DNA of 59,967 bases from Candidatus Poribacteria bacterium (GTDB taxonomy: Bacteria > Poribacteria > WGA-4E > WGA-3G). Every line of letters begins with the position of its first letter. Within the stretch, counting starts at the first letter, position 1. The position numbers and the translations under genes are program-made. Shown in pieces: positions 1-59,967 of this stretch. The notes beneath the pieces are model-generated. The model saw nothing but the letters and a program-made list of their open reading frames with translations. It was not told the DNA's origin and ran no database searches. The stretch covers positions 1-59,967 of the forward strand of contig JAJECK010000055.1 of the NCBI GenBank assembly GCA_022822085.1, given 5' to 3'.

Positions 1-192
1 TTTTTTCATGTGGGAGGGGGTTTTAACCTCGATTTTATCACATTATTATAACGACTTGTGTTAGGTAACTAATTGTTTTATTCACAGTTATTGTGTTTTA
101 ATTATAAACATATCCTCCGGACGGGACTAAAGACACCGTGGGCAAACGTTTTCTATAAGCATACCGTCCCTAATGAAGATTAAGAAAATATT

Positions 193-296
193 TCGGCAAT
201 ATGGCGAGGTTAGGAAACCTCGCCAGCGATGGAGGACACCTGCCTCGGCAATATGGCGAGGTTAGGAAACCTCGCCAGCGATGGAGGACACCTGCC
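193..296. repeat. 52-bp tandem duplication with palindromic core
   Basis: Two adjacent, essentially identical 52-bp units (193-244 and 245-296). Each contains the palindrome GGCGAGGTT-n4-AACCTCGCC, at 203-224 and 255-276. The same palindromic core, with a C replacing A in the loop, recurs twice at the far right of the window (59483-59504 and 59651-59672), so this is a dispersed family that has been locally duplicated here. Confidence 0.85.
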
Positions 297-610
297 TCGT
301 ACAGATAGAAAAGGACCGAATTAATAAATTAATCTTCATAGCTGGACTAAAGGACGGACAATCCAATGAGAAGTATTTACATAACAAATCGTTGATGTTC
401 TAACATATTGTTATTAGCACAACTCGTTAATATTGATATATTAGGATAGGATACCATTTGAATACATTTTGTACAAGAACACCTTTCAATGTAATTCCAT
501 GCCAAAAACTGGACACACCCTCAACCTGCCAGGGTTATTAGTTTTAAGTATTTTCAAACAGTTTTTTCTATAGTGTTAATTTAATGTTTTATAGCAGCAT
601 CATGTCCGTG

Positions 611-773
611 TCTTTAATCCCGTAGGGACGATATGTTTATAGCAGAACGTTGAGCACCCGTTCTTTAGTTCCGTAGGGGCGATATGTTATTTTTATATGC
701 CATTCGGACGGAACTCAAGAGGAATTGATAACATTTTTCTATAAACATATCGTCCGGATGGAACTAAAGACAT
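611..773. repeat. Interspersed AGTCCCGTAGGGACGATATG-type repeat cluster
   Basis: Two direct copies about 51 bp apart (from about 611 and 661) are followed by an inverted copy ending near 773. The segment 661-773 therefore has imperfect terminal inverted repeats of roughly 27 bp, like a REP/BIME or MITE unit. The inverted half at 711-772 matches 47121-47180 over about 60 bp in reverse complement. Two further direct copies lie at 40226-40310. Confidence 0.7.
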
Positions 774-853
774 ATTCAAGATGCCAAAATATAACATTAA
801 CGTAATAGCAAAAAATCGTAGAAACTATTGAAAACTAAAAAACCCTGACTATT

Positions 854-883
854 TTGCGTAAGTCCTGCAAATTATGATATAAT
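854..883 (+). promoter_or_regulatory. Extended -10 promoter for the binding-lipoprotein gene
   Basis: TTGCGT (854-859), an 18-nt spacer and a consensus TATAAT (878-883) preceded by TG one base upstream (TGATATAAT). It lies about 78 bases ahead of the chosen ATG at 961. The same TGnTATAAT arrangement is seen before the genes at 17757 and 25233. Confidence 0.55.
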
Positions 884-960
884 ACTTTATCTTGAGCAAT
901 TTTTGTCTGAAGATTGTTCATTTTTTGTCTTACATAATAAGAAAAATAGGGAGAAATTGT

Positions 961-2106
961 ATGAACACAAAAATTTTTAGAGTTGCGCTATGCGTCCAAC
1001 TTGCACTCTCAGTTGCTTGGCTTTCTGGGTGTGAAAAAATGATGGATATGGTCCCTCCTACGGATGCCGAAATAGCACTTAAAGTGGGTTTGATTCATCC
1101 AGAACCGAATTATACCAGTTTTGGAAAAGGTGCTGAACTTGCGCGAGACGAAATCAATGCAGCAGGTGGTGTTCTCGGTATGCAGGTTGAGTTGATCTTT
1201 AAACAAGAAACAACTGATACCGTTGTTCAAGCTGCAACAGATTTGGTTGAAGTTGAAAAAGTTGTGGCTATTTTAGGTCCTCTCTTTTCAAGTCATGCAG
1301 TGAAAGTTGGTCCAATAGCCTCTGTTCCGGTGCTATTGGGAGCAACAAGGGCAGAGGTAACAGCAGATGAGACAGATCCTAACGATTTTATGTTTCTCAT
1401 TGCCGGTTCCAATGTTCTGCAAGCAAAACTTCTTGCTAAGGTTGTCAAAGAAACACTTATGAAAGATACTGCAGGAATGATTTGGCAAAATATGGATGTA
1501 TATTCTGAAGGATTCGTGGAATCATTTAAATCAAGTTTTGAAGAACTTGGTGGTATGGTAGTCGTTGAACAAACTTACGAGAGCGGCGAAACGATGTTTG
1601 AGTCACAACTTATTGCAGTAAAAGAGGTAACTCCTGATGTCTTGCTTCTTGCCAGTTTTCCACCTGCAAATCCTCTTATAATGAAACAAGCAAGAGACAT
1701 GAAAATTACATCCGAATTTATAGGTAGCGATGGTTGGGACGATCAGTTGATGTCTACAACTTTGGATGATAATGCACCTGTTGATGGTCACTATTGCACC
1801 AACTTAGATCCTGATGCTGTAGATTTTAATTCCGCATATATGGAGAAATATGGTTCAGTTGATGGCATTGCTGCGACAGGTTATGATGCCATGAGAATTC
1901 TGACTATGGCAATAGAGATGGTAGGATCGGCGGATGATCCAATCGCCATACGAGATGCGATAACTACCATCACAGACTACGAAGGTGCTACAACTATCCT
2001 TGGCTTTGACGAAAACCGTAATCCTGTTAAAAGTGTCGGTGTAAGAGAAATTACTGATGGAATTCCACATGCCCCCGAAGAGATAACTGAGGCAGAACCT
2101 GAGTAG
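961..2106 (+). CDS. Leucine/amino-acid-type ABC transporter substrate-binding lipoprotein
   Basis: Predicted periplasmic binding protein of the Leu/Ile/Val-type receptor family (Peripla_BP_6), 381 residues. The chosen ATG is preceded by a GGGAG ribosome site about 7 nt upstream. From it the protein has a basic n-region, a hydrophobic core and the lipobox LSGC with Cys24, so it should be a lipoprotein. The sequence then matches the family start: KVGLIHPE, then a GAELARDEINAAGG segment. An upstream in-frame start at 892 would place 23 residues before the signal peptide and is less likely. No permease or ATPase gene is nearby, so this is an orphan receptor. The ligand cannot be told. Confidence 0.85.
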   Translation: MNTKIFRVALCVQLALSVAWLSGCEKMMDMVPPTDAEIALKVGLIHPEPNYTSFGKGAELARDEINAAGGVLGMQVELIFKQETTDTVVQAATDLVEVEKVVAILGPLFSSHAVKVGPIASVPVLLGATRAEVTADETDPNDFMFLIAGSNVLQAKLLAKVVKETLMKDTAGMIWQNMDVYSEGFVESFKSSFEELGGMVVVEQTYESGETMFESQLIAVKEVTPDVLLLASFPPANPLIMKQARDMKITSEFIGSDGWDDQLMSTTLDDNAPVDGHYCTNLDPDAVDFNSAYMEKYGSVDGIAATGYDAMRILTMAIEMVGSADDPIAIRDAITTITDYEGATTILGFDENRNPVKSVGVREITDGIPHAPEEITEAEPE

Positions 2107-2135
2107 GTAATCACAGTTCAAACAGACTATATAAC

Positions 2136-2184
2136 AAATAACACGCAACCTAATTGGATAGTAGATGCGTGTTATTTTCTTTTT
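2136..2184. terminator. Bidirectional hairpin terminator between convergent genes
   Basis: Perfect 12-bp inverted repeat: AAATAACACGCA at 2136-2147 and its complement at 2166-2177, with an 18-nt loop and a T-rich tail on the plus side. It sits between the binding protein (ends 2106) and the convergent EEP gene (3-prime end 2198), and the A-rich left side suits the minus strand as well. Confidence 0.65.
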
Positions 2185-2197
2185 ATACAAAAGTATG

Positions 2198-3268
2198 TTA
2201 TTCTACACTTATCAATGCCACAACTCCTGCATGGTCAGAGGGCCACAGTCCAGAGTCTAACCGATCAGTAGATTTATCACCTACGGTATGTGTAATAACA
2301 TCCGTAGGTTGTAGATTACGGACAAATATTTGGTCAATTCGAACAGTGAGATCACTTATCTCATTTAAGATGTCACCATCTTGGCAACATGTATTTCCAG
2401 AACCTTCAGAATCCATCTGCCAAAGATCTTCATATCCTGCCGAAATTATGATTTGATATCCAGTTCCATGAGTTGCCCTTGTATTGAAATCCCCTAATAA
2501 GATAATCGGTAATGATTCGTCCGCAAGAATGTCCACGAGTTCCTGTGTTTGTGCTACTCTAACATCCTCAGTAAACGCTTCCAAGTGTGTATTTACAAAA
2601 CGATATGTAGTGCCCGAAACAGTGGCATCCACAGCAGCATACCCTCTTTCTATCTCAAGTCCGAGTAACTCAATCGTAAGTTCAGTTTCATAATTTTCAC
2701 TCGTAGGACGTGATATTTCTACATCACTGCGTGACAAAACAACATCATAATCAGTTAATCGGATATCATCAAGACCAACATCGGAAAACATAGGCATTTC
2801 AACATCTATATTTTCTATTTGCGCAGCGATTTGATAGTCTAATCCTTCAGTCTGAAGTGCATCCATCAATACTTGGAGATAGTCTAAGACAACATCTTCT
2901 GCCAGTGTAGGGTTGTCAGGTAGGAAGTCACCGGGACTTTGCCGACGGATTAGAGATATCTCTTGAAGACCAATGAGATGAGGATTGTAGGAGCTTATTG
3001 TTTTCGCAATTGCTGCTGCCCGACTTGGAAAGTCGGATGCTAAGACGTTATTATACATCTTTGCAACTTCTGTGGGAGCTTGTAATAAATTCTCAACGTT
3101 AAGGAGTGGTTCAGCACTGCTGCCAACATATACGTTATAGGTCATTACTGTAAGTGGTTGTGAATCATAGGTTTGTGTAGGTTGCCACACTGGATCAGTT
3201 ACATATTCACAACCTGATATTGTTAATATAAAAATCACAAATAAACCAGATAGTTTCATTTTTGACAA
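2198..3268 (-). CDS. Endonuclease/exonuclease/phosphatase-family lipoprotein
   Basis: Predicted secreted metal-dependent phosphodiesterase of the EEP (DNase I-like) superfamily, 356 residues. Family motifs are in order: TYNVYVG near the N-terminus, GLQE (metal-binding Glu), NTHLEAF, LLGDFN (catalytic Asp and Asn), RIDQIFV and the terminal SDHAG. The start is TTG at 3268, supported by GGAGG 7 nt upstream; an ATG three codons later (3259) is the alternative. The N-terminus is hydrophobic and ends in the lipobox ISGC (Cys20), suggesting a lipid anchor. The substrate (nucleic acid, phospholipid or other phosphodiester) cannot be decided. Confidence 0.85.
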   Translation of the reverse strand: MSKMKLSGLFVIFILTISGCEYVTDPVWQPTQTYDSQPLTVMTYNVYVGSSAEPLLNVENLLQAPTEVAKMYNNVLASDFPSRAAAIAKTISSYNPHLIGLQEISLIRRQSPGDFLPDNPTLAEDVVLDYLQVLMDALQTEGLDYQIAAQIENIDVEMPMFSDVGLDDIRLTDYDVVLSRSDVEISRPTSENYETELTIELLGLEIERGYAAVDATVSGTTYRFVNTHLEAFTEDVRVAQTQELVDILADESLPIILLGDFNTRATHGTGYQIIISAGYEDLWQMDSEGSGNTCCQDGDILNEISDLTVRIDQIFVRNLQPTDVITHTVGDKSTDRLDSGLWPSDHAGVVALISVE

Positions 3269-3340
3269 ACTGTTTCCTCCATTAAATAAAACTTTGTAAG
3301 CATATTTTCATCATTATTGATTCCATAGTATCAAAAATGA

Positions 3341-4651
3341 TTAACATATACCATATATAAATTCATTATCCGAACTTGTTAATTTTACATTTAGAACTTG
3401 GTTGATCGCTGAATCAGGAACATCCATAAGTACCCTTAGGTAATTATCTGTAAATCCGGCAAGTTGTTTATTCTTTCCTTCTCTGCTTTCTTCAACTAAT
3501 ACATTTTTATTTTTACCAAGCATACTCTTACGGAACGATTCGCTTATTTCTTTTCCCAAATTTAGCATTTCACGGCTTCTACTCGCTGAGATTTCAGATG
3601 GAACTTGATTTGGATATGTTGCGGCAGGTGTACCTTTCCGTGGAGAGTAACGAAACACATGTAATTGACTGAATCCAATTTTTTCCACGAACTCAAGTGA
3701 ATCCTTGAAATCTGCATCGGTTTCACCGGGGAATCCAACCATTATATCAGTCGTAATGCCAACATCATCGGTAAAACGGTCGCGTAGGTTTTCAACAAGG
3801 TGCGCGAATCGTGCAGTCGTATAACGGCGGCGCATTCGGCGTAAAACATTATCTGATCCTGATTGAATAGGAATATGGAAGTGCGGCATACATTTCGGTA
3901 ATGCCGACATCCGTTCTGATAGAATATCGGGAAAATACATCGGTTCTATTGAGCTGAAACGGATACGTTCAATCCCATCAATGCCGTGTATTTTCTCTAA
4001 TATATCAGCAATATCCTTATCCCTACCTGTGTCTTGTCCATAAGCACCGAGGTGCACACCAGTAATCACAATTTCCTTTATACCACTGTTAGCGATGCGA
4101 TATGCTTCATTTGCAATATCAGACAGCGGGCGACTTGTCATCCTACCACGCACATAAGGTATAATACAATATGTGCAAAAAGCACTACATCCATCCTGCA
4201 CTTTGATGAGTGCACGTGTTCGTTGTCCAGCATTGCTAACACCACTACTAAATCGTGCATGTTCTCGGATTGCATCGTGTTGAATAGGTTGAATCTGTAA
4301 TGGGGCATCAGCATTTAACTTATCAAGATAGGTTTGGAAATCTGCTTTCTCTCTATTACCGAAAACAACAGATACCCCAGGGATCTGTTCAATTGCTTTC
4401 CTATCACTTTCCGCATAACAACCTGTAACCAAAACCTCCGCATTGGGATTCAGTCGAATCGCTTTACGAATTGCCTGTCTTGCCTTCTGGTCTGCTGCGT
4501 TTGTTACTGTGCATGTGTTAATGAGATATAGATCAGCGTATTTAGTTTCATCAACTATAGCGTATCCATTGCGGACAAGGGTCTCCCGCATAGATTGTGT
4601 ATCGTATTGATTTACCTTACATCCCATTGTAATGAGTTTTGCTGTTTTCAT
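3341..4651 (-). CDS. mtaB: tRNA t6A37 methylthiotransferase, MtaB-type
   Basis: Radical-SAM methylthiotransferase that would convert t6A37 to ms2t6A in ANN-decoding tRNAs. The N-terminal UPF0004 domain has the three cluster-binding Cys in MGCKVNQ, NTCTVT and TGCYAE. The central radical-SAM domain has CSAFCTYC followed by YVRGR, as in MtaB rather than MiaB. A TRAM-like C-terminal tail follows. The start at 4651 begins MKTAKLITMGCK, as usual for the family, and lies 13 nt after the rsmE stop. An in-frame start at 4705 would overlap rsmE and is unlikely. Length of 436 residues fits the family. Confidence 0.92.
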   Translation of the reverse strand: MKTAKLITMGCKVNQYDTQSMRETLVRNGYAIVDETKYADLYLINTCTVTNAADQKARQAIRKAIRLNPNAEVLVTGCYAESDRKAIEQIPGVSVVFGNREKADFQTYLDKLNADAPLQIQPIQHDAIREHARFSSGVSNAGQRTRALIKVQDGCSAFCTYCIIPYVRGRMTSRPLSDIANEAYRIANSGIKEIVITGVHLGAYGQDTGRDKDIADILEKIHGIDGIERIRFSSIEPMYFPDILSERMSALPKCMPHFHIPIQSGSDNVLRRMRRRYTTARFAHLVENLRDRFTDDVGITTDIMVGFPGETDADFKDSLEFVEKIGFSQLHVFRYSPRKGTPAATYPNQVPSEISASRSREMLNLGKEISESFRKSMLGKNKNVLVEESREGKNKQLAGFTDNYLRVLMDVPDSAINQVLNVKLTSSDNEFIYGIC

Positions 4652-4664
4652 AATATTTGATGTA

Positions 4665-5384
4665 TCAGAGTTTGAATTCATAAGCTGCCATAGCAACCCC
4701 AGCAATTGCAGCTGTTTCTGTTCTCAGAATGGTTGATCCGGTTTTCACTGGAATACACCCCATTTCAATGGCAGCATTTACTTCAGTTTCAGTAAAACCA
4801 CCTTCTGGACCAATTATTAAGGCAATAGATTTAGTTTCATGTTTATTTCTCAACACAGATTGGATGTGCTGTTCTATTTCTTTCTCCCATAAAATAAGTG
4901 GTAAGTCAAAAGTTTGAATCGTGTTAATGCAGTCTTGTAATATCTGTATCTCACTTAATTTAGGTAACCATGGCTGTCCGCACTGTTTCGTTGCTGAAAG
5001 AATAATACGTTGCCAACGGTCTAATCTGTTTTTACTCGGTTTCTGAAATGAACGTTCTGTAATAATAGGAATAATCTGATTTACACCAAGTTCAGTCGTC
5101 TTTTGCAGAATCAATTCCATTTTATCATGTTTTGGTAGTCCTTGAAATAGTATAATGGACGGTGTTGAACACTTGAAGTACTCCAATTCTACTATTTTGG
5201 TCTCCGTCAATTCAGGTCCGATCTCGGTTATTGTAGCAGTAATGACTGTTCCTTCCCCATCAATAATCCTGATGTTATCACCTAACCTCAAACGAAGTAC
5301 ATTACGGAGATGATGATGTTCTTGCCCCACAACAGTAGCAATATCTTCGTTGATCTGGGATCGTGGTACATAGAATGTATACAT
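4665..5384 (-). CDS. rsmE: 16S rRNA m3U1498 methyltransferase RsmE
   Basis: SPOUT-class methyltransferase that methylates N3 of U1498 in 16S rRNA, 239 residues. The N-terminal PUA-like part contains HHHLRNVLRLRLGD. The C-terminal trefoil-knot part has the diagnostic LIIGPEGGFTETE (SAM site) and ILRTETAAI motifs. It lies between rpe and mtaB, all on the minus strand with short gaps, so the genes are probably co-transcribed. Confidence 0.93.
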   Translation of the reverse strand: MYTFYVPRSQINEDIATVVGQEHHHLRNVLRLRLGDNIRIIDGEGTVITATITEIGPELTETKIVELEYFKCSTPSIILFQGLPKHDKMELILQKTTELGVNQIIPIITERSFQKPSKNRLDRWQRIILSATKQCGQPWLPKLSEIQILQDCINTIQTFDLPLILWEKEIEQHIQSVLRNKHETKSIALIIGPEGGFTETEVNAAIEMGCIPVKTGSTILRTETAAIAGVAMAAYEFKL

Positions 5385-5414
5385 CTGTTTTGAATTTACG
5401 AACTGTATTCATTT

Positions 5415-6086
5415 CTATTCTATGGTTCGTAATTTTTCTATCACAACATTAGGTTGTTCACTACGAAAAATCGCTGTACCAGCGACGAGAATAGTTGCCC
5501 CATGTTGTGCTGCAACTGGACCTATCTCAGGAGTCACACCTCCATCAACAGAGATATCAGGGGGATTATCTATGTCCTGAATCTGTTGATGTATTTTTTC
5601 AATCTTTTCTAACGTTTTCGGAATGAATGATTGTCCACCGAATCCCGGTTCAACACTCATCGGCAACACTAAATCGATATCAGATAGAAAGGGTAAAACT
5701 TCATTGCAGCTTGTTTTTGGTGATAAAGCTAAACCGGCCTTGATGTTGTGTGCTTTAATTGCAGAAATTACTGCATAAGGTTCATCATCACTCTCAATAT
5801 GAAAGGTAATCATATCAGATCCTGCATCTACTAAGGCATCAATATATCTGAGTGGGTGTGTGACCATTATATGAACATCAAAATGTACATCTGTTTTTGA
5901 CCGAACTGCCGTAATCATTAAAGGGCTAATCCCGAAGTTTGGCACAAATTCTCCATCCATCACATCAAAATGGAGTAGGTCCGCTCCCGCCGCAACTACC
6001 CGTTCTACTTCTTCTCCGATACGACAGAAGTCTGCAGCTAATAATGAAGGTGCGATTTTGGGGGTGACTTTATTGCTATGTTTCAT
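5415..6086 (-). CDS. rpe: Ribulose-phosphate 3-epimerase
   Basis: Pentose-phosphate pathway enzyme interconverting ribulose 5-phosphate and xylulose 5-phosphate. A 223-residue TIM barrel with the family signatures IAPSLLAADF, HFDVMDGEFVPN (metal His and catalytic Asp), VEPGFGGQ (second half), and SVDGGV (catalytic Asp near the C-terminus), followed by a phosphate-binding GT segment. It is downstream of the PASTA gene with a 24-nt gap. The fmt, PASTA, rpe order recurs in several bacterial phyla. Confidence 0.95.
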   Translation of the reverse strand: MKHSNKVTPKIAPSLLAADFCRIGEEVERVVAAGADLLHFDVMDGEFVPNFGISPLMITAVRSKTDVHFDVHIMVTHPLRYIDALVDAGSDMITFHIESDDEPYAVISAIKAHNIKAGLALSPKTSCNEVLPFLSDIDLVLPMSVEPGFGGQSFIPKTLEKIEKIHQQIQDIDNPPDISVDGGVTPEIGPVAAQHGATILVAGTAIFRSEQPNVVIEKLRTIE

Positions 6087-6110
6087 TAGATATTTTGATG
6101 TGGAATGTGA

Positions 6111-7094
6111 TTATTGATATTGGCGTTCATACAATTTTTTACCATTTTCAAATACAATTACCAGTGTTGAACCAAAAACTCTAATCCTACTCTTTTCCAA
6201 ATCAATTACCGTTCCTGGTGCATAAGATGCCTCTAAAACCTTACGTTCACGATAGTCATCAGCCACGATTATTTTTACAATACGTGCTCTATTTCCTTCC
6301 TGAGTTACAGTGTGTTTATGTGTTAACCATTTTCCACTGTTTTCGGTATTGTCTCGTTTTCCACTTACTTCAAGCGTAATTAAGTCTCCAATTTGCACAA
6401 GTTGATCATGCCGGATGATTTTTCCATTTTCAATAGTAGGATGTGGTCCGTTCTTTATTTCAACACTAAGACCTATTGCTTCAAGTGCAGGTATAACATC
6501 GTTGATTGGTTGGTTCTTTAGGTTTGGTAGTTTTATAGTTTCCGGTTTTCTACCCATACTAACCAGCAGGTTAATTAGGTGCCCATGTTCTTTTTCAGTT
6601 CCTTCTATAGGATTTTGAGCAATTACTGTATCAGGCAAATAAGTTGTAGAATGAACACGTGCGATTGAATTGGTGCGAAAACCAGCAGATTGCAGTGTTT
6701 CATAAGCTGCATCCTCAGATTTACCAATCACAGAAGGGATTGGTGTTAATATAGCACCGATACTCACTGTTATTTTGACAGGATGGTGTGGTTTGATACT
6801 GGAATTGGCAGGTGGGTCTTGCTCTATGACATTCCCTTTGGGTTCGCTGCTACTCGCCTGTATAATCGGTTTCTCTATTTTTAATCCTACTTCAGATAAA
6901 ACTGGTGCCGCTTGATAATAGCGTTTCCCGATAATATTAGGCACCAGAACTTCGGTTGATTTGACCCACTGAGGGATAACTATAAAGACCGTTATCAACC
7001 CGACAATCCCCATTACTATCATACAGTAGATAGCAACTTTCACCATTCCCCATAAGATTTTATTTAGTCTATTCACCCCATAGTATATACCCAT
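6111..7094 (-). CDS. Membrane-anchored PASTA-domain protein
   Basis: 327-residue protein with one N-terminal transmembrane helix (about residues 17-38) followed by three PASTA modules outside the membrane. These are recognisable by repeats such as VPNIIGK, VIEQDPPANS, IPSVIGKSEDAAYETL and VIAQNPIEGT. PASTA modules bind peptidoglycan or beta-lactam-like ligands in kinases and PBPs. Here no kinase or transpeptidase domain is attached. The C-terminal 80 or so residues are unassigned. The ATG overlaps the fmt stop by one base (TAATG), implying translational coupling. Confidence 0.85.
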   Translation of the reverse strand: MGIYYGVNRLNKILWGMVKVAIYCMIVMGIVGLITVFIVIPQWVKSTEVLVPNIIGKRYYQAAPVLSEVGLKIEKPIIQASSSEPKGNVIEQDPPANSSIKPHHPVKITVSIGAILTPIPSVIGKSEDAAYETLQSAGFRTNSIARVHSTTYLPDTVIAQNPIEGTEKEHGHLINLLVSMGRKPETIKLPNLKNQPINDVIPALEAIGLSVEIKNGPHPTIENGKIIRHDQLVQIGDLITLEVSGKRDNTENSGKWLTHKHTVTQEGNRARIVKIIVADDYRERKVLEASYAPGTVIDLEKSRIRVFGSTLVIVFENGKKLYERQYQ

Positions 7095-8065
7095 TACGAA
7101 TCGTCAATCTTTGATTCTAAGTTAGAAAAATACTCGCCAGTCTTTAGTTGGTACCCATTTATTAAATCATTTGCTGACATGACCTGCTTTGTTGCGGGTT
7201 GAACTTTCATCAACTGGATTTCTCCCCCGCCAGTCCTTACAAACAGATGTTGATCAGAAGTTATCCTTATTGTACCTGGTTGTTCTTGACTGTTATATTT
7301 GTATGTGCCATTTGGAAGAGATTGAATAATTTTAAGTGATGTGCCATCACAGAAATAGGTGTATGCTCCCGGCCAACCAGCCATTCCTCTTATTTGATTA
7401 TGTATTGTAATTGCAGACTTATTCCAATTGATACATCCCATTTCTTTAGTAAGTCGTGGGGCATGTGTTGCTTCTGAATGCTTCTGCGGTGTAGCAGATG
7501 GGGGTTCTCCTGGTTTTAAGTTTGCTAACACATCTATCAATAGACGTGCCCCAATGTCCGCCAATTTCTGATGTAATGTTTCTGCGGTATCCTGGAGTTC
7601 GATCGGTATTCGTTCCATGCAGATAATATCTCCCGTATCTTCACCTATATCTAACAGCATCAACGTCACACCGGTCTCATCTTCACCGTTTATTAATGTC
7701 CATTGTATTGGGGCTGCTCCTCGGTATTTAGGTAATAGGGATGGATGTAAGTTGATTACACCACAAGGTGGAATGTCCAACACTTTTTGTGGTAATAGTT
7801 GACCAAATGCAGCCACAACCATAACATCGGGGTTCAGTAGTTTCAAGGTATCAACAAATTCTGTCTCTCCGACCTTTTCAGGTTGATACACCTGCAATTT
7901 TTGGTTTGTAGCGAGCTGCTTCACAGGAGTAGGTTTTAATTTTTTTCCTCTTCCACTTGGACGATCAGGTTGTGTGACGACACCTATGATTTCATGTTTA
8001 TGTGCGACTAACTCTTTCAGGGCAGGAATCGCAAATTCACTTGTTCCCATAAATAGAACACGCAT
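7094..8065 (-). CDS. fmt: Methionyl-tRNA formyltransferase
   Basis: Formylates the amino group of initiator Met-tRNA using 10-formyl-THF. The N-terminal hydrolase domain has the family start MRVLFMGTSEFA, the catalytic Asn-His-Asp set within NLHPSLLP and DIGEDTGDI, and YRGAAPIQW. The smaller C-terminal domain includes IRGMAGWPGAYT. I chose ATG 8065 because it begins exactly at the conserved MRVLFMG; an in-frame ATG at 8095 would add 10 residues. From 8065 the product is 323 residues, normal for the family. No def gene is visible in the window. Confidence 0.93.
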   Translation of the reverse strand: MRVLFMGTSEFAIPALKELVAHKHEIIGVVTQPDRPSGRGKKLKPTPVKQLATNQKLQVYQPEKVGETEFVDTLKLLNPDVMVVAAFGQLLPQKVLDIPPCGVINLHPSLLPKYRGAAPIQWTLINGEDETGVTLMLLDIGEDTGDIICMERIPIELQDTAETLHQKLADIGARLLIDVLANLKPGEPPSATPQKHSEATHAPRLTKEMGCINWNKSAITIHNQIRGMAGWPGAYTYFCDGTSLKIIQSLPNGTYKYNSQEQPGTIRITSDQHLFVRTGGGEIQLMKVQPATKQVMSANDLINGYQLKTGEYFSNLESKIDDS

Positions 8066-8205
8066 ATGCTGGATAATACCTATGTTTTCAATCATAGATT
8101 GATATACGGAATATTCAATAAGACTCGTACATATTTCAGATGAAATTCTTAACTTCCGGCACGCTTACAAAACCCATCAACGTTGTTACTAAAGTCCTAA
8201 TTCAA

Positions 8206-8769
8206 TTAAAATCGAATTTGAAACAGTGGTATAACTATACCGATAGGAGGATCGTTTGCCCACATATTCAGTTGAGAGTTTGTAATGGATTCATGTGGGT
8301 GCAGAACATACGTTGAGATTGCGTGAACATTTACATGTGGACCTAAACTCGGTATTCCAGCTAACGTGCCATCTGGAGGCACTTCCTCCTCAGTAGGAGG
8401 TGTCGGTGGTTTTCTTCCTGGAATACTCGGCTCTGAACGATCTTCATTTCTGGTATGTAGCCAATCCCATATTCCAATAAAAAGGGATAATGTAACGGCA
8501 CTAATCCCCATCACTCTATAATTCTCCGGAGTCAATATTGGTGCAATCTTATTTTCCTGTATCATCTTAATTCCACGAACACCTAAATAACTATGGACTG
8601 CAGTAAATGGCAGTGAGCTTAATGTTACTATTTCAAAGCGACGAAGTGCACTTTCACTATAATCTTCGTGTTGTGTTTCTTGTTCTTGTTCTTGTGCTTG
8701 TAAATGAGGTACGACACCCAAAAATCCGATTAGAGTGATAACAAAAATAGTGATGTAAAATTTAAACAT
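8206..8769 (-). CDS. Unrecognised secreted or membrane protein with proline-rich segment
   Basis: I do not recognise a family. The 187-residue product has a good ribosome site (AAGGAG) and an N-terminal signal-like helix ending near the Ala-Gln of HLQAQEQ, then a Gln/Glu-rich patch. A central part contains two hydrophobic stretches (around residues 50-65 and 88-105). A Pro-rich linker (PGRKPPTPPTEEEVPPDG) precedes a C-terminus that ends in a Phe (FQIRF). The alternating C-terminal residues ending in F hint at outer-membrane association, but this is weak. It lies between lspA and fmt on the same strand. Confidence 0.6.
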   Translation of the reverse strand: MFKFYITIFVITLIGFLGVVPHLQAQEQEQETQHEDYSESALRRFEIVTLSSLPFTAVHSYLGVRGIKMIQENKIAPILTPENYRVMGISAVTLSLFIGIWDWLHTRNEDRSEPSIPGRKPPTPPTEEEVPPDGTLAGIPSLGPHVNVHAISTYVLHPHESITNSQLNMWANDPPIGIVIPLFQIRF

Positions 8770-8852
8770 AATTCACTCCTTAATTATTCTATAGACTATA
8801 TGAAATTGGAACGAACGAACATTGAGGTATAAGCATAGTTTGAGTGCTTTGA

Positions 8853-9341
8853 TTAGTTTGCATTTTTTTGAATACGAAAGAGATAAACAATAAGCATACC
8901 CGCGCCGATACAGACAGAGATATCAGCAATATTAAATGTTGGCCAATACAGATTCTTGCTTGCTATCCCAAATTGAAGGAAATCGACTACCTCACCCAAA
9001 TAGATTCTGTCGATAAAATTTCCTACTGCGCCACCAAGAAGAAATCCTAATGAAATTTGCATCCATCGACTATGACTGAATCTAAACGAGTAGACCAATA
9101 TAAAAATTAAAGCAGCAATTGTAATTAGAACCAGTAGAGTCCGTTGGTCTGATAAGATTCCGAAAGCTGCGCCTGTGTTTCTGTCATGACGTAAGTTAAA
9201 AAAACCATCAATAATTGAAATACCGTTGCCTTTGGGAATGTACATCTGAACCATACGTTTAGTGATGATGTCAAGTACTAATGACGGAATTGCTACAATG
9301 ATTAATGGTAATACATTCTTTAGGTATTGATTTAGAGGCAT
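8853..9341 (-). CDS. lspA: Lipoprotein signal peptidase (signal peptidase II)
   Basis: Inner-membrane aspartyl protease that cleaves prolipoproteins before the lipidated Cys; 162 residues with four predicted transmembrane helices. Conserved boxes are present: RNTGAAFG (about 54-61), GNFIDR (108-112), VVDF with catalytic Asp120, and FNIAD with catalytic Asp140. Its expected substrates in this window include the lipoproteins at 961 and 2198. It starts 24 nt after the stop of the IleRS-like gene, keeping the ancient ileS-lspA adjacency. Confidence 0.95.
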   Translation of the reverse strand: MPLNQYLKNVLPLIIVAIPSLVLDIITKRMVQMYIPKGNGISIIDGFFNLRHDRNTGAAFGILSDQRTLLVLITIAALIFILVYSFRFSHSRWMQISLGFLLGGAVGNFIDRIYLGEVVDFLQFGIASKNLYWPTFNIADISVCIGAGMLIVYLFRIQKNAN

Positions 9342-9365
9342 AACTTCAATATAATCTTTTCACAA

Positions 9366-11966
9366 TTATGTTTTTATTTTAACAGACTTCTTCAGTGATT
9401 CCCACTCATCAGTCGTATCAATTTCACTCATCAGTTGGATCAATTTCTTCATTTCATTAATAGGTGGAAAGTTGTACCACTTTTCTTCAAAAATACTCTT
9501 TGTAGTAGAAAACACCTCTGCGTTTAACTCTTCTGCTAAGTAAGGTAGTATAGGAGCTATCCGCTGAATCACGGCTTTTAAAATAGAAGTTAGTGCAATT
9601 TGCATAGAATCTGATTTGTCTGTTTTACATAAACCGAGATAAATGGATAGGTCTGTTTGACAAAATTCTAACAGCATAACCCAGATATTGTAAAACTCCC
9701 GCTTCTCATATACTTTTTCCACATCATTAATTAGTTGATGGGTTTTCAATATTGCAAGTACATCTTGTTTATTAAATTTGTCATAGAACTTCGTATGACA
9801 TCCATTTAGTATTTTTTGCTGCTTTTCCTTTTCAGTTTTTTTGAAACCAGATATGAACTCGGCAATCTCATACAATATCTCTTTAAGACTTTCATAATTT
9901 TGATAGTGTTTTTCTACTAAGTTTTTAATTTGTTCTGATCCATCGTTTTCAAGAGGTACTTGATGTATTTCAGGTGTAATAGAGAATAGCCTGATAATAT
10001 CCGCAGGATATTTATCAAATATATTGTCTTGTATCTCAGTTTCCCATACTACTTCATCAAGTTCATTTAGATTTAGGTGTTTAAATGGGTGACTCTCTTT
10101 AGAAGGTCTGCTGAGTTGAAGCGATACAGCCAATACGCTCAATTCACCTAACCATTTTATAAATGCAGTTCTTGGAACAAATACAACATTGATAGCTGTC
10201 TCAAGGGTTGATTTCTTAAAATCTGATATGTCAAGTGTTTGAAGTAAGTTGGCAAAGGAACTTTCTATGTAAGTAGATTCTTTTCGGAAATCCTTTGAAT
10301 GACAATTCATGCAAATTGCATCAGTGGGTAATAATTCTTCCACGCTGAGACGGAACCAATGTTCGGCCCCCCGTCTAATAGAGCTACGAACTGCCCGAAG
10401 TATCTTCTTATCTGTAATAAGGTGATTGCAGTTATCACATCTCAACACAGGCAGAGGAATGCCCCACTGTCTCTGTGATGAGATTTGCATATCAGACGCA
10501 TTCATCATTTCATTTTTTATGTCCTCCCGAATATCTTCATCATAATGTTCCCAATACTCTGGAGATGTTGTAACTTCGTCCGAAGCAACTTCAGATGAGA
10601 TGGAAAACGTCCAGTGTCGGTAAGGACGTAGAACAGAAACGCCGTTGCAGTGTTGACATTCAAGTTGCTCAATTTTTCGTTGTCGAGTTGTAATTAAACA
10701 TTCACGACTCTCTAACTCATCAGTGATAAATTGTATGGCATTATTTAAATACAATCCACAAAGTGTATCAGCATCTTCAGTAAATCTACCAGTTTCGTCA
10801 AAAATAGGCGTTGTGGATGTTGATGATTGAAACTTTGCATTGATTATGTTGCGAATATCAGGTAGCTGCTTAAATATAATATGACTAAGGGTATGATGTG
10901 CTGGATTTAGTGGAATGATGCCATCTTGCAGTTCTCTTTTTTCTGATGAATCTGACACTGTTTCTATAATTTTCTCTGGTATCATAAAAAAGGGAAGGTC
11001 AGTAAGTGAAAAAAGAGGGTGAGAAACGGTACAATTATTCAGCTGCTTTGTATTTAATTTTGCAAGAAGTTGAGGGGTATTTTTGTCTTTTTTGTTTGGT
11101 TTAACAAGGTGCTTCAGTTGTGGTTCTGCAAAGATTATAAATTGGTCTTCATATTCAGTGAGGTAAAATGTAGTACTCTCAAATATTCCTATACCAATGG
11201 TGCCAGCGATCTCCCAAAGTTGGTTTTGTGGCAAACGGATTGCAAAATATATCTCTCTTCCAAATTCTTCAAAACCACCGTTGAATGGGAATTTAACGTA
11301 AGTATATAGAACATTGTTAGAAACCGGGGTAACTGTTTTTCCTGTTTCCAATGGAGAAACACAATTTGGACACCAATGACTGAGTTTAAGTTCATCACGA
11401 AGATATTTCGTGTCCCTTAGTCTATCAAAGAAACTAAATAACTTTGTTTCATTACGTGCTTCTAATGTTTTGTCTGCAGAACTCCAATCTGCAAATATAC
11501 CAAGATTTTTGAATTTTTGTTGTTGAGATTTTAGATGTTCGCTATACAATTGACGACACTGTTTTCGAAAATTAATGATATTTCCAGATTTCTCTGTCTT
11601 ATTATCTTTTATAACACTTGCTTCAATGCTAAAAGGAAAGGTTTCCCAAAGAGGTGCATAAGCAACGGTATGTCCATGCATCATTTCATATTTTAAGAAT
11701 ACATCTTGAAATATCTTTCTCCGTAGTGTATCAACATTCAGTCTATGAACAGGCGTAGGCATTTCCCTTATGATATAAGTCGGTAACTCTGTCGTTTTTT
11801 CATCAACCTTATACACCTTGCGTTTTTCCCACAATTTGAGTGTATCGGCTTCACGCGATTTGTGTACGACTTTTTCTGTAGTAGCAGATAGTGGGTCTTC
11901 TATCTTAGATTTTCTGCTTGTTCGTTTTACAGCGGAGTTCTTAGTTGAAGTTTTTGTTTTTTTCAT
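9366..11966 (-). CDS. Degenerate isoleucyl-tRNA synthetase-like protein, catalytic motifs lost
   Basis: 866 uninterrupted codons align by eye with IleRS along the whole length. Retained are the post-HIGH segment ending in APLWETFPFSIE (about 103-115), a CPNC pair (199-202), an editing-domain remnant ending in DETGRFTED (about 390-398), SSQRQWGIPLPV (497-508, normally SRQRxWGxPIP), AEHWF...EELLP, a CMNC pair with FRKES (552-563), and DKYPADIIRLF (651-661). The HIGH site reads HRLN (74-77), the GSDQHRGWF region reads PRTAFIKWL, and KMSKS is absent. It should not aminoacylate. It sits between yggT and lspA, where ileS normally lies, so a working IleRS must be elsewhere. Lys/Ser-rich N-terminal extension. 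Confidence 0.8.
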   Translation of the reverse strand: MKKTKTSTKNSAVKRTSRKSKIEDPLSATTEKVVHKSREADTLKLWEKRKVYKVDEKTTELPTYIIREMPTPVHRLNVDTLRRKIFQDVFLKYEMMHGHTVAYAPLWETFPFSIEASVIKDNKTEKSGNIINFRKQCRQLYSEHLKSQQQKFKNLGIFADWSSADKTLEARNETKLFSFFDRLRDTKYLRDELKLSHWCPNCVSPLETGKTVTPVSNNVLYTYVKFPFNGGFEEFGREIYFAIRLPQNQLWEIAGTIGIGIFESTTFYLTEYEDQFIIFAEPQLKHLVKPNKKDKNTPQLLAKLNTKQLNNCTVSHPLFSLTDLPFFMIPEKIIETVSDSSEKRELQDGIIPLNPAHHTLSHIIFKQLPDIRNIINAKFQSSTSTTPIFDETGRFTEDADTLCGLYLNNAIQFITDELESRECLITTRQRKIEQLECQHCNGVSVLRPYRHWTFSISSEVASDEVTTSPEYWEHYDEDIREDIKNEMMNASDMQISSQRQWGIPLPVLRCDNCNHLITDKKILRAVRSSIRRGAEHWFRLSVEELLPTDAICMNCHSKDFRKESTYIESSFANLLQTLDISDFKKSTLETAINVVFVPRTAFIKWLGELSVLAVSLQLSRPSKESHPFKHLNLNELDEVVWETEIQDNIFDKYPADIIRLFSITPEIHQVPLENDGSEQIKNLVEKHYQNYESLKEILYEIAEFISGFKKTEKEKQQKILNGCHTKFYDKFNKQDVLAILKTHQLINDVEKVYEKREFYNIWVMLLEFCQTDLSIYLGLCKTDKSDSMQIALTSILKAVIQRIAPILPYLAEELNAEVFSTTKSIFEEKWYNFPPINEMKKLIQLMSEIDTTDEWESLKKSVKIKT

Positions 11967-12047
11967 ATTACTATTGTAACGTCAGGTTTCAGTATTAAGG
12001 AAATTGTTAGATTTTAATTTCTATTCTTTTTGATATAAACCTGATAC

Positions 12048-12314
12048 CTACATATTTAACAATTGGTTTATAATGTATAAGCCGAATAATAGCACCATCG
12101 GTGAAAAATCAATTCCAATATTCCTACTCATTGGTTGCATTATATTTCGGATTGGTTGTAAAACAGGATCAACGAATTGACCTGTCATCCTATAGATTTG
12201 TCGGATAGTAGTATTTTGTGTGCTAAGTGCAACCCAGGATAATATTACGTTTACAAAGACTATAAGAATGTATGCATCAATCAATCTGCTGAGAATTACT
12301 GCAAGTATATTCAT
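12048..12314 (-). CDS. yggT: YggT family membrane protein
   Basis: 88-residue integral membrane protein of the YggT/YlmG family, with two hydrophobic segments and the family middle RMTGQFVDPVLQPIRNIMQP. YggT-type proteins are linked to membrane organisation and osmotic tolerance, but no biochemical activity is firmly assigned. It follows proC by 21 nt and precedes the IleRS-like gene, matching the widespread yggS-proC-yggT-ileS-lspA neighbourhood. Confidence 0.88.
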   Translation of the reverse strand: MNILAVILSRLIDAYILIVFVNVILSWVALSTQNTTIRQIYRMTGQFVDPVLQPIRNIMQPMSRNIGIDFSPMVLLFGLYIINQLLNM

Positions 12315-12335
12315 TACCGGATTATCCGTTTCCTA

Positions 12336-13151
12336 TTAAACTGTATCAAGTTGTTTTGCCCGGTCAGTAGCGGCAATTATAGCTTCAGCAAGCGTTGCGC
12401 GGAGTCCTCCTTTTTCAAGTGCGTGGAGTCCAGCTGCTGTTGTTCCTCCGGGTGTTGTCACCCGGTTTTTGAGAATAGCAGGATGTTCTTGTGCTTCTAC
12501 CAACATCTTTGTAGCACCTAAGACTGTATGAGTAGCAAGAATTTGGGCTTGCTGCCGTGGTAAGCCGACATGGACTGCTGCATCAGCCAATGCTTCCACA
12601 AAAAGTGCAACATAAGCAGGTCCGCTTCCACTGACCCCAGTTACTGCATTCAGATGTACTTCATCCATTACTAATGTCGTTCCGCATGTGTTAAAGATCA
12701 TATCAGTAATGTTGAGATGGTAATCTTCCGCAGATGTACCAGGTGTCAAAACAGAAATTGCAGCTTGTACTGAAGCCGCTATATTTGGCATTACACGCAC
12801 AATCGGAGGAGGCGTATCAAAGTATGATTCAAGTGATTGTGTTCTGACTCCAGCTGCAATGCTAATCATCCATTGTGGTGGTGATAGCGTTGAAGCAACT
12901 TGCGGGAGAATATGAGGTATAGCCGCTGGTGGAACTGAACAGAAAATTACATTTGTCTTTAATATAAGTTCGTCAATACTTGATGCAGCGTTGACACCTT
13001 TTTCATCACAGAGTTGCCCAACAAGACTTTTGTCAAGGTCAGTTACCCAAATTTGTTGTGCTGGTAATAGGTGGTCTACTATACTTCTGACAATGATACC
13101 ACCCATTTTGCCAACACCAATAAAACCTACATTTATGTTCTCTACCACCAT
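12336..13151 (-). CDS. proC: Pyrroline-5-carboxylate reductase
   Basis: Last step of proline synthesis: NAD(P)H-dependent reduction of 1-pyrroline-5-carboxylate. The 271-residue product has an N-terminal Rossmann motif VGFIGVGKMGG, then CSVPPAAI, IVRVMPN in the middle, and the C-terminal dimer/substrate signature running from GSGPAYVALFVEALADA to TTPGGTTAAGLHALE. All are typical, so activity is expected. It lies 38 nt downstream of yggS and probably shares its transcript. Confidence 0.95.
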   Translation of the reverse strand: MVVENINVGFIGVGKMGGIIVRSIVDHLLPAQQIWVTDLDKSLVGQLCDEKGVNAASSIDELILKTNVIFCSVPPAAIPHILPQVASTLSPPQWMISIAAGVRTQSLESYFDTPPPIVRVMPNIAASVQAAISVLTPGTSAEDYHLNITDMIFNTCGTTLVMDEVHLNAVTGVSGSGPAYVALFVEALADAAVHVGLPRQQAQILATHTVLGATKMLVEAQEHPAILKNRVTTPGGTTAAGLHALEKGGLRATLAEAIIAATDRAKQLDTV

Positions 13152-13189
13152 AATACTCCATACAGTATGGACTATAAAAAGTCAGTAAT

Positions 13190-13918
13190 CTATTCAGTAG
13201 AACTGAAAATTGCTCTACCTATTCTAACAATATTTGCCCCTTCTTCAATTGCAACTTCAAAGTCGTTTGTCATTCCCATAGAAAGGTATTCCATCGTTAT
13301 CTTTGGAAACCGCTTCGCCTTTATCTTTTCGGCTATAGTTCGCAACAGTGTAAATGCAGCACGGTTTTCCTTAGCTGAAGCATTTAACATTCCCATTGTC
13401 ATTAGCCCCTTTATACATATTCCGGGCTTTGACAAGGATTGCTCCAATAACTGATATACATCATTTGCATTTACACCGAATTTACTTTCTTCTCCAGTAG
13501 TGTTTATCTGAATTAAAATGTCCGCTTGTTGACATTTCATTTCTGCACGATGGGATATCTCCTCTATTAAACGCAAACTATCAACAGAATGTATCATATC
13601 AAACATGTCTAAAGCGGATTTAACTTTGTTTCTTTGAAGATGCCCAACAAGATGCCATTCACATGTATAATCGAGGGATATATTGTTATTTGATTTTGTT
13701 AATTTTGATTGAAGTTGATCGTATTTTTGTTGTGTTTCCTGCACTCGGTTTTCACCGATTACATGATGTCCAGTTGTAAGTAATGTTTGTATTTCTTCTA
13801 CTGTACGTCCTTTTGTTACAACGACAAGTTTAATTTCCTCTGCTGCGCGACCACTACGTTCTGCAGCTAAAACTATTCGTTCCTTTACTTTTGCAAGGTT
13901 TTCAGCAATCATGTTCAA
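13190..13918 (-). CDS. yggS: PLP homeostasis protein, YggS/PLPBP family
   Basis: Pyridoxal-phosphate-binding TIM-barrel protein that buffers free PLP and affects amino-acid and keto-acid pools; not known as a catalyst. Signatures: VVVTKGRT (PLP-binding Lys; the usual family text is AVSKT), IGENRVQE, WHLVGHLQRNK, IQINTTGEESKFG and YLSMGMTNDFEVAIEEGANIVRIG. The frame opens at a TTG (13918) with GAGGAAG 6 nt before it; the ATG two codons later (13912) is equally plausible. 240-242 residues, first gene of the yggS-proC-yggT run. Confidence 0.92.
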   Translation of the reverse strand: MNMIAENLAKVKERIVLAAERSGRAAEEIKLVVVTKGRTVEEIQTLLTTGHHVIGENRVQETQQKYDQLQSKLTKSNNNISLDYTCEWHLVGHLQRNKVKSALDMFDMIHSVDSLRLIEEISHRAEMKCQQADILIQINTTGEESKFGVNANDVYQLLEQSLSKPGICIKGLMTMGMLNASAKENRAAFTLLRTIAEKIKAKRFPKITMEYLSMGMTNDFEVAIEEGANIVRIGRAIFSSTE

Positions 13919-13943
13919 TTGCTACTTCCTCACTCTCAAAAAG

Positions 13944-14255
13944 TTATTCATCCTGTATTTCTTCAGGATGATCTCTATTCTTACCAAAAACTTTCTTAAA
14001 GATATGTCTTACATCTTCATTGTCAATCAGTCTTCCAATAGATGCGACCAATATACCTAAACTTACAAAACCGATACCAACAACAACTCTATGTGTAGCC
14101 TCAGAGTAAATTTGCGTCACTCTAACTGCAGTTGTTGTTTCCTTTGATAATTCCATCTGATATTTTGTAGGATGTGTCCATCCTCTAACAATGAAGATAA
14201 GTCCAAGAATACAGGTTAAGATTGATAGCGAAATAAAAAATGAACGCATTTTCAT
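13944..14255 (-). CDS. Small two-helix membrane protein, family unrecognised
   Basis: 103 residues with two predicted transmembrane helices (about 5-25 and 60-80) joined by a roughly 35-residue loop, and a charged cytoplasmic-type tail (VFGKNRDHPEE). A GAGGT ribosome site precedes the start; two ATGs (14255 and 14249) are possible. It sits 25 nt ahead of yggS on the same strand and may be co-transcribed. I recognise no family. Confidence 0.6.
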   Translation of the reverse strand: MKMRSFFISLSILTCILGLIFIVRGWTHPTKYQMELSKETTTAVRVTQIYSEATHRVVVGIGFVSLGILVASIGRLIDNEDVRHIFKKVFGKNRDHPEEIQDE

Positions 14256-14577
14256 ACCTCACACATCTTCTTGGATTTATGACATATTCTATCACTTAAT
14301 GATACCATTATTTAAACCTCATTGCAAATTTGTTTGAGAGGTAGGGTGTGTAAAGTATTTGCCAAAATTTCTCATTCACCGTTGTAGAACAAAAACTCTG
14401 TGCCTGTCGTTATCGATGACTTGAAAAATGATAAAATCAACGCAGTATACGCGTCCGGTATTTAGCGGGAACAGAGACCAACCTTACAATAGCAACCAGA
14501 CGCATTTGTTTAAAAACTTTACAGAATCTTCAAATTCATTTCTGTGACAAAAACTTTACGCACAGAAATATATATTT
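14256..14577. other. Intergenic region with one hairpin
   Basis: About 320 bases without a gene. The only clear structure is a perfect 9-bp inverted repeat (ATTTCTGTG at 14538-14546, complement at 14561-14569), just beyond the pgeF stop. On the minus strand it lacks a T-run, so it is at best a weak terminator for pgeF. Confidence 0.45.
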
Positions 14578-15351
14578 TTACTTTATCAGTTGAATATATG
14601 AGAGCATCCGACCAGTTTGCCCACCCTCAGCACGATATGAATAAAACATATCTATGCAACAAGCAGTACAATATGGGGAGGTGGATATAGAATCAAATTT
14701 TACACCAACATCCGTCAATTGTATTATGTTAGCAGTTTGTAAACATAATGAATGTCCGTTGTGTACTTTTCGTCCAAACTGCTCTTCAAATCGTCCTAAC
14801 AATTCTGAACTTACTTCATAGCAGCATTTTTGGATAGAAGGTCCTATATGTATTAGACAATTTTTTGGAAGTGTGCTAAAACAATCCTTCATTTTTGCTA
14901 AGGTTTTTGTTGCGATTCGGGCAATGGTGCCACGCCAACCAGCATGCACAATACCGATTGCGGGAGTGGCAATATCTAATATGAAAACAGGAACACAATC
15001 CGCTGTAAAAACTCCTATTGTGTCATCCGGCAGATTCGAAATCAAGGCATCGCCAGTCTGTGCTGTAATATTCTGATTGTCGCTATCTAAGAATATACTT
15101 GATAATGTATCCGCAGTTATTACAGAATCACTGTGGATTTGCTGACAATATTTTAGTGAATTGATGCTTGATTGTTTGGAAAAAAAATGCCGATTTTGTA
15201 GTACTGCTGCTGGATCATCACCAACATGTGTTGCTAAGTTAAGAGAGGAATAAGGAGCATCACTTACACCGCCGGAACGTAGGCTGATTCCTGCCTTGAC
15301 TAAGTTTGTTGCTGTTAACTCTTGGATAGTGAAATACAAATTTACTGTCAA
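14578..15351 (-). CDS. pgeF: Multicopper-like purine nucleoside phosphorylase/polyphenol oxidase, YfiH (PgeF) family
   Basis: 257-residue LACC1/YfiH-family enzyme. The family is credited with purine nucleoside phosphorolysis and adenosine deamination and, in E. coli, with editing of peptidoglycan precursors. Zinc ligands are visible as His in QQIHSD, Cys in TADCVPV and His in HAGWRG; the later IGPSIQKCCYEV motif is also typical. The frame starts with TTG overlapping the cupin stop by 4 bases (15348-15351), suggesting translational coupling. It is the last gene of the tat-linked run. Confidence 0.88.
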   Translation of the reverse strand: MTVNLYFTIQELTATNLVKAGISLRSGGVSDAPYSSLNLATHVGDDPAAVLQNRHFFSKQSSINSLKYCQQIHSDSVITADTLSSIFLDSDNQNITAQTGDALISNLPDDTIGVFTADCVPVFILDIATPAIGIVHAGWRGTIARIATKTLAKMKDCFSTLPKNCLIHIGPSIQKCCYEVSSELLGRFEEQFGRKVHNGHSLCLQTANIIQLTDVGVKFDSISTSPYCTACCIDMFYSYRAEGGQTGRMLSYIQLIK

Positions 15352-15674
15352 GATTTATAATCTTCCCGTGGAGGGCTAAAAATGTCAAGGGCTATAGCAA
15401 TTTTATCGTAAGCTTTTGCGCTGTGTTTCACATGAGAGGGTATCAGATAGGAATCACCTTTATGAAGTGTGCGAGATTCCCCATCAATAGTCAATTCAAA
15501 TGTGCCTTCTAATACCATTCCCATCTGTTCATGGTGATGACTATGTTCAGCAACTGTACTGTGGGGTTGTAAGTGCACATACGACATCATCAGTTTTTCA
15601 CCGTATATTGTCCGAATTGATACTCCATCAAAAACCTGCTGTTCAGGTTGATCATTAATATCTAAAAATGGCAT
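15348..15674 (-). CDS. Small cupin-domain protein
   Basis: 108-residue single-domain cupin. Motif 1 is visible as HSHHHEQMGMVLEGTFELTIDG, with two or three His and the Glu that bind metal. Motif 2 is less complete, with SYLIPSHVKHSAKA, which still supplies a His. Such proteins are often metal-dependent sensors or sugar/organic-acid binders; no specific substrate can be inferred. GGAGAGG precedes the ATG. The following pgeF overlaps its stop codon. Confidence 0.85.
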   Translation of the reverse strand: MPFLDINDQPEQQVFDGVSIRTIYGEKLMMSYVHLQPHSTVAEHSHHHEQMGMVLEGTFELTIDGESRTLHKGDSYLIPSHVKHSAKAYDKIAIALDIFSPPREDYKS

Positions 15675-15710
15675 ATAGACCTCTCCATCTAAGAATAAAG
15701 TTCAATTTAA

Positions 15711-16454
15711 TTATGGATATGGAATATCGGATGAGGGTGGTTCTACATAAAGCACCCGTTTACAACTTGTGCAAAACACTAATTTCTCATATTTTTGGGC
15801 TTCCTTAAGATTTTGGGGTTGGATTGTGAGGCGGCAACTCCCACAAGTTCCATTCCTGCCTAATGACACAAAATCGGTCTTCCGACGATTAATCCAATTG
15901 TGATATTGTTTGCTAAGTTCTTTATCTATCTTTGGTAAGTATTCTGAACGCTGTTTGGTTTTGTCATCAATACGTTCTTTTAGGGTTTTCTGTTCCTCCA
16001 GAAATTCTAATTTCTGTTTTGATGTGTTCTCATCTTCATGAGCAACTTCGGTTTCAAGACCTGTTAATTCTTCCTTCAACTGATCAGATTTTTCCATCAA
16101 TTCTAAGATTTCCTCTTCAGTTTCTAAATCCTTCTGATCAAGATAATCAATCTGATTTTCAAGGGCAGTATATTGATCATTTGTGGTAACAGTTCGTTGT
16201 TCAGTTTTGTACTTTTCGCGCTGCACCTCATTCATTTCTAATTCGGCATTCTTTGATCGCAACGACTTTTCAACTTCTGCGAGTTCATCAGATTTTGCGG
16301 TTATGTCTGTTTTGAATTTTGTTACGGAATCTTCTAACTGTTTTATGTGACGAGGGATCGTTTGAAAGCGTTGGTGCAAAGACAACAACTCTCTGTCATG
16401 CTCTTGAAGTTGGTAGAGCAGACTAAGTTGTTGTCGTAAAGAACCGTTAGCCAT
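15711..16454 (-). CDS. Coiled-coil protein with C4 zinc ribbon (DUF164/CdsZ type)
   Basis: 247 residues: a long antiparallel coiled coil (about 10-190, rich in Glu, Lys and Gln heptads) followed by a C4 zinc ribbon, CGSC (about 205-208) and CTSC (about 229-232). Members are widespread; some are proposed RNA- or nucleic-acid-binding adaptors, and in chlamydiae the fold is linked to type III secretion. Function here is unknown. The ATG overlaps the last base of the tatC stop (TAATG), so it is translationally coupled to the Tat genes. Confidence 0.85.
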   Translation of the reverse strand: MANGSLRQQLSLLYQLQEHDRELLSLHQRFQTIPRHIKQLEDSVTKFKTDITAKSDELAEVEKSLRSKNAELEMNEVQREKYKTEQRTVTTNDQYTALENQIDYLDQKDLETEEEILELMEKSDQLKEELTGLETEVAHEDENTSKQKLEFLEEQKTLKERIDDKTKQRSEYLPKIDKELSKQYHNWINRRKTDFVSLGRNGTCGSCRLTIQPQNLKEAQKYEKLVFCTSCKRVLYVEPPSSDIPYP

Positions 16455-17275
16455 TATATTTCGACCTCCTTTTCAACGAGGAATGCAAAAAAGATGCCAA
16501 GTTGATATAAAAAGAAAAGTGGAATAGCCATTAGCAGCATTGACCAAGGGTCTGCTGGCGTTAACACGGCAGATAAGACACAAATACCCATTAATGCAAT
16601 GCGCTGCTTCCCACGAAAACCGCGTGAGTCTATGATGCCAATACGTGCAAGAAACGCCATTACAACAGGTAATTCAAATGCAACGCCGAACCCTAAAATT
16701 AACCCTGTGACAATACTGAGATATAATTTTAAATCCCAGAGGTTCTTATATCCGGGATAGAGCCCCGCTGAAAATTGCAACACTACTGGAACGACTATAA
16801 AATACGAAAAGACGACTCCAAGCAAAAAGAAGAAAACTATCGTGAAGAAAAGCGGTAACGCTATTCTGCGCTCTTTACTGTTTAATGCTGGAAATATAAA
16901 CATCCATATCTGATAAAGGATTACGGGAAGTGATAGGATTATACCTGCGGTAATACCTATTGTGAGGTATGCCATAATAGCTTGAAAAGCACCGATAAGT
17001 ATAATTTCGGCTTCAAGATTTGATGACTCCGATCGGAGTGTCAATGACAAAAAACCGAGTATTGAACCTTCAGAGCCTGCTCTTAATTCAATCGCATCAG
17101 CGAGAATGTTGGTAAATGGACTACGCATCGGTAACTCAAGAATATACAATATCGGTTTATTAAAGGTCATACCGAGAACTGTAAAGACACCTAAAGCAAT
17201 GAGTGATATAATTATACGCCGCCGTAGTTCCCCAAGATGCTCTAAGAAGTTCATTTCTACATCGTTAGATTTCAT
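16454..17275 (-). CDS. tatC: Sec-independent protein translocase TatC
   Basis: Core receptor of the twin-arginine translocase; 273 residues with six predicted transmembrane helices. The conserved N-terminal EMNFLEHLGELRRRI segment that contacts the twin-Arg signal is present, as are LPVILYQIWMFIFPAL and FGVAFELPVVM. An extended periplasmic loop after the first helix (about residues 45-75) is longer than usual. It lies 20 nt downstream of tatA. Confidence 0.95.
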   Translation of the reverse strand: MKSNDVEMNFLEHLGELRRRIIISLIALGVFTVLGMTFNKPILYILELPMRSPFTNILADAIELRAGSEGSILGFLSLTLRSESSNLEAEIILIGAFQAIMAYLTIGITAGIILSLPVILYQIWMFIFPALNSKERRIALPLFFTIVFFFLLGVVFSYFIVVPVVLQFSAGLYPGYKNLWDLKLYLSIVTGLILGFGVAFELPVVMAFLARIGIIDSRGFRGKQRIALMGICVLSAVLTPADPWSMLLMAIPLFFLYQLGIFFAFLVEKEVEI

Positions 17276-17295
17276 AGTCCTGCATGCTCACCGAG

Positions 17296-17502
17296 TTACT
17301 TTGGATCGGGGGGTTTGATTATTTTATCTGGATCTACCTCATCTGTAACCTTTGTAATTTCATCTTGGATCTGACTGCCAGCACTTTTAAATTCGCGGAT
17401 AGCTTTTCCTAATGAACGTCCCAATTCTGGTAATTTCTGTGGACCGAATATGATTAGGGCAGCTATTAGGATTACAAATATCTCGATTCCACTTGGTCCC
17501 AT
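17296..17502 (-). CDS. tatA: Twin-arginine translocase subunit TatA/TatE
   Basis: 68 residues: one N-terminal transmembrane helix, the hinge FGPQKLPELGRSLG and an amphipathic helix followed by a charged tail, the standard TatA layout. The single copy beside tatC suggests a minimal TatA-TatC system, although a separate TatB could lie outside the window. AGGAGGT lies upstream of the ATG and a promoter is visible at 17552-17581. Confidence 0.95.
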   Translation of the reverse strand: MGPSGIEIFVILIAALIIFGPQKLPELGRSLGKAIREFKSAGSQIQDEITKVTDEVDPDKIIKPPDPK

Positions 17503-17551
17503 GTTCTTTAGTACCTCCTATGATGAAATTCGACAAAGAAATGTAATTAAT

Positions 17552-17581
17552 AGTATATCATAATTGACCATAGAATGACAA
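17552..17581 (-). promoter_or_regulatory. Promoter of the tatA-tatC run
   Basis: On the minus strand: TTGTCA (17576-17581), an 18-nt spacer and TATACT (17552-17557), preceded by TGA as an extended -10. It is about 50 bases ahead of the tatA ATG at 17502. Confidence 0.55.
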
Positions 17582-17721
17582 ATAAATTCTTACTGTATAT
17601 ATAGAGAGAGAATAATTCACTCAAAATCCTTGACCGAATTCTCTTTGGTGATTATATATGTCAAAACTTTACACACAACATAGAAATAAAAATTATACAA
17701 AATTACATTCTTATGATATGA

Positions 17722-17727
17722 TATAAT
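17722..17727 (+). promoter_or_regulatory. Extended -10 element before LamG gene
   Basis: TGATATAAT (TATAAT at 17722-17727) lies 29 bases ahead of the ATG at 17757; no convincing -35 box is present. The same TGATATAAT string precedes the gene at 961. Confidence 0.5.
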
Positions 17728-17756
17728 CATTACTTAGAATATCAAGGAGAATTCTA

Positions 17757-18539
17757 ATGAATAAATCTATATTACTATCTGCAATTACAATATTAGCTTT
17801 TCTATTCACTTGTATTCAATGTCTACCACTATTTGCACAGGATCAGCATACGGTCCTACTATATACATTTGAAGAAGGTGATGGAGATACGGTAACAGAC
17901 CTTTCTGGGAATAAAAATGTTGGAAAACTGATGGGAACAAAGTGGGATAATGGAAAATTTAATGGAGGCCTAGCGTTTGGTGGAAATGGTCCAAGAGACT
18001 TTATAGAAATACCCGACAGTGATAGCCTTGATTTAGAAGATGGACTTACTGTAGAGATGTGGATTTTTCTGAATTCCGCTTCAACTGCTGGAGGTACTGG
18101 TGCTACAAAAGAAGGTGCATACAAAGTAGGACCGCGGAATGACAGAAAAATACTGCTCCGCCTGACAACTACTACTAAAGCTTGGGGCAGTGCTGTAGTG
18201 ATTGGAAATACAGAATTGCCGTTGAAGAAATGGGTACACACCGCTGCAACTTATGATGCGGATTCAAGCGGGGGCAAGGTTTATATTGATGGCGAGATTG
18301 ATAATGAAGGTGAAATTGGTGGAAAAATTATTACAAATAATGATGTACTATGGCTTGGACGTGGGGCTGGACCATTCCTTGATGGATACATGGACGAAGT
18401 GCGAATTTCAAACATTGCACGGACTCAGAAAGAAATACAGGAGTTAATGAATCTTGGGATTGAAGGTGTTTTGCCTGTAACACCGAAGGACAAATTAGCA
18501 ACGACTTGGGGACAAGTAAAGTCAAGGTTTGTTAAGTGA
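17757..18539 (+). CDS. Secreted LamG/concanavalin-like protein with LATTWG C-terminal tail
   Basis: 260 residues with a clear signal peptide (cleavage likely after LFA of PLFAQDQ) and one LamG/concanavalin A-like domain (about 30-225). Typical motifs are YTFEEGDGDTVTDLSGNKN, the IPDSDSLDLEDGLTVEMW strand, KKWVHTAATYD, VYIDGE and GYMDEVRISNIART. Such jelly-roll domains bind glycans or other proteins. After a Pro-containing linker the protein ends KLATTWGQVKSRF plus two residues, a tail shared with the proteins at 39399 and 52330. AAGGAG precedes the ATG. No enzyme motif is seen, so a binding or structural role is likely. Confidence 0.85.
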   Translation: MNKSILLSAITILAFLFTCIQCLPLFAQDQHTVLLYTFEEGDGDTVTDLSGNKNVGKLMGTKWDNGKFNGGLAFGGNGPRDFIEIPDSDSLDLEDGLTVEMWIFLNSASTAGGTGATKEGAYKVGPRNDRKILLRLTTTTKAWGSAVVIGNTELPLKKWVHTAATYDADSSGGKVYIDGEIDNEGEIGGKIITNNDVLWLGRGAGPFLDGYMDEVRISNIARTQKEIQELMNLGIEGVLPVTPKDKLATTWGQVKSRFVK

Positions 18540-18589
18540 TAGGACAATATCCTTTGAAACAAAACATACCATTTATGAAATTACCTGTT

Positions 18590-18622
18590 CGTAGTCGCGC
18601 GATTCATTGCGCCGCTTACATT
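18590..18622. repeat. Short palindromic repeat (copy 1)
   Basis: GTAGTCGCGCGATTCATTGC-type palindrome, related to the copy at 34742-34777 (GTAGTTGCGCAATTTATTGC). Both lie directly after a gene, here after the LamG gene. Confidence 0.5.
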
Positions 18623-18650
18623 CAATTAAACGGAAGAATCAATTATAGAA

Positions 18651-18818
18651 TTGGTATAACGTGAGTTTAATAATTAAATCCAAGAACCACTGTCCGTTGG
18701 GTTGAGGCACGAAACCAACATGTAGTTCCCTATAATGGGTAAAGATGTTGGGTTTCGTGCCTCAACCCAACCTACGGGAGACTTATATGTCGAATTATCA
18801 AACTCACGTTGGTATAAC
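18651..18818. mobile_element. MITE-like element with target-site duplication
   Basis: A 148-bp palindromic element is flanked by a perfect 10-bp direct repeat, TTGGTATAAC, at 18651-18660 and 18809-18818. Its ends are inverted repeats beginning GTGAGTTT (outer arms 18658-18675 and 18793-18810, 17 of 18 matching). An inner pair of arms (18696-18719 and 18747-18771) has the GTTGGGTT-AGGCACGAAACC theme. It has no coding capacity. It lies between convergent genes and could act as a terminator. A partial copy is at 47021-47081. Confidence 0.75.
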
Positions 18819-19703
18819 TTAATATGGTAGGGTTATGTATAAAGTTGACAAAAATTCTTCTGATACTTGATGATTGTATACTTGTGCGGATATAACTGAA
18901 CCGTAGATATTCCCCAGATAAAAGATACCACTGAGTGAACCGAGTGTCCACCCCTTAACTGATGAGAGTCCTTCTCTTCGGAATCCATCATAAGCCTGCC
19001 AACCTGTAATGCCTACAGTGATTAGCGATGTCAAGGCATCATTTACACGTCCAGTATATAACCGACCAGACCCAGGCACAACTGAAGACATTAATCCTGC
19101 TAAAAACGGACTGCGTCTCGGAAGTTGTTTCCCTTCATTCGCATATTTGCTATAAATAGTCGCTTGCTCTCTTACATCAATTACATCAGATTGTTGTAAT
19201 CTATTGAATATATCTTCTGCGCTTTCCCACTCTCTTTGCATCAGGAATGATAAGCCGATGAGCTGTTCAGCTTCTGCCCGATAACGTAATTCTGAAATAT
19301 GCGGTAACGACTTCTCAAGATGTTCTGCTGATTTTCCGAACTGTTCCAAGAGATAGTATGAAACACCAATCTGAAGATATGCATTACTAACCAACGTGCT
19401 GTCGGTTGATCGTTTTAACAACTCCTGAAATGCCTGTATTGACTGTTGTTGATTACCACCTAAACGATAACATAATGCAATCTTATATCGTATTTCTTCA
19501 CTGTTCTTTGGTTGATAAAAGAGATAACGTTGATATTCATTTGTAGCACGTATGTAATCTCCCTGCTCAAATAGATAATCCGCAAATTTACGGACATTTT
19601 CAGGAGTGTAGTAGTCAAGCGATTCTTCAGAATATACGCTGTTTAACAGCAGCATAGTGAGAAGTATAATGAGCATTAAACCCATAATCTGTTTAGTGTG
19701 CAT
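18819..19703 (-). CDS. TPR-repeat envelope protein with C-terminal membrane segments
   Basis: 294 residues from ATG 19703, chosen because a signal-like helix (IMGLMLIILLTMLLLNSVYS) follows at once; an in-frame extension to 19808 would overlap yidD heavily. TPR units span about 30-190 (for example FEQGDYIRATNEYQRYL and LLEQFGKSAEHLEKSLP). The C-terminal part has SSVVPGSGRLYTGRVNDA, a PG-G-Y-G motif often seen in small membrane domains, and two hydrophobic stretches. Proteins of this plan often sit beside yidD. They are presumed to help envelope assembly, but no activity is established. Confidence 0.7.
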   Translation of the reverse strand: MHTKQIMGLMLIILLTMLLLNSVYSEESLDYYTPENVRKFADYLFEQGDYIRATNEYQRYLFYQPKNSEEIRYKIALCYRLGGNQQQSIQAFQELLKRSTDSTLVSNAYLQIGVSYYLLEQFGKSAEHLEKSLPHISELRYRAEAEQLIGLSFLMQREWESAEDIFNRLQQSDVIDVREQATIYSKYANEGKQLPRRSPFLAGLMSSVVPGSGRLYTGRVNDALTSLITVGITGWQAYDGFRREGLSSVKGWTLGSLSGIFYLGNIYGSVISAQVYNHQVSEEFLSTLYITLPY

Positions 19704-20133
19704 AAGATGAAATTGGGTCAACATACTTCTCAGTCTTAGGATCTCTATGATAATGTTGTGATTGGGAACCGTTGCATCGGAGTAGTCTGTCTGCGGTAAG
19801 GAGTACACCTTGCATTATTCCGAACTCTTTGATTGCAGCCATACCAAATCGAGAACAACTTGGTGTGAAACCGCAGGAAGGCCGATCTTGACTGGAGATG
19901 AATCTTTGATATAGACGAATAAGCGCAGTTGCCGCCATCTTTAATTCAGAATTAACTTGCGGATTAATATGTATTACCTCTTGTTGTTTTTCCTTCAATA
20001 TTGGGTTAACTTGACGGATAAATAAAAGGTCAGTGGCTTCATCCGCATTAGTTGAATCGGAGTAGATTATTGCCACTAAACAGAGAACACAGAGGATGAT
20101 AGAGAAATTTTTATAAACAGAGTATTTTACCAT
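19693..20133 (-). CDS. yidD: Membrane protein insertion efficiency factor YidD, with signal-like extension
   Basis: YidD (DUF37) domain in the second half: RLYQRFISSQDRPSCGFTPSCSRFG (about 73-97, listed here by key residues Arg, Cys, Pro-Ser-Cys-Ser), then AADRL-like LLTADRLLRCN. YidD assists YidC in inserting membrane proteins. At 146 residues it is longer than the usual 70-90, because of an N-terminal hydrophobic segment and linker (about 1-65) that suggest export or anchoring. It overlaps the LolA-like gene by 7 nt and the TPR gene by 11 nt. No oxaA/yidC gene is in the window. Confidence 0.88.
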   Translation of the reverse strand: MVKYSVYKNFSIILCVLCLVAIIYSDSTNADEATDLLFIRQVNPILKEKQQEVIHINPQVNSELKMAATALIRLYQRFISSQDRPSCGFTPSCSRFGMAAIKEFGIMQGVLLTADRLLRCNGSQSQHYHRDPKTEKYVDPISSYAH

Positions 20134-20846
20134 TTTACCACCTTAATTTTGACTGATTCAGGTATTGTAAATTTAAGTAAATTGTCTTGAGAATCCGTAT
20201 TTACTTGTGAGTTGCTATATGTTATTTTTTCCTGTTGGAGTATTTTTGATTTCTCTCCATAAGTGCTTGAGGTAACAATCATCGGGATATAGTGAATGCC
20301 AAATTTCTTGTGGTTCTTATAGGTGGATCTTGCAACAATCTGCCCTTTAGGGTTTTTAACTTCAGCAGAAATAAGTTTATCGTCTTTCATGCCAAGTATA
20401 ATTGACCCGAGTTTATCCTTGGCTTTTTCAGGTGGGTTCCAATGCGTAAAGAGTACTTTATCAACAACATCGTGCTTGTCCAAGGTATATCCAAGTGCTG
20501 TTAAACCATACTCTGTTTGTGTCGTCTGGATGATGGATTCTATAAACGGAAGTGGAATGCGTCCTTGAGAGATAAAACGGAACGCCTGTTTTTCAACTGG
20601 ATAATAGATTTCCAAGATATTATCTTTTGCTATCATAATCTGTTTAATTGGTTTCGTCACCTCAATGACAACCCGTGCTGCATCTGTATCGTAATGAAGT
20701 GTCCCAGAAATTTGTTCTGTTTTGTTGTTTTCAGTTAGTTCCCGCGTGAAATCTAATGAAAGGGTTTTTAATGGAACGGCATCTAACGGTTTGGAAATTA
20801 TTAACGTGAACAGTATCAAGATGAAAAATTGCGAGTTTTTTAACAT
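20127..20846 (-). CDS. LolA-like outer-membrane lipoprotein carrier/sorting protein
   Basis: 239 residues with an N-terminal signal peptide (ending near KPLDAVP). The body resembles the LolA/LolB lipid-binding half-barrel: LSLDFTRELTENNKTEQISGTLHYD, KPIKQIMIAKDNILEIYYP, and later strands SAEVKNPKGQIV and LLKFTIPESVKIK. LolA carries lipoproteins across the periplasm. Sequence similarity is only by pattern, so DUF4292/LolA-like is a safer label than true LolA. It leads the overlapping run with yidD and the TPR gene. Confidence 0.65.
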   Translation of the reverse strand: MLKNSQFFILILFTLIISKPLDAVPLKTLSLDFTRELTENNKTEQISGTLHYDTDAARVVIEVTKPIKQIMIAKDNILEIYYPVEKQAFRFISQGRIPLPFIESIIQTTQTEYGLTALGYTLDKHDVVDKVLFTHWNPPEKAKDKLGSIILGMKDDKLISAEVKNPKGQIVARSTYKNHKKFGIHYIPMIVTSSTYGEKSKILQQEKITYSNSQVNTDSQDNLLKFTIPESVKIKVVKW

Positions 20847-20904
20847 TTGATATTAGTGTTATAAGGATGTTCGTTTTGACACACTTGTATCCAAGCGGTT
20901 GTTT

Positions 20905-21324
20905 TTAATAATAATAAGATTCTTCAAGAACCACGTTTAAGATCATACAGCCATAGCAACCTGTGACTACAATGCAATTCGCAGCACAACCTCTCATTGC
21001 TTGACTGGTCTGAAGGTTACGGGATTTTGCCCTAAAGGCATCGGTATAAAAACTTACATATTCTGGTGACTTACCGAGAAGTGATGAAGCAGGTGGATAT
21101 GGCTCGTGAATATTTGCTAAAATGATTACAAGTATTCCTCCAAGACATCCGCCAAAAAACCAAAGAGGTTTATTGACCTGATCTACAGCATCTCGTTCAG
21201 CAGCGGCAATAGCATCTGCTCGAACCGAATTTTGTAGAGCATGAGAGACAAAAGGTGAGTAAAAGATAAGACACAACATTATAACTGCATTGAATCTTGA
21301 ATGTAATTTTGATTTCCTTTTCAC
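20905..21324 (-). CDS. Small membrane protein, paralog A of a four-member local family
   Basis: 139 residues, GTG start at 21324 with TAGGAG about 8 nt upstream. It has an extra N-terminal signal-like helix, then the family pattern shared with 22801, 23263 and 23641: an acidic A-ER-DA-x-x-QV segment, a transmembrane helix, a loop with EPYPPAS and GKSPEYVSFYTDAFRAKSRNLQ, and a second helix. Unlike the others, the second helix is Cys-rich (CAANCIVVTGCYGC). I recognise no named family. Confidence 0.7.
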   Translation of the reverse strand: MKRKSKLHSRFNAVIMLCLIFYSPFVSHALQNSVRADAIAAAERDAVDQVNKPLWFFGGCLGGILVIILANIHEPYPPASSLLGKSPEYVSFYTDAFRAKSRNLQTSQAMRGCAANCIVVTGCYGCMILNVVLEESYYY

Positions 21325-21437
21325 AATACAATCTCCTATATTTAAAACAATTTCTTACGATTCATCACAGATGTATGAATCAGTCGATTCCAATGCTACA
21401 TCATTCTGTAAGTAGCAACTTAGATTATATTAAAGAA

Positions 21438-22451
21438 TTAAAATAACCCAAAATCCCCCAAAATATAATTACTTGAATAGTATATACCTAATGTAATTGG
21501 CATTACATCTTGTGTTGGTAACTGAAAGAACGTTCTATCAATTCGTACTTCAAGATTCAAGCGATTTCTGTAGAGCCGCAGCATCTCTATACCTCCTATC
21601 ACATATACACCCATACCTGTGTCACTTTCTGAAGTGTAATCGTCGTAGTAATAGTAATCATCACTAAACCAGTCACTTTCACGTCTTGTTATTTGTGTCT
21701 GATAGTCAGTGAGGACCAAGGCTAATCCTCCTCCTACATAGGGCGAAATATTCTGTTTGTTGAAGAAATACCGTCCTCCAATTGACCAAGAGGCGAAATA
21801 AAAAACATCGCCACCAGATTCTTCACCGCCAGTAAAGCGAAACTCAGTTTCTATACCGTATCTTGGTCTCTCATAAGACAGACCCGCTTCAATACCAAAC
21901 TCGCCAATGAGATTTGTACCTGGGACAAAAGTGCCAAATAATCCCATAGACCAAAAGGATTCACCTGAAATTTTCCTTGTCACAGGAGAATCACCTTGTA
22001 CGACACTTTCAACATCAGCAGTAGATGCGATAGGTTTCTTATTGATTAGGGCATCAACGAGTCTTGGCGCAGCTTCAATCATCTCTTCAATGTTGCTAAT
22101 CCAAATTTGTCGCTCATCAATAATATTTCCTATAGGTGTTTCATGAGTGAGATGGACAAGAATCTTTTCCCCTAACATATTAAATGAAAGGCGATATACA
22201 TTCCCTGTGGCTGGTGCTTTGAATACAGGGTCGTTGACAGAGATATTAAGCTTTCGTAATTCTACAGCAATCAAATGTGCTACGCTATTTACTTCTACTT
22301 CCTCAATTCCGGTATGGTCACCAATCAATAAAACACCATCTTTAGTTCCTGATGATGTAGAATTGAGTTGGGCATAGACAGTAAACGGAATTACACAAGT
22401 CAGTAGAAATAAACTTATGACAAAATACCGGTAAACCAGGTTAGTATACAT
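21438..22451 (-). CDS. Outer-membrane beta-barrel-like protein with N-terminal periplasmic domain
   Basis: 337 residues from ATG 22451, preceded by GGAG 6 nt upstream (an in-frame TTG at 22463 is the alternative). A signal peptide ends near TVYAQ. Residues about 35-140 form a small alpha/beta domain (GVLLIGDHTGIEEVEVNSVA, then ISNIEEMIEAAPRLVDALI). The rest (about 160-337) alternates polar and hydrophobic residues in amphipathic strands rich in Tyr/Phe/Gly (SIGGRYFFNKQNISPYVGGGLAL) and ends in Phe, typical of small OmpA-type or opacity-like barrels. A Tyr/Asp-rich loop (DDYYYYDDY) is notable. Function unknown; it lies among the four paralogous membrane proteins. Confidence 0.7.
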   Translation of the reverse strand: MYTNLVYRYFVISLFLLTCVIPFTVYAQLNSTSSGTKDGVLLIGDHTGIEEVEVNSVAHLIAVELRKLNISVNDPVFKAPATGNVYRLSFNMLGEKILVHLTHETPIGNIIDERQIWISNIEEMIEAAPRLVDALINKKPIASTADVESVVQGDSPVTRKISGESFWSMGLFGTFVPGTNLIGEFGIEAGLSYERPRYGIETEFRFTGGEESGGDVFYFASWSIGGRYFFNKQNISPYVGGGLALVLTDYQTQITRRESDWFSDDYYYYDDYTSESDTGMGVYVIGGIEMLRLYRNRLNLEVRIDRTFFQLPTQDVMPITLGIYYSSNYILGDFGLF

Positions 22452-22463
22452 TTTCATCTCCAA

Positions 22464-22800
22464 GATGTCTTTTTATTTATATTTTCAACTTCAATGCTGT
22501 TACATATAAGTAGAAATTTAGTGAGATTTTCTTTAATATTTTTGCGAATCTTATCATTTTATTATAGAACAATCACTCAGATAACAATTGGAACGAGTGG
22601 AAGGTGATAGTTTTTATTGGTCCGCCATAAGAATACCGAAAATAGATTATGCAAAACCGGCTATAAGCCTTAGGTATAATCAACATCATATTTTACCTCT
22701 AATTAATTATGACGTAAAATAGAATCACTCCGGTTTGCATGAATCTATTCAACCGAAATATAGTATTCACTGATACGAGTTATTCAGGTTACAAGATAAA
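22464..22800. other. Intergenic region with nested inverted repeats
   Basis: No gene. Outer arms ATGCAAAACCGG (22649-22660) and CCGGTTTGCAT (22730-22740) pair with one bulge. An inner ATTTTAC/GTAAAAT pair lies between them. It could be a fold-back repeat or a terminator for the gene ending at 22801. Confidence 0.45.
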
Positions 22801-23127
22801 TTAGAAATTGGATGTTATACTACCAATCATAGCAACGCCAGCTAAGAAGGTGATAATAGTAATACCAGCACTAATTGCAAATCCTACTGCAGAATAAGTT
22901 AGTTGAATACTTCTTGCCTTATCCTTATATGCCTCGGTATAAAACATCACATATTCTTGGGACTTGTCCATTAACTTTGTTGCTGGCGGATTTGGTTGAT
23001 AAATATATGCAATGAGAATTCCTATAAGGCTGATAAAAAACCCCACAACAATCCAAAGTATTTTTGAAACATCAAGTTCAGCATCTTGTTCAGCATCCAT
23101 TCTTGCTTGGTTTTGGTCGTTATTCAT
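22801..23127 (-). CDS. Small membrane protein, paralog B of the local family
   Basis: 108 residues: acidic start (MDAEQDAELDVSKILW), transmembrane helix (about 22-44), extracytoplasmic or cytoplasmic loop with YQPNPPATKLMDKSQEY and FYTEAYKDKARSIQ, and a second helix (about 80-102). Closely matches paralog C and less closely A and D. AAGGAG precedes the ATG. Proteins of this layout could oligomerise in the membrane, but no function is known to me. Confidence 0.75.
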   Translation of the reverse strand: MNNDQNQARMDAEQDAELDVSKILWIVVGFFISLIGILIAYIYQPNPPATKLMDKSQEYVMFYTEAYKDKARSIQLTYSAVGFAISAGITIITFLAGVAMIGSITSNF

Positions 23128-23262
23128 TTTTGATTCTCCTTATTGTTATAGAAACACAGGAACAATGTAAGTAATATTTGGGATTTCTTGAAAACATTAA
23201 CACATAAGTAAAATTTTACCTGATAACTATATTAACCGTCAACACTAATTTACTGCATGGAA

Positions 23263-23622
23263 TTACCTGTCATTGAATTCAAAACTATTATTGTAGTTAA
23301 ACAGATCCCACATCCTTAAATATAATGAAAACATAAAAACTAAGTAGAAAACGACGAGAATTCCTGTTATGAAAAAACCGATAAGTGAATATCTCAATTG
23401 AATACTCCGTAATTTCGCCTTATATGCATCAGTATACAACAAAGTATATTCGTCTGATTTATCAATAAATCGAGATGCAGGAGGTTCTTGTTGATAGATA
23501 TATGCAACAAGTACACCCAATATGCTTAACAACAAACCTGCAATAAACCATATAATTTTGCTGACCTCGTTTTGTGCATCTTGTTCGGCGGTTAATTGTA
23601 TATCGCTAATATTTGCATTCAC
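23263..23622 (-). CDS. Small membrane protein, paralog C of the local family
   Basis: 119 residues, GTG start at 23622 with GGAGG about 6 nt upstream. Same plan as paralog B: TAEQDAQNEVSKIIW, helix 1, YQQEPPASRFIDKSDEYTLLYTDAYKAKLRSIQ (key loop, given in part), helix 2, then a polar Asn-rich tail of about 15 residues that the others lack. Tandem with paralogs B and D, 18 nt after D. Confidence 0.75.
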   Translation of the reverse strand: MNANISDIQLTAEQDAQNEVSKIIWFIAGLLLSILGVLVAYIYQQEPPASRFIDKSDEYTLLYTDAYKAKLRSIQLRYSLIGFFITGILVVFYLVFMFSLYLRMWDLFNYNNSFEFNDR

Positions 23623-23640
23623 TTTTGTCCTCCTGAATGT

Positions 23641-23961
23641 CTAAAATCCTAAGAAATTTATGAATAGTATCTCAAACATATAAAATATAAATACAATTAG
23701 ATAAGTTGATATGAATCCACAAAGTGAGTATATAACTTGTAGTTTTCTGGCTCTGGATTTATACACTTTCTCGTAGAATAATGTATACAACGATGTTTTA
23801 CCAAAAAAACGTTTAATTTTAGGTATAGGATTATAGATAAGAGCGATTATTATACCGATAAAATTGCAGAAAAAACCGATAATCAGCCAAATCATAACGT
23901 TAACATCTGCTTTCGCATCCATTTCTGCATCAATTCTTGCTTGATGTTGTTCGTTATCCAT
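23641..23961 (-). CDS. Small membrane protein, paralog D of the local family
   Basis: 106 residues, ATG at 23961. It keeps the family layout (ARIDAEMDAKADVNVMIW, helix, YNPIPKIKRFFGKTSLY, FYEKVYKSRARKLQ, second helix), but is the most diverged of the four in the loop. First gene of the tandem D-C-B array on the minus strand, and so probably closest to the promoter. Confidence 0.72.
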   Translation of the reverse strand: MDNEQHQARIDAEMDAKADVNVMIWLIIGFFCNFIGIIIALIYNPIPKIKRFFGKTSLYTLFYEKVYKSRARKLQVIYSLCGFISTYLIVFIFYMFEILFINFLGF

Positions 23962-24066
23962 TTCTGTATTCCTACAAAATCTTCCTTATTAAGAAGATAC
24001 ATATTGGATGATAAAGATAGGAAAATTAGATGAAACAGATGTGTGGTATTACATATCTACTTCCCT

Positions 24067-25113
24067 TCAAATTTCAATCGCGCGCCGTTCCTTTGTAGCA
24101 CGTCGTGCAGCGTCAATAATCGCAAGATTATGGTATGCCTTTTCAGCACTTATTGGTAATTGTCTATTCTCTGCAAGCGCATTAAAGGTCGCAGCAAAAT
24201 ATCCTGCATGTCCACTTGAATCTTTCAATCCTTCTTCATCAAGGTCAGTAAGTTCAATTTGTTTCCACCCCTCTGCTCTGGTATATTTTTGAAGGGCTTC
24301 TTTGACATTGTAACGATGTTTAACTCTCAATGAACCGTTTTCTGCATGCACTTCACACCAACCGAAATCTGTTGCAGGAACACTCCAAGCCCCTGAAATA
24401 GTTGTGACTGCTCCATTTTCATGTTCAAGTAACAGCATAGCAAAATCATCAACATCAATGTCAAGAACCATTGTCCGAACCCGCGCTTCAACATAACGAA
24501 CAGGTGATTGCACTAATGTACATACAGAATAGATTTCATGATAACTTGTATCGCTAATACAACCACCCCCTTTTGACTTGCTTGCACGCCAAGCAAATGC
24601 TGGGTTAGGATGATTTGAATTAAAATCAGATGATCTTAACCCCATCCCTGTGCTTCGTCCATAATAAGTTTCTCCGATTTCAGGAAGTTGTGCTATTGCA
24701 CTCTGCATTCCTGCAGTAAAGAGATAGTTATGCACTACCGTATAAGGGACAGCATTTTGACTTACTGCTTCCATAATTTGATCGGCTTCATCCATAGATG
24801 TTGCCATCGGTTTTTCGGAGATCACAGCCACACCCACTTTTGCAGACTCTATGACCTGTTCCGCGTGGAAAGAATGTGGAGTCGCAATTGTAACCGCGTC
24901 AATCTCAGCTTTTTCCAACATCTCACGGTAATCCGAATATCTATGTTTATCAGTTACATCAAAATCTGAACCCACTTTCTGCATATTTTCCTCAACAACA
25001 TCAGCAATAGCAGTTATTTTCACGGTTTCTGTAAGCGAATGATATGCTCGAGCATGGGTTTTTTGGACAATTCCACCACACCCTATAAGCCCTAAACGAA
25101 TCGGTTTGTTCAT
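24067..25113 (-). CDS. Gfo/Idh/MocA family NAD(P)-dependent oxidoreductase
   Basis: 348 residues from the second ATG (25113), which is placed 5 nt from GGAGG, whereas the ATG at 25116 is too close. N-terminal Rossmann domain begins IRLGLIGCGGIVQKTH and continues to the family signature ISEKPMATS (about 100-108, with the conserved Lys-Pro). The C-terminal alpha/beta domain has WRASKSKGGGCISDTSYHEI, including the catalytic-region Asp and His. The family oxidises or reduces sugars, inositols and related polyols. Substrate unknown. It is divergent from the S10 peptidase gene. Confidence 0.9.
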   Translation of the reverse strand: MNKPIRLGLIGCGGIVQKTHARAYHSLTETVKITAIADVVEENMQKVGSDFDVTDKHRYSDYREMLEKAEIDAVTIATPHSFHAEQVIESAKVGVAVISEKPMATSMDEADQIMEAVSQNAVPYTVVHNYLFTAGMQSAIAQLPEIGETYYGRSTGMGLRSSDFNSNHPNPAFAWRASKSKGGGCISDTSYHEIYSVCTLVQSPVRYVEARVRTMVLDIDVDDFAMLLLEHENGAVTTISGAWSVPATDFGWCEVHAENGSLRVKHRYNVKEALQKYTRAEGWKQIELTDLDEEGLKDSSGHAGYFAATFNALAENRQLPISAEKAYHNLAIIDAARRATKERRAIEI

Positions 25114-25190
25114 CATTTCCTCCTTCTTTAGAGTTTACCATATATCCAGTTTGAATCACACATATTTTCTCACATCAGTACTTAAAAATC

Positions 25191-25199
25191 TGCTATAAT
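25191..25199 (+). promoter_or_regulatory. Extended -10 before S10 peptidase gene
   Basis: TGCTATAAT at 25191-25199, 34 bases ahead of the ATG at 25233. No good -35 box is visible. Third example of TGnTATAAT in this window. Confidence 0.45.
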
Positions 25200-25232
25200 A
25201 AAATTATATTATAAACAGCAAAGGACTTACAA

Positions 25233-26726
25233 ATGAGCAAAGAAGAACAAAAAGATAATGAAGAAGACAAAGACGAAGACGAATCTGTGCCTGAAGATAA
25301 TCTTTCGGTCACACATCACAGTGTAACCATTACTGGTAAAGAACTCAACTACACCGCTACGACAGGAACACTTGTTTTGAAGGCGGAAGTGGACAAAGAA
25401 GGTGAGAAACCTAAAGCCTCCATTTTCTTTGTTGCTTATACACTTGATGATGTTGAGGACCCATCTAAACGCCCCGTTACTTTCTCTTTCAACGGTGGAC
25501 CAGGTTCGTCATCTGTTTGGTTACATTTAGGTGTTTTGGGACCCCGTCGTGTTAAACCAGATGCAGATGGTAACCCACCACAACCTCCATATCAACTGAC
25601 TAACAACGAATTTTCCATACTTGATAAAACCGACTTAGTGTTCATTGACCCGGTTAGCACTGGTTTCAGTCGCGCTGTTCCAGGTGAAGAAGCAAAGCAA
25701 TTCCACGGTTTTCAAAAGGATATAGAATCAGTTGGAAATTTCATACTACTTTACTTAGGACGTTACAAAAGGTGGCATTCACCAAAATTTCTTATCGGAG
25801 AAAGTTATGGCACAACACGTGCTTGTGGTTTATCAGGTTACTTACAAGATAGAAACGGAACTTACTTGAACGGTATCATGCTCGTATCTGTTGTGTTGAA
25901 TTTTCAGACAATTCGGTTTGCAGCAGGAAACGAATTACCTTATATTCTTTATCTTCCTACTTATACTGCAACTGCTTATCACCATAACAGACTCAATGAA
26001 TTGGATACCTCAGCAAAGGATAGTTTTGAAGAAATTTTGGATGAGGTGAGAGATTTTGCGTTAGGTGATTATACAGTTGCATTGATGCAAGGCTCAAACA
26101 TATCTGATAGAAGAAAGCAAACAATTATTAAGAAATTGGCAATGTATACTGGTTTAACAACGGATTACATTGAAAAAACCGATTTGCGTATTAAGATAAA
26201 CAGGTTTTGTAAGGAGTTACTCCGAGATGAAGGTAAGACGGTGGGACGTTTTGATAGCCGTTTTACTGGGATTGATCGAGATTCCGCAGGTGAAAATTAT
26301 GAATACGACCCAAGTTCTGCGGTAATACAAGGGGCATATACTGCCACATTAAACGACTATGTTCGTGGTGACCTTGAGTTTGAAAGCGATCTGCCTTATG
26401 AGATAATAAGCGGACGTGTGCATCCATGGGACTATACTTCCCATCAAAATGAATATGTGAATGTGGCAGATACGTTACGTAAAGCCATGACGACTAATCC
26501 AGCACTGAAAGTATATGTCGCAAATGGTTACTTTGATTTAGCAACCCCGTTTTTAGCGAGTGAATACACATTTAGTCATCTTGGATTAGACAAATCACTA
26601 CAGAATAACATCACGATGTCTTATTACAAAGCTGGACACATGATGTATATTGACATGGATGAATTGAAAAAGATGAAAGCAGATATGGATGCGTATCTTG
26701 ATGACGTACTCTCAGATATATATTAA
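25233..26726 (+). CDS. S10-family serine carboxypeptidase-like protein
   Basis: 497-residue alpha/beta-hydrolase of peptidase family S10. The oxyanion motif FNGGPGSSSVW is near residue 88, the nucleophile Ser is in GESYGTTRA (about 191), the Asp lies in NGYFDLATP (about 435) and the His in YKAGHMMY (about 473), a complete triad. No signal peptide is present; the N-terminus is instead strongly acidic (EEDKDEDESVPED), so it may act in the cytoplasm, unlike most S10 enzymes. Ribosome site AAAGGA. First gene of a plus-strand run of accessory metabolism. Confidence 0.9.
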   Translation: MSKEEQKDNEEDKDEDESVPEDNLSVTHHSVTITGKELNYTATTGTLVLKAEVDKEGEKPKASIFFVAYTLDDVEDPSKRPVTFSFNGGPGSSSVWLHLGVLGPRRVKPDADGNPPQPPYQLTNNEFSILDKTDLVFIDPVSTGFSRAVPGEEAKQFHGFQKDIESVGNFILLYLGRYKRWHSPKFLIGESYGTTRACGLSGYLQDRNGTYLNGIMLVSVVLNFQTIRFAAGNELPYILYLPTYTATAYHHNRLNELDTSAKDSFEEILDEVRDFALGDYTVALMQGSNISDRRKQTIIKKLAMYTGLTTDYIEKTDLRIKINRFCKELLRDEGKTVGRFDSRFTGIDRDSAGENYEYDPSSAVIQGAYTATLNDYVRGDLEFESDLPYEIISGRVHPWDYTSHQNEYVNVADTLRKAMTTNPALKVYVANGYFDLATPFLASEYTFSHLGLDKSLQNNITMSYYKAGHMMYIDMDELKKMKADMDAYLDDVLSDIY

Positions 26727-26757
26727 TCTCAACCACTAAGGGTCTCTATTTCATGTT

Positions 26758-27804
26758 ATGAGTTATCAGAGAGACTTTGAAAAAAGACTAAATGTAGCAG
26801 TCGTTGGTGTTGGTTCACACGGATATAGAAATGTCCTACCAACATTGACCTTTCTTCCGATACGGCTGAAAGCATTTTGTGATGTTAACATTGCTCGTGC
26901 TAAAATCACTGCAGAACAGTATGGTGTACCGCGGTGTTATGAGAACATGCGGGGTATGTTACGGAACGAGGAACTTGATGCAATATTCCTATGTGTTCCC
27001 CCGCGTCTCCATCCTGAACTGACGTGTGAAGCATTGGACGCGGGTATCCATGTCTGGTTAGAAAAACCACCGGGTATGTTTGCTCATGAAGTTGAAGAGA
27101 TGATTCGTCATAGAAATGACCGCGTTGTGGTCGTAGGATTTAAGAAAGCATTCATGCCTGCCACTCAAAAAATCATTGAAATCTTTGATACAGAAAAATA
27201 CGGTCAACTCCGAACTTTGTTGGGTGTCTATCCGATGACTATACCGAAGGATGGTGAACGTATTCTCCGCGAAGGTGAACATACCAACTGGCTTCAAAAT
27301 GGAGTGCATCCGTTATCACTTTTGTTGGCTGTTGGAGGGAAGGTTTCAGCTATCACTGTCCACAGAGGGGAACGTGGTGGTGGAGTTTGTGTTCTACATT
27401 TTGCTAATGGAGCACTCGGTAATTTTCATCTTGCGGACGGTGCAAGACATGGACAACCTTCTGAGTCATATCAGTTTTTCGGCGATGGGTGTCACGCTGA
27501 AATTCGCAACGGAACACAAGTTATTCTTCAACGGGGTATGCGATTCAATTACAGTGGTAGCACAAGTTTCGTCTCAGAGGGTTTTGATAGTGGAGCGATA
27601 GTTTGGGAACCACAGAACAGTCTCGGCACACTTGAAAATAAGGGGTTATTCGTTCAAGGTTTCTATCAAGAAATGCGATATTTCTGTGATTGTATTCTGG
27701 AGGGAAAACCTGCTGAACAGGGATCACTTGAGTTTGCTTTAGAGGTGATGAAAGTATATGAGGCTGGGCTGCGTTCTGAAGGAGAAACCGTTAGTGTTCT
27801 GTAA
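26758..27804 (+). CDS. Gfo/Idh/MocA family oxidoreductase
   Basis: 348 residues. N-terminal dinucleotide fold with [16 protein letters not shown] and the EKPPG signature (Lys-Pro, about 101-105) after HVWL. The C-terminal domain has NGVHPLSLL in the place of the usual D-x-G-x-H catalytic helix, with His conserved. [13 protein letters not shown] is the family beta-sheet strand. It belongs to the same superfamily as 24067 and 34810, but the three are not close paralogs. A polyol or sugar substrate is likely, unassigned. Ribosome site is weak. Confidence 0.85.
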
Positions 27805-27841
27805 AAGTTGAAGTTGTTCATATCCATTACGAGGAGACAAA

Positions 27842-28321
27842 ATGGGAGCAGTATCACTCAGACCGATCACGCAAAGGAATCTTAAAGAGTGTATTTCTCT
27901 AAAGGTCGCTGAAAATCAAAAGAAATTTGTTGCCAGCAATGTGCTATCTCTTGCGGAAGCATTTGTCAACCCAACATACCATCCTCTCGGTATCTATGAC
28001 TCAGAAGCCCATTATCAAGCAAATCCGCCTATGGTGGGATTTACAATGTATGAACTTATTGATGCAGTCGGTTTTATCTTACGCTTGATGATAGACGAAA
28101 AGTATCAAAGGAGAGGTTATGGTAGAGCAGCTATGATTGAAGTGATACGGAGATTAAAATTACATCCGGAAGTTGAGCGGATTGCGACAAGTCATGAATG
28201 GGAAAACGAAGCCGCAGCGCGCCTCTATGGAAGTTTAGGATTCGTTGATTGGAAACATGAATTAAGGATTGAGGCGTATTCCGGTGAAAGGTATCTGATT
28301 CTACAAAAAGATGACCATTGA
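27842..28321 (+). CDS. GNAT-family N-acetyltransferase
   Basis: 159 residues, ATG with GAGGAG upstream. Acetyl-CoA-binding motif A is visible as LRLMIDEKYQRRGYGRAAM (about 82-100), followed by RIATSHEWENEAAARLYGSLGFV, where NxxAxxxYxxxGF is the classic motif B. The N-terminal VSLRPITQRN and CISLKVAENQ segments resemble spermidine/spermine acetyltransferases of the BltD/PaiA kind, but the substrate is an inference. It is 15 nt before the aldo/keto reductase gene. Confidence 0.88.
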   Translation: MGAVSLRPITQRNLKECISLKVAENQKKFVASNVLSLAEAFVNPTYHPLGIYDSEAHYQANPPMVGFTMYELIDAVGFILRLMIDEKYQRRGYGRAAMIEVIRRLKLHPEVERIATSHEWENEAAARLYGSLGFVDWKHELRIEAYSGERYLILQKDDH

Positions 28322-28336
28322 CCAAACGGAGGACAC

Positions 28337-29356
28337 GTGGAATATAGAAGATTAGGAAATAGCGGTTTAAAAGTCTCTGAAATCTGTTTGGGAACAATGA
28401 CATTTGGTCACGGAGCAGATGAAACAGAATCCACACGCATGGTGCATCTTGCTTGGGATGCAGGTGTCAACTTCTTCGATACAGCCAATTCGTATGGAGA
28501 AGGAGAGTCAGAGAAAATACTCGGTAGGGCACTCAAAGGAAGACGACGTGATGCAATCGTTGCAACCAAGTTCTTCAATCCGATGGGACCTGGACCTAAC
28601 GATTCCGGTATGTCTCGCGTGCATATCATGCAAGCGATTGATGCCAGTCTCAAACGATTACAGATGGAATATGTTGATATCTATTACATTCACCACGTTG
28701 ACACTCAAACTCCGTTAGAGGAGATGCTCCGCGCATTAGATGACCTTGTTCATCAAGGGAAAATGCGTTACACAGCATGCAGCAACTACCAAGCGTGGCG
28801 GTTATCCGAAGCACTGTGGGTTAGTGATTCACATAATTTAGCAAGGTTTGTATGTTATCAACCGCTATACAACCTTGTAACACGAGACATTGAACAAGAA
28901 TTGATTCCCCTTTGCGAAAATAAAGGATTAGGAATTGTTATATGGAGTCCATTAGCAGGAGGGTTTCTTTCAGGAAAATATAAACCGGGTGAACGGGCAC
29001 AAACGGGTTCACGTTCAGAAGAAGGGTGGGCATTCCCACAACGTTACTTCGCTGAGAATGCAGACGATACTCTACAAACACTGTTTGATGTTGCAGATGA
29101 ATTAGGCTACAGTCCAGCACAAGTTGCGCTACGTTGGACTCTTCAACAACGGGCAATCACCTCAGCAATTGTTGGAGCACGACACACCATGCACTTGCAG
29201 GATAATCTCGGTGCAGCAGGTTGGAAGTTGGCGGGAGATGTATTGGAAAAATTAAACTCTATATCTCATCTACCTGACCGTTATCCTGAAGCAATGGAAA
29301 AGAATATGCATGAACGTCGAAACTCTGCAGTTGATATGCCATTACGCCTATCTTGA
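28337..29356 (+). CDS. Aldo/keto reductase
   Basis: 339-residue NADPH-dependent TIM-barrel reductase (Tas/YajO/Kv-beta-like). The catalytic set is visible: Asp and Tyr in NFFDTANSYGEGESE, Lys in VATKFFNPMG and His in YIHHVDTQTP. The C-terminal IVGARHTMHLQDN cofactor motif is typical. The start is GTG at 28337 with GGAGG 4 nt upstream. It shares a transcript with the GNAT gene. The natural substrate is unknown. Confidence 0.92.
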   Translation: MEYRRLGNSGLKVSEICLGTMTFGHGADETESTRMVHLAWDAGVNFFDTANSYGEGESEKILGRALKGRRRDAIVATKFFNPMGPGPNDSGMSRVHIMQAIDASLKRLQMEYVDIYYIHHVDTQTPLEEMLRALDDLVHQGKMRYTACSNYQAWRLSEALWVSDSHNLARFVCYQPLYNLVTRDIEQELIPLCENKGLGIVIWSPLAGGFLSGKYKPGERAQTGSRSEEGWAFPQRYFAENADDTLQTLFDVADELGYSPAQVALRWTLQQRAITSAIVGARHTMHLQDNLGAAGWKLAGDVLEKLNSISHLPDRYPEAMEKNMHERRNSAVDMPLRLS

Positions 29357-29425
29357 TACGGATCAAAATAGAATTATAACTACCACTAAGCATGATGAAT
29401 AGCGACGAACTTTTCACCAATAAAT

Positions 29426-29453
29426 TTGACTAAATTTTAAGTAAATGTAATAT
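29426..29453 (+). promoter_or_regulatory. Candidate promoter for the MacA/MacB-like pair
   Basis: TTGACT (29426-29431), 16-nt spacer, TAATAT (29448-29453), about 70 bases before the ATG at 29523. Moderate match. Confidence 0.4.
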
Positions 29454-29522
29454 GTGTCCGGTATAGAATATTGATTAATTTTATTGACATCTGACTACTT
29501 TGAATCAATAGGAGGTATTCCG

Positions 29523-31568
29523 ATGAATAGGTGGAAGGTTATTTTAGTCGTAGGTGTGGTCGTGCTTGTTGTGGGAACTGCAGCTGTCATCGGAAGCATC
29601 GTATTCGCAAAAAAAGGTGACAACAATAGGGCAGATACCTCAGCGATACAGACCGCGACCGTAGAACTGGGGGATATTGCTGTCACAATTGATGCAACAG
29701 GGACAATCAAGCCATTAAATATCGTTGAAATCAGTTCAAAAGCCAGCGGAAAAATATTAGAACTCAATGTTGATGCGGGTGATTACGTCGAAAAAGACGA
29801 AATCATCGCAATAATTGAAACAACTTACGTTCAGATTAGTTTAGAACAAGCAGAAGCTGATTTGAATGCTGCAAAGGCACGTTTTGAACAAGCAGAAATT
29901 GACATACAACTCCAAACGGAACAATCTGAAATCCAGATTAGACAAGCAAGAGAATCACTTGCAGAAACAAAGAAAAGGTTAGAACAACTCAAGGAACAGA
30001 TACGGCTTGAGAAAATCGCAAACAGACGAGGAGTATTAGATGCAGAAAATGGTCTAAAAATTGCTAATCTCAGATATAAATTGCTGACTTCTGAGACTGT
30101 CCGAGTAGAAACTAAAAAACGAGCCCAAGCCTCTGTAACGCAGGAAAAAGTCAATCTTGATTTGGCAGAAAAGGAACATAAAAGAAATGTAGAATTGCAT
30201 GAGCAAGAACTGATCTCAAATGCTGCACTTGAGGCATCAGAAGCACAGTACAGTTCTGCAAAAGCACGATACGAGTCAGTTGTTGAACAATTGAAACTTG
30301 TAGAACAACCGGCAAGTGAGGTTGAACTTGAACTCGCTCAAGCGGATATAAAAAAGGCTGAATTTTCTTTAGAAGTTGCGAATGAAAAAATTGAAGCTGA
30401 ACCGTCTCGAGATATGGATATTGAATTGCAGCAACAACGGATCGCTCAAGCTGAAGATGCATTACAACTTGCTCTAACTAACCAGAAACAGATTGACAGA
30501 AAAAGACGAGACCTGCAAAGTGCCAGTGCTTCTCTCAAACGAAGTCAAGGACAACGCGACCTACGACAAATAGAGTTTGAAGATACAGTCATCAGAGCAC
30601 CTATTTCCGGCACTATTCTTGAAAAACGTGTGGAAGAGGGACAAGTGATTACTTCACGCCTCTCCTCTATAGCATCTTCTGAAGGACAAACTCTGGTAAC
30701 TATGGCAGATCTCTATTCTGTTTACGTTGTAACTGAAGTTGATGAAACTGATATCGGTAAAGTCCAGATCGGACAACCAGTAACAATAACTGTTGAAGCG
30801 TATCCTGACATGCCTTTTGAAGGACAAGTCCTGAAAATTGCACCATTGGGTCAGGTAATTCAAAACATCACTACCTTTGAAGTAACTTCCGAGTTGAAAA
30901 ATGTCGGTGCAGCACCTGCACAACAAGGTATGGGCAGAGGTCCTGGAAGGTGGCAAGGTGGTGATAGGGAAAATATGACCGAGGAACAACGAGAACGATT
31001 CCGAGCAATGCGTCAACAACGGGAAGGAGATGGTCAAAATCCTAATCAGATAAGGGTATCTGAACAACAGGAATCCAATACAGAAAAACAAACAGAACCA
31101 TCTATTGCTGAGACAGAAACGGAAGATGAAGAGGCTGACTGGGGAGACCTATTTAGTGGTTTTATTGAGGATGTGCCATCAGATAATACACCAGATATAC
31201 CAGAACCTGAACCTACAAGAAAACCTTTCCTCAAACCTGGTATGAATGCCAGTGTCCAAATATCTGCTGTCAATAAAACTGGTATTCTAACGCTATCTTC
31301 TGAAGCAGTTCTGGATATGCGTGGACGAAAAATGGTGAGACTTATTGGAGAAGATGGACAACCCAGCCGACCACAACCAATTGTCGTAGGCGTTAGCAGC
31401 TTTGATAAAGTTGAGATTATATCAGGACTCGCTGAGGGAGATGTCGTTGCACTTGGAGGGTTTCAACGTGGAAATAGCGGTAGCGAGATGTTCAGACGTA
31501 TGATGTCAAATCCAGCTTCCACAGTTCGCAGGATGGGTGGCGGTGGTCCTCCAAGAGGTGGTAGATAA
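29523..31568 (+). CDS. MacA/HlyD-type periplasmic adaptor with a long disordered insert
   Basis: 681 residues from ATG 29523 (AGGAGG 7 nt upstream). One N-terminal membrane helix, then a lipoyl-like half motif (GTIKPLNIVEISSKASGKI), a very long alpha-helical hairpin (about 105-335), the second lipoyl half (APISGTILEKRVEEGQ) and a beta-barrel (VTEVDETDIGKVQIGQPV). The barrel is interrupted by a Gln/Arg/Gly-rich then Asp/Glu/Pro-rich insert (about 470-585) before FLKPGMNASV. At 681 residues it is well above the usual 350-450. It feeds the permease gene that follows 18 nt later. Likely export of an unknown substrate. Confidence 0.9.
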   Translation: MNRWKVILVVGVVVLVVGTAAVIGSIVFAKKGDNNRADTSAIQTATVELGDIAVTIDATGTIKPLNIVEISSKASGKILELNVDAGDYVEKDEIIAIIETTYVQISLEQAEADLNAAKARFEQAEIDIQLQTEQSEIQIRQARESLAETKKRLEQLKEQIRLEKIANRRGVLDAENGLKIANLRYKLLTSETVRVETKKRAQASVTQEKVNLDLAEKEHKRNVELHEQELISNAALEASEAQYSSAKARYESVVEQLKLVEQPASEVELELAQADIKKAEFSLEVANEKIEAEPSRDMDIELQQQRIAQAEDALQLALTNQKQIDRKRRDLQSASASLKRSQGQRDLRQIEFEDTVIRAPISGTILEKRVEEGQVITSRLSSIASSEGQTLVTMADLYSVYVVTEVDETDIGKVQIGQPVTITVEAYPDMPFEGQVLKIAPLGQVIQNITTFEVTSELKNVGAAPAQQGMGRGPGRWQGGDRENMTEEQRERFRAMRQQREGDGQNPNQIRVSEQQESNTEKQTEPSIAETETEDEEADWGDLFSGFIEDVPSDNTPDIPEPEPTRKPFLKPGMNASVQISAVNKTGILTLSSEAVLDMRGRKMVRLIGEDGQPSRPQPIVVGVSSFDKVEIISGLAEGDVVALGGFQRGNSGSEMFRRMMSNPASTVRRMGGGGPPRGGR

Positions 31569-31586
31569 TCACTATGGAGGTAGAAT

Positions 31587-32798
31587 ATGGGAATACTTGA
31601 AAGTCTTGCAAACGCATTTCGCGGTTTATTGGCAAATAAACTTCGCTCTCTTCTAACAATGTTAGGTGTTATAATTGGAGTTGGTGCCATTATCACGACT
31701 ACTGCAATCGGTGAAGGCGCAAAGGCTGATATCACTGATCGAATTAAGACATTAGGCGCAAACATTCTTGCACTTCGACCAGGGCAAAGTATGTTTCGTG
31801 GACGTAGTTCCGCAGATGCACGCAGGACACTCACTGTTGAAGACGCTGAGATATTACGAGAACGTGGTCAGAATTTTCGGTATGTCACCCCTGAAGTAAA
31901 CAGTCGTGCACAGGTAAAATATCTTAATAAAAACACTAACACTACCATTGTTGGCACGTCCCCAGAATATCTCGTTACAGCAAATTTTACCGTTGAAAAT
32001 GGTAGGTTTTTCAGTGAGAACGATATACGTAGACGGGAACGTGTCTGTGTTCTCGGTAAAACCGTAGTTGACAATCTATTTGAGCGAAGAGAACCAGTTG
32101 GTAAGACAGTCAAGATTAAGAACCTCAGTTTTCACGTTTTAGGTGTAATGAAAGAAAAAGGGGCAAGCGGATTTCGCAATCCAGATGATCAGATCTTTAT
32201 TCCGTATACCACTGCAATGAAACGTGTTTTTGGTGTTGAGTATTTATCAAGCATTAGTTTGCAAGCAAAAACTGAGAAACATCTTCAGGCAGCAGAAACT
32301 GAAGCAATGGAGTTAATACGGAAACAACACAAGATACCGATAAATAAGGAAGCCGATTTCCACATTCGCAACCAAGCTGAATTCTTGGAAATGTTTGAAG
32401 AATCTGGACAAACATTTACTAACATGATTTTAGGGATCGCTGTAGTATCCTTACTTGTCGGGGGTATCGGTATCATGAATATCATGTTGGTCTCTGTTAC
32501 TGAGAGGACAAAAGAGATCGGTCTCCGAAAAGCAGTCGGTGCACAACGTTTGGATGTCCTTGTCCAATTCCTTGTTGAATCCACAACATTAGCATTGATA
32601 GGGGGTATTGTAGGTATTGGGTTTGGCATAGTCGGTGCAAAGATGGTTCCATCACTCTGGGGGTGGACCACAGTAGTATCTCCTATTTATGGATTTATTT
32701 CATTCGTTGTCAGTGCCCTTGTCGGGATTTTCTTCGGGGCATATCCTGCATGGAAAGCTGCTAAACTTCATCCAATTGATGCCCTACGTCATGAGTAA
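31587..32798 (+). CDS. MacB-type ABC transporter permease (FtsX-like), no ATPase domain
   Basis: 403 residues: an N-terminal transmembrane helix after LRSLLTMLGVIIGVGAI, a periplasmic MacB-PCD domain (about 40-270) and three C-terminal helices of the FtsX domain. The motif VTERTKEIGLRKAVGA (about 305-320) is diagnostic, and the C-terminus YPAWKAAKLHPIDALRHE is typical. A GGAGG site precedes the ATG. The cognate ATPase gene normally found between adaptor and permease or just beside them is missing in this window. Confidence 0.93.
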   Translation: MGILESLANAFRGLLANKLRSLLTMLGVIIGVGAIITTTAIGEGAKADITDRIKTLGANILALRPGQSMFRGRSSADARRTLTVEDAEILRERGQNFRYVTPEVNSRAQVKYLNKNTNTTIVGTSPEYLVTANFTVENGRFFSENDIRRRERVCVLGKTVVDNLFERREPVGKTVKIKNLSFHVLGVMKEKGASGFRNPDDQIFIPYTTAMKRVFGVEYLSSISLQAKTEKHLQAAETEAMELIRKQHKIPINKEADFHIRNQAEFLEMFEESGQTFTNMILGIAVVSLLVGGIGIMNIMLVSVTERTKEIGLRKAVGAQRLDVLVQFLVESTTLALIGGIVGIGFGIVGAKMVPSLWGWTTVVSPIYGFISFVVSALVGIFFGAYPAWKAAKLHPIDALRHE

Positions 32799-32861
32799 CA
32801 CACATATAGAATGACAATAGAAAAATAATCTCCCATATAATCCTATTAAGGAGGGTCTGAC

Positions 32862-33578
32862 ATGTCCCAAACTGCAGTAATAGCAGGTGTAGGTCCAGGT
32901 TTAGGGGCAGCTATCGCCCGTAAATTTGCTAACGAAGGATGTAACATCGTCCTACTTTCTCGCTCATCTCCATATATCATCAATCTATCAAATAGATTAG
33001 AAGAGACAGGTATAAAAGTATTACCTATCCCTACAGATATTACAGAGGCAACACAAGTTGAAGCGACTTTTGAACAAATTCGTGGGGAGTTCGGAGCTCC
33101 AGATATCTTGGTAAATCATGCAGGAAATGCCGCATGGGGTAACCTCTCTGAACTAACACCGGAAGCATTTGAAAACGCGTGGCGAGTATGTACACTCGGT
33201 GCGTTCCTCTGTGTCAAACAGGTAGTACCCGATATGCTTGAAAAGGGTAATGGAACAATTCTCTTCTCCGGAGCTACATCAGCCGTCCGTGGGAGAGCGG
33301 GAGCAATCGCATTTAGCAGTGCAAAACACGCTATGCGTGGCTTGGCTTCTTCCCTTGCTCGTGAAGTTGGACCACACGGTATACACGTCGCACATATTAT
33401 CATTGACGGTGTTATTAACACACCCAGTCTCCGAGAACGGTATCAGCTGGATGCGGGTGAGCCCTTACTTGAACCAGATGCCATTGCAGACACATACTGG
33501 GCACTTGTGCAACAAGAACGAAGTGCATGGAGTTTTGAGGTAGATGTTCGCCCACATAACGAAGAATTTTTCACATAA
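32862..33578 (+). CDS. Short-chain dehydrogenase-like protein lacking the catalytic Tyr
   Basis: 238-residue Rossmann protein with the N-terminal VIAGVGPGLGAAIARKFA cofactor motif (variant GxGxGxG), LVNHAG and the active-site helix. The usual YxxxK reads FSSAK (about 147-151), so the catalytic Tyr is Phe. The Ser-region FSGATSAVRG and HIIIDGVINTP match an SDR subfamily that commonly shows this Phe, so the change is probably subfamily-wide and not recent decay. AAGGAGGG precedes the ATG. Activity may differ from standard SDRs or depend on other residues. Confidence 0.85.
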   Translation: MSQTAVIAGVGPGLGAAIARKFANEGCNIVLLSRSSPYIINLSNRLEETGIKVLPIPTDITEATQVEATFEQIRGEFGAPDILVNHAGNAAWGNLSELTPEAFENAWRVCTLGAFLCVKQVVPDMLEKGNGTILFSGATSAVRGRAGAIAFSSAKHAMRGLASSLAREVGPHGIHVAHIIIDGVINTPSLRERYQLDAGEPLLEPDAIADTYWALVQQERSAWSFEVDVRPHNEEFFT

Positions 33579-33615
33579 ACAAGGTTTATTAGATAGTTAT
33601 GAAAAGGAGGATATA

Positions 33616-34719
33616 ATGAACAAAATTAACTACTTATTTTTCTCCATATTTGTCTGTATGGCATTACTTTTTTTACAGACGAATGTTGAAGGGAAATGGT
33701 CTGTTTTAAGAGAAGATGATATTATTCGTGGCGATGGTGTCCAAGGGATGTTACATGATGTGCATTTTTTTGATCAAAATAACGGTTTAGTGGTTGGTGA
33801 TAACGGATTAATGCTGACAACAGACGATGGTGGGAAAACTTGGATGAAAAAAGAAACCAACTCCAGACCACAAGGAGCAGCTCCCGGTCAACGACCAGGT
33901 CGTCCTGGAGGGGAAGGCGGAGGTCCACCCGCTGGATTTCGTGGTGGAGGTACACCGACACTCTATAATATCTATTTTGTTAATAAAAACATAGGTTACA
34001 TTACTGGTGCAAGAGGAACAATCCTAAAAACAGATGATGGTGGAAAAACCTGGAACCGAAAAGTCGCAAGAAATGAAAATGCAAGACCGAATCCTAACCG
34101 ACGTGGTGGTGGAGGTATACGTGCAAACCTAATGGGAATTCAAATGATTAACGATAAAATCGGTTTCATCGCTGGTTCAGAAAACACTATCCTCAAGACA
34201 ACCGATGGCGGAGAAACATGGTTAGGCAGCTCAGAACGCGCACGTGTCGGTGAAACACGCAATAACTTAGAAAATATTTGGTTTGTTTCTCCTACAACAG
34301 GGTGGGTGATAGGTTCTTATGGTACTTTATTACATACAACTGATAGCGGTGTAACTTGGAAAAAACAGAATGCTGGCGTAGATAACAACCTTTTCGGTAT
34401 CCATTTTGTCAATGAAACTACTGGTTGGATCAGTGGACAGGAAGGATTAATCCTGCAGACCAACGATGGTGGAAAAACATGGAAACAACAGCAAACAGAT
34501 TCTATTGATAATCTACATGATATAATGTTTGTTGACGAAAAAATTGGATGGGCAGCAGGAGATTTTGGTTCTGTCTTGCACACCATTGACGGTGGCAACA
34601 CCTGGAAATCAACGAAAACAGGCGGCAGTGGCACCATAAAAGGTTTATTTGCAACAGATAAAGACCATTGCTGGACAGTAGACGATTGGGGAGTAATCTC
34701 AGCATACATAAGTAAATAA
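33616..34719 (+). CDS. Secreted YCF48/BNR-type beta-propeller protein
   Basis: 367 residues from ATG 33616 (AAAGGAGG 5 nt upstream), with a signal peptide ending at NVEG. Seven or so repeats of the form GWxxGxxGTxLxTxDGGxTW (for example near TTDDGGKTW, KTDDGGKTW, KTTDGGETW, TTDSGVTW, QTNDGGKTW, HTIDGGNTW) form a YCF48/sialidase-like propeller. Between blades 1 and 2 a Pro/Gly/Arg-rich insert (about residues 75-115) breaks the pattern. No catalytic residues of a sialidase are seen, so a binding or assembly role is more likely. Confidence 0.85.
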   Translation: MNKINYLFFSIFVCMALLFLQTNVEGKWSVLREDDIIRGDGVQGMLHDVHFFDQNNGLVVGDNGLMLTTDDGGKTWMKKETNSRPQGAAPGQRPGRPGGEGGGPPAGFRGGGTPTLYNIYFVNKNIGYITGARGTILKTDDGGKTWNRKVARNENARPNPNRRGGGGIRANLMGIQMINDKIGFIAGSENTILKTTDGGETWLGSSERARVGETRNNLENIWFVSPTTGWVIGSYGTLLHTTDSGVTWKKQNAGVDNNLFGIHFVNETTGWISGQEGLILQTNDGGKTWKQQQTDSIDNLHDIMFVDEKIGWAAGDFGSVLHTIDGGNTWKSTKTGGSGTIKGLFATDKDHCWTVDDWGVISAYISK

Positions 34720-34741
34720 CTGTCAACTCACAATCATATCC

Positions 34742-34777
34742 CGTTTGTAGTTGCGCAATTTATTGCGCAACTTACAT
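34742..34777. repeat. Short palindromic repeat (copy 2)
   Basis: TTGCGCAATTTATTGCGCAA palindrome embedded in GTAG...CTTACA, a variant of the repeat at 18590-18622. It lies directly after the YCF48-like gene. Confidence 0.5.
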
Positions 34778-34809
34778 TGGAATTAATCCTCTTGACATAA
34801 AGGAGAATA

Positions 34810-36021
34810 ATGTCAGAACAGAAAAATCATAAAGTTACTATGCTCGGTACAGGTCTAATCGGAATGTTCTATACAATGACACTTCACAATCAACGTGGTG
34901 GTGATCGTGTTCATGTCGTCTATTCTCGTCGTGAAGAACGCGCTAACGAATTTTCTGAAGAATGGAATATACCAAATGCAACAACCGATTTAGCTGAAGC
35001 TATCAATCATCCAGGGACGGATGTCGTTGTTATAGGATTACCGAACAACCTACATCTGAATGCAGTTGAACTTGCTGCTGAAGCAGGAAAAGCAATACTC
35101 TGCACAAAACCACTCGGACGGACTGCCGCAGAGGGAAAAGCGATGTTGGATGCTGTAGAAAAAGCAGGGGTATTTGGTGGTTATCTTGAAGATTTAGTCT
35201 ATCCACCCAAAACGCTAAAAGCATTAGAATCTGTACAAAATGGTGCTCTTGGTAAGATTCTGTGGGTGCGATCACGTGAAACACATCCCGGTCCACATAG
35301 TGATTGGTTCTGGGATCTGGAACAAGCTGGCGGTGGTGCTATTGTTGATATGGGATGCCACTGTATTGAGATTATACGCAATTTCGTCGGTAAAAATAAT
35401 AAGCCACTTGAGGTAATGTGTTGGGCAGACACACTTGTGCACCCAATTGATGCAGAGGATCACGGGATCGCATTAATCCGATTTGAAAGCGGTGCAATGG
35501 GACAGTTTGAGGTTAGTTGGGCATTCCGAGGTGGTATGGATTTGCGTGACGAAGTTTCTGGAAGTGAAGGTACAATATGGCTTAATCACTGGCTCCGTAC
35601 AGGTTATGAGATGTTCACTGCTGTGGGACAAGGTGGTTATGTCGCAGAAAAAGCGGAAGGTGATACTGGCTGGCTTTTTCCGGTCGGTGATGAAGTCGCC
35701 GAACTCGGTTACCGTGATATGTTCTTGGATATGTTCAATGCAATTGATGAAGGCAGAGAGCCCTTAGAGACCTTTTATGATGGATATGTCGTTAATGCAA
35801 TCATTGATGCCTGCTACAAATCCGCAAAGTCAAAACAGTGGGAAGCAGTTGAGCTTGATGATTGGCGAGGTGAAACCGAGGTTGGAAACATGCAAATAGA
35901 GCAGCAAGAGACTGATGAACAATTGGCACATCTCAAAGATGAACTGATGCCTGATGGAAGAAAAAAGCGCATCTTCAGAAACCGAGAAACGGGTGAGATT
36001 ATTGAACGGGTTGAGGAATAG
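34810..36021 (+). CDS. Gfo/Idh/MocA family oxidoreductase
   Basis: 403 residues. Rossmann start [14 protein letters not shown], then [10 protein letters not shown] and the CTKPLGR variant of the EKP signature (Lys-Pro kept, about 98-101). The C-terminal domain contains [18 protein letters not shown] (catalytic Asp-x-Gly-x-His pattern). A charged tail of about 50 residues ([17 protein letters not shown], then RKKRIFRN) is unusual for the family. AAAGGAG precedes the ATG. It precedes the PhyH gene by 11 nt, so both probably act on one metabolite. Confidence 0.9.
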
Positions 36022-36032
36022 GAAATAAAGGC

Positions 36033-36878
36033 ATGGATACAAGTTGGCTTGAATACTGTGCTACAGACGAACAACTCAAAATGTTCAACGATAACGGTTA
36101 TCTCGTCGTTGAGGATGCCGTTACGTCTGCCATGGTAGATCAATTAGAGGAAGTAGCAGACCGCATAGATGCAGAAGAACGCGTAAAAACAGAATTGGCA
36201 CCACATAAACTGTTATCAAAGTTTCGCACAGTTGTTGAAGACGACTTACTTTTGGAATTGCTTGATAATAAGAAGGTTTTTCCGCTACTCTGGGACATCT
36301 TAGGCTGGAACATTCAACTCTACATCTCACATCTCATTATGTATCCTCCCGAACCTGCCGATACTCCGCGAGTGAACAAAGCAGCACATTGGCATCAGGA
36401 TGGGGGCAGACCTATCCCTGAAATGGAACGTCCACATCCCCGACTTTCGCTGAAAGTAAGTTACTGGTTAAGTGATGTTACACATCGTGATAACGGTGCA
36501 ATGCGTCTTATACCGGGGAGTCATAAACTTGACAAATTACCACCCAAACCAGATCCCGATAAAGACCCAGAAGGAGCAATTGACCTTCTTGTCAAACGTG
36601 GTACAGCAGTGCTATTTGATAGAAGAATGTGGCATTCACGCGGATGGAATTTTTCAGATATAACAAGGAAAGTCCTGTTTATGGGATATAGTTACCGTTG
36701 GTTGCGTGGATTAGATTACAACCTCATGCCACAAGAACTCCTTGATAAATGTGCTCCGATTCGGCGGCAATTGTTAGGGGATGGTGTGAATATCAAAGGA
36801 TGGTGGCAACCCACAGATGCGGATGTTCCATTGAAAACCTGGATTGCAAAACATCGCGGTGAGAAATATGTAAAGTAG
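36033..36878 (+). CDS. Phytanoyl-CoA dioxygenase (PhyH) family protein
   Basis: 281-residue Fe(II)/2-oxoglutarate oxygenase fold. The metal triad is visible as HWHQDGG (His121, Asp123) and MWHSRGWN (His201); Arg211 region (TRKVLF) may bind 2-oxoglutarate. Other family marks are the GYLVVEDAV start and MRLIPGSHK. The family hydroxylates diverse lipids, alkaloids and natural products, so the substrate cannot be named. Adjacent to the Gfo/Idh/MocA gene; the pairing suggests a small oxidative catabolic unit. Confidence 0.9.
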   Translation: MDTSWLEYCATDEQLKMFNDNGYLVVEDAVTSAMVDQLEEVADRIDAEERVKTELAPHKLLSKFRTVVEDDLLLELLDNKKVFPLLWDILGWNIQLYISHLIMYPPEPADTPRVNKAAHWHQDGGRPIPEMERPHPRLSLKVSYWLSDVTHRDNGAMRLIPGSHKLDKLPPKPDPDKDPEGAIDLLVKRGTAVLFDRRMWHSRGWNFSDITRKVLFMGYSYRWLRGLDYNLMPQELLDKCAPIRRQLLGDGVNIKGWWQPTDADVPLKTWIAKHRGEKYVK

Positions 36879-36906
36879 ATGTGTCTTTCTCATTTCATGA
36901 TCAGAT

Positions 36907-38121
36907 TCAATTAATTTTCCCTACCTCCCATAAACGGACTTTGCCACATTCATCACCACTTGCAAGTGTTCTGCTATCAGGTGCAAATACCAACACAGTA
37001 ATCTCACATATTGAATCTGTATCTATCATAGAAATCAGCTGATGAGTTGCCAAGTCCCAAACGAGGATTTTTCGACTGTCTGAAAACCTTTTACTACCAT
37101 CACTTGCAAGATATTCTCCATCTGGAGAAAATGCCAGTCTTTCCACCTTCCACCCCGGTGTTTTTAGTGTTGATGTCGGCATTTCAGTTTCTATATCCCA
37201 GAGGTGAATTTTACCCGTGGTAATATTAAATGGCTGATACTCACTCCGACTACAACTTCCAAGAATACTGCCATCCTGAGAAAATGCCAATCCACCAATA
37301 GGATAGGTATGTGAGGAAAGAAAAATTGGCACTTTGTTGGGACCAGGTATCATTGCTATTATTCCTATGTTGTTAAATGAATCTGATTCAAGAACAGATT
37401 TTAAGCTGTCTGGTGTAATCCCAACGTTTTCCGCGTTGATAATCCAATTCCATCTGACAATTATGTTGTTTGAGTAATAATATTTATATATAGATTGATT
37501 CGCCAAGGCAACTGTACCGAGTATCGGTTGGATTGAAGCACCTGTGTTGGTATCCCACGCTGTTATCATTCCATTTGCACTCGCACTTACAATAATATCA
37601 CCATCAGGTGAATAATCCAAATAAGTAATCCACGACGGACGTCCTGATAGATATGTCTTCACAAGGTTTGTGCTTGTATCATACAAAATTACGGATTTCT
37701 CATTAGATGTACCACTACTTGCTAATGTTTTACCATCAGGTGAAAACACAAGGGATGTAACCATCCCATCATTTTCTATGAGATTGCCTTGCTGTTTTCC
37801 TGTTCCAATGTCCCACAATACTATCTTTTTATACATGCCCTGAGCAAGGACATCCCCATCAGGTGAAAATGCAAGTGTTGTAACTGACCTATCTGAAACG
37901 GTGAAGGTGGAGAGATGTCTATATTCTTGGGCATTATCGGGGAGTAAAATTGGTGTGGACTCTAACAGAAGGGGTAGAAATATTTTGAATAGGACGAAGA
38001 GAATTAGCACATCACAAGCAGCGATCGAAGTAATAATCCAAATATAATTCCATATCCTCTTTTTTCTCTTATTTCGTATGCGACCAAAGAGATGTTTGCT
38101 GATTCTATGTTTTAAGTTCAT
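36907..38121 (-). CDS. Membrane-anchored WD40-repeat protein
   Basis: 404 residues with a basic N-terminus (KRKKRIWN), one membrane helix (about 29-52) and an extracytoplasmic WD40 propeller. Repeats include TTLAFSPDGDVLAQG, TSLVFSPDGKTLASSG, TYLDYSPDGDIIVSA, GLAFSQDGSILGSC, ERLAFSPDGEYLASD and VLVFAPDSRTLASGD, each followed by a W-D/V-W strand such as VRLWEV. A roughly 80-residue less regular segment in the middle (about 205-285) replaces one blade. A scaffold role is likely. GGAG lies 8 nt before the ATG. Confidence 0.85.
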   Translation of the reverse strand: MNLKHRISKHLFGRIRNKRKKRIWNYIWIITSIAACDVLILFVLFKIFLPLLLESTPILLPDNAQEYRHLSTFTVSDRSVTTLAFSPDGDVLAQGMYKKIVLWDIGTGKQQGNLIENDGMVTSLVFSPDGKTLASSGTSNEKSVILYDTSTNLVKTYLSGRPSWITYLDYSPDGDIIVSASANGMITAWDTNTGASIQPILGTVALANQSIYKYYYSNNIIVRWNWIINAENVGITPDSLKSVLESDSFNNIGIIAMIPGPNKVPIFLSSHTYPIGGLAFSQDGSILGSCSRSEYQPFNITTGKIHLWDIETEMPTSTLKTPGWKVERLAFSPDGEYLASDGSKRFSDSRKILVWDLATHQLISMIDTDSICEITVLVFAPDSRTLASGDECGKVRLWEVGKIN

Positions 38122-38273
38122 CGGTTCATCTCCTTCAATTTGTGGGTAGATTACTGTAATCCACCCACAATTAATCAGTTAAAGTCCTTTGCTTCAATAA
38201 CTTGGAAGTGTTCACAAAGAGAAGAACCTTATCTGCAAATCAAAAGGATTGTTTGGTTTCTATGCAAATGAAC

Positions 38274-39338
38274 TCACAACGTGTCCTCACCATCTGTCAA
38301 CCATGCCAAATCAAATTTCGCAAACGACAGCGTTTCAGAAGCACCGCGCTCACCACGTTCATAAAGACAACATATATTCATATCGGAGTCAATGCAAAGA
38401 TCAGAATACGCTGCGGGACCTTCGTGCAAGACTTTCCCATCATTCCAACTACGGCATTCATCATAACTGATACGAATTGTCATTTTTTCACGTCCCGTAC
38501 TTGCTGGATTAGAGAACAGCACACGATTCTTGTCGTGGGAATTTGCATCTGTATACCGAACCATACTTGCTTGACAAATAGGTTCAATCAAGTCGTCATC
38601 ATATCCGAATTCAGTGAAAGAATCCCCTGCGTCAGAACTCCATGCATAAGCGCGTCGTTTCGGAGCAACATAATTCCGACAGTTGAAATAGAGATCACCA
38701 TTCACCGTTTCAACCACAACTGACTCGTTTGTACCCGGTTGTGCTTCTCCGGCAATACGCCACGACTCACCGTGGTCATCACTAACGATTAGATGTGAAT
38801 ACCCCATCTCAGCATAATTACGGCTTTGTCCAAGAACATGATCACACGGAATCACCATTCTACCGTTTGCTAATTGAATACCGTGACAAGGACCCGTAGC
38901 ATACCATGTCCACGTATCCAATTTTGTATCAGAAGTGATTTCTCTCGGTTCTGCCCAGGTTTCTCCATCGTCTGAACTGGAGGTAACCCATACAGTTCGC
39001 GGTGCTTCTCCAGCAATAATCTTACCTTCACCACCATCCGCATAGTTTTTGCAGAACAGTAACCAGATTGTACCTGTATCTCTGTCAACAACCGGCGCGG
39101 GATTACCGTCTGTATCTGCCCCTGTGGAGACTGCAACTTGTATCGGTTGCCATGTCTCACCGTTGTCAAAGCTCCGCTTCAGAACAATGTCTATATCACC
39201 AGAATCTCCACCACCTTTTCGTCTACCTTCACAAAATGCCAACAATGTGCCTTCATTTGAGGAGACGAGAGCTGGAATACGAAATGTGTTATATCCTTCT
39301 GTTCCCGATGTAAATAGTGCACTTTCTGTTTTATACAT
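38274..39338 (-). CDS. Exo-alpha-sialidase-like (GH33/BNR) protein
   Basis: 354 residues of six-bladed propeller. The FRIP motif with the catalytic-site Arg is present (FRIPALV, about 19-25), then EGRRKGGGDSGDID (Asp candidate) and Asp-box repeats SFDNGETW, SDDGETWAE, SDDHGESW, SSDAGDSF and SYDECRSW. A Glu/Tyr pair near the C-terminus (YSDLCIDSD, CCLYERG) fits the nucleophile region. No signal peptide is visible from the chosen ATG. Sialidase or a related glycosidase is the best guess. It is next to the LamG protein at 39399, which is exported. Confidence 0.82.
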   Translation of the reverse strand: MYKTESALFTSGTEGYNTFRIPALVSSNEGTLLAFCEGRRKGGGDSGDIDIVLKRSFDNGETWQPIQVAVSTGADTDGNPAPVVDRDTGTIWLLFCKNYADGGEGKIIAGEAPRTVWVTSSSDDGETWAEPREITSDTKLDTWTWYATGPCHGIQLANGRMVIPCDHVLGQSRNYAEMGYSHLIVSDDHGESWRIAGEAQPGTNESVVVETVNGDLYFNCRNYVAPKRRAYAWSSDAGDSFTEFGYDDDLIEPICQASMVRYTDANSHDKNRVLFSNPASTGREKMTIRISYDECRSWNDGKVLHEGPAAYSDLCIDSDMNICCLYERGERGASETLSFAKFDLAWLTDGEDTL

Positions 39339-39398
39339 CTATAACCCTCATTCTATTCTATAAAATGAGTGGAACCGTAGTTCCACCCGGACAGTTGT

Positions 39399-40121
39399 TC
39401 AATTTACGGCTTTCAACTTTCCCCATGTCGTTGCCAATTTTCCAGATGGTTTCACAGGTGCTGGGTCATCAAGCATCAATTCACCAGCTTCTTTTTGGTG
39501 ATCTGATATCCGAAGTCCATCAACAACACAATTCGTTGGGAATTTGGGATCCGGTGGCGATGCGTTATTGATTTCAAATGTTTCTGCAAATACAGTGGGT
39601 CCCCTATCTGTTGGGTTTTCTGCGGCAAGTTCACCATCCAAAAACAGTTTTAACCCATCCGGTCCCCATGTGCCTGCCATGTGGTGATGTTCCCCTTTTT
39701 TCCACCCCAGTGCACCACTGTCGGCGTTAAACCAACTATTTGCACTTTTCACTCGCATCCGTGCAATGCCATTTTTATCAAACTGCAGAAAAACTGCATC
39801 TGAACCTCGTTTGTAGGTCATAAACAAAAATAGTTCACCTTTAATTTCTACAGCATTAAGCCCCATTGTTACCCATAATTCAACGGTCCCCGCTTCTAAG
39901 TTGACAAACCTATCCTCAACTGGAAAGTGAATGACATCACCAGCTTGTTCGCTTATGAAACCGTTTCCAAATTTACCGGGAACAAAACTACCACCATCAA
40001 CTTTACCTCCCTCTTTTTCAACATCTGCCTGACTTTCAAGTGCAGAAAAGAAGGTCTCTTCAGCTGAGGCAAGCGTGTAACACAGCAACATTATTGAAAT
40101 TATACACAAAGTTCTCATCAT
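39399..40121 (-). CDS. Secreted LamG-like protein with LATTWG C-terminal tail
   Basis: 240 residues with a signal peptide (ending at LASAEE). A concanavalin-like jelly roll spans about 20-215, with HFPVEDRFVNLEAGTVELWV, KKGEHHHMAGTWGPDGLKLFLDGELAAE and CVVDGLRISDHQKE. After a Pro-rich linker (DDPAPVKPSG) the protein ends KLATTWGKLKAVN. That tail matches the proteins at 17757 and 52330 although the rest differs substantially. AAAGGAG precedes two adjacent ATGs (40121 and 40118). It lies 60 nt upstream of the sialidase-like gene on the same strand, so they may be co-transcribed. Confidence 0.82.
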   Translation of the reverse strand: MMRTLCIISIMLLCYTLASAEETFFSALESQADVEKEGGKVDGGSFVPGKFGNGFISEQAGDVIHFPVEDRFVNLEAGTVELWVTMGLNAVEIKGELFLFMTYKRGSDAVFLQFDKNGIARMRVKSANSWFNADSGALGWKKGEHHHMAGTWGPDGLKLFLDGELAAENPTDRGPTVFAETFEINNASPPDPKFPTNCVVDGLRISDHQKEAGELMLDDPAPVKPSGKLATTWGKLKAVN

Positions 40122-40225
40122 TATTCTCCTTTTCGTTATATTTACGAGTTGTGCTAAATTACTGAATGTAAAACATTGTTTTACATAATTATTATCTTAA
40201 ATCATTTTTTTCAGGGTATAATATT

Positions 40226-40310
40226 TCTTTAGTCCCGTAGGGACGATATGTTTATAGAAAAACTTCATACACTCACTTTAGTCCCGTAGGGACGATATGT
40301 TTATGGTAAC
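40226..40310. repeat. Two copies of the AGTCCCGTAGGGACGATATG repeat
   Basis: Two nearly identical direct copies, 49 bp apart (core at 40231 and 40280), each continuing TTTATAG or TTTATGG. Matches the family at 611-773 and 47121-47180. The spacing of about 50 bp also occurs at 611/661. A fragment with TAACAGTTTGTGCTA at about 40375-40390 recurs at 59809-59824. Confidence 0.75.
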
Positions 40311-40405
40311 GTAAACTCGGTATAAGCATACCTTGTAACTCAAACTGTTTATTTGTGTTCTGCTGATACACAACTAACAGTTTGTGCTATAAAGTGCGAT
40401 TGAGT

Positions 40406-41893
40406 TTACTCAGTTGACATAACACAATTATTCTCAAAAATAGGACACAGATCACAAAGTTGATCAATACAATAGTTCTTATAAAGTCTAATTATTCCTT
40501 GTTGAATCTGGGCAGTAGGTTTTATTATACGCATAGGTTGTGCATCACTGAATACCTGTTTTCCTACCTGACGAATGATGCTATTATCCTGCATTTTAGT
40601 ATAATCGTTGTACAATGTCAAAATTGCATCCTGTAACTTTTTACTCTCTGACTCCACTGCCCATATATACGCCACAGGCAGGATTTTATTGATTAAAATG
40701 TCCAAAGCTCTATTTTGACCAATGAGTTTAGCATTGTTGGTTCCACCCCTACCGAAATTTGAATGTGTTTCCCAGTATCCAGTCGATTCAAGTATCAACA
40801 GATTGAGAAGTTTGTTTCTGATACCACGCAATGTAACGGATGTATCCGCATTTGCAGCCATTTCACAGGTTGGGAGAAAATACATCATCAGGCTACCCTT
40901 GCAGTGAAAAATCAACTGACTCATTGCTACAATGCGTCTGACAGGATGATTGTTGGGTCTAATCCTACCAAAACGCCATTTTGATTCAACCATACGTTCA
41001 ACATTTTTTGCGTTATCTGAAACTTCCCACAATTTTTCTAATGCAACAATATACGGATTTTCTGTTTCGCTAACGGGTAAAGGTTTTTCTAATTGCGATG
41101 GTAATAGACCAGCAACCCCAAAAAGAATAGCTTGGACCTCATGTTCAGATTTATAATCAAAAACTGGAAATGGTACACACTGTGCTAACTCACGCAAAGG
41201 TTTGCTATTTTGCGAATAGCCCAATGCTTCCATTATCCCTTCATATAGAATCTGCTCAAAATTAAGGCGAGTTCGCAAAAGTCTAACAGCATCCGCTTTC
41301 TCTAAAAATCGTTCTGTTCCTAAAGTCTCAAACACATTTTTCAGATTATCAATATTCAGTCGGTTTCCAGCAACTCTACAGAAATTGGATGGATCTTCCT
41401 CTGCTTGTGTAGTTTCGTCATATAGGTCTCCAATAGGAGCATCGATCCATTTGAGCAGTTCCAAAGTTGAGATCCGTTTCCCATTCTGTAGACGCGTGCG
41501 AAGGTTGAAGTCGTCGCCATATAGCACAACATGCAGAATCACTCGGTTATATCGTGAATTGAGGTGATGCTTATGGGCATACCATTCTGATGATTTAACA
41601 TGTATTTCAACATCTCCGACAAGTAGTTTTCCATTAATTTCTATTTCAGCATGCATAAAGTCGGGACCTTCCTCCCGATTCCACACACCTGGTTTTAGCA
41701 CACGAATATCTTTGCCGTCTATTGAGATTAGATTCGCATGAAAAAACCGTTGTCCATTCCACAATTTCTGGACGAAATCTTCATCTATCTTATCAAAATC
41801 AGGTTCGTAAACCTTATCTACTTCTCTAAACTCCTTATCGGAAAATTCTTTTGAAAACATGTCTGTTTTGTAATCATGATTAGTTTCCTTCAT
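40406..41893 (-). CDS. DUF2851 family protein
   Basis: 495 residues. Conserved text of the DUF2851 family is easy to see: EEGPDFMHAEIEINGKLLVGDVEIHVKSSEW (about 75-105, quoted by key residues Glu-Gly-Pro-Asp-Phe and Gly-Asp-Val-Glu-Ile-His), HHLNSRYNRVILHVV, and a C-terminal Cys set (YCIDQLCDLCPIFENNC) that may bind an Fe-S cluster or zinc. The E-x-H and D residues resemble a nuclease-like core, but no function is established. It is followed 26 nt before by thiE on the same strand. Confidence 0.85.
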   Translation of the reverse strand: MKETNHDYKTDMFSKEFSDKEFREVDKVYEPDFDKIDEDFVQKLWNGQRFFHANLISIDGKDIRVLKPGVWNREEGPDFMHAEIEINGKLLVGDVEIHVKSSEWYAHKHHLNSRYNRVILHVVLYGDDFNLRTRLQNGKRISTLELLKWIDAPIGDLYDETTQAEEDPSNFCRVAGNRLNIDNLKNVFETLGTERFLEKADAVRLLRTRLNFEQILYEGIMEALGYSQNSKPLRELAQCVPFPVFDYKSEHEVQAILFGVAGLLPSQLEKPLPVSETENPYIVALEKLWEVSDNAKNVERMVESKWRFGRIRPNNHPVRRIVAMSQLIFHCKGSLMMYFLPTCEMAANADTSVTLRGIRNKLLNLLILESTGYWETHSNFGRGGTNNAKLIGQNRALDILINKILPVAYIWAVESESKKLQDAILTLYNDYTKMQDNSIIRQVGKQVFSDAQPMRIIKPTAQIQQGIIRLYKNYCIDQLCDLCPIFENNCVMSTE

Positions 41894-41919
41894 GTGTATT
41901 GTATACTCCGGTTGCTATT

Positions 41920-42555
41920 TTATGTCTGTTTTGCATGCATTATCTCTTGTATAAAATCCCGTGTTGCTTTGACAGGATCTTGCTGTCCACATACTGCAGA
42001 AATTACTGCGATCCCATAAGCACCTGCACGAATCACATCTGCAGCAGTTTGTAAAGTTATTCCTCCTATAGCAATTACGGGACACGTAGCTAACTCACAC
42101 ATCCTTTGTAATCGTTCTAAACCTTTTGGTGTTTCTGCATTCAATTTTGAGGATGTTTTATAAATGGGCCCATATCCGATATAGTCCGCGCCCTGTGAAA
42201 TAGCTTCAAGTATCTTATCTTCTGTACGGGCAGAAGCACCTATTATAGTTTTTGAAGATAAAAATTTTCTGCCAATGTCGACCGACATATCATCTTGTCC
42301 AAAATGTGTCCCCCTTGCTCCTACTGCCAGTGCTATGTCTGCTCTATCGTTCACAATCAAAGGCACATTGTTTATATTACAGATTTCCTGCATCTGCAGT
42401 GCAATCTCCACCAATTCGCGTGTCGTTCCATTTTTCTGCCGAAATTGGATAGTGTCTGCCCCCCCTTGGATTGCAAGCTCAGCCAGTTGCACGTGGGTAA
42501 ATCGTGTCTGTATTGTTGTGTCCGTGATAACGTGCAAAACTCCGATTTTTTTCAT
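41920..42555 (-). CDS. thiE: Thiamine-phosphate synthase
   Basis: 211-residue TIM barrel that joins HMP-PP and the thiazole phosphate to make thiamine phosphate. Motifs: GGADTIQFRQKNGTTRELV, VNDRADIALAVGARGTHFGQDD, GASARTEDKI, DYIGYGPIYKTSSK and VIAIGGITLQTA. Some TenI proteins look similar, but the intact QxRxK and NDR boxes favour ThiE. Other thi genes are not in the window. It precedes the DUF2851 gene by 26 nt on the same strand. Confidence 0.9.
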   Translation of the reverse strand: MKKIGVLHVITDTTIQTRFTHVQLAELAIQGGADTIQFRQKNGTTRELVEIALQMQEICNINNVPLIVNDRADIALAVGARGTHFGQDDMSVDIGRKFLSSKTIIGASARTEDKILEAISQGADYIGYGPIYKTSSKLNAETPKGLERLQRMCELATCPVIAIGGITLQTAADVIRAGAYGIAVISAVCGQQDPVKATRDFIQEIMHAKQT

Positions 42556-42667
42556 GTTGGCATTCTATTAAAAATATGATATGTTAATGGGAATGTCCAT
42601 CTCAGGGCAATGACTATATCAGAATTACAATTGCTCTAATTAGTATAACACATAAAGGAGATTATTT

Positions 42668-43303
42668 GTGAGTAATTTATTGTTTGAATCTGGGGATAAA
42701 GTACTTTTCATTGGGGATAGCATCACCGATTGTGGCAGGCGCGGTGACCATGCACCTTATGGACACGGATATGTCCGTAAAATTACCGAATTGATCACTG
42801 CTAAATATCCTGAACGCGATATAACCTATGTCAATAAAGGTATTGGTGGGGACATTGTTGAAGGACTTGAAAATCGGTGGGATACAGATGTGATTGATGA
42901 AAAACCGAATTGGCTATCTGTGAAAATTGGTATCAATAATGCAAGTCGTCAACTCAATCAAAACGTCTCAAATGAAGATTATTTACCAGAATGGGAAGAG
43001 TGCTATCGACGTATTCTGACTCGTGTGAAAAATGAGTTGGACACACCACTATTCCTGTTTGAGATATTCTATATTGAAGAGGATGTTGAAAACCCGCGTC
43101 CATTAGCAGTTGATGAATACAACGCTTGTATTCATAGACTTGCAAAAGAATTTAATGCACGACTAATACGGACAAATGAGGCATTTGATCGTGCAGTTGC
43201 AGCGCGTCCCGGTGCATTATGGACAACACAAGACGGTGTCCATCCCAATGCTGAAGGACATACCTTGATGGCGTTAGAGTTCCTCAAACACGCAGATTGG
43301 TAA
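42668..43303 (+). CDS. SGNH/GDSL-family hydrolase
   Basis: 211 residues, GTG start with AAAGGAG 7 nt upstream. Block I FIGDSITDCGRR carries the nucleophile Ser; block II is NKGIGGDIVEG; block III is KIGINNASR (Asn); block V DGVHPNAEGH supplies the Asp-His pair. All four SGNH residues are present, so it should be an active esterase, probably on acyl groups of carbohydrates (rhamnogalacturonan acetylesterase-like), with the substrate not proven. It has no signal peptide. Confidence 0.9.
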   Translation: MSNLLFESGDKVLFIGDSITDCGRRGDHAPYGHGYVRKITELITAKYPERDITYVNKGIGGDIVEGLENRWDTDVIDEKPNWLSVKIGINNASRQLNQNVSNEDYLPEWEECYRRILTRVKNELDTPLFLFEIFYIEEDVENPRPLAVDEYNACIHRLAKEFNARLIRTNEAFDRAVAARPGALWTTQDGVHPNAEGHTLMALEFLKHADW

Positions 43304-43305
43304 TC

Positions 43306-43368
43306 ATACAAACTTCAGCTAAGTAAGGTTTCCTATCCTATGCAGAATACCATACACGTATTCTGCAT
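43306..43368. repeat. Repeat and hairpin downstream of the SGNH gene
   Basis: The segment from 43306 (ATACAAACTTCAG, then GTAAGGTTTCC) resembles 58699-58726 downstream of polA. It is followed by a perfect 11-bp hairpin, ATGCAGAATAC (43340-43350) and its complement (43358-43368), that could serve as terminator, though without a strong T tail. Confidence 0.5.
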
Positions 43369-43552
43369 TATACCTCAATCTAACTCATATATCGTTGACA
43401 CATTGTAGGCGAGGACTCCAGGAGTGTCTAAAGTCATTCATACCGTGAATTGGTACCCACTCCAATATTATAGGGAATGGACGTTGATTAGGTAGGACGA
43501 AAAATATCAACATTTATACTAAAATTGAGACACCAAACTTCATAATTAGGAA

Positions 43553-44047
43553 TCATTCAGTCTCAAGATGTCTCTTGACATTCTCTTTCCCAAATGCCCA
43601 TATTTCCCCACCTAATTCCAACATATAAGATGCAAATAGCGAATTATCAATTTGATTAGCAACAGATTCACTAATGTGCGGATACAGTATGTGTAGGATA
43701 ATGGACAATATGATAATGCTGGATGCAACACCAATACATAAACCGATTAGACTGTTCAACCACCCCAAAATGCCCTCCTCAAATAATCTGTGAATCCGAC
43801 CAAAAATAAGGTCAACAATTATAGATGTGATTAGGATTAGTGCTACAATACTTACCCATTTGGCGACATCTTCCTGTGGAATAACTTTTTCCACAAGATA
43901 AGCAAGTTCCTGCCAACCTTGACTGGCAACAACAACACCTGCCCCTATAGCAAAAACTCCCCAAATACTACGGGTAAATCCTGCTCTGTAGCAACTAAAA
44001 CCTGCTAATCCAACGAGGATGAGGATAATAATATCAATTATAGACAT
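43553..44047 (-). CDS. CvpA family membrane protein
   Basis: 164 residues with four hydrophobic segments: IIILILVGLAGFSCYRAGF near the N-terminus, GVFAIGAGVVVASQGW, WVSIVALILITSIIVDLIF and LIGLCIGVASSIIILSIIL. RGFTRSIWG-like residues and GWLNSLIG match the CvpA/YwsA signature. CvpA proteins affect colicin V production, envelope stress or bile-salt resistance, without a defined mechanism. Beside the MITE at 44088. Confidence 0.8.
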   Translation of the reverse strand: MSIIDIIILILVGLAGFSCYRAGFTRSIWGVFAIGAGVVVASQGWQELAYLVEKVIPQEDVAKWVSIVALILITSIIVDLIFGRIHRLFEEGILGWLNSLIGLCIGVASSIIILSIILHILYPHISESVANQIDNSLFASYMLELGGEIWAFGKENVKRHLETE

Positions 44048-44087
44048 AGGAAGGAAGTAATTTGAAAATGTGAACGATTTTATTTAG

Positions 44088-44275
44088 ACAGGACTTACGC
44101 ATTCCCCCTTGATAAGGGGGTTAGGGGGGTAAATGATGCGATATTTCAGTGTTTTTAGTCTTTTTACCCCCCTAAATCCCCCTTATCAAGGGGACTTTAA
44201 GAGAATTTTTAGTCTTTTTACCCCCCTAAATCCCCCTTATCAAGGGGACTTTAAGAGAAAATGCGTAAGTCCTGT
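44088..44275. mobile_element. Small non-coding element with 16-bp terminal inverted repeats and internal 54-bp tandem duplication
   Basis: Perfect 16-bp terminal inverted repeats, ACAGGACTTACGCATT (44088-44103) and its complement (44260-44275). Both sides are flanked by TAG, a possible 3-bp target duplication. Inside lie two 54-bp direct units (44152-44205, 44206-44259) with alternating C-rich and G-rich runs (CCCCCTTATCAAGGGG). No coding capacity. An end-like match (TGCGTAAGTCCTG) is near 855-867. Confidence 0.75.
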
Positions 44276-44352
44276 TAGATGTATTTGATGCAGGTATTCT
44301 AAAATGGATGTAAAAAGTTGAGAATATATATTCTGAGATTGAAAGAGACTTG

Positions 44353-45360
44353 TTAATCTGAAACGATCCGTCTATCATAGATTAACTGTAAAGCAATATC
44401 AATCGGTGTGTCATTTCGTATAAGTTGCATTAGATTTCGGATTGAATGAAATCCAGCATCACCAATTAAGGAGGAAACAATTGTGGCAGATTGGAGATAA
44501 GCGATTTTTCGTTCGGAAGTAGAAAATTGAGAAAAAGGTTGGTTGAGTCCCGCTAACGACGGTAACGTTCCGTTTTTTTTCGCCTGTTTCAATGTGTGTT
44601 TTTCAAAGGATAAAAGTGGACGGGCAATGGTTTGTGCAAGTCCTTCATCAAACCAATGCGGACAATTACCATGTGTTAGTTTATCCACTAAAAGATGTGA
44701 CCATTCATGTCGAATTAGTGTCCATAATACACCAAGCTCTGGTTCTCCATCACCACAATATTTTAGCAAAATATGTCCATCATAGCACCCACTCGCCCAA
44801 GATGGCATGTCTGTATGTATATGTGATTTACCCGTATTTATGATTGAAATGATAACTTGATGATCAGGAAAGCAATCGAGTTTGGACCCAACATCTTTGT
44901 ATGTCCTTACAATAAGTTGACAGATATACCAAAGCGTTTTTGGCATGAGTGGTGGGTCTACTGACAACTTCAATATGTTATCATCAACAACACTTTGTGG
45001 ACTTTGTAAATTCTTGTCTTCAAGGATGCGGATAAACTCGGGAGGAGGTACATCAATTAATTTAGCTTCAGCAATAATTTGTTGATAGTATTCTTTTTCT
45101 TCTCTGATACGTGCCTGACGTCTTAGTATTGTAGTAGAATCGGGGCACAACTGAAGCGCGATGTCTAAGTATGACAATGCCTGATCCCATTTTCCCACCA
45201 TTTCGTACGCTTTCGCAAGGTCAGCGTAAATATGGTAGTGACTCTTATCATATTCTAATCCTGATAAGTAGTTCTGGATGGAATCAACATAGCGAGCTTG
45301 CTGATAACAGGCTGCCGCTTGTTGAAAATAGGACATGGCAAGTGCAGATGTATCAGGCAC
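44353..45360 (-). CDS. TPR protein with zinc-metallopeptidase (MA-like) domain
   Basis: 335 residues; GTG start at 45360. TPR repeats occupy about 1-105 (AACYQQARYVDSIQNYLSGL, ADLAKAYEMVGKWDQALSYL). The C-terminal domain holds HEWSH (about 218-222), an HExxH zinc motif, followed by WFDEGLAQT, where the second Glu is the expected third ligand, as in peptidase family M-gluzincins of the MA-like group (Peptidase_MA_2). No signal peptide is obvious. Partner proteins may bind through the TPR part. Confidence 0.8.
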   Translation of the reverse strand: MPDTSALAMSYFQQAAACYQQARYVDSIQNYLSGLEYDKSHYHIYADLAKAYEMVGKWDQALSYLDIALQLCPDSTTILRRQARIREEKEYYQQIIAEAKLIDVPPPEFIRILEDKNLQSPQSVVDDNILKLSVDPPLMPKTLWYICQLIVRTYKDVGSKLDCFPDHQVIISIINTGKSHIHTDMPSWASGCYDGHILLKYCGDGEPELGVLWTLIRHEWSHLLVDKLTHGNCPHWFDEGLAQTIARPLLSFEKHTLKQAKKNGTLPSLAGLNQPFSQFSTSERKIAYLQSATIVSSLIGDAGFHSIRNLMQLIRNDTPIDIALQLIYDRRIVSD

Positions 45361-45502
45361 GGTTTTTACAGCATTAAAGATTTTGGTATTAGAACAAAAA
45401 GGGGAGCAATATATAGACAGTCTAATTGGGAATCAATGAAACAACTTCTCAGACAACCTATGTTTCAGACAACCTATGTTTCTCCCCTGTTCCCCTTCAT
45501 GT

Positions 45503-46144
45503 TTATTGTGAATCAATGTCAACGATCTTGAAAGTTATCTCTCCGCTCTTAAACTCACTGCCTTCCTGGATAGGAGCAGAGTCTTTTACGCGTACACCAT
45601 CAATGTAGGTTGGAGTTTGACTTCCCAAATCCGTTATTGAGACTTCATCATCCTTCTTCTCAAAAGAGAGATGGAGATGTGCCAATGTTGGTGATTCAGT
45701 ATCTTCTATTTCTCCAGGATTTTGCCACCGTTTCAGCTCTGCTTCAGTCGGTGGTTTCAGAGAATTCGGCATAACATCCGTATCTACATTCCCCATTACC
45801 TCAGGACTGTAGGCTGGCTGCGGATTGAGCGGGAGACCTTCATCGGCAGTTTTCTGTTCTGATTGATCTTGAATTGCTTGCATCAGTTTTTCAGCAACGC
45901 GCTCCTTAGAACCTACTGTAGGCGTAACGCTTTCTGTTTCCTGGAAACGATAATGTGCAAAATCAATGAGATCTTTTATTTTATGAAAATGACTGGAACC
46001 CTGTATATTTTTTAACAGGCTTTTCTGTTTACGGCTGAGTTTCTCATTTTTCAACCAACAGGTATATGCTTCCTGAATCTCTGCTTCATATATATCGGTA
46101 TCACTATACCGAGCGGACATTGGTGTTTTTCTAAAGAAACGCAT
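45503..46144 (-). CDS. FHA-domain protein paired with the ECF sigma factor
   Basis: 213 residues. The last 60 or so residues look like an FHA domain, with SITDLGSQTPTYIDGVRV and EGSEFKSGEITFKIVDID resembling the FHA core (DLGSxNGTxxNG). The N-terminal region (about 12-70) is helical, with one Cys and several His but no clear zinc finger, and could resemble an anti-sigma helix bundle. The middle is acidic and Pro-rich. GGAGG precedes the ATG and the gene lies 37 nt downstream of the sigma gene, so it may control sigma activity by phosphothreonine binding. That role is inferred. Confidence 0.7.
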   Translation of the reverse strand: MRFFRKTPMSARYSDTDIYEAEIQEAYTCWLKNEKLSRKQKSLLKNIQGSSHFHKIKDLIDFAHYRFQETESVTPTVGSKERVAEKLMQAIQDQSEQKTADEGLPLNPQPAYSPEVMGNVDTDVMPNSLKPPTEAELKRWQNPGEIEDTESPTLAHLHLSFEKKDDEVSITDLGSQTPTYIDGVRVKDSAPIQEGSEFKSGEITFKIVDIDSQ

Positions 46145-46181
46145 TAGTTATCCTCCATGTATGAAAAACTATAATATAAAA

Positions 46182-46799
46182 CTATTGAATCCATTGAATT
46201 CCTTTATTCATTAATATCTGTCTTAATTCTTGTGTGCAACGGAAAATCCAAATCTTTACCGTGCCATCTTTTCTATTTAGTATTCGGGATATATCAGCAA
46301 CACTACATCCTTCTAAATGTCGTAAGATCCATGCAATGCGGTGGTTCGGTTTAGTGACCTGTTCAAGAGCTTTCTCTAATATTTCCTGTGCCTCCTGTGC
46401 GATAATATGCTTATCTGGTCCAGGTCTCCCATCTTCATATTCATTTAATGGTAAATCATCCTGTTCTTCAAGTGTCAGGAGTGATTCACGGATCCGATCC
46501 CTTTTTCGTATCGCATCTATTATTGTATTACGCGCAAGAATATTTAACCACGCTTGAAAACTACCGATTTTCGGATCCCATTTATTTTCTTGTAATTTTT
46601 GCCAGACCTTAGTAAAAACATCTAAACTAACTTCTTCTGTATCCTGATGATCTTTCAAGATCCTATATGCCTTACTATAGACCCAATTGTAGTGTTTATC
46701 AAACAACTGACTAAACGCCGCTTCATCTCCCTGTTTGGCTTGTGTTGCTAAGTAGGTATCTTCGGTTGCATTTAGGTCATTCTTCGCTTGACGCGCCAT
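46182..46799 (-). CDS. RNA polymerase sigma factor, ECF family
   Basis: 205 residues. Sigma region 2 is visible at about 24-95 (FSQLFDKHYNWVYSKAYRIL, DTEEVSLDVFTKVW, GSFQAWLNILARNTIIDAIRKR) and region 4 at about 145-200 (RIAWILRHLEGCSVADISRILNRKDGTVKIWIFR). There is no region 1.1 or 3, as in ECF factors. It is followed by an FHA protein, not by a typical membrane anti-sigma factor. AAGGAGGG precedes the ATG. Its regulon is unknown. Confidence 0.93.
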   Translation of the reverse strand: MARQAKNDLNATEDTYLATQAKQGDEAAFSQLFDKHYNWVYSKAYRILKDHQDTEEVSLDVFTKVWQKLQENKWDPKIGSFQAWLNILARNTIIDAIRKRDRIRESLLTLEEQDDLPLNEYEDGRPGPDKHIIAQEAQEILEKALEQVTKPNHRIAWILRHLEGCSVADISRILNRKDGTVKIWIFRCTQELRQILMNKGIQWIQ

Positions 46800-47208
46800 A
46801 GGTTTGCCCTCCTTAATCCTCCTTATGCCAATGGAAATATGAAACTAGTTATACTTATATTAATAACGCAACTAATTTGTATTAAGTTACAGATAAAAAG
46901 TATAACCTTATGTAATAAAATGTATGGAATTGGCGAATTAGAGGATCTTGTATAAAATGGTATGAATAAATGTATAACGTTGATTATGATAACATACAAC
47001 ATTAAATGTATCAATAAATTAACGTGAGTTTTATAATGTGATTCTGTAGCCGCTGTAGGTTGGGTTGTGAGCCGAAACCCATAGTTGTCAACTTAAGGAT
47101 TTTCCAAACGTGGGAAACTCTCTTCAGTCCCGTCCGGACGCAATGTTTATAGAAAAATGTTACCAATTCCTCTTGAGTTTATGAGGTAATATGATTGAAA
47201 TTTGGAAT
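46800..47208. other. Intergenic region with two repeat fragments
   Basis: No gene is credible. A truncated copy of the 18651-18818 MITE (47021-47081, from AACGTGAGTTTTATAAT to GAGCCGAAACCCA) is followed by a roughly 60-bp copy of the AGTCCCGTAGGGACG-type repeat (47121-47180), whose closest relative is 711-772 in reverse complement. Confidence 0.55.
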
Positions 47209-49239
47209 TTATTTCATCTGCAATATCAGATTTCCATAAGTATCAACAACAACAGAAAAATATGGTGGGACAACAGTCGTTGCGCTAAATTCTGTGATAA
47301 TTGCGGGACCTTCTATCTGATTTCCAGGTAGTAACGACTCACGATCATAGAAGTTAGTTAAATATGTTTCTCCTTCAAAGACAACGGCGTTTTGTGTAAT
47401 AATTGCATCGGGAGGTTCTTCTTCAGTTTGTGGTGCAGAAGTCAGATCTGGTTTGTCAGTTTCTCCAATTGCAGATAGACGCAAATTCACTATTTCAACC
47501 GATGCTTCAGGACGTGCATAACTAAATCGCTGTTCGTGTAAGGAATGAAATTGACTTACAATATCTGAGTTTTTATCAATGTAAGCCACACTTAATTCAT
47601 AAGATTGTCCTTCGTAACGCATATCAAGTGATCGTATGAGATTGAGTTGGGATCCTTCAAATCCTTCGTTTTTCATATCACTTTCTGCCCGTGCGATCAA
47701 TGAGGCAAAACCTACTTCCAATTGCTGGTGTATTTCCGATCCATCATCAGCAATTTTCAATAACACCGTCTGCGAATAATCTTTAACAACATCTGCATAC
47801 AACATTCCATAAGCAGAAAGTAAACCACCGTTGGGTGGAATAATCACATTTTGTATTCCAAGATTTTCCGCAAGAAATGCTGCGTGCAGACCACCTGCTC
47901 CACCGAACGACACAAGCGCAAAATCGCGCGTATCAAATCCGCGTTCAACAGAAATAACTTTAATGGCGCGTTCCATCGCAGCATTGGCAATCTTCAAAAT
48001 TCCATCCGCAGCTTCATAGGCTGAAAGTCCGATGTGTTCTGAAAACTTGTTGATATACTGCCGCGTCACATCAGGTGAGAGTGACATATTTCCACCTAAG
48101 AACAGTGTAGGCATTATACGACCTAAGAATAGATTGGCATCTGTAACAGTGATATCTTTTCCGTTGTTACCATAACATATTGGTCCAGGATCAGCACCCG
48201 CACTCTCTGGACCAACTCGTAACGCACCTCCAGAATCAACATAAGCGATTGAACCACCACCTGCTCCAACCGTATGTATATCAATTAAAGGCACTTTAAT
48301 TGATAATCCGCTGATAGTACTTTCCGTTGTCATTGAGATATCACCATCACATAGACTAACATCCGTAGATGTGCCACCCATATCAAAGGTGATAATCTTA
48401 TCATATCCTGCAGTTTTTGCTATTTGGTATGCACCGATAACTCCCCCAGCAGGACCAGAGAGCACGGTTTGAATACCTGCCGATTCAAAAGTATCTGTTG
48501 AGATACAACCACCATTTGAAAGCATCAATCGGAAAGAATTGGGAAACTCATCTGAACTCGTAAGTGTAGAGAGGTGTTTTTCTAAGGTAGGACGAATATA
48601 AGCGTTTGCTACAGTAGTACTGAATCGCGCATATTCACGATATTCTGGTAATATCTGATGAGAACACGAAATTGGAATATTGAGTTTATCTTCCAGATGT
48701 CCAGCAACAATCTGTTCATTTTTGGGATTGACGTAGGAAAAGAGAAAACAAATTGCTATTGCATCTAATTCTAAAGTTGTTAAATGTATAGCAAGTTCAT
48801 CAAGTTCAGATGGAATAACATTAGTTTGAATATCACCTGTATGCAATGTTCGCTCATTTATCCCGAACCTAAGATCTGCATGCACGAGAGGTGAAGGACG
48901 TTTGACATTAATATCGTATAGATTAGGACGTGTCTGTCTTCCAATTTCTAAAATGTCTTCAAACCCTTTTGTCGTAATAACAGCAATTCGTGCACCTCTA
49001 TGTTCAAGCAATGCATTTGTAGCAACAGTTGAACCGTGAACAATTTCCACATCATCATAAGAATTAATGTTATGTTGATTCAGAATTTCACTGACACCTT
49101 TAATTACAGCGAGTGCAGGATTTTGAGGTGTAGACAAAACCTTATGTGTGAATAGATTCCCGTTTACAGACATCACAATATCTGTAAAAGTACCGCCAGT
49201 ATCAACACCGATTTTTCTAAATCCATTCTTTTCTTGCAT
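47209..49239 (-). CDS. Hydantoinase A/oxoprolinase family protein
   Basis: 676 residues. N-terminal hydantoinase/oxoprolinase domain starts IGVDTGGTFTDIVM (phosphate-binding Gly-Gly-Thr) and has VVHGSTVATNALLE. The ASKHA-like central domain has ITFDMGGTSTDVSLCDG and GAGGGSIAYVDSGGALRVGPESAGADPG (key text shortened). It is HyuA-type, normally paired with HyuB as a hetero-oligomer for ATP-dependent opening of 5-oxoproline, hydantoin or acetone-like substrates. No hyuB is visible in this window. It is the last gene of the BMP operon. Confidence 0.9.
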   Translation of the reverse strand: MQEKNGFRKIGVDTGGTFTDIVMSVNGNLFTHKVLSTPQNPALAVIKGVSEILNQHNINSYDDVEIVHGSTVATNALLEHRGARIAVITTKGFEDILEIGRQTRPNLYDINVKRPSPLVHADLRFGINERTLHTGDIQTNVIPSELDELAIHLTTLELDAIAICFLFSYVNPKNEQIVAGHLEDKLNIPISCSHQILPEYREYARFSTTVANAYIRPTLEKHLSTLTSSDEFPNSFRLMLSNGGCISTDTFESAGIQTVLSGPAGGVIGAYQIAKTAGYDKIITFDMGGTSTDVSLCDGDISMTTESTISGLSIKVPLIDIHTVGAGGGSIAYVDSGGALRVGPESAGADPGPICYGNNGKDITVTDANLFLGRIMPTLFLGGNMSLSPDVTRQYINKFSEHIGLSAYEAADGILKIANAAMERAIKVISVERGFDTRDFALVSFGGAGGLHAAFLAENLGIQNVIIPPNGGLLSAYGMLYADVVKDYSQTVLLKIADDGSEIHQQLEVGFASLIARAESDMKNEGFEGSQLNLIRSLDMRYEGQSYELSVAYIDKNSDIVSQFHSLHEQRFSYARPEASVEIVNLRLSAIGETDKPDLTSAPQTEEEPPDAIITQNAVVFEGETYLTNFYDRESLLPGNQIEGPAIITEFSATTVVPPYFSVVVDTYGNLILQMK

Positions 49240-49273
49240 GTGTTAGTTTGAGGTATAGAGGGATTGCGTTCTG

Positions 49274-50233
49274 TTATACAACCACATTTTTAGGGTTACC
49301 ATTTAAGAAGGCAATGATATTGTCAACTGCTCCTTCATTGAGTAGCTCAACACCCTCGGGAGTCATATCAGCACAATGTGGAGTTAAAATCACCTGTTCA
49401 CAAGATAGTAGTGGATGATCTCTTGGAAGTGGTTCTTGATCATAGACATCAATCGCTGCACCACCAAGATGTCCATTGTCAAGTGCCTCGGTTAAAGCGA
49501 CTATATCGACAACTTGCCCGCGTGCTACATTAATTAAGAGAGCATGTGGTTTCATCTTAGCAAGTTCTCGTTCACTGATTAAATGATAACTATCATCTGT
49601 CAATTTAACATGGAGACTCACTACATCAGATTCCCGAAGTAGTTGATTAAAAGAGACATAATGTATTCCGAGTTGCCTTGCACGTTTAGATGATGAATGA
49701 TATGTCCAAGCGATGACTCTCATTCCAATTGCATTCCCAAGTCGTGCCATTTCTGATCCGATATGTCCTGTTCCGATAATCCCCAAAGTTTTACCTTGCA
49801 GATACATATTATCCATTCTTGGCCATTCACCTGCTTTCAAAGCAGAAGTCATGAATGCAGCACGTTTTGCCAGGGCGAACATTAAACCAAAACTATGTTC
49901 TGCCACAACAGGTGCTGTTCTACCGGGTTGATTACAAACAGTAATTCCTCTCTGTTTTGCTATATCCAGATCAATCATATCTGTGCCGATTGAACAAAGC
50001 GATACCATTTTGAGTTTTGGTAGTCGCTCCAAGACTTGTGCGTTCCACTTTACCATGCCACGTGAGTTGATTAGAATATCTGCGTCTTCGGCTCGTCTTA
50101 TTTTTTCTTCGTCTGATTCTGGTCGATTGAGATATAGTTGGACATCACCATACGGTTTCAAACGGTCAAGATGATATGAACCTTGAATTTGGGGTGGCGA
50201 GTCACCGGGAACAACAATCAATAGGTTTTCCAC
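49274..50233 (-). CDS. D-2-hydroxyacid dehydrogenase
   Basis: 319 residues of the D-isomer specific 2-hydroxyacid dehydrogenase family. NAD motif GTGHIGSEMARLG (about 150-162) after LGII. The catalytic set is Arg in NVARGQVVD (about 235), Glu in DVYDQEPLP (about 264) and His in TPHCADMT (about 282). The start is GTG (50233) with AAGGAAG upstream, 4 bases from the BMP gene stop at 50238, so translation is coupled. Substrate is unknown; it may process a compound imported through the BMP protein. Confidence 0.9.
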   Translation of the reverse strand: MENLLIVVPGDSPPQIQGSYHLDRLKPYGDVQLYLNRPESDEEKIRRAEDADILINSRGMVKWNAQVLERLPKLKMVSLCSIGTDMIDLDIAKQRGITVCNQPGRTAPVVAEHSFGLMFALAKRAAFMTSALKAGEWPRMDNMYLQGKTLGIIGTGHIGSEMARLGNAIGMRVIAWTYHSSSKRARQLGIHYVSFNQLLRESDVVSLHVKLTDDSYHLISERELAKMKPHALLINVARGQVVDIVALTEALDNGHLGGAAIDVYDQEPLPRDHPLLSCEQVILTPHCADMTPEGVELLNEGAVDNIIAFLNGNPKNVVV

Positions 50234-50237
50234 AACT

Positions 50238-51251
50238 TTACTTCCTTTGTTTTTCTTCAGATTTCGTTTGTGATCGTAAATGCGGAACTATAATATCGCC
50301 AGAAATTATCTTTTCTTTGAATTCCTTAACCTTCTTCAAAACATCTTCAGATAACAACGACTCATTATCTTTATCAACTATAAATTCGATTCCACCTTCT
50401 TTCAGACCATAGTTTTTCACGCCACCAGTGAAGGTATCAGATACCACATGTCCAATCATCTGATAAACTGACAATTCCACACCTTTAATTACACTGGTCA
50501 GAACTTGTCCGGGAATCAAACCGTTTCCATTGGAATCTACCCATATAATATATTTTTTTGTCTGTTTCGCTGCATCAAGTACACCTAATCCACTTGCACC
50601 AGCTGCAGCGATTATAATATCCGCACCTTTCTTATATTGTGCTAGTGCTAATTCTCTACCTTTTGCGGGATCGTCAAATGCCTTAGGTGTAACCCCTACA
50701 TAATTGACAAGGAGTTTGACATCAGGATTTGTCGCTTTAATTCCAGCAGCAAAACCGATTTCAAATGCTTCTACCAGCGGAATTTTCATTCCACCCACAA
50801 ACCCAACTTTTTTTGTTTCGGTTTTCATTGCTGCGATGACTCCTGCAAGGAATGTGCCTTCATGTGCTTTATAAATGAGCGATGCTACGTTTGTGGGTTT
50901 TGCTTCAGCGTCAATCAATGCAAAGTTAACATCAGGAAAATCAGGCGCGACACGATCCATCGGTTCACGAAAAAGGAAACCGACTCCAATGATCAGGTCA
51001 TACTTTAATTTAGCAAGTCGTCGCACTGCCATTTCTGTATCGGTATTCTGAACAGGATTAATTTCGGTGAGTTTGATATTCCATTTATCTTCAGCTTTCT
51101 TTGCACCAGCATAAGCAGCATCGCAGAAAGATAGGTCACCCCGTCCACGCACATCATAGATGAGACCGACTTTAATGTTAGCATAAGATGCCTGAAAAAT
51201 ATTAAGTGTTATAAAACAGAGACAGAAAATTAGCAATAAATTTTTGTTCAA
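50238..51251 (-). CDS. BMP family (basic membrane protein) ABC transporter substrate-binding protein
   Basis: About 337 residues from TTG 51251, chosen because TAGGAG lies 8 nt upstream and the product begins with a regular signal peptide (NKNLLLIFCLCFITLNIFQA). The frame remains open to 51287 only through another TTG without a ribosome site. Family motifs: KVGLIYDVRGRGDLSFCDAAYAGA, YDLIIGVGF, LAGVIAAMKTETKKVGFVGG and AAAGASGLGVLDAAKQ. BMP proteins capture nucleosides or similar solutes. No ABC permease or ATPase gene is seen here. Confidence 0.88.
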   Translation of the reverse strand: MNKNLLLIFCLCFITLNIFQASYANIKVGLIYDVRGRGDLSFCDAAYAGAKKAEDKWNIKLTEINPVQNTDTEMAVRRLAKLKYDLIIGVGFLFREPMDRVAPDFPDVNFALIDAEAKPTNVASLIYKAHEGTFLAGVIAAMKTETKKVGFVGGMKIPLVEAFEIGFAAGIKATNPDVKLLVNYVGVTPKAFDDPAKGRELALAQYKKGADIIIAAAGASGLGVLDAAKQTKKYIIWVDSNGNGLIPGQVLTSVIKGVELSVYQMIGHVVSDTFTGGVKNYGLKEGGIEFIVDKDNESLLSEDVLKKVKEFKEKIISGDIIVPHLRSQTKSEEKQRK

Positions 51252-51930
51252 AACCACATCTCCTAAATTAAAAAGTTTGAACTTCAAGATGAGACAATCT
51301 ATAGGGATTTAGAATTAATACCATTAATTAGGATACATCATTGAGGTTGTAAATGCAAGATATTTCGTATTAGAACGAGAAGGATAGAAATACAAAATTA
51401 AACAATGACAACTTTTTCAAACCTATACGGCTTATCAAAACTGAACAAGTAGGTCTATAACAGATGTAAAATAATCTTTAAATACGCATTATTCTGGCTC
51501 AGAAATAATAGCGTTGTATAAATCCACTTATACAACGCTAAGAAAATTTTGGTGTGTAATACCCTGTTAACATCAGATTACAACTCTTGTCTCCAAACAT
51601 ACCAGAGAAATTCAATTGACGTGAGTGAGATTGAATGGTAAAATTAGTTATAGAACTACCCAAGTACCGCATTTTTGCGAAAATCGTTTAAAAGTGAGGT
51701 AAGACGGTATCCAAACACATAAAATTTTAGATAAAATTTCAAAATCAACAAAATTCGCCTCTATTTCTGTTTTTCTGTATATTATATATCATTGACATTA
51801 AAAAATGCGTTGTACGCCAACGTGAGCATTAAAAAATTTAGCGAATTTCCGGTAATTTTTCTTCCTTCACAATTTTCCATTTCCGAGGTTTTATCTCAAT
51901 TTCGCACTAAATTTCCTTACTCAAAAATCA
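51252..51930. other. Intergenic region with hairpin and promoter-like site
   Basis: No credible gene. A perfect 12-bp inverted repeat, AGCGTTGTATAA (51510-51521) and its complement (51528-51539) with a 6-nt loop, lies ahead of the BMP gene and could be a terminator or operator. A good -35/-10 pair on the plus strand, TTGACG (51616-51621), 17-nt spacer, TAAAAT (51639-51644), faces the broken CRTAC gene. Confidence 0.45.
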
Positions 51931-52176
51931 ATGCGATACGATCTTCTTATTTTTCTACTCATTTTCTTTGTAGTACTATTTTCAAGCGAATCGAAAAGTG
52001 ACAGAACACAAAAACCTAATCCGATTCATGAAAGTGTGAACTTCACAGATATTACAAAAGATGTCGGAATCCAATTTCGCGATGAAAATGGTGAGAGAGG
52101 TAAAAAATATTTCATTGAACCACTTGATAGGCAATTGGTATTTTGGCTTATCACATATGGTTCACAGGATAATTGA
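51931..52176 (+). pseudogene. N-terminal fragment of a CRTAC/FG-GAP (UnbV-like) protein
   Basis: 81 codons: a signal-like helix (about 4-20) and then VNFTDITKDVGIQFRDENG, the start of the CRTAC/FG-GAP repeat family (its relatives go on with a Gly-Ser-Gly-AAFFDYDNDG segment). Here the reading changes after FIEPL and stops after about 15 unrelated codons, so the protein is broken. A C-terminal TPR remnant in the same orientation remains at 53005-53151, with a LamG/DUF1080-like gene between. Confidence 0.65.
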
Positions 52177-52329
52177 ATAGATGACATTGTTAGATTTATT
52201 TAGTTTGACATTTTTCTACTAAAGGCGTATGTTATAAACATGTTAATTACATACATTGTAGATAGGTGAATCAAGTTTTAGCAGATGGAGAAAATATACA
52301 ATACAATTATGGAGCAGTTGATTTATAGA

Positions 52330-53004
52330 ATGGTAAGAAAATTTCAAAGTAGTTTGATTTTGTGTCTTTTGATATGGCTTTATTTAATTGTTTCTTTTCC
52401 ATCATACGCTGGCACTATTTTATGGGATTTTGAAAATAATACTAATGATTGGAAAGTTATTAACGGGAATTGGGAAGTTAAGGATGGGGTCTATCAAGTC
52501 ATCAGAGATGTTAATATTGAATATTCACTCGTAGGTGATGAAGGTTGGGATGATTATACTATTGAAGCAAAAATTAGGCTCGATGAACACAATTGGGCAG
52601 GAATAGTTTTTCGCGCAGAAAGCGATATGGAGTATTACGTTTATTATCTCAGTGTGCAAGATAATAAGACTGAACTCTGGAAACATACTGAAGGAGCTTG
52701 GGTGAACCGTGAAAAAATTGCCCAGATGCCTGTGGCTGATGGAGTTACCCTAAAGAACGGAGAATGGTATATAATGAAAATAGATATCAAAAGTAATATT
52801 TTTACATTGCACATTAATGGAAAATGGCAAATGGACAATAGTGATGAAGACTATAGTAAAGGAAAAGTCGGAGTCTGGGCTTGGAAAACTACTGCAAGCG
52901 TTGACTATTTTTCTATAGAAGGTGCCAAGATTAAAAACACACAAGATGTTAATCCTGCACAAAAGATAGCAACTCTTTGGGGTACTCTCAAAGGAGAGTT
53001 CTAA
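52330..53004 (+). CDS. Secreted DUF1080/LamG-like protein with LATTWG-type tail
   Basis: About 224 residues from ATG 52330; in-frame ATGs at 52285 and 52309 would extend the signal region, and no strong ribosome site decides. Signal peptide ends near PSYAG. The single jelly-roll domain contains ILWDFENNTNDWKVINGNWE, then VGDEGWDDYTIEAKIRLDEHNWAGIVFRAE, typical of DUF1080/3-keto-disaccharide hydrolase-like folds, which also bind sugars. The tail NPAQKIATLWGTLKGEF matches those of 17757 and 39399. It lies between two remnants of a broken gene. Confidence 0.8.
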   Translation: MVRKFQSSLILCLLIWLYLIVSFPSYAGTILWDFENNTNDWKVINGNWEVKDGVYQVIRDVNIEYSLVGDEGWDDYTIEAKIRLDEHNWAGIVFRAESDMEYYVYYLSVQDNKTELWKHTEGAWVNREKIAQMPVADGVTLKNGEWYIMKIDIKSNIFTLHINGKWQMDNSDEDYSKGKVGVWAWKTTASVDYFSIEGAKIKNTQDVNPAQKIATLWGTLKGEF

Positions 53005-53151
53005 GACCACATACTTGCGTTAATCTGCTTCAAAAAAGGCGATTATAAAACGGCTGAAACTTCAATCCGTAAAGCAATTGCACTTGACCCAACGAACCCA
53101 AATTATCAAGAAGGCTTGAAACAAATCCAAAAGATTAAGGGTCAACAATAA
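53005..53151 (+). pseudogene. C-terminal TPR remnant
   Basis: 49 codons without an initiator, starting directly and in frame after the stop of the LamG-like gene. The text FKKGDYKTAETSIRKAIALD and QEGLKQIQKIK is a TPR unit. CRTAC/FG-GAP proteins with C-terminal TPRs are common in related bacteria, so this is probably the 3-prime end of the gene whose start is at 51931. Confidence 0.65.
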
Positions 53152-53191
53152 CAAAGATGTACATATAATTAATTAGAGTTTAGAGGTGAAC

Positions 53192-54637
53192 ATGGCATAT
53201 TCCAGTCTCAGAGAATTTGTAAAAGCACTTGACCGGGCAGGTGAACTCAAACGTATAAAAACAGCAGTCTCACCAGACCTTGAAATCACCGAGGTTACTG
53301 ATCGTGTCAGTAAAGACGGTGGACCAGCACTACTGTTTGAAAACGTTGAAGGAAGTGATATGCCGTTGCTAATTAATGCATTCGGGTCTTATTCACGAAT
53401 GACGATGGCACTCGGTGTGGACGACCTGGCACAAATTGCTTATGAAATAGAAGGGATGATTAAAATCGGTCCGCCAGAGTCCCTTCTGGATAAGGTTAAA
53501 ATGCTACGTATCCTATCTCAACTCACTAACTTCCCACCGAAAACTGTCAAACGCGGGGCATCTCAAGAGGTAGTCTTAACAGGTGAAAATGCATCGTTAG
53601 ACAGATTACCTCTGATTAAATGCTGGCCAATGGATGCAGATAAATATATCACTTTGCCGCAAGTATTTACCCACAGTTTAAAAACCGGTCAGCGAAATGT
53701 TGGCACATATAGATTACAGAAACTCAATCCGCACGCATTAGCCATGCACTGGCAGATACACCATGACGGTGCTGCACATCATCGGGAATATAAACAAGCG
53801 GGAGAACAGATGCCAGTAGCAATTGCTATTGGTGGGGATCCTATCATGTCCTACATCGGCACGGCACCACTCCCGTCAGGTATTGATGAACTTCTGTTTG
53901 CAGGTTTCTTACGAAAATCAAACGTTGAGATGGTAGAAGCAAAAACAGTAGATATGATGGTTCCCGCAGATGCTGATATAGTAATTGAAGGGTTTATTGA
54001 ACCAGATGAGACCTGTATTGAAGGACCATTTGGCGACCATACAGGTTTCTATTCTATGCCCGATGAATATCCGGTTTTCCGAATTACTGCCATCACACAC
54101 CGAAAAGACCCTATCTATCAAACCATCATCGTTGGCAAACCACCGATGGAAGATTGCTACATGGGTAAAGCAACCGAACGTATCTTTATGCCACTGATAA
54201 AAACACAACTCCCTGAACTTGTTGATATGAACCTACCACTATTCGGTGTTTTCCACAACTTTGCCCTTATCTCAATAGACAAACGCTATCCATACCAAGC
54301 TAAAAAGATGATGCACAGTTTTTGGGGACTTGGACAACTCATGTTTAGCAAAATCATTATCGTTGTTGATAAGGATGTAGATGTTCAGAATGTTGAGGAA
54401 GTCCTATTTTATGTCGGCAGCAATGTTGACCCGAAACGTGATGTCACAATCGTTGAAGGTCCTGTAGATGTGCTTGATCACGCTGCACCGCTTCTCGGTG
54501 CTGGTTCCAAAATGGGTATTGATGCAACAACAAAATGGCCTGAAGAAGGCTATCACCGAGATTGGCCCCCTGAAATACAGATGTCCGACGAAATCGTGGA
54601 ACTCGTCAATGAACGTTGGAAGAAATACGGTCTGTAA
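53192..54637 (+). CDS. UbiD family decarboxylase
   Basis: 481 residues from ATG 53192 (GAGG 5 nt upstream); an in-frame GTG at 53186 overlaps that site. Motifs of prenylated-FMN decarboxylases are present: MAYSSLREFVKALDRAGEL, YRLQKLNPHALAMHW, IEGFIEPDETCIEGPFGDHTG (with the catalytic Glu pair) and VDKDVDVQNVEEV. UbiD enzymes remove CO2 from aromatic or alpha,beta-unsaturated acids such as 4-hydroxybenzoate relatives. No ubiX (prenyl-FMN synthase) is in the window. The next gene is a TrxR-like flavoprotein 68 nt downstream. Confidence 0.93.
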   Translation: MAYSSLREFVKALDRAGELKRIKTAVSPDLEITEVTDRVSKDGGPALLFENVEGSDMPLLINAFGSYSRMTMALGVDDLAQIAYEIEGMIKIGPPESLLDKVKMLRILSQLTNFPPKTVKRGASQEVVLTGENASLDRLPLIKCWPMDADKYITLPQVFTHSLKTGQRNVGTYRLQKLNPHALAMHWQIHHDGAAHHREYKQAGEQMPVAIAIGGDPIMSYIGTAPLPSGIDELLFAGFLRKSNVEMVEAKTVDMMVPADADIVIEGFIEPDETCIEGPFGDHTGFYSMPDEYPVFRITAITHRKDPIYQTIIVGKPPMEDCYMGKATERIFMPLIKTQLPELVDMNLPLFGVFHNFALISIDKRYPYQAKKMMHSFWGLGQLMFSKIIIVVDKDVDVQNVEEVLFYVGSNVDPKRDVTIVEGPVDVLDHAAPLLGAGSKMGIDATTKWPEEGYHRDWPPEIQMSDEIVELVNERWKKYGL

Positions 54638-54705
54638 ACATTATATCTGTTTCTGTAGTTATATCACTCATATATACGTTTATACTTAACAGATGGAGTG
54701 AAAAG

Positions 54706-55779
54706 ATGGCAGAAACAATTTACGATGTCGCGGTGATTGGTGCTGGTCCAGCAGGAACGCAAGCAGCAATTTCTGCAAGTCATCAAATGCGGCATGTTTT
54801 AGTACTACATTCCGGCAAAGTCAGTTTCAGTCGTGGCAGAGCATACTGGTCAAAGTCAGTTGAAATTGAAGATGCCCCTGTCTTTCCTGGTATTATCGGT
54901 CCAAACTTCGCAAAAGAACTTATGAAGTGGATGGAAAGCAGACCGGTAATGGATTTCATGCTCGGTGAGGAAGAACGGAAGACAGGAATTGATATCAAAG
55001 ACGGAATGGTCACCCGTCTAACGCAGAACAACGGTATCTTTGAATTAGAGGCATCCACAAAAACTCTAAAGAAAGACACGTCGCTGCAAATAGAACATTT
55101 CAAATCCCGCACCGTCGTCGTTGCATCGGGTTTTGATGACAAATGGCCCGACATTGAGTTCCAACCAGATGCTGAACGATTATATAAACAGTATGCTACC
55201 GTGTTTCGTTATGCTGGCAATCGCAAAGGATGGCACGTCTGTATCCGTTGTGATGGACATTTGCATGTCAATGAGCATTTGGCACTACTCGGTGTGGGGG
55301 ACTATATCTATGAAGCAGCGATTGGTGCTCAAGATTTCACCGACAAAATAACTATTCTTACCAATGGACGCCCCCATGGGATGTCTCCCCCAGTGCATAA
55401 ACAAGTTCAAGAAAGAAACATCCAAATCATAGAAACGAAAATCAAGCGACATATCGGTGAAAAAACCGATCTTCTTGGTTTTGAAATGGTTGATGGAACA
55501 GAGTTATTCTTCCACGGTTTCCTTGTTGACGAAGGCTTAATCCCAAATACGAAGTTTTTGGATGGATGGGATTACCAGAAGGACGAAGAAGGATTAATCA
55601 TCGCAAATGAAGATATGCAGATGTTGGATAGTGATGGTGTTCTCATACCCGGTCTTTTTGCTGCAGGGGATATAATTTCCGGTGAACGTAACCTAATTGC
55701 AACTGCCTTTGCACTCGGTCAAGAAGCAGGTTTATCCGCATCCGATTCACTCCGAAAATGGCATTACCCAAAAGATTGA
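54706..55779 (+). CDS. Thioredoxin-reductase-like FAD/NAD(P)-binding oxidoreductase
   Basis: 357 residues from ATG 54706, with GGAG about 9 nt upstream. FAD-binding start DVAVIGAGPAGTQAAISAS, redox pair CIRC in HVCIRCDGH (about residues 178-181, compare CATC in TrxB), NADPH-binding text ALLGVGDYIYEAAIGAQ and C-terminal FAD motif GLFAAGDIISGERN. The fold is TrxR-like, but the N-terminal part has extra segments (RGRAYWSKSVEIED). Whether thioredoxin is its partner is unclear. Confidence 0.85.
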   Translation: MAETIYDVAVIGAGPAGTQAAISASHQMRHVLVLHSGKVSFSRGRAYWSKSVEIEDAPVFPGIIGPNFAKELMKWMESRPVMDFMLGEEERKTGIDIKDGMVTRLTQNNGIFELEASTKTLKKDTSLQIEHFKSRTVVVASGFDDKWPDIEFQPDAERLYKQYATVFRYAGNRKGWHVCIRCDGHLHVNEHLALLGVGDYIYEAAIGAQDFTDKITILTNGRPHGMSPPVHKQVQERNIQIIETKIKRHIGEKTDLLGFEMVDGTELFFHGFLVDEGLIPNTKFLDGWDYQKDEEGLIIANEDMQMLDSDGVLIPGLFAAGDIISGERNLIATAFALGQEAGLSASDSLRKWHYPKD

Positions 55780-55839
55780 TTATTAAATACAAGGTGAGTA
55801 TTAGAACCACACCTATTTAGCATACAAAAGGAATACTAT

Positions 55840-58668
55840 ATGGCTCCAAACGATAGTCCAAAAACGCTATACATCATAGATACACTTGCAGAGATTTTTC
55901 GTTCATTTTACGCAATCCAAACTCGATTAGTGAGCGGAGTGACGGGTGAACCCACAAACGCGATCTACGGCTTTGGGACAACACTTCTCAAACTACTGAT
56001 GGACTACAAAGCAGAATATATCATCGCTGCAATTGATATGCCCGGCGATACCTTCCGTAATGAGATGTATGAGGAATACAAAGGGCATCGCAGAACACCA
56101 CCAGACGACCTCGTCACACAGATTCCTCGTATTCAACAATTCCTTGAAACACTACAAATCCCTGTCATCGGGAAACCGGAACTGGAAGCAGATGATATAA
56201 TCGCATCTGTCACACAGTCCATCTTGGATTCACCAGAGACACAAGATGTGCACGTGTGTATCATCTCAAAGGATAAAGACCTTGAGCAGTTATTATGCGA
56301 TCGCGTTATGATGTTTGACTTGCGTAACGACGTTAAGATTGATGTAGCAGCATTATGGGAAAATAAGGGAATCACACCTGACCAAGTGATTGATACACTT
56401 GCCCTGATGGGAGACACATCTGACAATGTCCCGGGTGTAGAAGGTATCGGATTGAAAACGGCTGCGAAGTTGATACAAGAGTTCGGTTCCATTGAGAATA
56501 TCTACGCCAATATTGAAAAAATAAAGGGAAAACGGCGCGAGAATTTGGAGAAGGCACAAGAATACATAGCACTTTCACAACAATTGGTAACACTAAAACG
56601 AGATGCAGATTTAGATTTTTCTCTGGAACAAGCACGATTTAAAAAACCGGACCTTAGCAAAATCAATCCTCTGTTAGAACAACTTGAACTTAAACGGTTT
56701 TACAATCCGCTTGCTGAATTGGCATCAGGAAACGTTGTATCAGAGCAGGTAAAAGTGGAGGTGCAATCTACCAGAAAAGAACGATTAGAAGCGATGGAGA
56801 AGGAAAAAGAAGCTATCATAGAAGAGGGTAAATTTACGACCGCTGCAACGGGGGACTATTCAGCAGTTACTACAGAATCGGATTTGGATAAACTTGCTGA
56901 TACACTTGCGGTACAGCCGATCATCGCTGTTGATACAGAAACAGATGGGTTGTATCGAAATTCTGCGTTGTGTGGTATCAGTTTCTCATGGAAACCACAG
57001 CAGGGTGTATATGTCCCTATCCGTTCCCCCAATCCTGAAAGCCATTTAGATGAAGCGGCAGTGATATCCAAATTCAAACCGATATTAGAAAATCCTGAAT
57101 TACCGAAATGTGGACACAATTTGAAGTTTGATGCAAGTATTTTCATTCGCCACGGCGTTCAATTGCAAGGTGTTGTTTTTGATACGATGTTGGCAAGCCA
57201 ACTTGTTGACCCACGTCAACCTTCACATAATCTGGACAATCTCGCACTTCTTCACTTAAATCATAAGATGATTCCGCTCTCAGACTTGATTGGGGATGAA
57301 GAAGACTCTACATCCATTGACAAAGTGCCTTTTGAAGATGTCACAAGATACGCTTCGGAGGATACGGATGTCGTTCTCCAACTCTATCACTATTTCAAAC
57401 CGAAACTTGAGGAAACTGAAACAACTGAATTAGTCAGAGAAATAGAGTCACCGCTTGCACCAGTCCTGGCACTCATGGAGTTTAACGGTGTCGTATGTGA
57501 CACAGATGAATTGGAGAAGCAGACCAACATAGTCCGACAACTCGTTGTTGAAAAAGAAAAAGTGATACATGAGTTAGTCGGCTACGAATTCAATATAGAT
57601 TCTCCCGTTCGATTAGCTGAGATATTGTTTGATGACATTGGATTCAAACCTGTCAGACGAACAAAAACAGGGAAGAACTCAACAGATGCAAATGTCCTTG
57701 AAGCACTCGCAGCACAAGAGGACATAAACAACCCAAAAACATCTGTTCCACGGTTAATAATTGAATATCGTCAATGCCGTAATCTACAAAGTACCTACCT
57801 GGGGCAGTTACGACATTCGGTAAATGAAGATACGAAACGCATTCATACGCATCTCTATCAACTGACGACTGCCACCGGACGACTGAAATCTGATAGTCCA
57901 AATCTACAGAATATTCCTGTCCGTTCAGAGATAGGTAGACAATTACGAAAGGTATTCATAGCACCTGAAGGACATAAGTTGATTTGTGCAGACTATTCTC
58001 AGATTGAACTGCGTGTGCTTGCACACTTCAGTGATGATCCGAAACTGGTGGAAATCTTCACCAATGATATGGATATTCATACCTCCGTGGCTGCAGAAGT
58101 ATTCAAGCTAGAACCAGAAGATGTTCCACGCGAAATGAGAGACAAAGCGAAAATTGTGAATTTCGGTATCATCTATGGTGTTTCACCGTCCGGCTTAGCT
58201 CGCAGAATTCAAGGTATGAATGTGAATGAGGCGAAAGAGTTAATCACTGACTATAAAGAACGTTTTCCGGGGATCACTAAATTCTTCCAAGACTGCGTCC
58301 AACAAGCATTAGATCAAGGGTATGTCTCAACGTTAACAGGTAGACGGCGTGCTATTCCTGAACTCTTTGAACCCTCCCAAAGTAGACAAAGTCTCGGAGA
58401 AAGGTTAGCCATCAACACCGTAATTCAGGGGACAGCAGCAGATCTCATTAAAGCAGCGATGGTCAAAGTTCAACACAGAATTGATCGAGATCAGTTAGAA
58501 ATGAAGTTGCTACTGCAGATACACGATGAGCTTGTTCTTGAAACACCTGAAGGATTGGCAGAAAAACATGCTGCCATCGTCTCAGAAGAGATGGAAGATG
58601 CCCTGAAACTCAATGTGCCACTCCGAACTGAAACAGGTATAGGGGATAATTGGATGGATGCGAAATAA
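55840..58668 (+). CDS. polA: DNA polymerase I
   Basis: 942-residue repair polymerase with three domains. 5-prime flap nuclease (about 1-290): GDTFRNEMYEEYKGHR, EADDIIASV and LMGDTSDNVPGVEGIGLKTA. 3-5 exonuclease (about 330-530): IIAVDTETDGL, GHNLKFDASI, YASEDTDVVL, so the four acidic proofreading residues are intact. Polymerase (about 560-942): DYSQIELRVLAHFSDD (motif A), RDKAKIVNFGIIYGVS (motif B), LLLQIHDELVLE (motif C). AAAAGGA precedes the ATG. Normal length for a complete enzyme. Confidence 0.97.
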   Translation: MAPNDSPKTLYIIDTLAEIFRSFYAIQTRLVSGVTGEPTNAIYGFGTTLLKLLMDYKAEYIIAAIDMPGDTFRNEMYEEYKGHRRTPPDDLVTQIPRIQQFLETLQIPVIGKPELEADDIIASVTQSILDSPETQDVHVCIISKDKDLEQLLCDRVMMFDLRNDVKIDVAALWENKGITPDQVIDTLALMGDTSDNVPGVEGIGLKTAAKLIQEFGSIENIYANIEKIKGKRRENLEKAQEYIALSQQLVTLKRDADLDFSLEQARFKKPDLSKINPLLEQLELKRFYNPLAELASGNVVSEQVKVEVQSTRKERLEAMEKEKEAIIEEGKFTTAATGDYSAVTTESDLDKLADTLAVQPIIAVDTETDGLYRNSALCGISFSWKPQQGVYVPIRSPNPESHLDEAAVISKFKPILENPELPKCGHNLKFDASIFIRHGVQLQGVVFDTMLASQLVDPRQPSHNLDNLALLHLNHKMIPLSDLIGDEEDSTSIDKVPFEDVTRYASEDTDVVLQLYHYFKPKLEETETTELVREIESPLAPVLALMEFNGVVCDTDELEKQTNIVRQLVVEKEKVIHELVGYEFNIDSPVRLAEILFDDIGFKPVRRTKTGKNSTDANVLEALAAQEDINNPKTSVPRLIIEYRQCRNLQSTYLGQLRHSVNEDTKRIHTHLYQLTTATGRLKSDSPNLQNIPVRSEIGRQLRKVFIAPEGHKLICADYSQIELRVLAHFSDDPKLVEIFTNDMDIHTSVAAEVFKLEPEDVPREMRDKAKIVNFGIIYGVSPSGLARRIQGMNVNEAKELITDYKERFPGITKFFQDCVQQALDQGYVSTLTGRRRAIPELFEPSQSRQSLGERLAINTVIQGTAADLIKAAMVKVQHRIDRDQLEMKLLLQIHDELVLETPEGLAEKHAAIVSEEMEDALKLNVPLRTETGIGDNWMDAK

Positions 58669-58787
58669 TCTGATAATGAATAAAGGAAATATAAGGACAT
58701 ACAAATTTCAGATAGTAAGGTTTTCTAACACAGTCTATCCGTATAGATTGAATAATTGTATATATCCAAATATGTTGTAAATCAAAT

Positions 58788-58816
58788 TTGACAAATTTGT
58801 TAATTTATAGTATCAT
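58788..58816 (+). promoter_or_regulatory. Promoter of the RRM-protein gene
   Basis: A perfect TTGACA (58788-58793), 17-nt spacer and TATCAT (58811-58816) make this the strongest sigma-70 promoter seen in the window. It lies about 243 bases ahead of the ATG at 59059, implying a leader of roughly 235 nt. Confidence 0.65.
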
Positions 58817-58822
58817 GTTTAT

Positions 58823-59058
58823 GTTTGGGAAATGTGACGGTGTCTGCGAACCACGTTATGCGTAGTATTTTGACAGTTTTACGGTTTGGAACCAGAAGCA
58901 TTCTTGTTGATAGTGTGCGGCTTCCGAATAAGATTGATGAGAATCCCGAGTTCATTTTTACCAATCTTAGCACTGCCAAATGCCTGCCTATAGAACATGC
59001 TGACAGTACTCAGTTTTCTCACATTCCCGTTATTTTCAATTTCAAAAGGAGAAACGAG
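58823..59058 (+). promoter_or_regulatory. Long 5-prime leader of the RRM gene
   Basis: Following the promoter at 58788 there is no gene until ATG 59059. The frame is open from 58825 and in register with the RRM gene, but the ribosome site (AAAAGGAG) is next to 59059, and the N-terminal extension has no match to RRM proteins. A leader of about 235 nt is typical of cold-regulated RNA-binding protein genes, but that function is inferred. Confidence 0.45.
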
Positions 59059-59352
59059 ATGAACATCTACGTTGGCAATGTGCCCTATGCAGCCACAGAA
59101 ACAGACTTGGAAGAAATATTTGAGCCGCATGGACCACTGACATCGGTAACTATTATCCGTGACCGTTATGACGGTCGATCCAAAGGGTATGGGTTTGTTG
59201 AGATGGAAAACCAAGAAGACGGTGAACGCGCAATTGAAGCTCTTGACGGGCAAGAATTAATGGGTCGTCCATTAAAAGTCAATCCTGCACGTCCACGCGA
59301 ACGTCGCTCAGAACCCCGATACCAAAGCCGAAGCCGCTACGAAGAAGAGTAA
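59059..59352 (+). CDS. RRM-domain RNA-binding protein
   Basis: 97 residues: one RNA-recognition motif with RNP2 (NIYVGNVPY, about 2-10) and RNP1 (SKGYGFVEM, about 42-50), then a short Arg/Ser/Glu-rich tail (PRERRSEPRYQSRSRYEEE). This is the layout of cyanobacterial-type Rbp proteins, often induced by cold and active in mRNA stability. Start is fixed by AAAAGGAG 8 nt upstream. It lies after polA but has its own promoter. Confidence 0.92.
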   Translation: MNIYVGNVPYAATETDLEEIFEPHGPLTSVTIIRDRYDGRSKGYGFVEMENQEDGERAIEALDGQELMGRPLKVNPARPRERRSEPRYQSRSRYEEE

Positions 59353-59967
59353 TCACACCGTGGGAAATTCCCACTACGTATTAGATCACACTTCGCGGAA
59401 TTGTAATGCTCTTGTTGTTAACCGACAGGAGCATTCTGCTTTTAAGCAGAATGATAGAAAAAACTACAATTACCTGGACATTGGCGAGGTTCGGAAACCT
59501 CGCCAGCGCGAGTGTGGGGAGTGAATTATAAAAATATGTGGACACCTCTTCTATAGGAGCGATCTCCGAATCGCGAACAAACACTTTGATAGTCGGGAAT
59601 CGGAGTTCCCTCGGACCACTTATAGTAAAAACCACAATTACCTGGACAGTGGCGAGGTTCGGAAACCTCGCCAGCGCGAGTGTAGGGATTGTTGTTCATT
59701 GAAATGTGAACATATTTTCAGATTTTACTATAAAATATAAAGTTATACCATTTCAATAAATTATTGTCTCATTTACGGTAACTATGATTTTAGGTTTTTA
59801 GGTCACAAACTAACAGTTTGTGCTACATAAAAGAGAAATTATATATTAGAATTAGAAATGGCCTATTATCAATCAACACCGAATGGGTTTGGATGGAATG
59901 TACGAATTGCATTTTGTCTGATTGGTGTTGAGTGCCCTATTGTGCCCTATTTTTCGGCTTTTTGGAA
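59353..59967. other. Repeat-rich right-hand region without genes
   Basis: No coding sequence is credible: the open frame on the minus strand runs across repeats. It holds hairpin GTGGGA-n3-TCCCAC (59360-59374), hairpin CATTCTGCTT-n2-AAGCAGAATG (59432-59453), two 60-bp direct repeats (59457-59520 and 59627-59687) that contain the GGCGAGGTT palindrome, and a TAACAGTTTGTGCTA fragment (about 59810-59824) also found at about 40375. Confidence 0.6.
59457..59687. repeat. Two direct copies of the GGCGAGGTT palindromic repeat
   Basis: About 60 bp each (59457-59520 and 59627-59687), about 170 bp apart, differing by few bases. Each contains GGCGAGGTT-n4-AACCTCGCC (59483-59504, 59651-59672). The core also occurs twice at 193-296, near the other end of the window. 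Confidence 0.85.

Follow-up and report, generated by a model that had tools for sequence, protein, structure and literature searches.

Several aminoacyl-tRNA synthetase paralogues are known to have lost their activity or changed it (LeuRS-I, HisZ, SLIMP, PoxA, and, for IleRS, SbzA; PMC9437257, PMC6331615). LeuRS-I retains leucyl-adenylate formation and tRNA(Leu) binding (PMC9437257). In type 1 IleRS (IleRS1), the HXGH motif was kept in all 158 enzymes surveyed, and swapping it for GXHH was by itself enough to abolish activity; the same paper links the GXHH signature to mupirocin hyper-resistance (PMC10485003). The gene described here, pIleS, occupies the ileS locus of Candidatus Poribacteria. 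Judged by its sequence, its product is almost certainly a pseudo-synthetase.

The stretch of DNA that was analyzed (the window) is 59,967 nucleotides long and comes from an assembly of 158 contigs and 5.63 Mb. pIleS lies at positions 9366–11966 of its minus strand, as do the parts of the protein and the named neighboring genes whose coordinates are given below. The reading frame starts with ATG and encodes 866 amino acids without a single internal stop, in agreement with an earlier note on this DNA. The position is also canonical for ileS, as that note had claimed: yggS (13190–13918), proC (12336–13151), and yggT (12048–12314) lie upstream, and lspA (8853–9341) downstream. Between lspA and fmt, a 187-residue protein (8206–8769) with no Pfam match is kept in nearly all Poribacteria. 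No RNA element in the window matched above Rfam gathering scores, and promoter-like sites were no more numerous there than in shuffled sequences. Pfam recognized the class I synthetase domain (PF00133, 94 bits) and Anticodon_1 (51 bits) in pIleS. The best NCBIfam model was TIGR00392 (ileS) at 181 bits, which falls short of the curated cut-off of 621.4; the proteins at L134 and L123 scored 296 and 246 bits against the same cut-off. The closest solved structure is the IleRS1 of Priestia megaterium. Together with the phylogeny, AlphaFold model, and fold comparison below, the frame and these matches mark the protein as an IleRS1 derivative.

In an alignment that also included 40 orthologues from Poribacteria and 13 canonical IleRS1, the columns of the HIGH motif read NVDT in the window protein (residues 77–80; 11727–11738). 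The earlier note had correctly seen that the motif was lost but had read its replacement as HRLN, which is residues 74–77. Its claim that KMSKS was lost also held, but the motif is not cleanly deleted; ELDEV stands in its place (residues 635–639; 10050–10064). GSDQHRGWF has become PRTAFIKWL (residues 598–606; 10149–10175), just as reported. DGPPYANG, DVWFDSG, TTPWT, and the editing residues H352 and D361 are replaced as well. Neither HIGH nor KMSKS was found in any orthologue whose sequence was read across the motif region. Of 260 columns that are invariant in IleRS1 (conserved in 92% or more of the sequences), pIleS orthologues keep 56, have fixed a different residue in 11, and have lost 193; a further 57 columns are newly fixed. 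Among the 11 refixed columns, H67R and D68E lie where IleRS1 has its ATP/isoleucine loop. Because these motifs are gone, and in light of the published HXGH data (PMC10485003), the sequence evidence for loss of activation activity in pIleS could hardly be stronger.

The zinc ribbons of the connective peptide are retained. Both halves of ribbon 1 (C199 and C202, 11361–11372; C437 and C440, 10647–10658) are present, as is ribbon 2 (C510, C513, C552, and C555), which lies with QRQWG in the CP1 base (10257–10661). The CP1 editing region (residues 206–435; 10662–11351) is predicted to fold, with TTPWT and H352/D361 lost; several members of the other families of the order retain the editing-loop H and D (e.g., GVRHLAPGHHPYD in L039). 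The stem and anticodon-binding helical bundle (residues 666–835; 9462–9971) has lost RKIRNT. No Pfam match to the C-terminal zinc finger (PF06827) was obtained in the window protein, and none follows the anticodon bundle. Since this finger is absent, the description of the protein as an IleRS from end to end, zinc cysteines included, stands for the two CP ribbons and not for the C terminus.

An AlphaFold2 model of the window protein, built from 54 aligned sequences, had a pLDDT of 84.6 and a pTM of 0.83, with low confidence for residues 1–34; the input alignment included canonical IleRS1 rows, so the model leans toward the IleRS1 fold. Foldseek and VIA-align matched it over its whole length to IleRS, with Z scores of 26–27 over ∼740 residues when compared with the S. 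aureus, H. pylori, and P. megaterium IleRS1. Structure prediction, which the earlier note had proposed as a check on the tRNA-binding and editing domains, gave a divided answer: the class Ia/IleRS fold is predicted, CP1 included, but the C-terminal domain of IleRS1 is missing and the editing residues are lost. By sequence and model, residues 1–36 (11859–11966) form a basic, disordered tail with 11 K+R against 3 D+E, which among the families checked is confined to that of the window. In one genus (L117 and L129) the tail reads MKKRGRP..K and resembles an AT-hook, which suggests nucleic acid contact. A check for the added positive charge that an RNA binder would show in its core came out negative: the core is no more basic than in IleRS1, and the anticodon half is more acidic than its IleRS1 counterpart.

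Codon maximum likelihood was used to estimate selection on pIleS. Pairwise omega ranged from 0.16 to 0.52, and omega = 1 was rejected in all 12 independent close pairs (likelihood ratio statistic 14–179); neighboring genes mostly gave 0.04–0.41 in close pairs. The comparison of orthologues suggested in the earlier note thus returned values below 1 throughout. Constraint differs between domains, whose limits were our own choice. When 19 pairs were pooled, dN/dS was 0.11 for the N-terminal Rossmann half, 0.15 for CP1 editing, 0.07 for the CP1 base with its zinc ribbon (the strictest part), 0.14 for the KMSKS half, 0.28 for the anticodon half, and 0.39 for the N-terminal tail. Seven pairs allowed comparison with IleRS2, the second IleRS, from the same genomes. 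The CP1 base/zinc region is nearly as constrained in pIleS (0.066) as in IleRS2 (0.054), whereas dN/dS of the anticodon half exceeds that of IleRS2 3.6-fold (0.288 versus 0.081). From this pattern, we conclude that selection maintains pIleS for some role located in the former catalytic and zinc core.

The second intact IleRS that had been predicted is present: the window's genome encodes an IleRS2 of 1073 amino acids with GVHH and KMSKSRGN, its motifs intact, alongside ValRS and LeuRS with intact motifs. Across the phylum, an IleRS above the TIGR00392 cut-off was detected in 75 of 85 genomes, and none of the Poribacterial IleRS seen was an intact type 1 enzyme. GVHH replaces HXGH in the catalytic IleRS2 of the window's genome (G000:C36, L002) and at L073, L074, L077, L078, and L169. 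This GXHH signature may be the reason that IleRS2 was able to replace IleRS1. Two IleRS2 copies occur in G016 (L170 in G016:C84 and L171 in G016:C74), an assembly with 4% contamination that is possibly mixed. Members of families f2, f4, and f7 carry another IleRS with AMHKS instead of KMSKS, which forms its own clade adjoining IleRS2 when put in the tree. The enzymes at L165, L166, L167, and L168 (G045, G036, G052, and G044) are about 1120–1190 residues long where complete, and MHKSWGN replaces KMSKS. Because members of f2, f4, and f7 carry this MHKSWGN type, the working IleRS seems to have been swapped once more inside the phylum.

In a quick IQ-TREE phylogeny, the pIleS orthologues formed one clade (SH-aLRT 100) that joined IleRS1 (SH-aLRT 95), apart from IleRS2, ValRS, and LeuRS; membership of the ValRS or LeuRS line is ruled out by this tree. 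pIleS branches are longer than those of IleRS2 from the same genomes, and long branches and uneven composition are a warning for the inner order of the tree, less so for its main split. An original ileS that lost catalysis, as first proposed from the window alone, is the best account of this grouping.

A profile search placed a pIleS orthologue in 78 of the 85 Poribacteria genomes, counted from the listed matches with a few assembly fragments included. It is missing from G011 (only 73% complete), G036, G038, G039, G050, G059 (only 61% complete), and G060. The order yggS-proC-yggT-pIleS-lspA is common to nearly all loci. In G036, G038, and G039, lspA directly follows yggT, a clean loss from which it follows that pIleS is dispensable in some lineages and not universally needed. 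These three loci (L181, L179, and L180, respectively) are all in families where the MHKS-type IleRS is found. Elsewhere the relatives have open frames, purifying selection, and kept synteny, which bears out the expectation that they would show no neutral decay. G061, on the deepest branch and outside the window's class, has a 470-residue fragment before lspA (L159) without KMSKS and GSDQHRGW that retains the C-terminal zinc finger (PF06827) and the IRNT motif. Because this fragment already lacks KMSKS, the loss of catalysis probably dates back to the origin of the phylum. A wider, alignment-based scan of 84,980 species genomes rested on two short peptide patterns, and its best 80 matches were looked at; a single-sequence scan of genome contigs had given no match. 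Apart from pIleS, these 80 comprised type 1 enzymes from other phyla, whose motifs are canonical except for one variant HIGH (HVGT) and a few variants of GSDQHRGW or KMSKS.

The loss of catalytic motifs, the intact frame under selection at a fixed locus, and a second enzyme at work together indicate that pIleS is very probably a repurposed, non-catalytic protein. In the sequence of events that we propose, pIleS would be the original, vertically inherited type 1 ileS of Poribacteria. IleRS2, with its GXHH active site, would have taken over tRNA(Ile) charging, after which pIleS could lose ATP/isoleucine activation and aminoacylation; the window's family would have lost the editing site as well. 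We infer this order, with the second IleRS first and the loss of catalysis after it. Instead of disappearing, the gene would have been retained for a non-catalytic protein that works by binding something through the CP1-base/zinc-ribbon core, a region under about the same selective stringency as its counterpart in the active enzyme. The basic N-terminal tail found in the window's family may provide a further contact, with nucleic acid. Taken as a whole, this account, of a former type 1 ileS replaced by IleRS2 and kept as a non-catalytic CP1/zinc-core binding protein, is the one we favor, with some reserve. On sequence evidence, a role as a binding protein is an even bet. The most likely partner would be a translation component, whether a further protein, the acceptor end of a tRNA, or some other RNA, but any particular partner is improbable when taken singly. 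A somewhat less than even chance attaches to a phylum-wide component made from a dead class Ia synthetase, whose rebuilt pocket and zinc core would serve new binding or sensing unrelated to tRNA(Ile) charging. A new enzymatic activity in the altered pocket would also be compatible with the sequence statistics.

The earlier note had put forward tRNA-Ile binding or sensing as the new role. In such a factor, the IleRS docking surface would deliver, protect, or sense uncharged tRNA, as in the inactive LeuRS-I. Descent from IleRS1 and the whole-length fold are in keeping with this, as is the CP base, which is the strictest part, keeps QRQWG, and in class Ia enzymes lies near the acceptor arm. The anticodon half, however, is the least constrained core domain, at 3.6 times the value of active IleRS2, and is more acidic than in IleRS1; RKIRNT is lost, and the C-terminal zinc finger persists in the deepest branch only. 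These losses and the relaxed anticodon half argue against reading or sensing of tRNA(Ile); anticodon recognition by pIleS is unlikely on this evidence, the role proposed in the note is not favored, and we regard the factor as a whole as improbable. Scarcely more probable, though a shade ahead, is a role like that of HisZ toward HisG, with pIleS as a regulatory or structural subunit of some other enzyme and a pocket that may sense isoleucine or a nucleotide. The 11 refixed columns, H67R and D68E among them, and the 57 newly fixed ones would fit such a pocket, but the locus offers no candidate partner, its neighbors being the ordinary ones of ileS. Moreover, pIleS persists beside two catalytic types of IleRS, so neither is an obligate partner; IleRS2 in particular is ruled out in that capacity because pIleS persists with the AMHKS-type enzyme.

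Editing in trans, in which the pIleS CP1 would hydrolyze mischarged Val-tRNA(Ile), could draw on a predicted and moderately constrained CP1 fold and on the H and D that several proteins from other families retain in the editing loop. We hold it very unlikely: neither the TTPWT threonines nor the editing H and D survive in the window's family. Gene position and whole fold are what an active IleRS with odd motifs would have, yet all three signature motifs are gone, the 75 genomes noted above have a separate IleRS, and GXHH alone kills IleRS1 (PMC10485003). We rejected this reading as having next to no chance. Slow decay of a functionless remnant is just as implausible: pIleS does evolve faster than several neighbors in many pairs and has been lost from three genomes, but its frames are open in dozens of genomes of several families, omega is well under 1 in each pair, and dN/dS of the CP base is 0.07, all of which contradicts a pseudogene. 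A mupirocin decoy was ruled out because the pocket residues are gone.

The favored reading, a former type 1 ileS kept as a non-catalytic binding protein, would make Poribacteria a replicated natural case in which an essential enzyme was replaced and its former self reused. Because pIleS recurs in about 80 genomes and has been lost in particular lineages, its function is open to comparative and biochemical tests. For annotation, the ileS-lspA gene order is no guarantee of an IleRS.

Compared with IleRS1 (S. aureus 1QU2/1QU3; P. megaterium 8C9E), pIleS shares origin, gene position, the Rossmann/CP1/zinc/anticodon architecture, and two CP zinc ribbons, but it lacks HIGH, KMSKS, GSDQHRGW, DGPPYANG, DVWFDSG, and RKIRNT, and the window protein lacks the C-terminal zinc finger. 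LeuRS-I of Sulfolobaceae is likewise a class Ia paralogue beside an active enzyme, with a disrupted editing domain and a divergent acidic C terminus, and it does not aminoacylate (PMC9437257), as its motifs lead us to expect of pIleS. It belongs to a different family and domain of life; in pIleS the adenylation motifs are gone and tRNA binding is doubtful. HisZ, a HisRS paralogue (PMC9437257), resembles pIleS in having a synthetase fold, no adenylation activity, and a different job, but HisZ is class II and acts with HisG in histidine synthesis, whereas the neighbors of pIleS offer no such partner. SbzA is IleRS-like and has a non-translational job, but it keeps HIGH and KMSKS slightly changed, charges weakly, and sits in an antibiotic gene cluster (PMC6331615). 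The class II synthetase paralogue of animal mitochondria is a regulator with a known partner; pIleS is class Ia and bacterial. The open-access literature, with subscription papers mostly outside our search, held no relevant paper on an IleRS pseudo-enzyme or a Poribacterial IleRS, in keeping with the earlier note's statement that none of this kind was known. None of LeuRS-I, HisZ, SLIMP, PoxA, and SbzA began as a phylum's own type 1 IleRS and became a pseudo-enzyme at the ileS locus. Most known synthetase-derived proteins are duplicates or single domains, or keep part of the chemistry; with pIleS, an entire phylum's own ileS, inherited vertically, has apparently become a pseudo-enzyme in place while IleRS2 does the charging.
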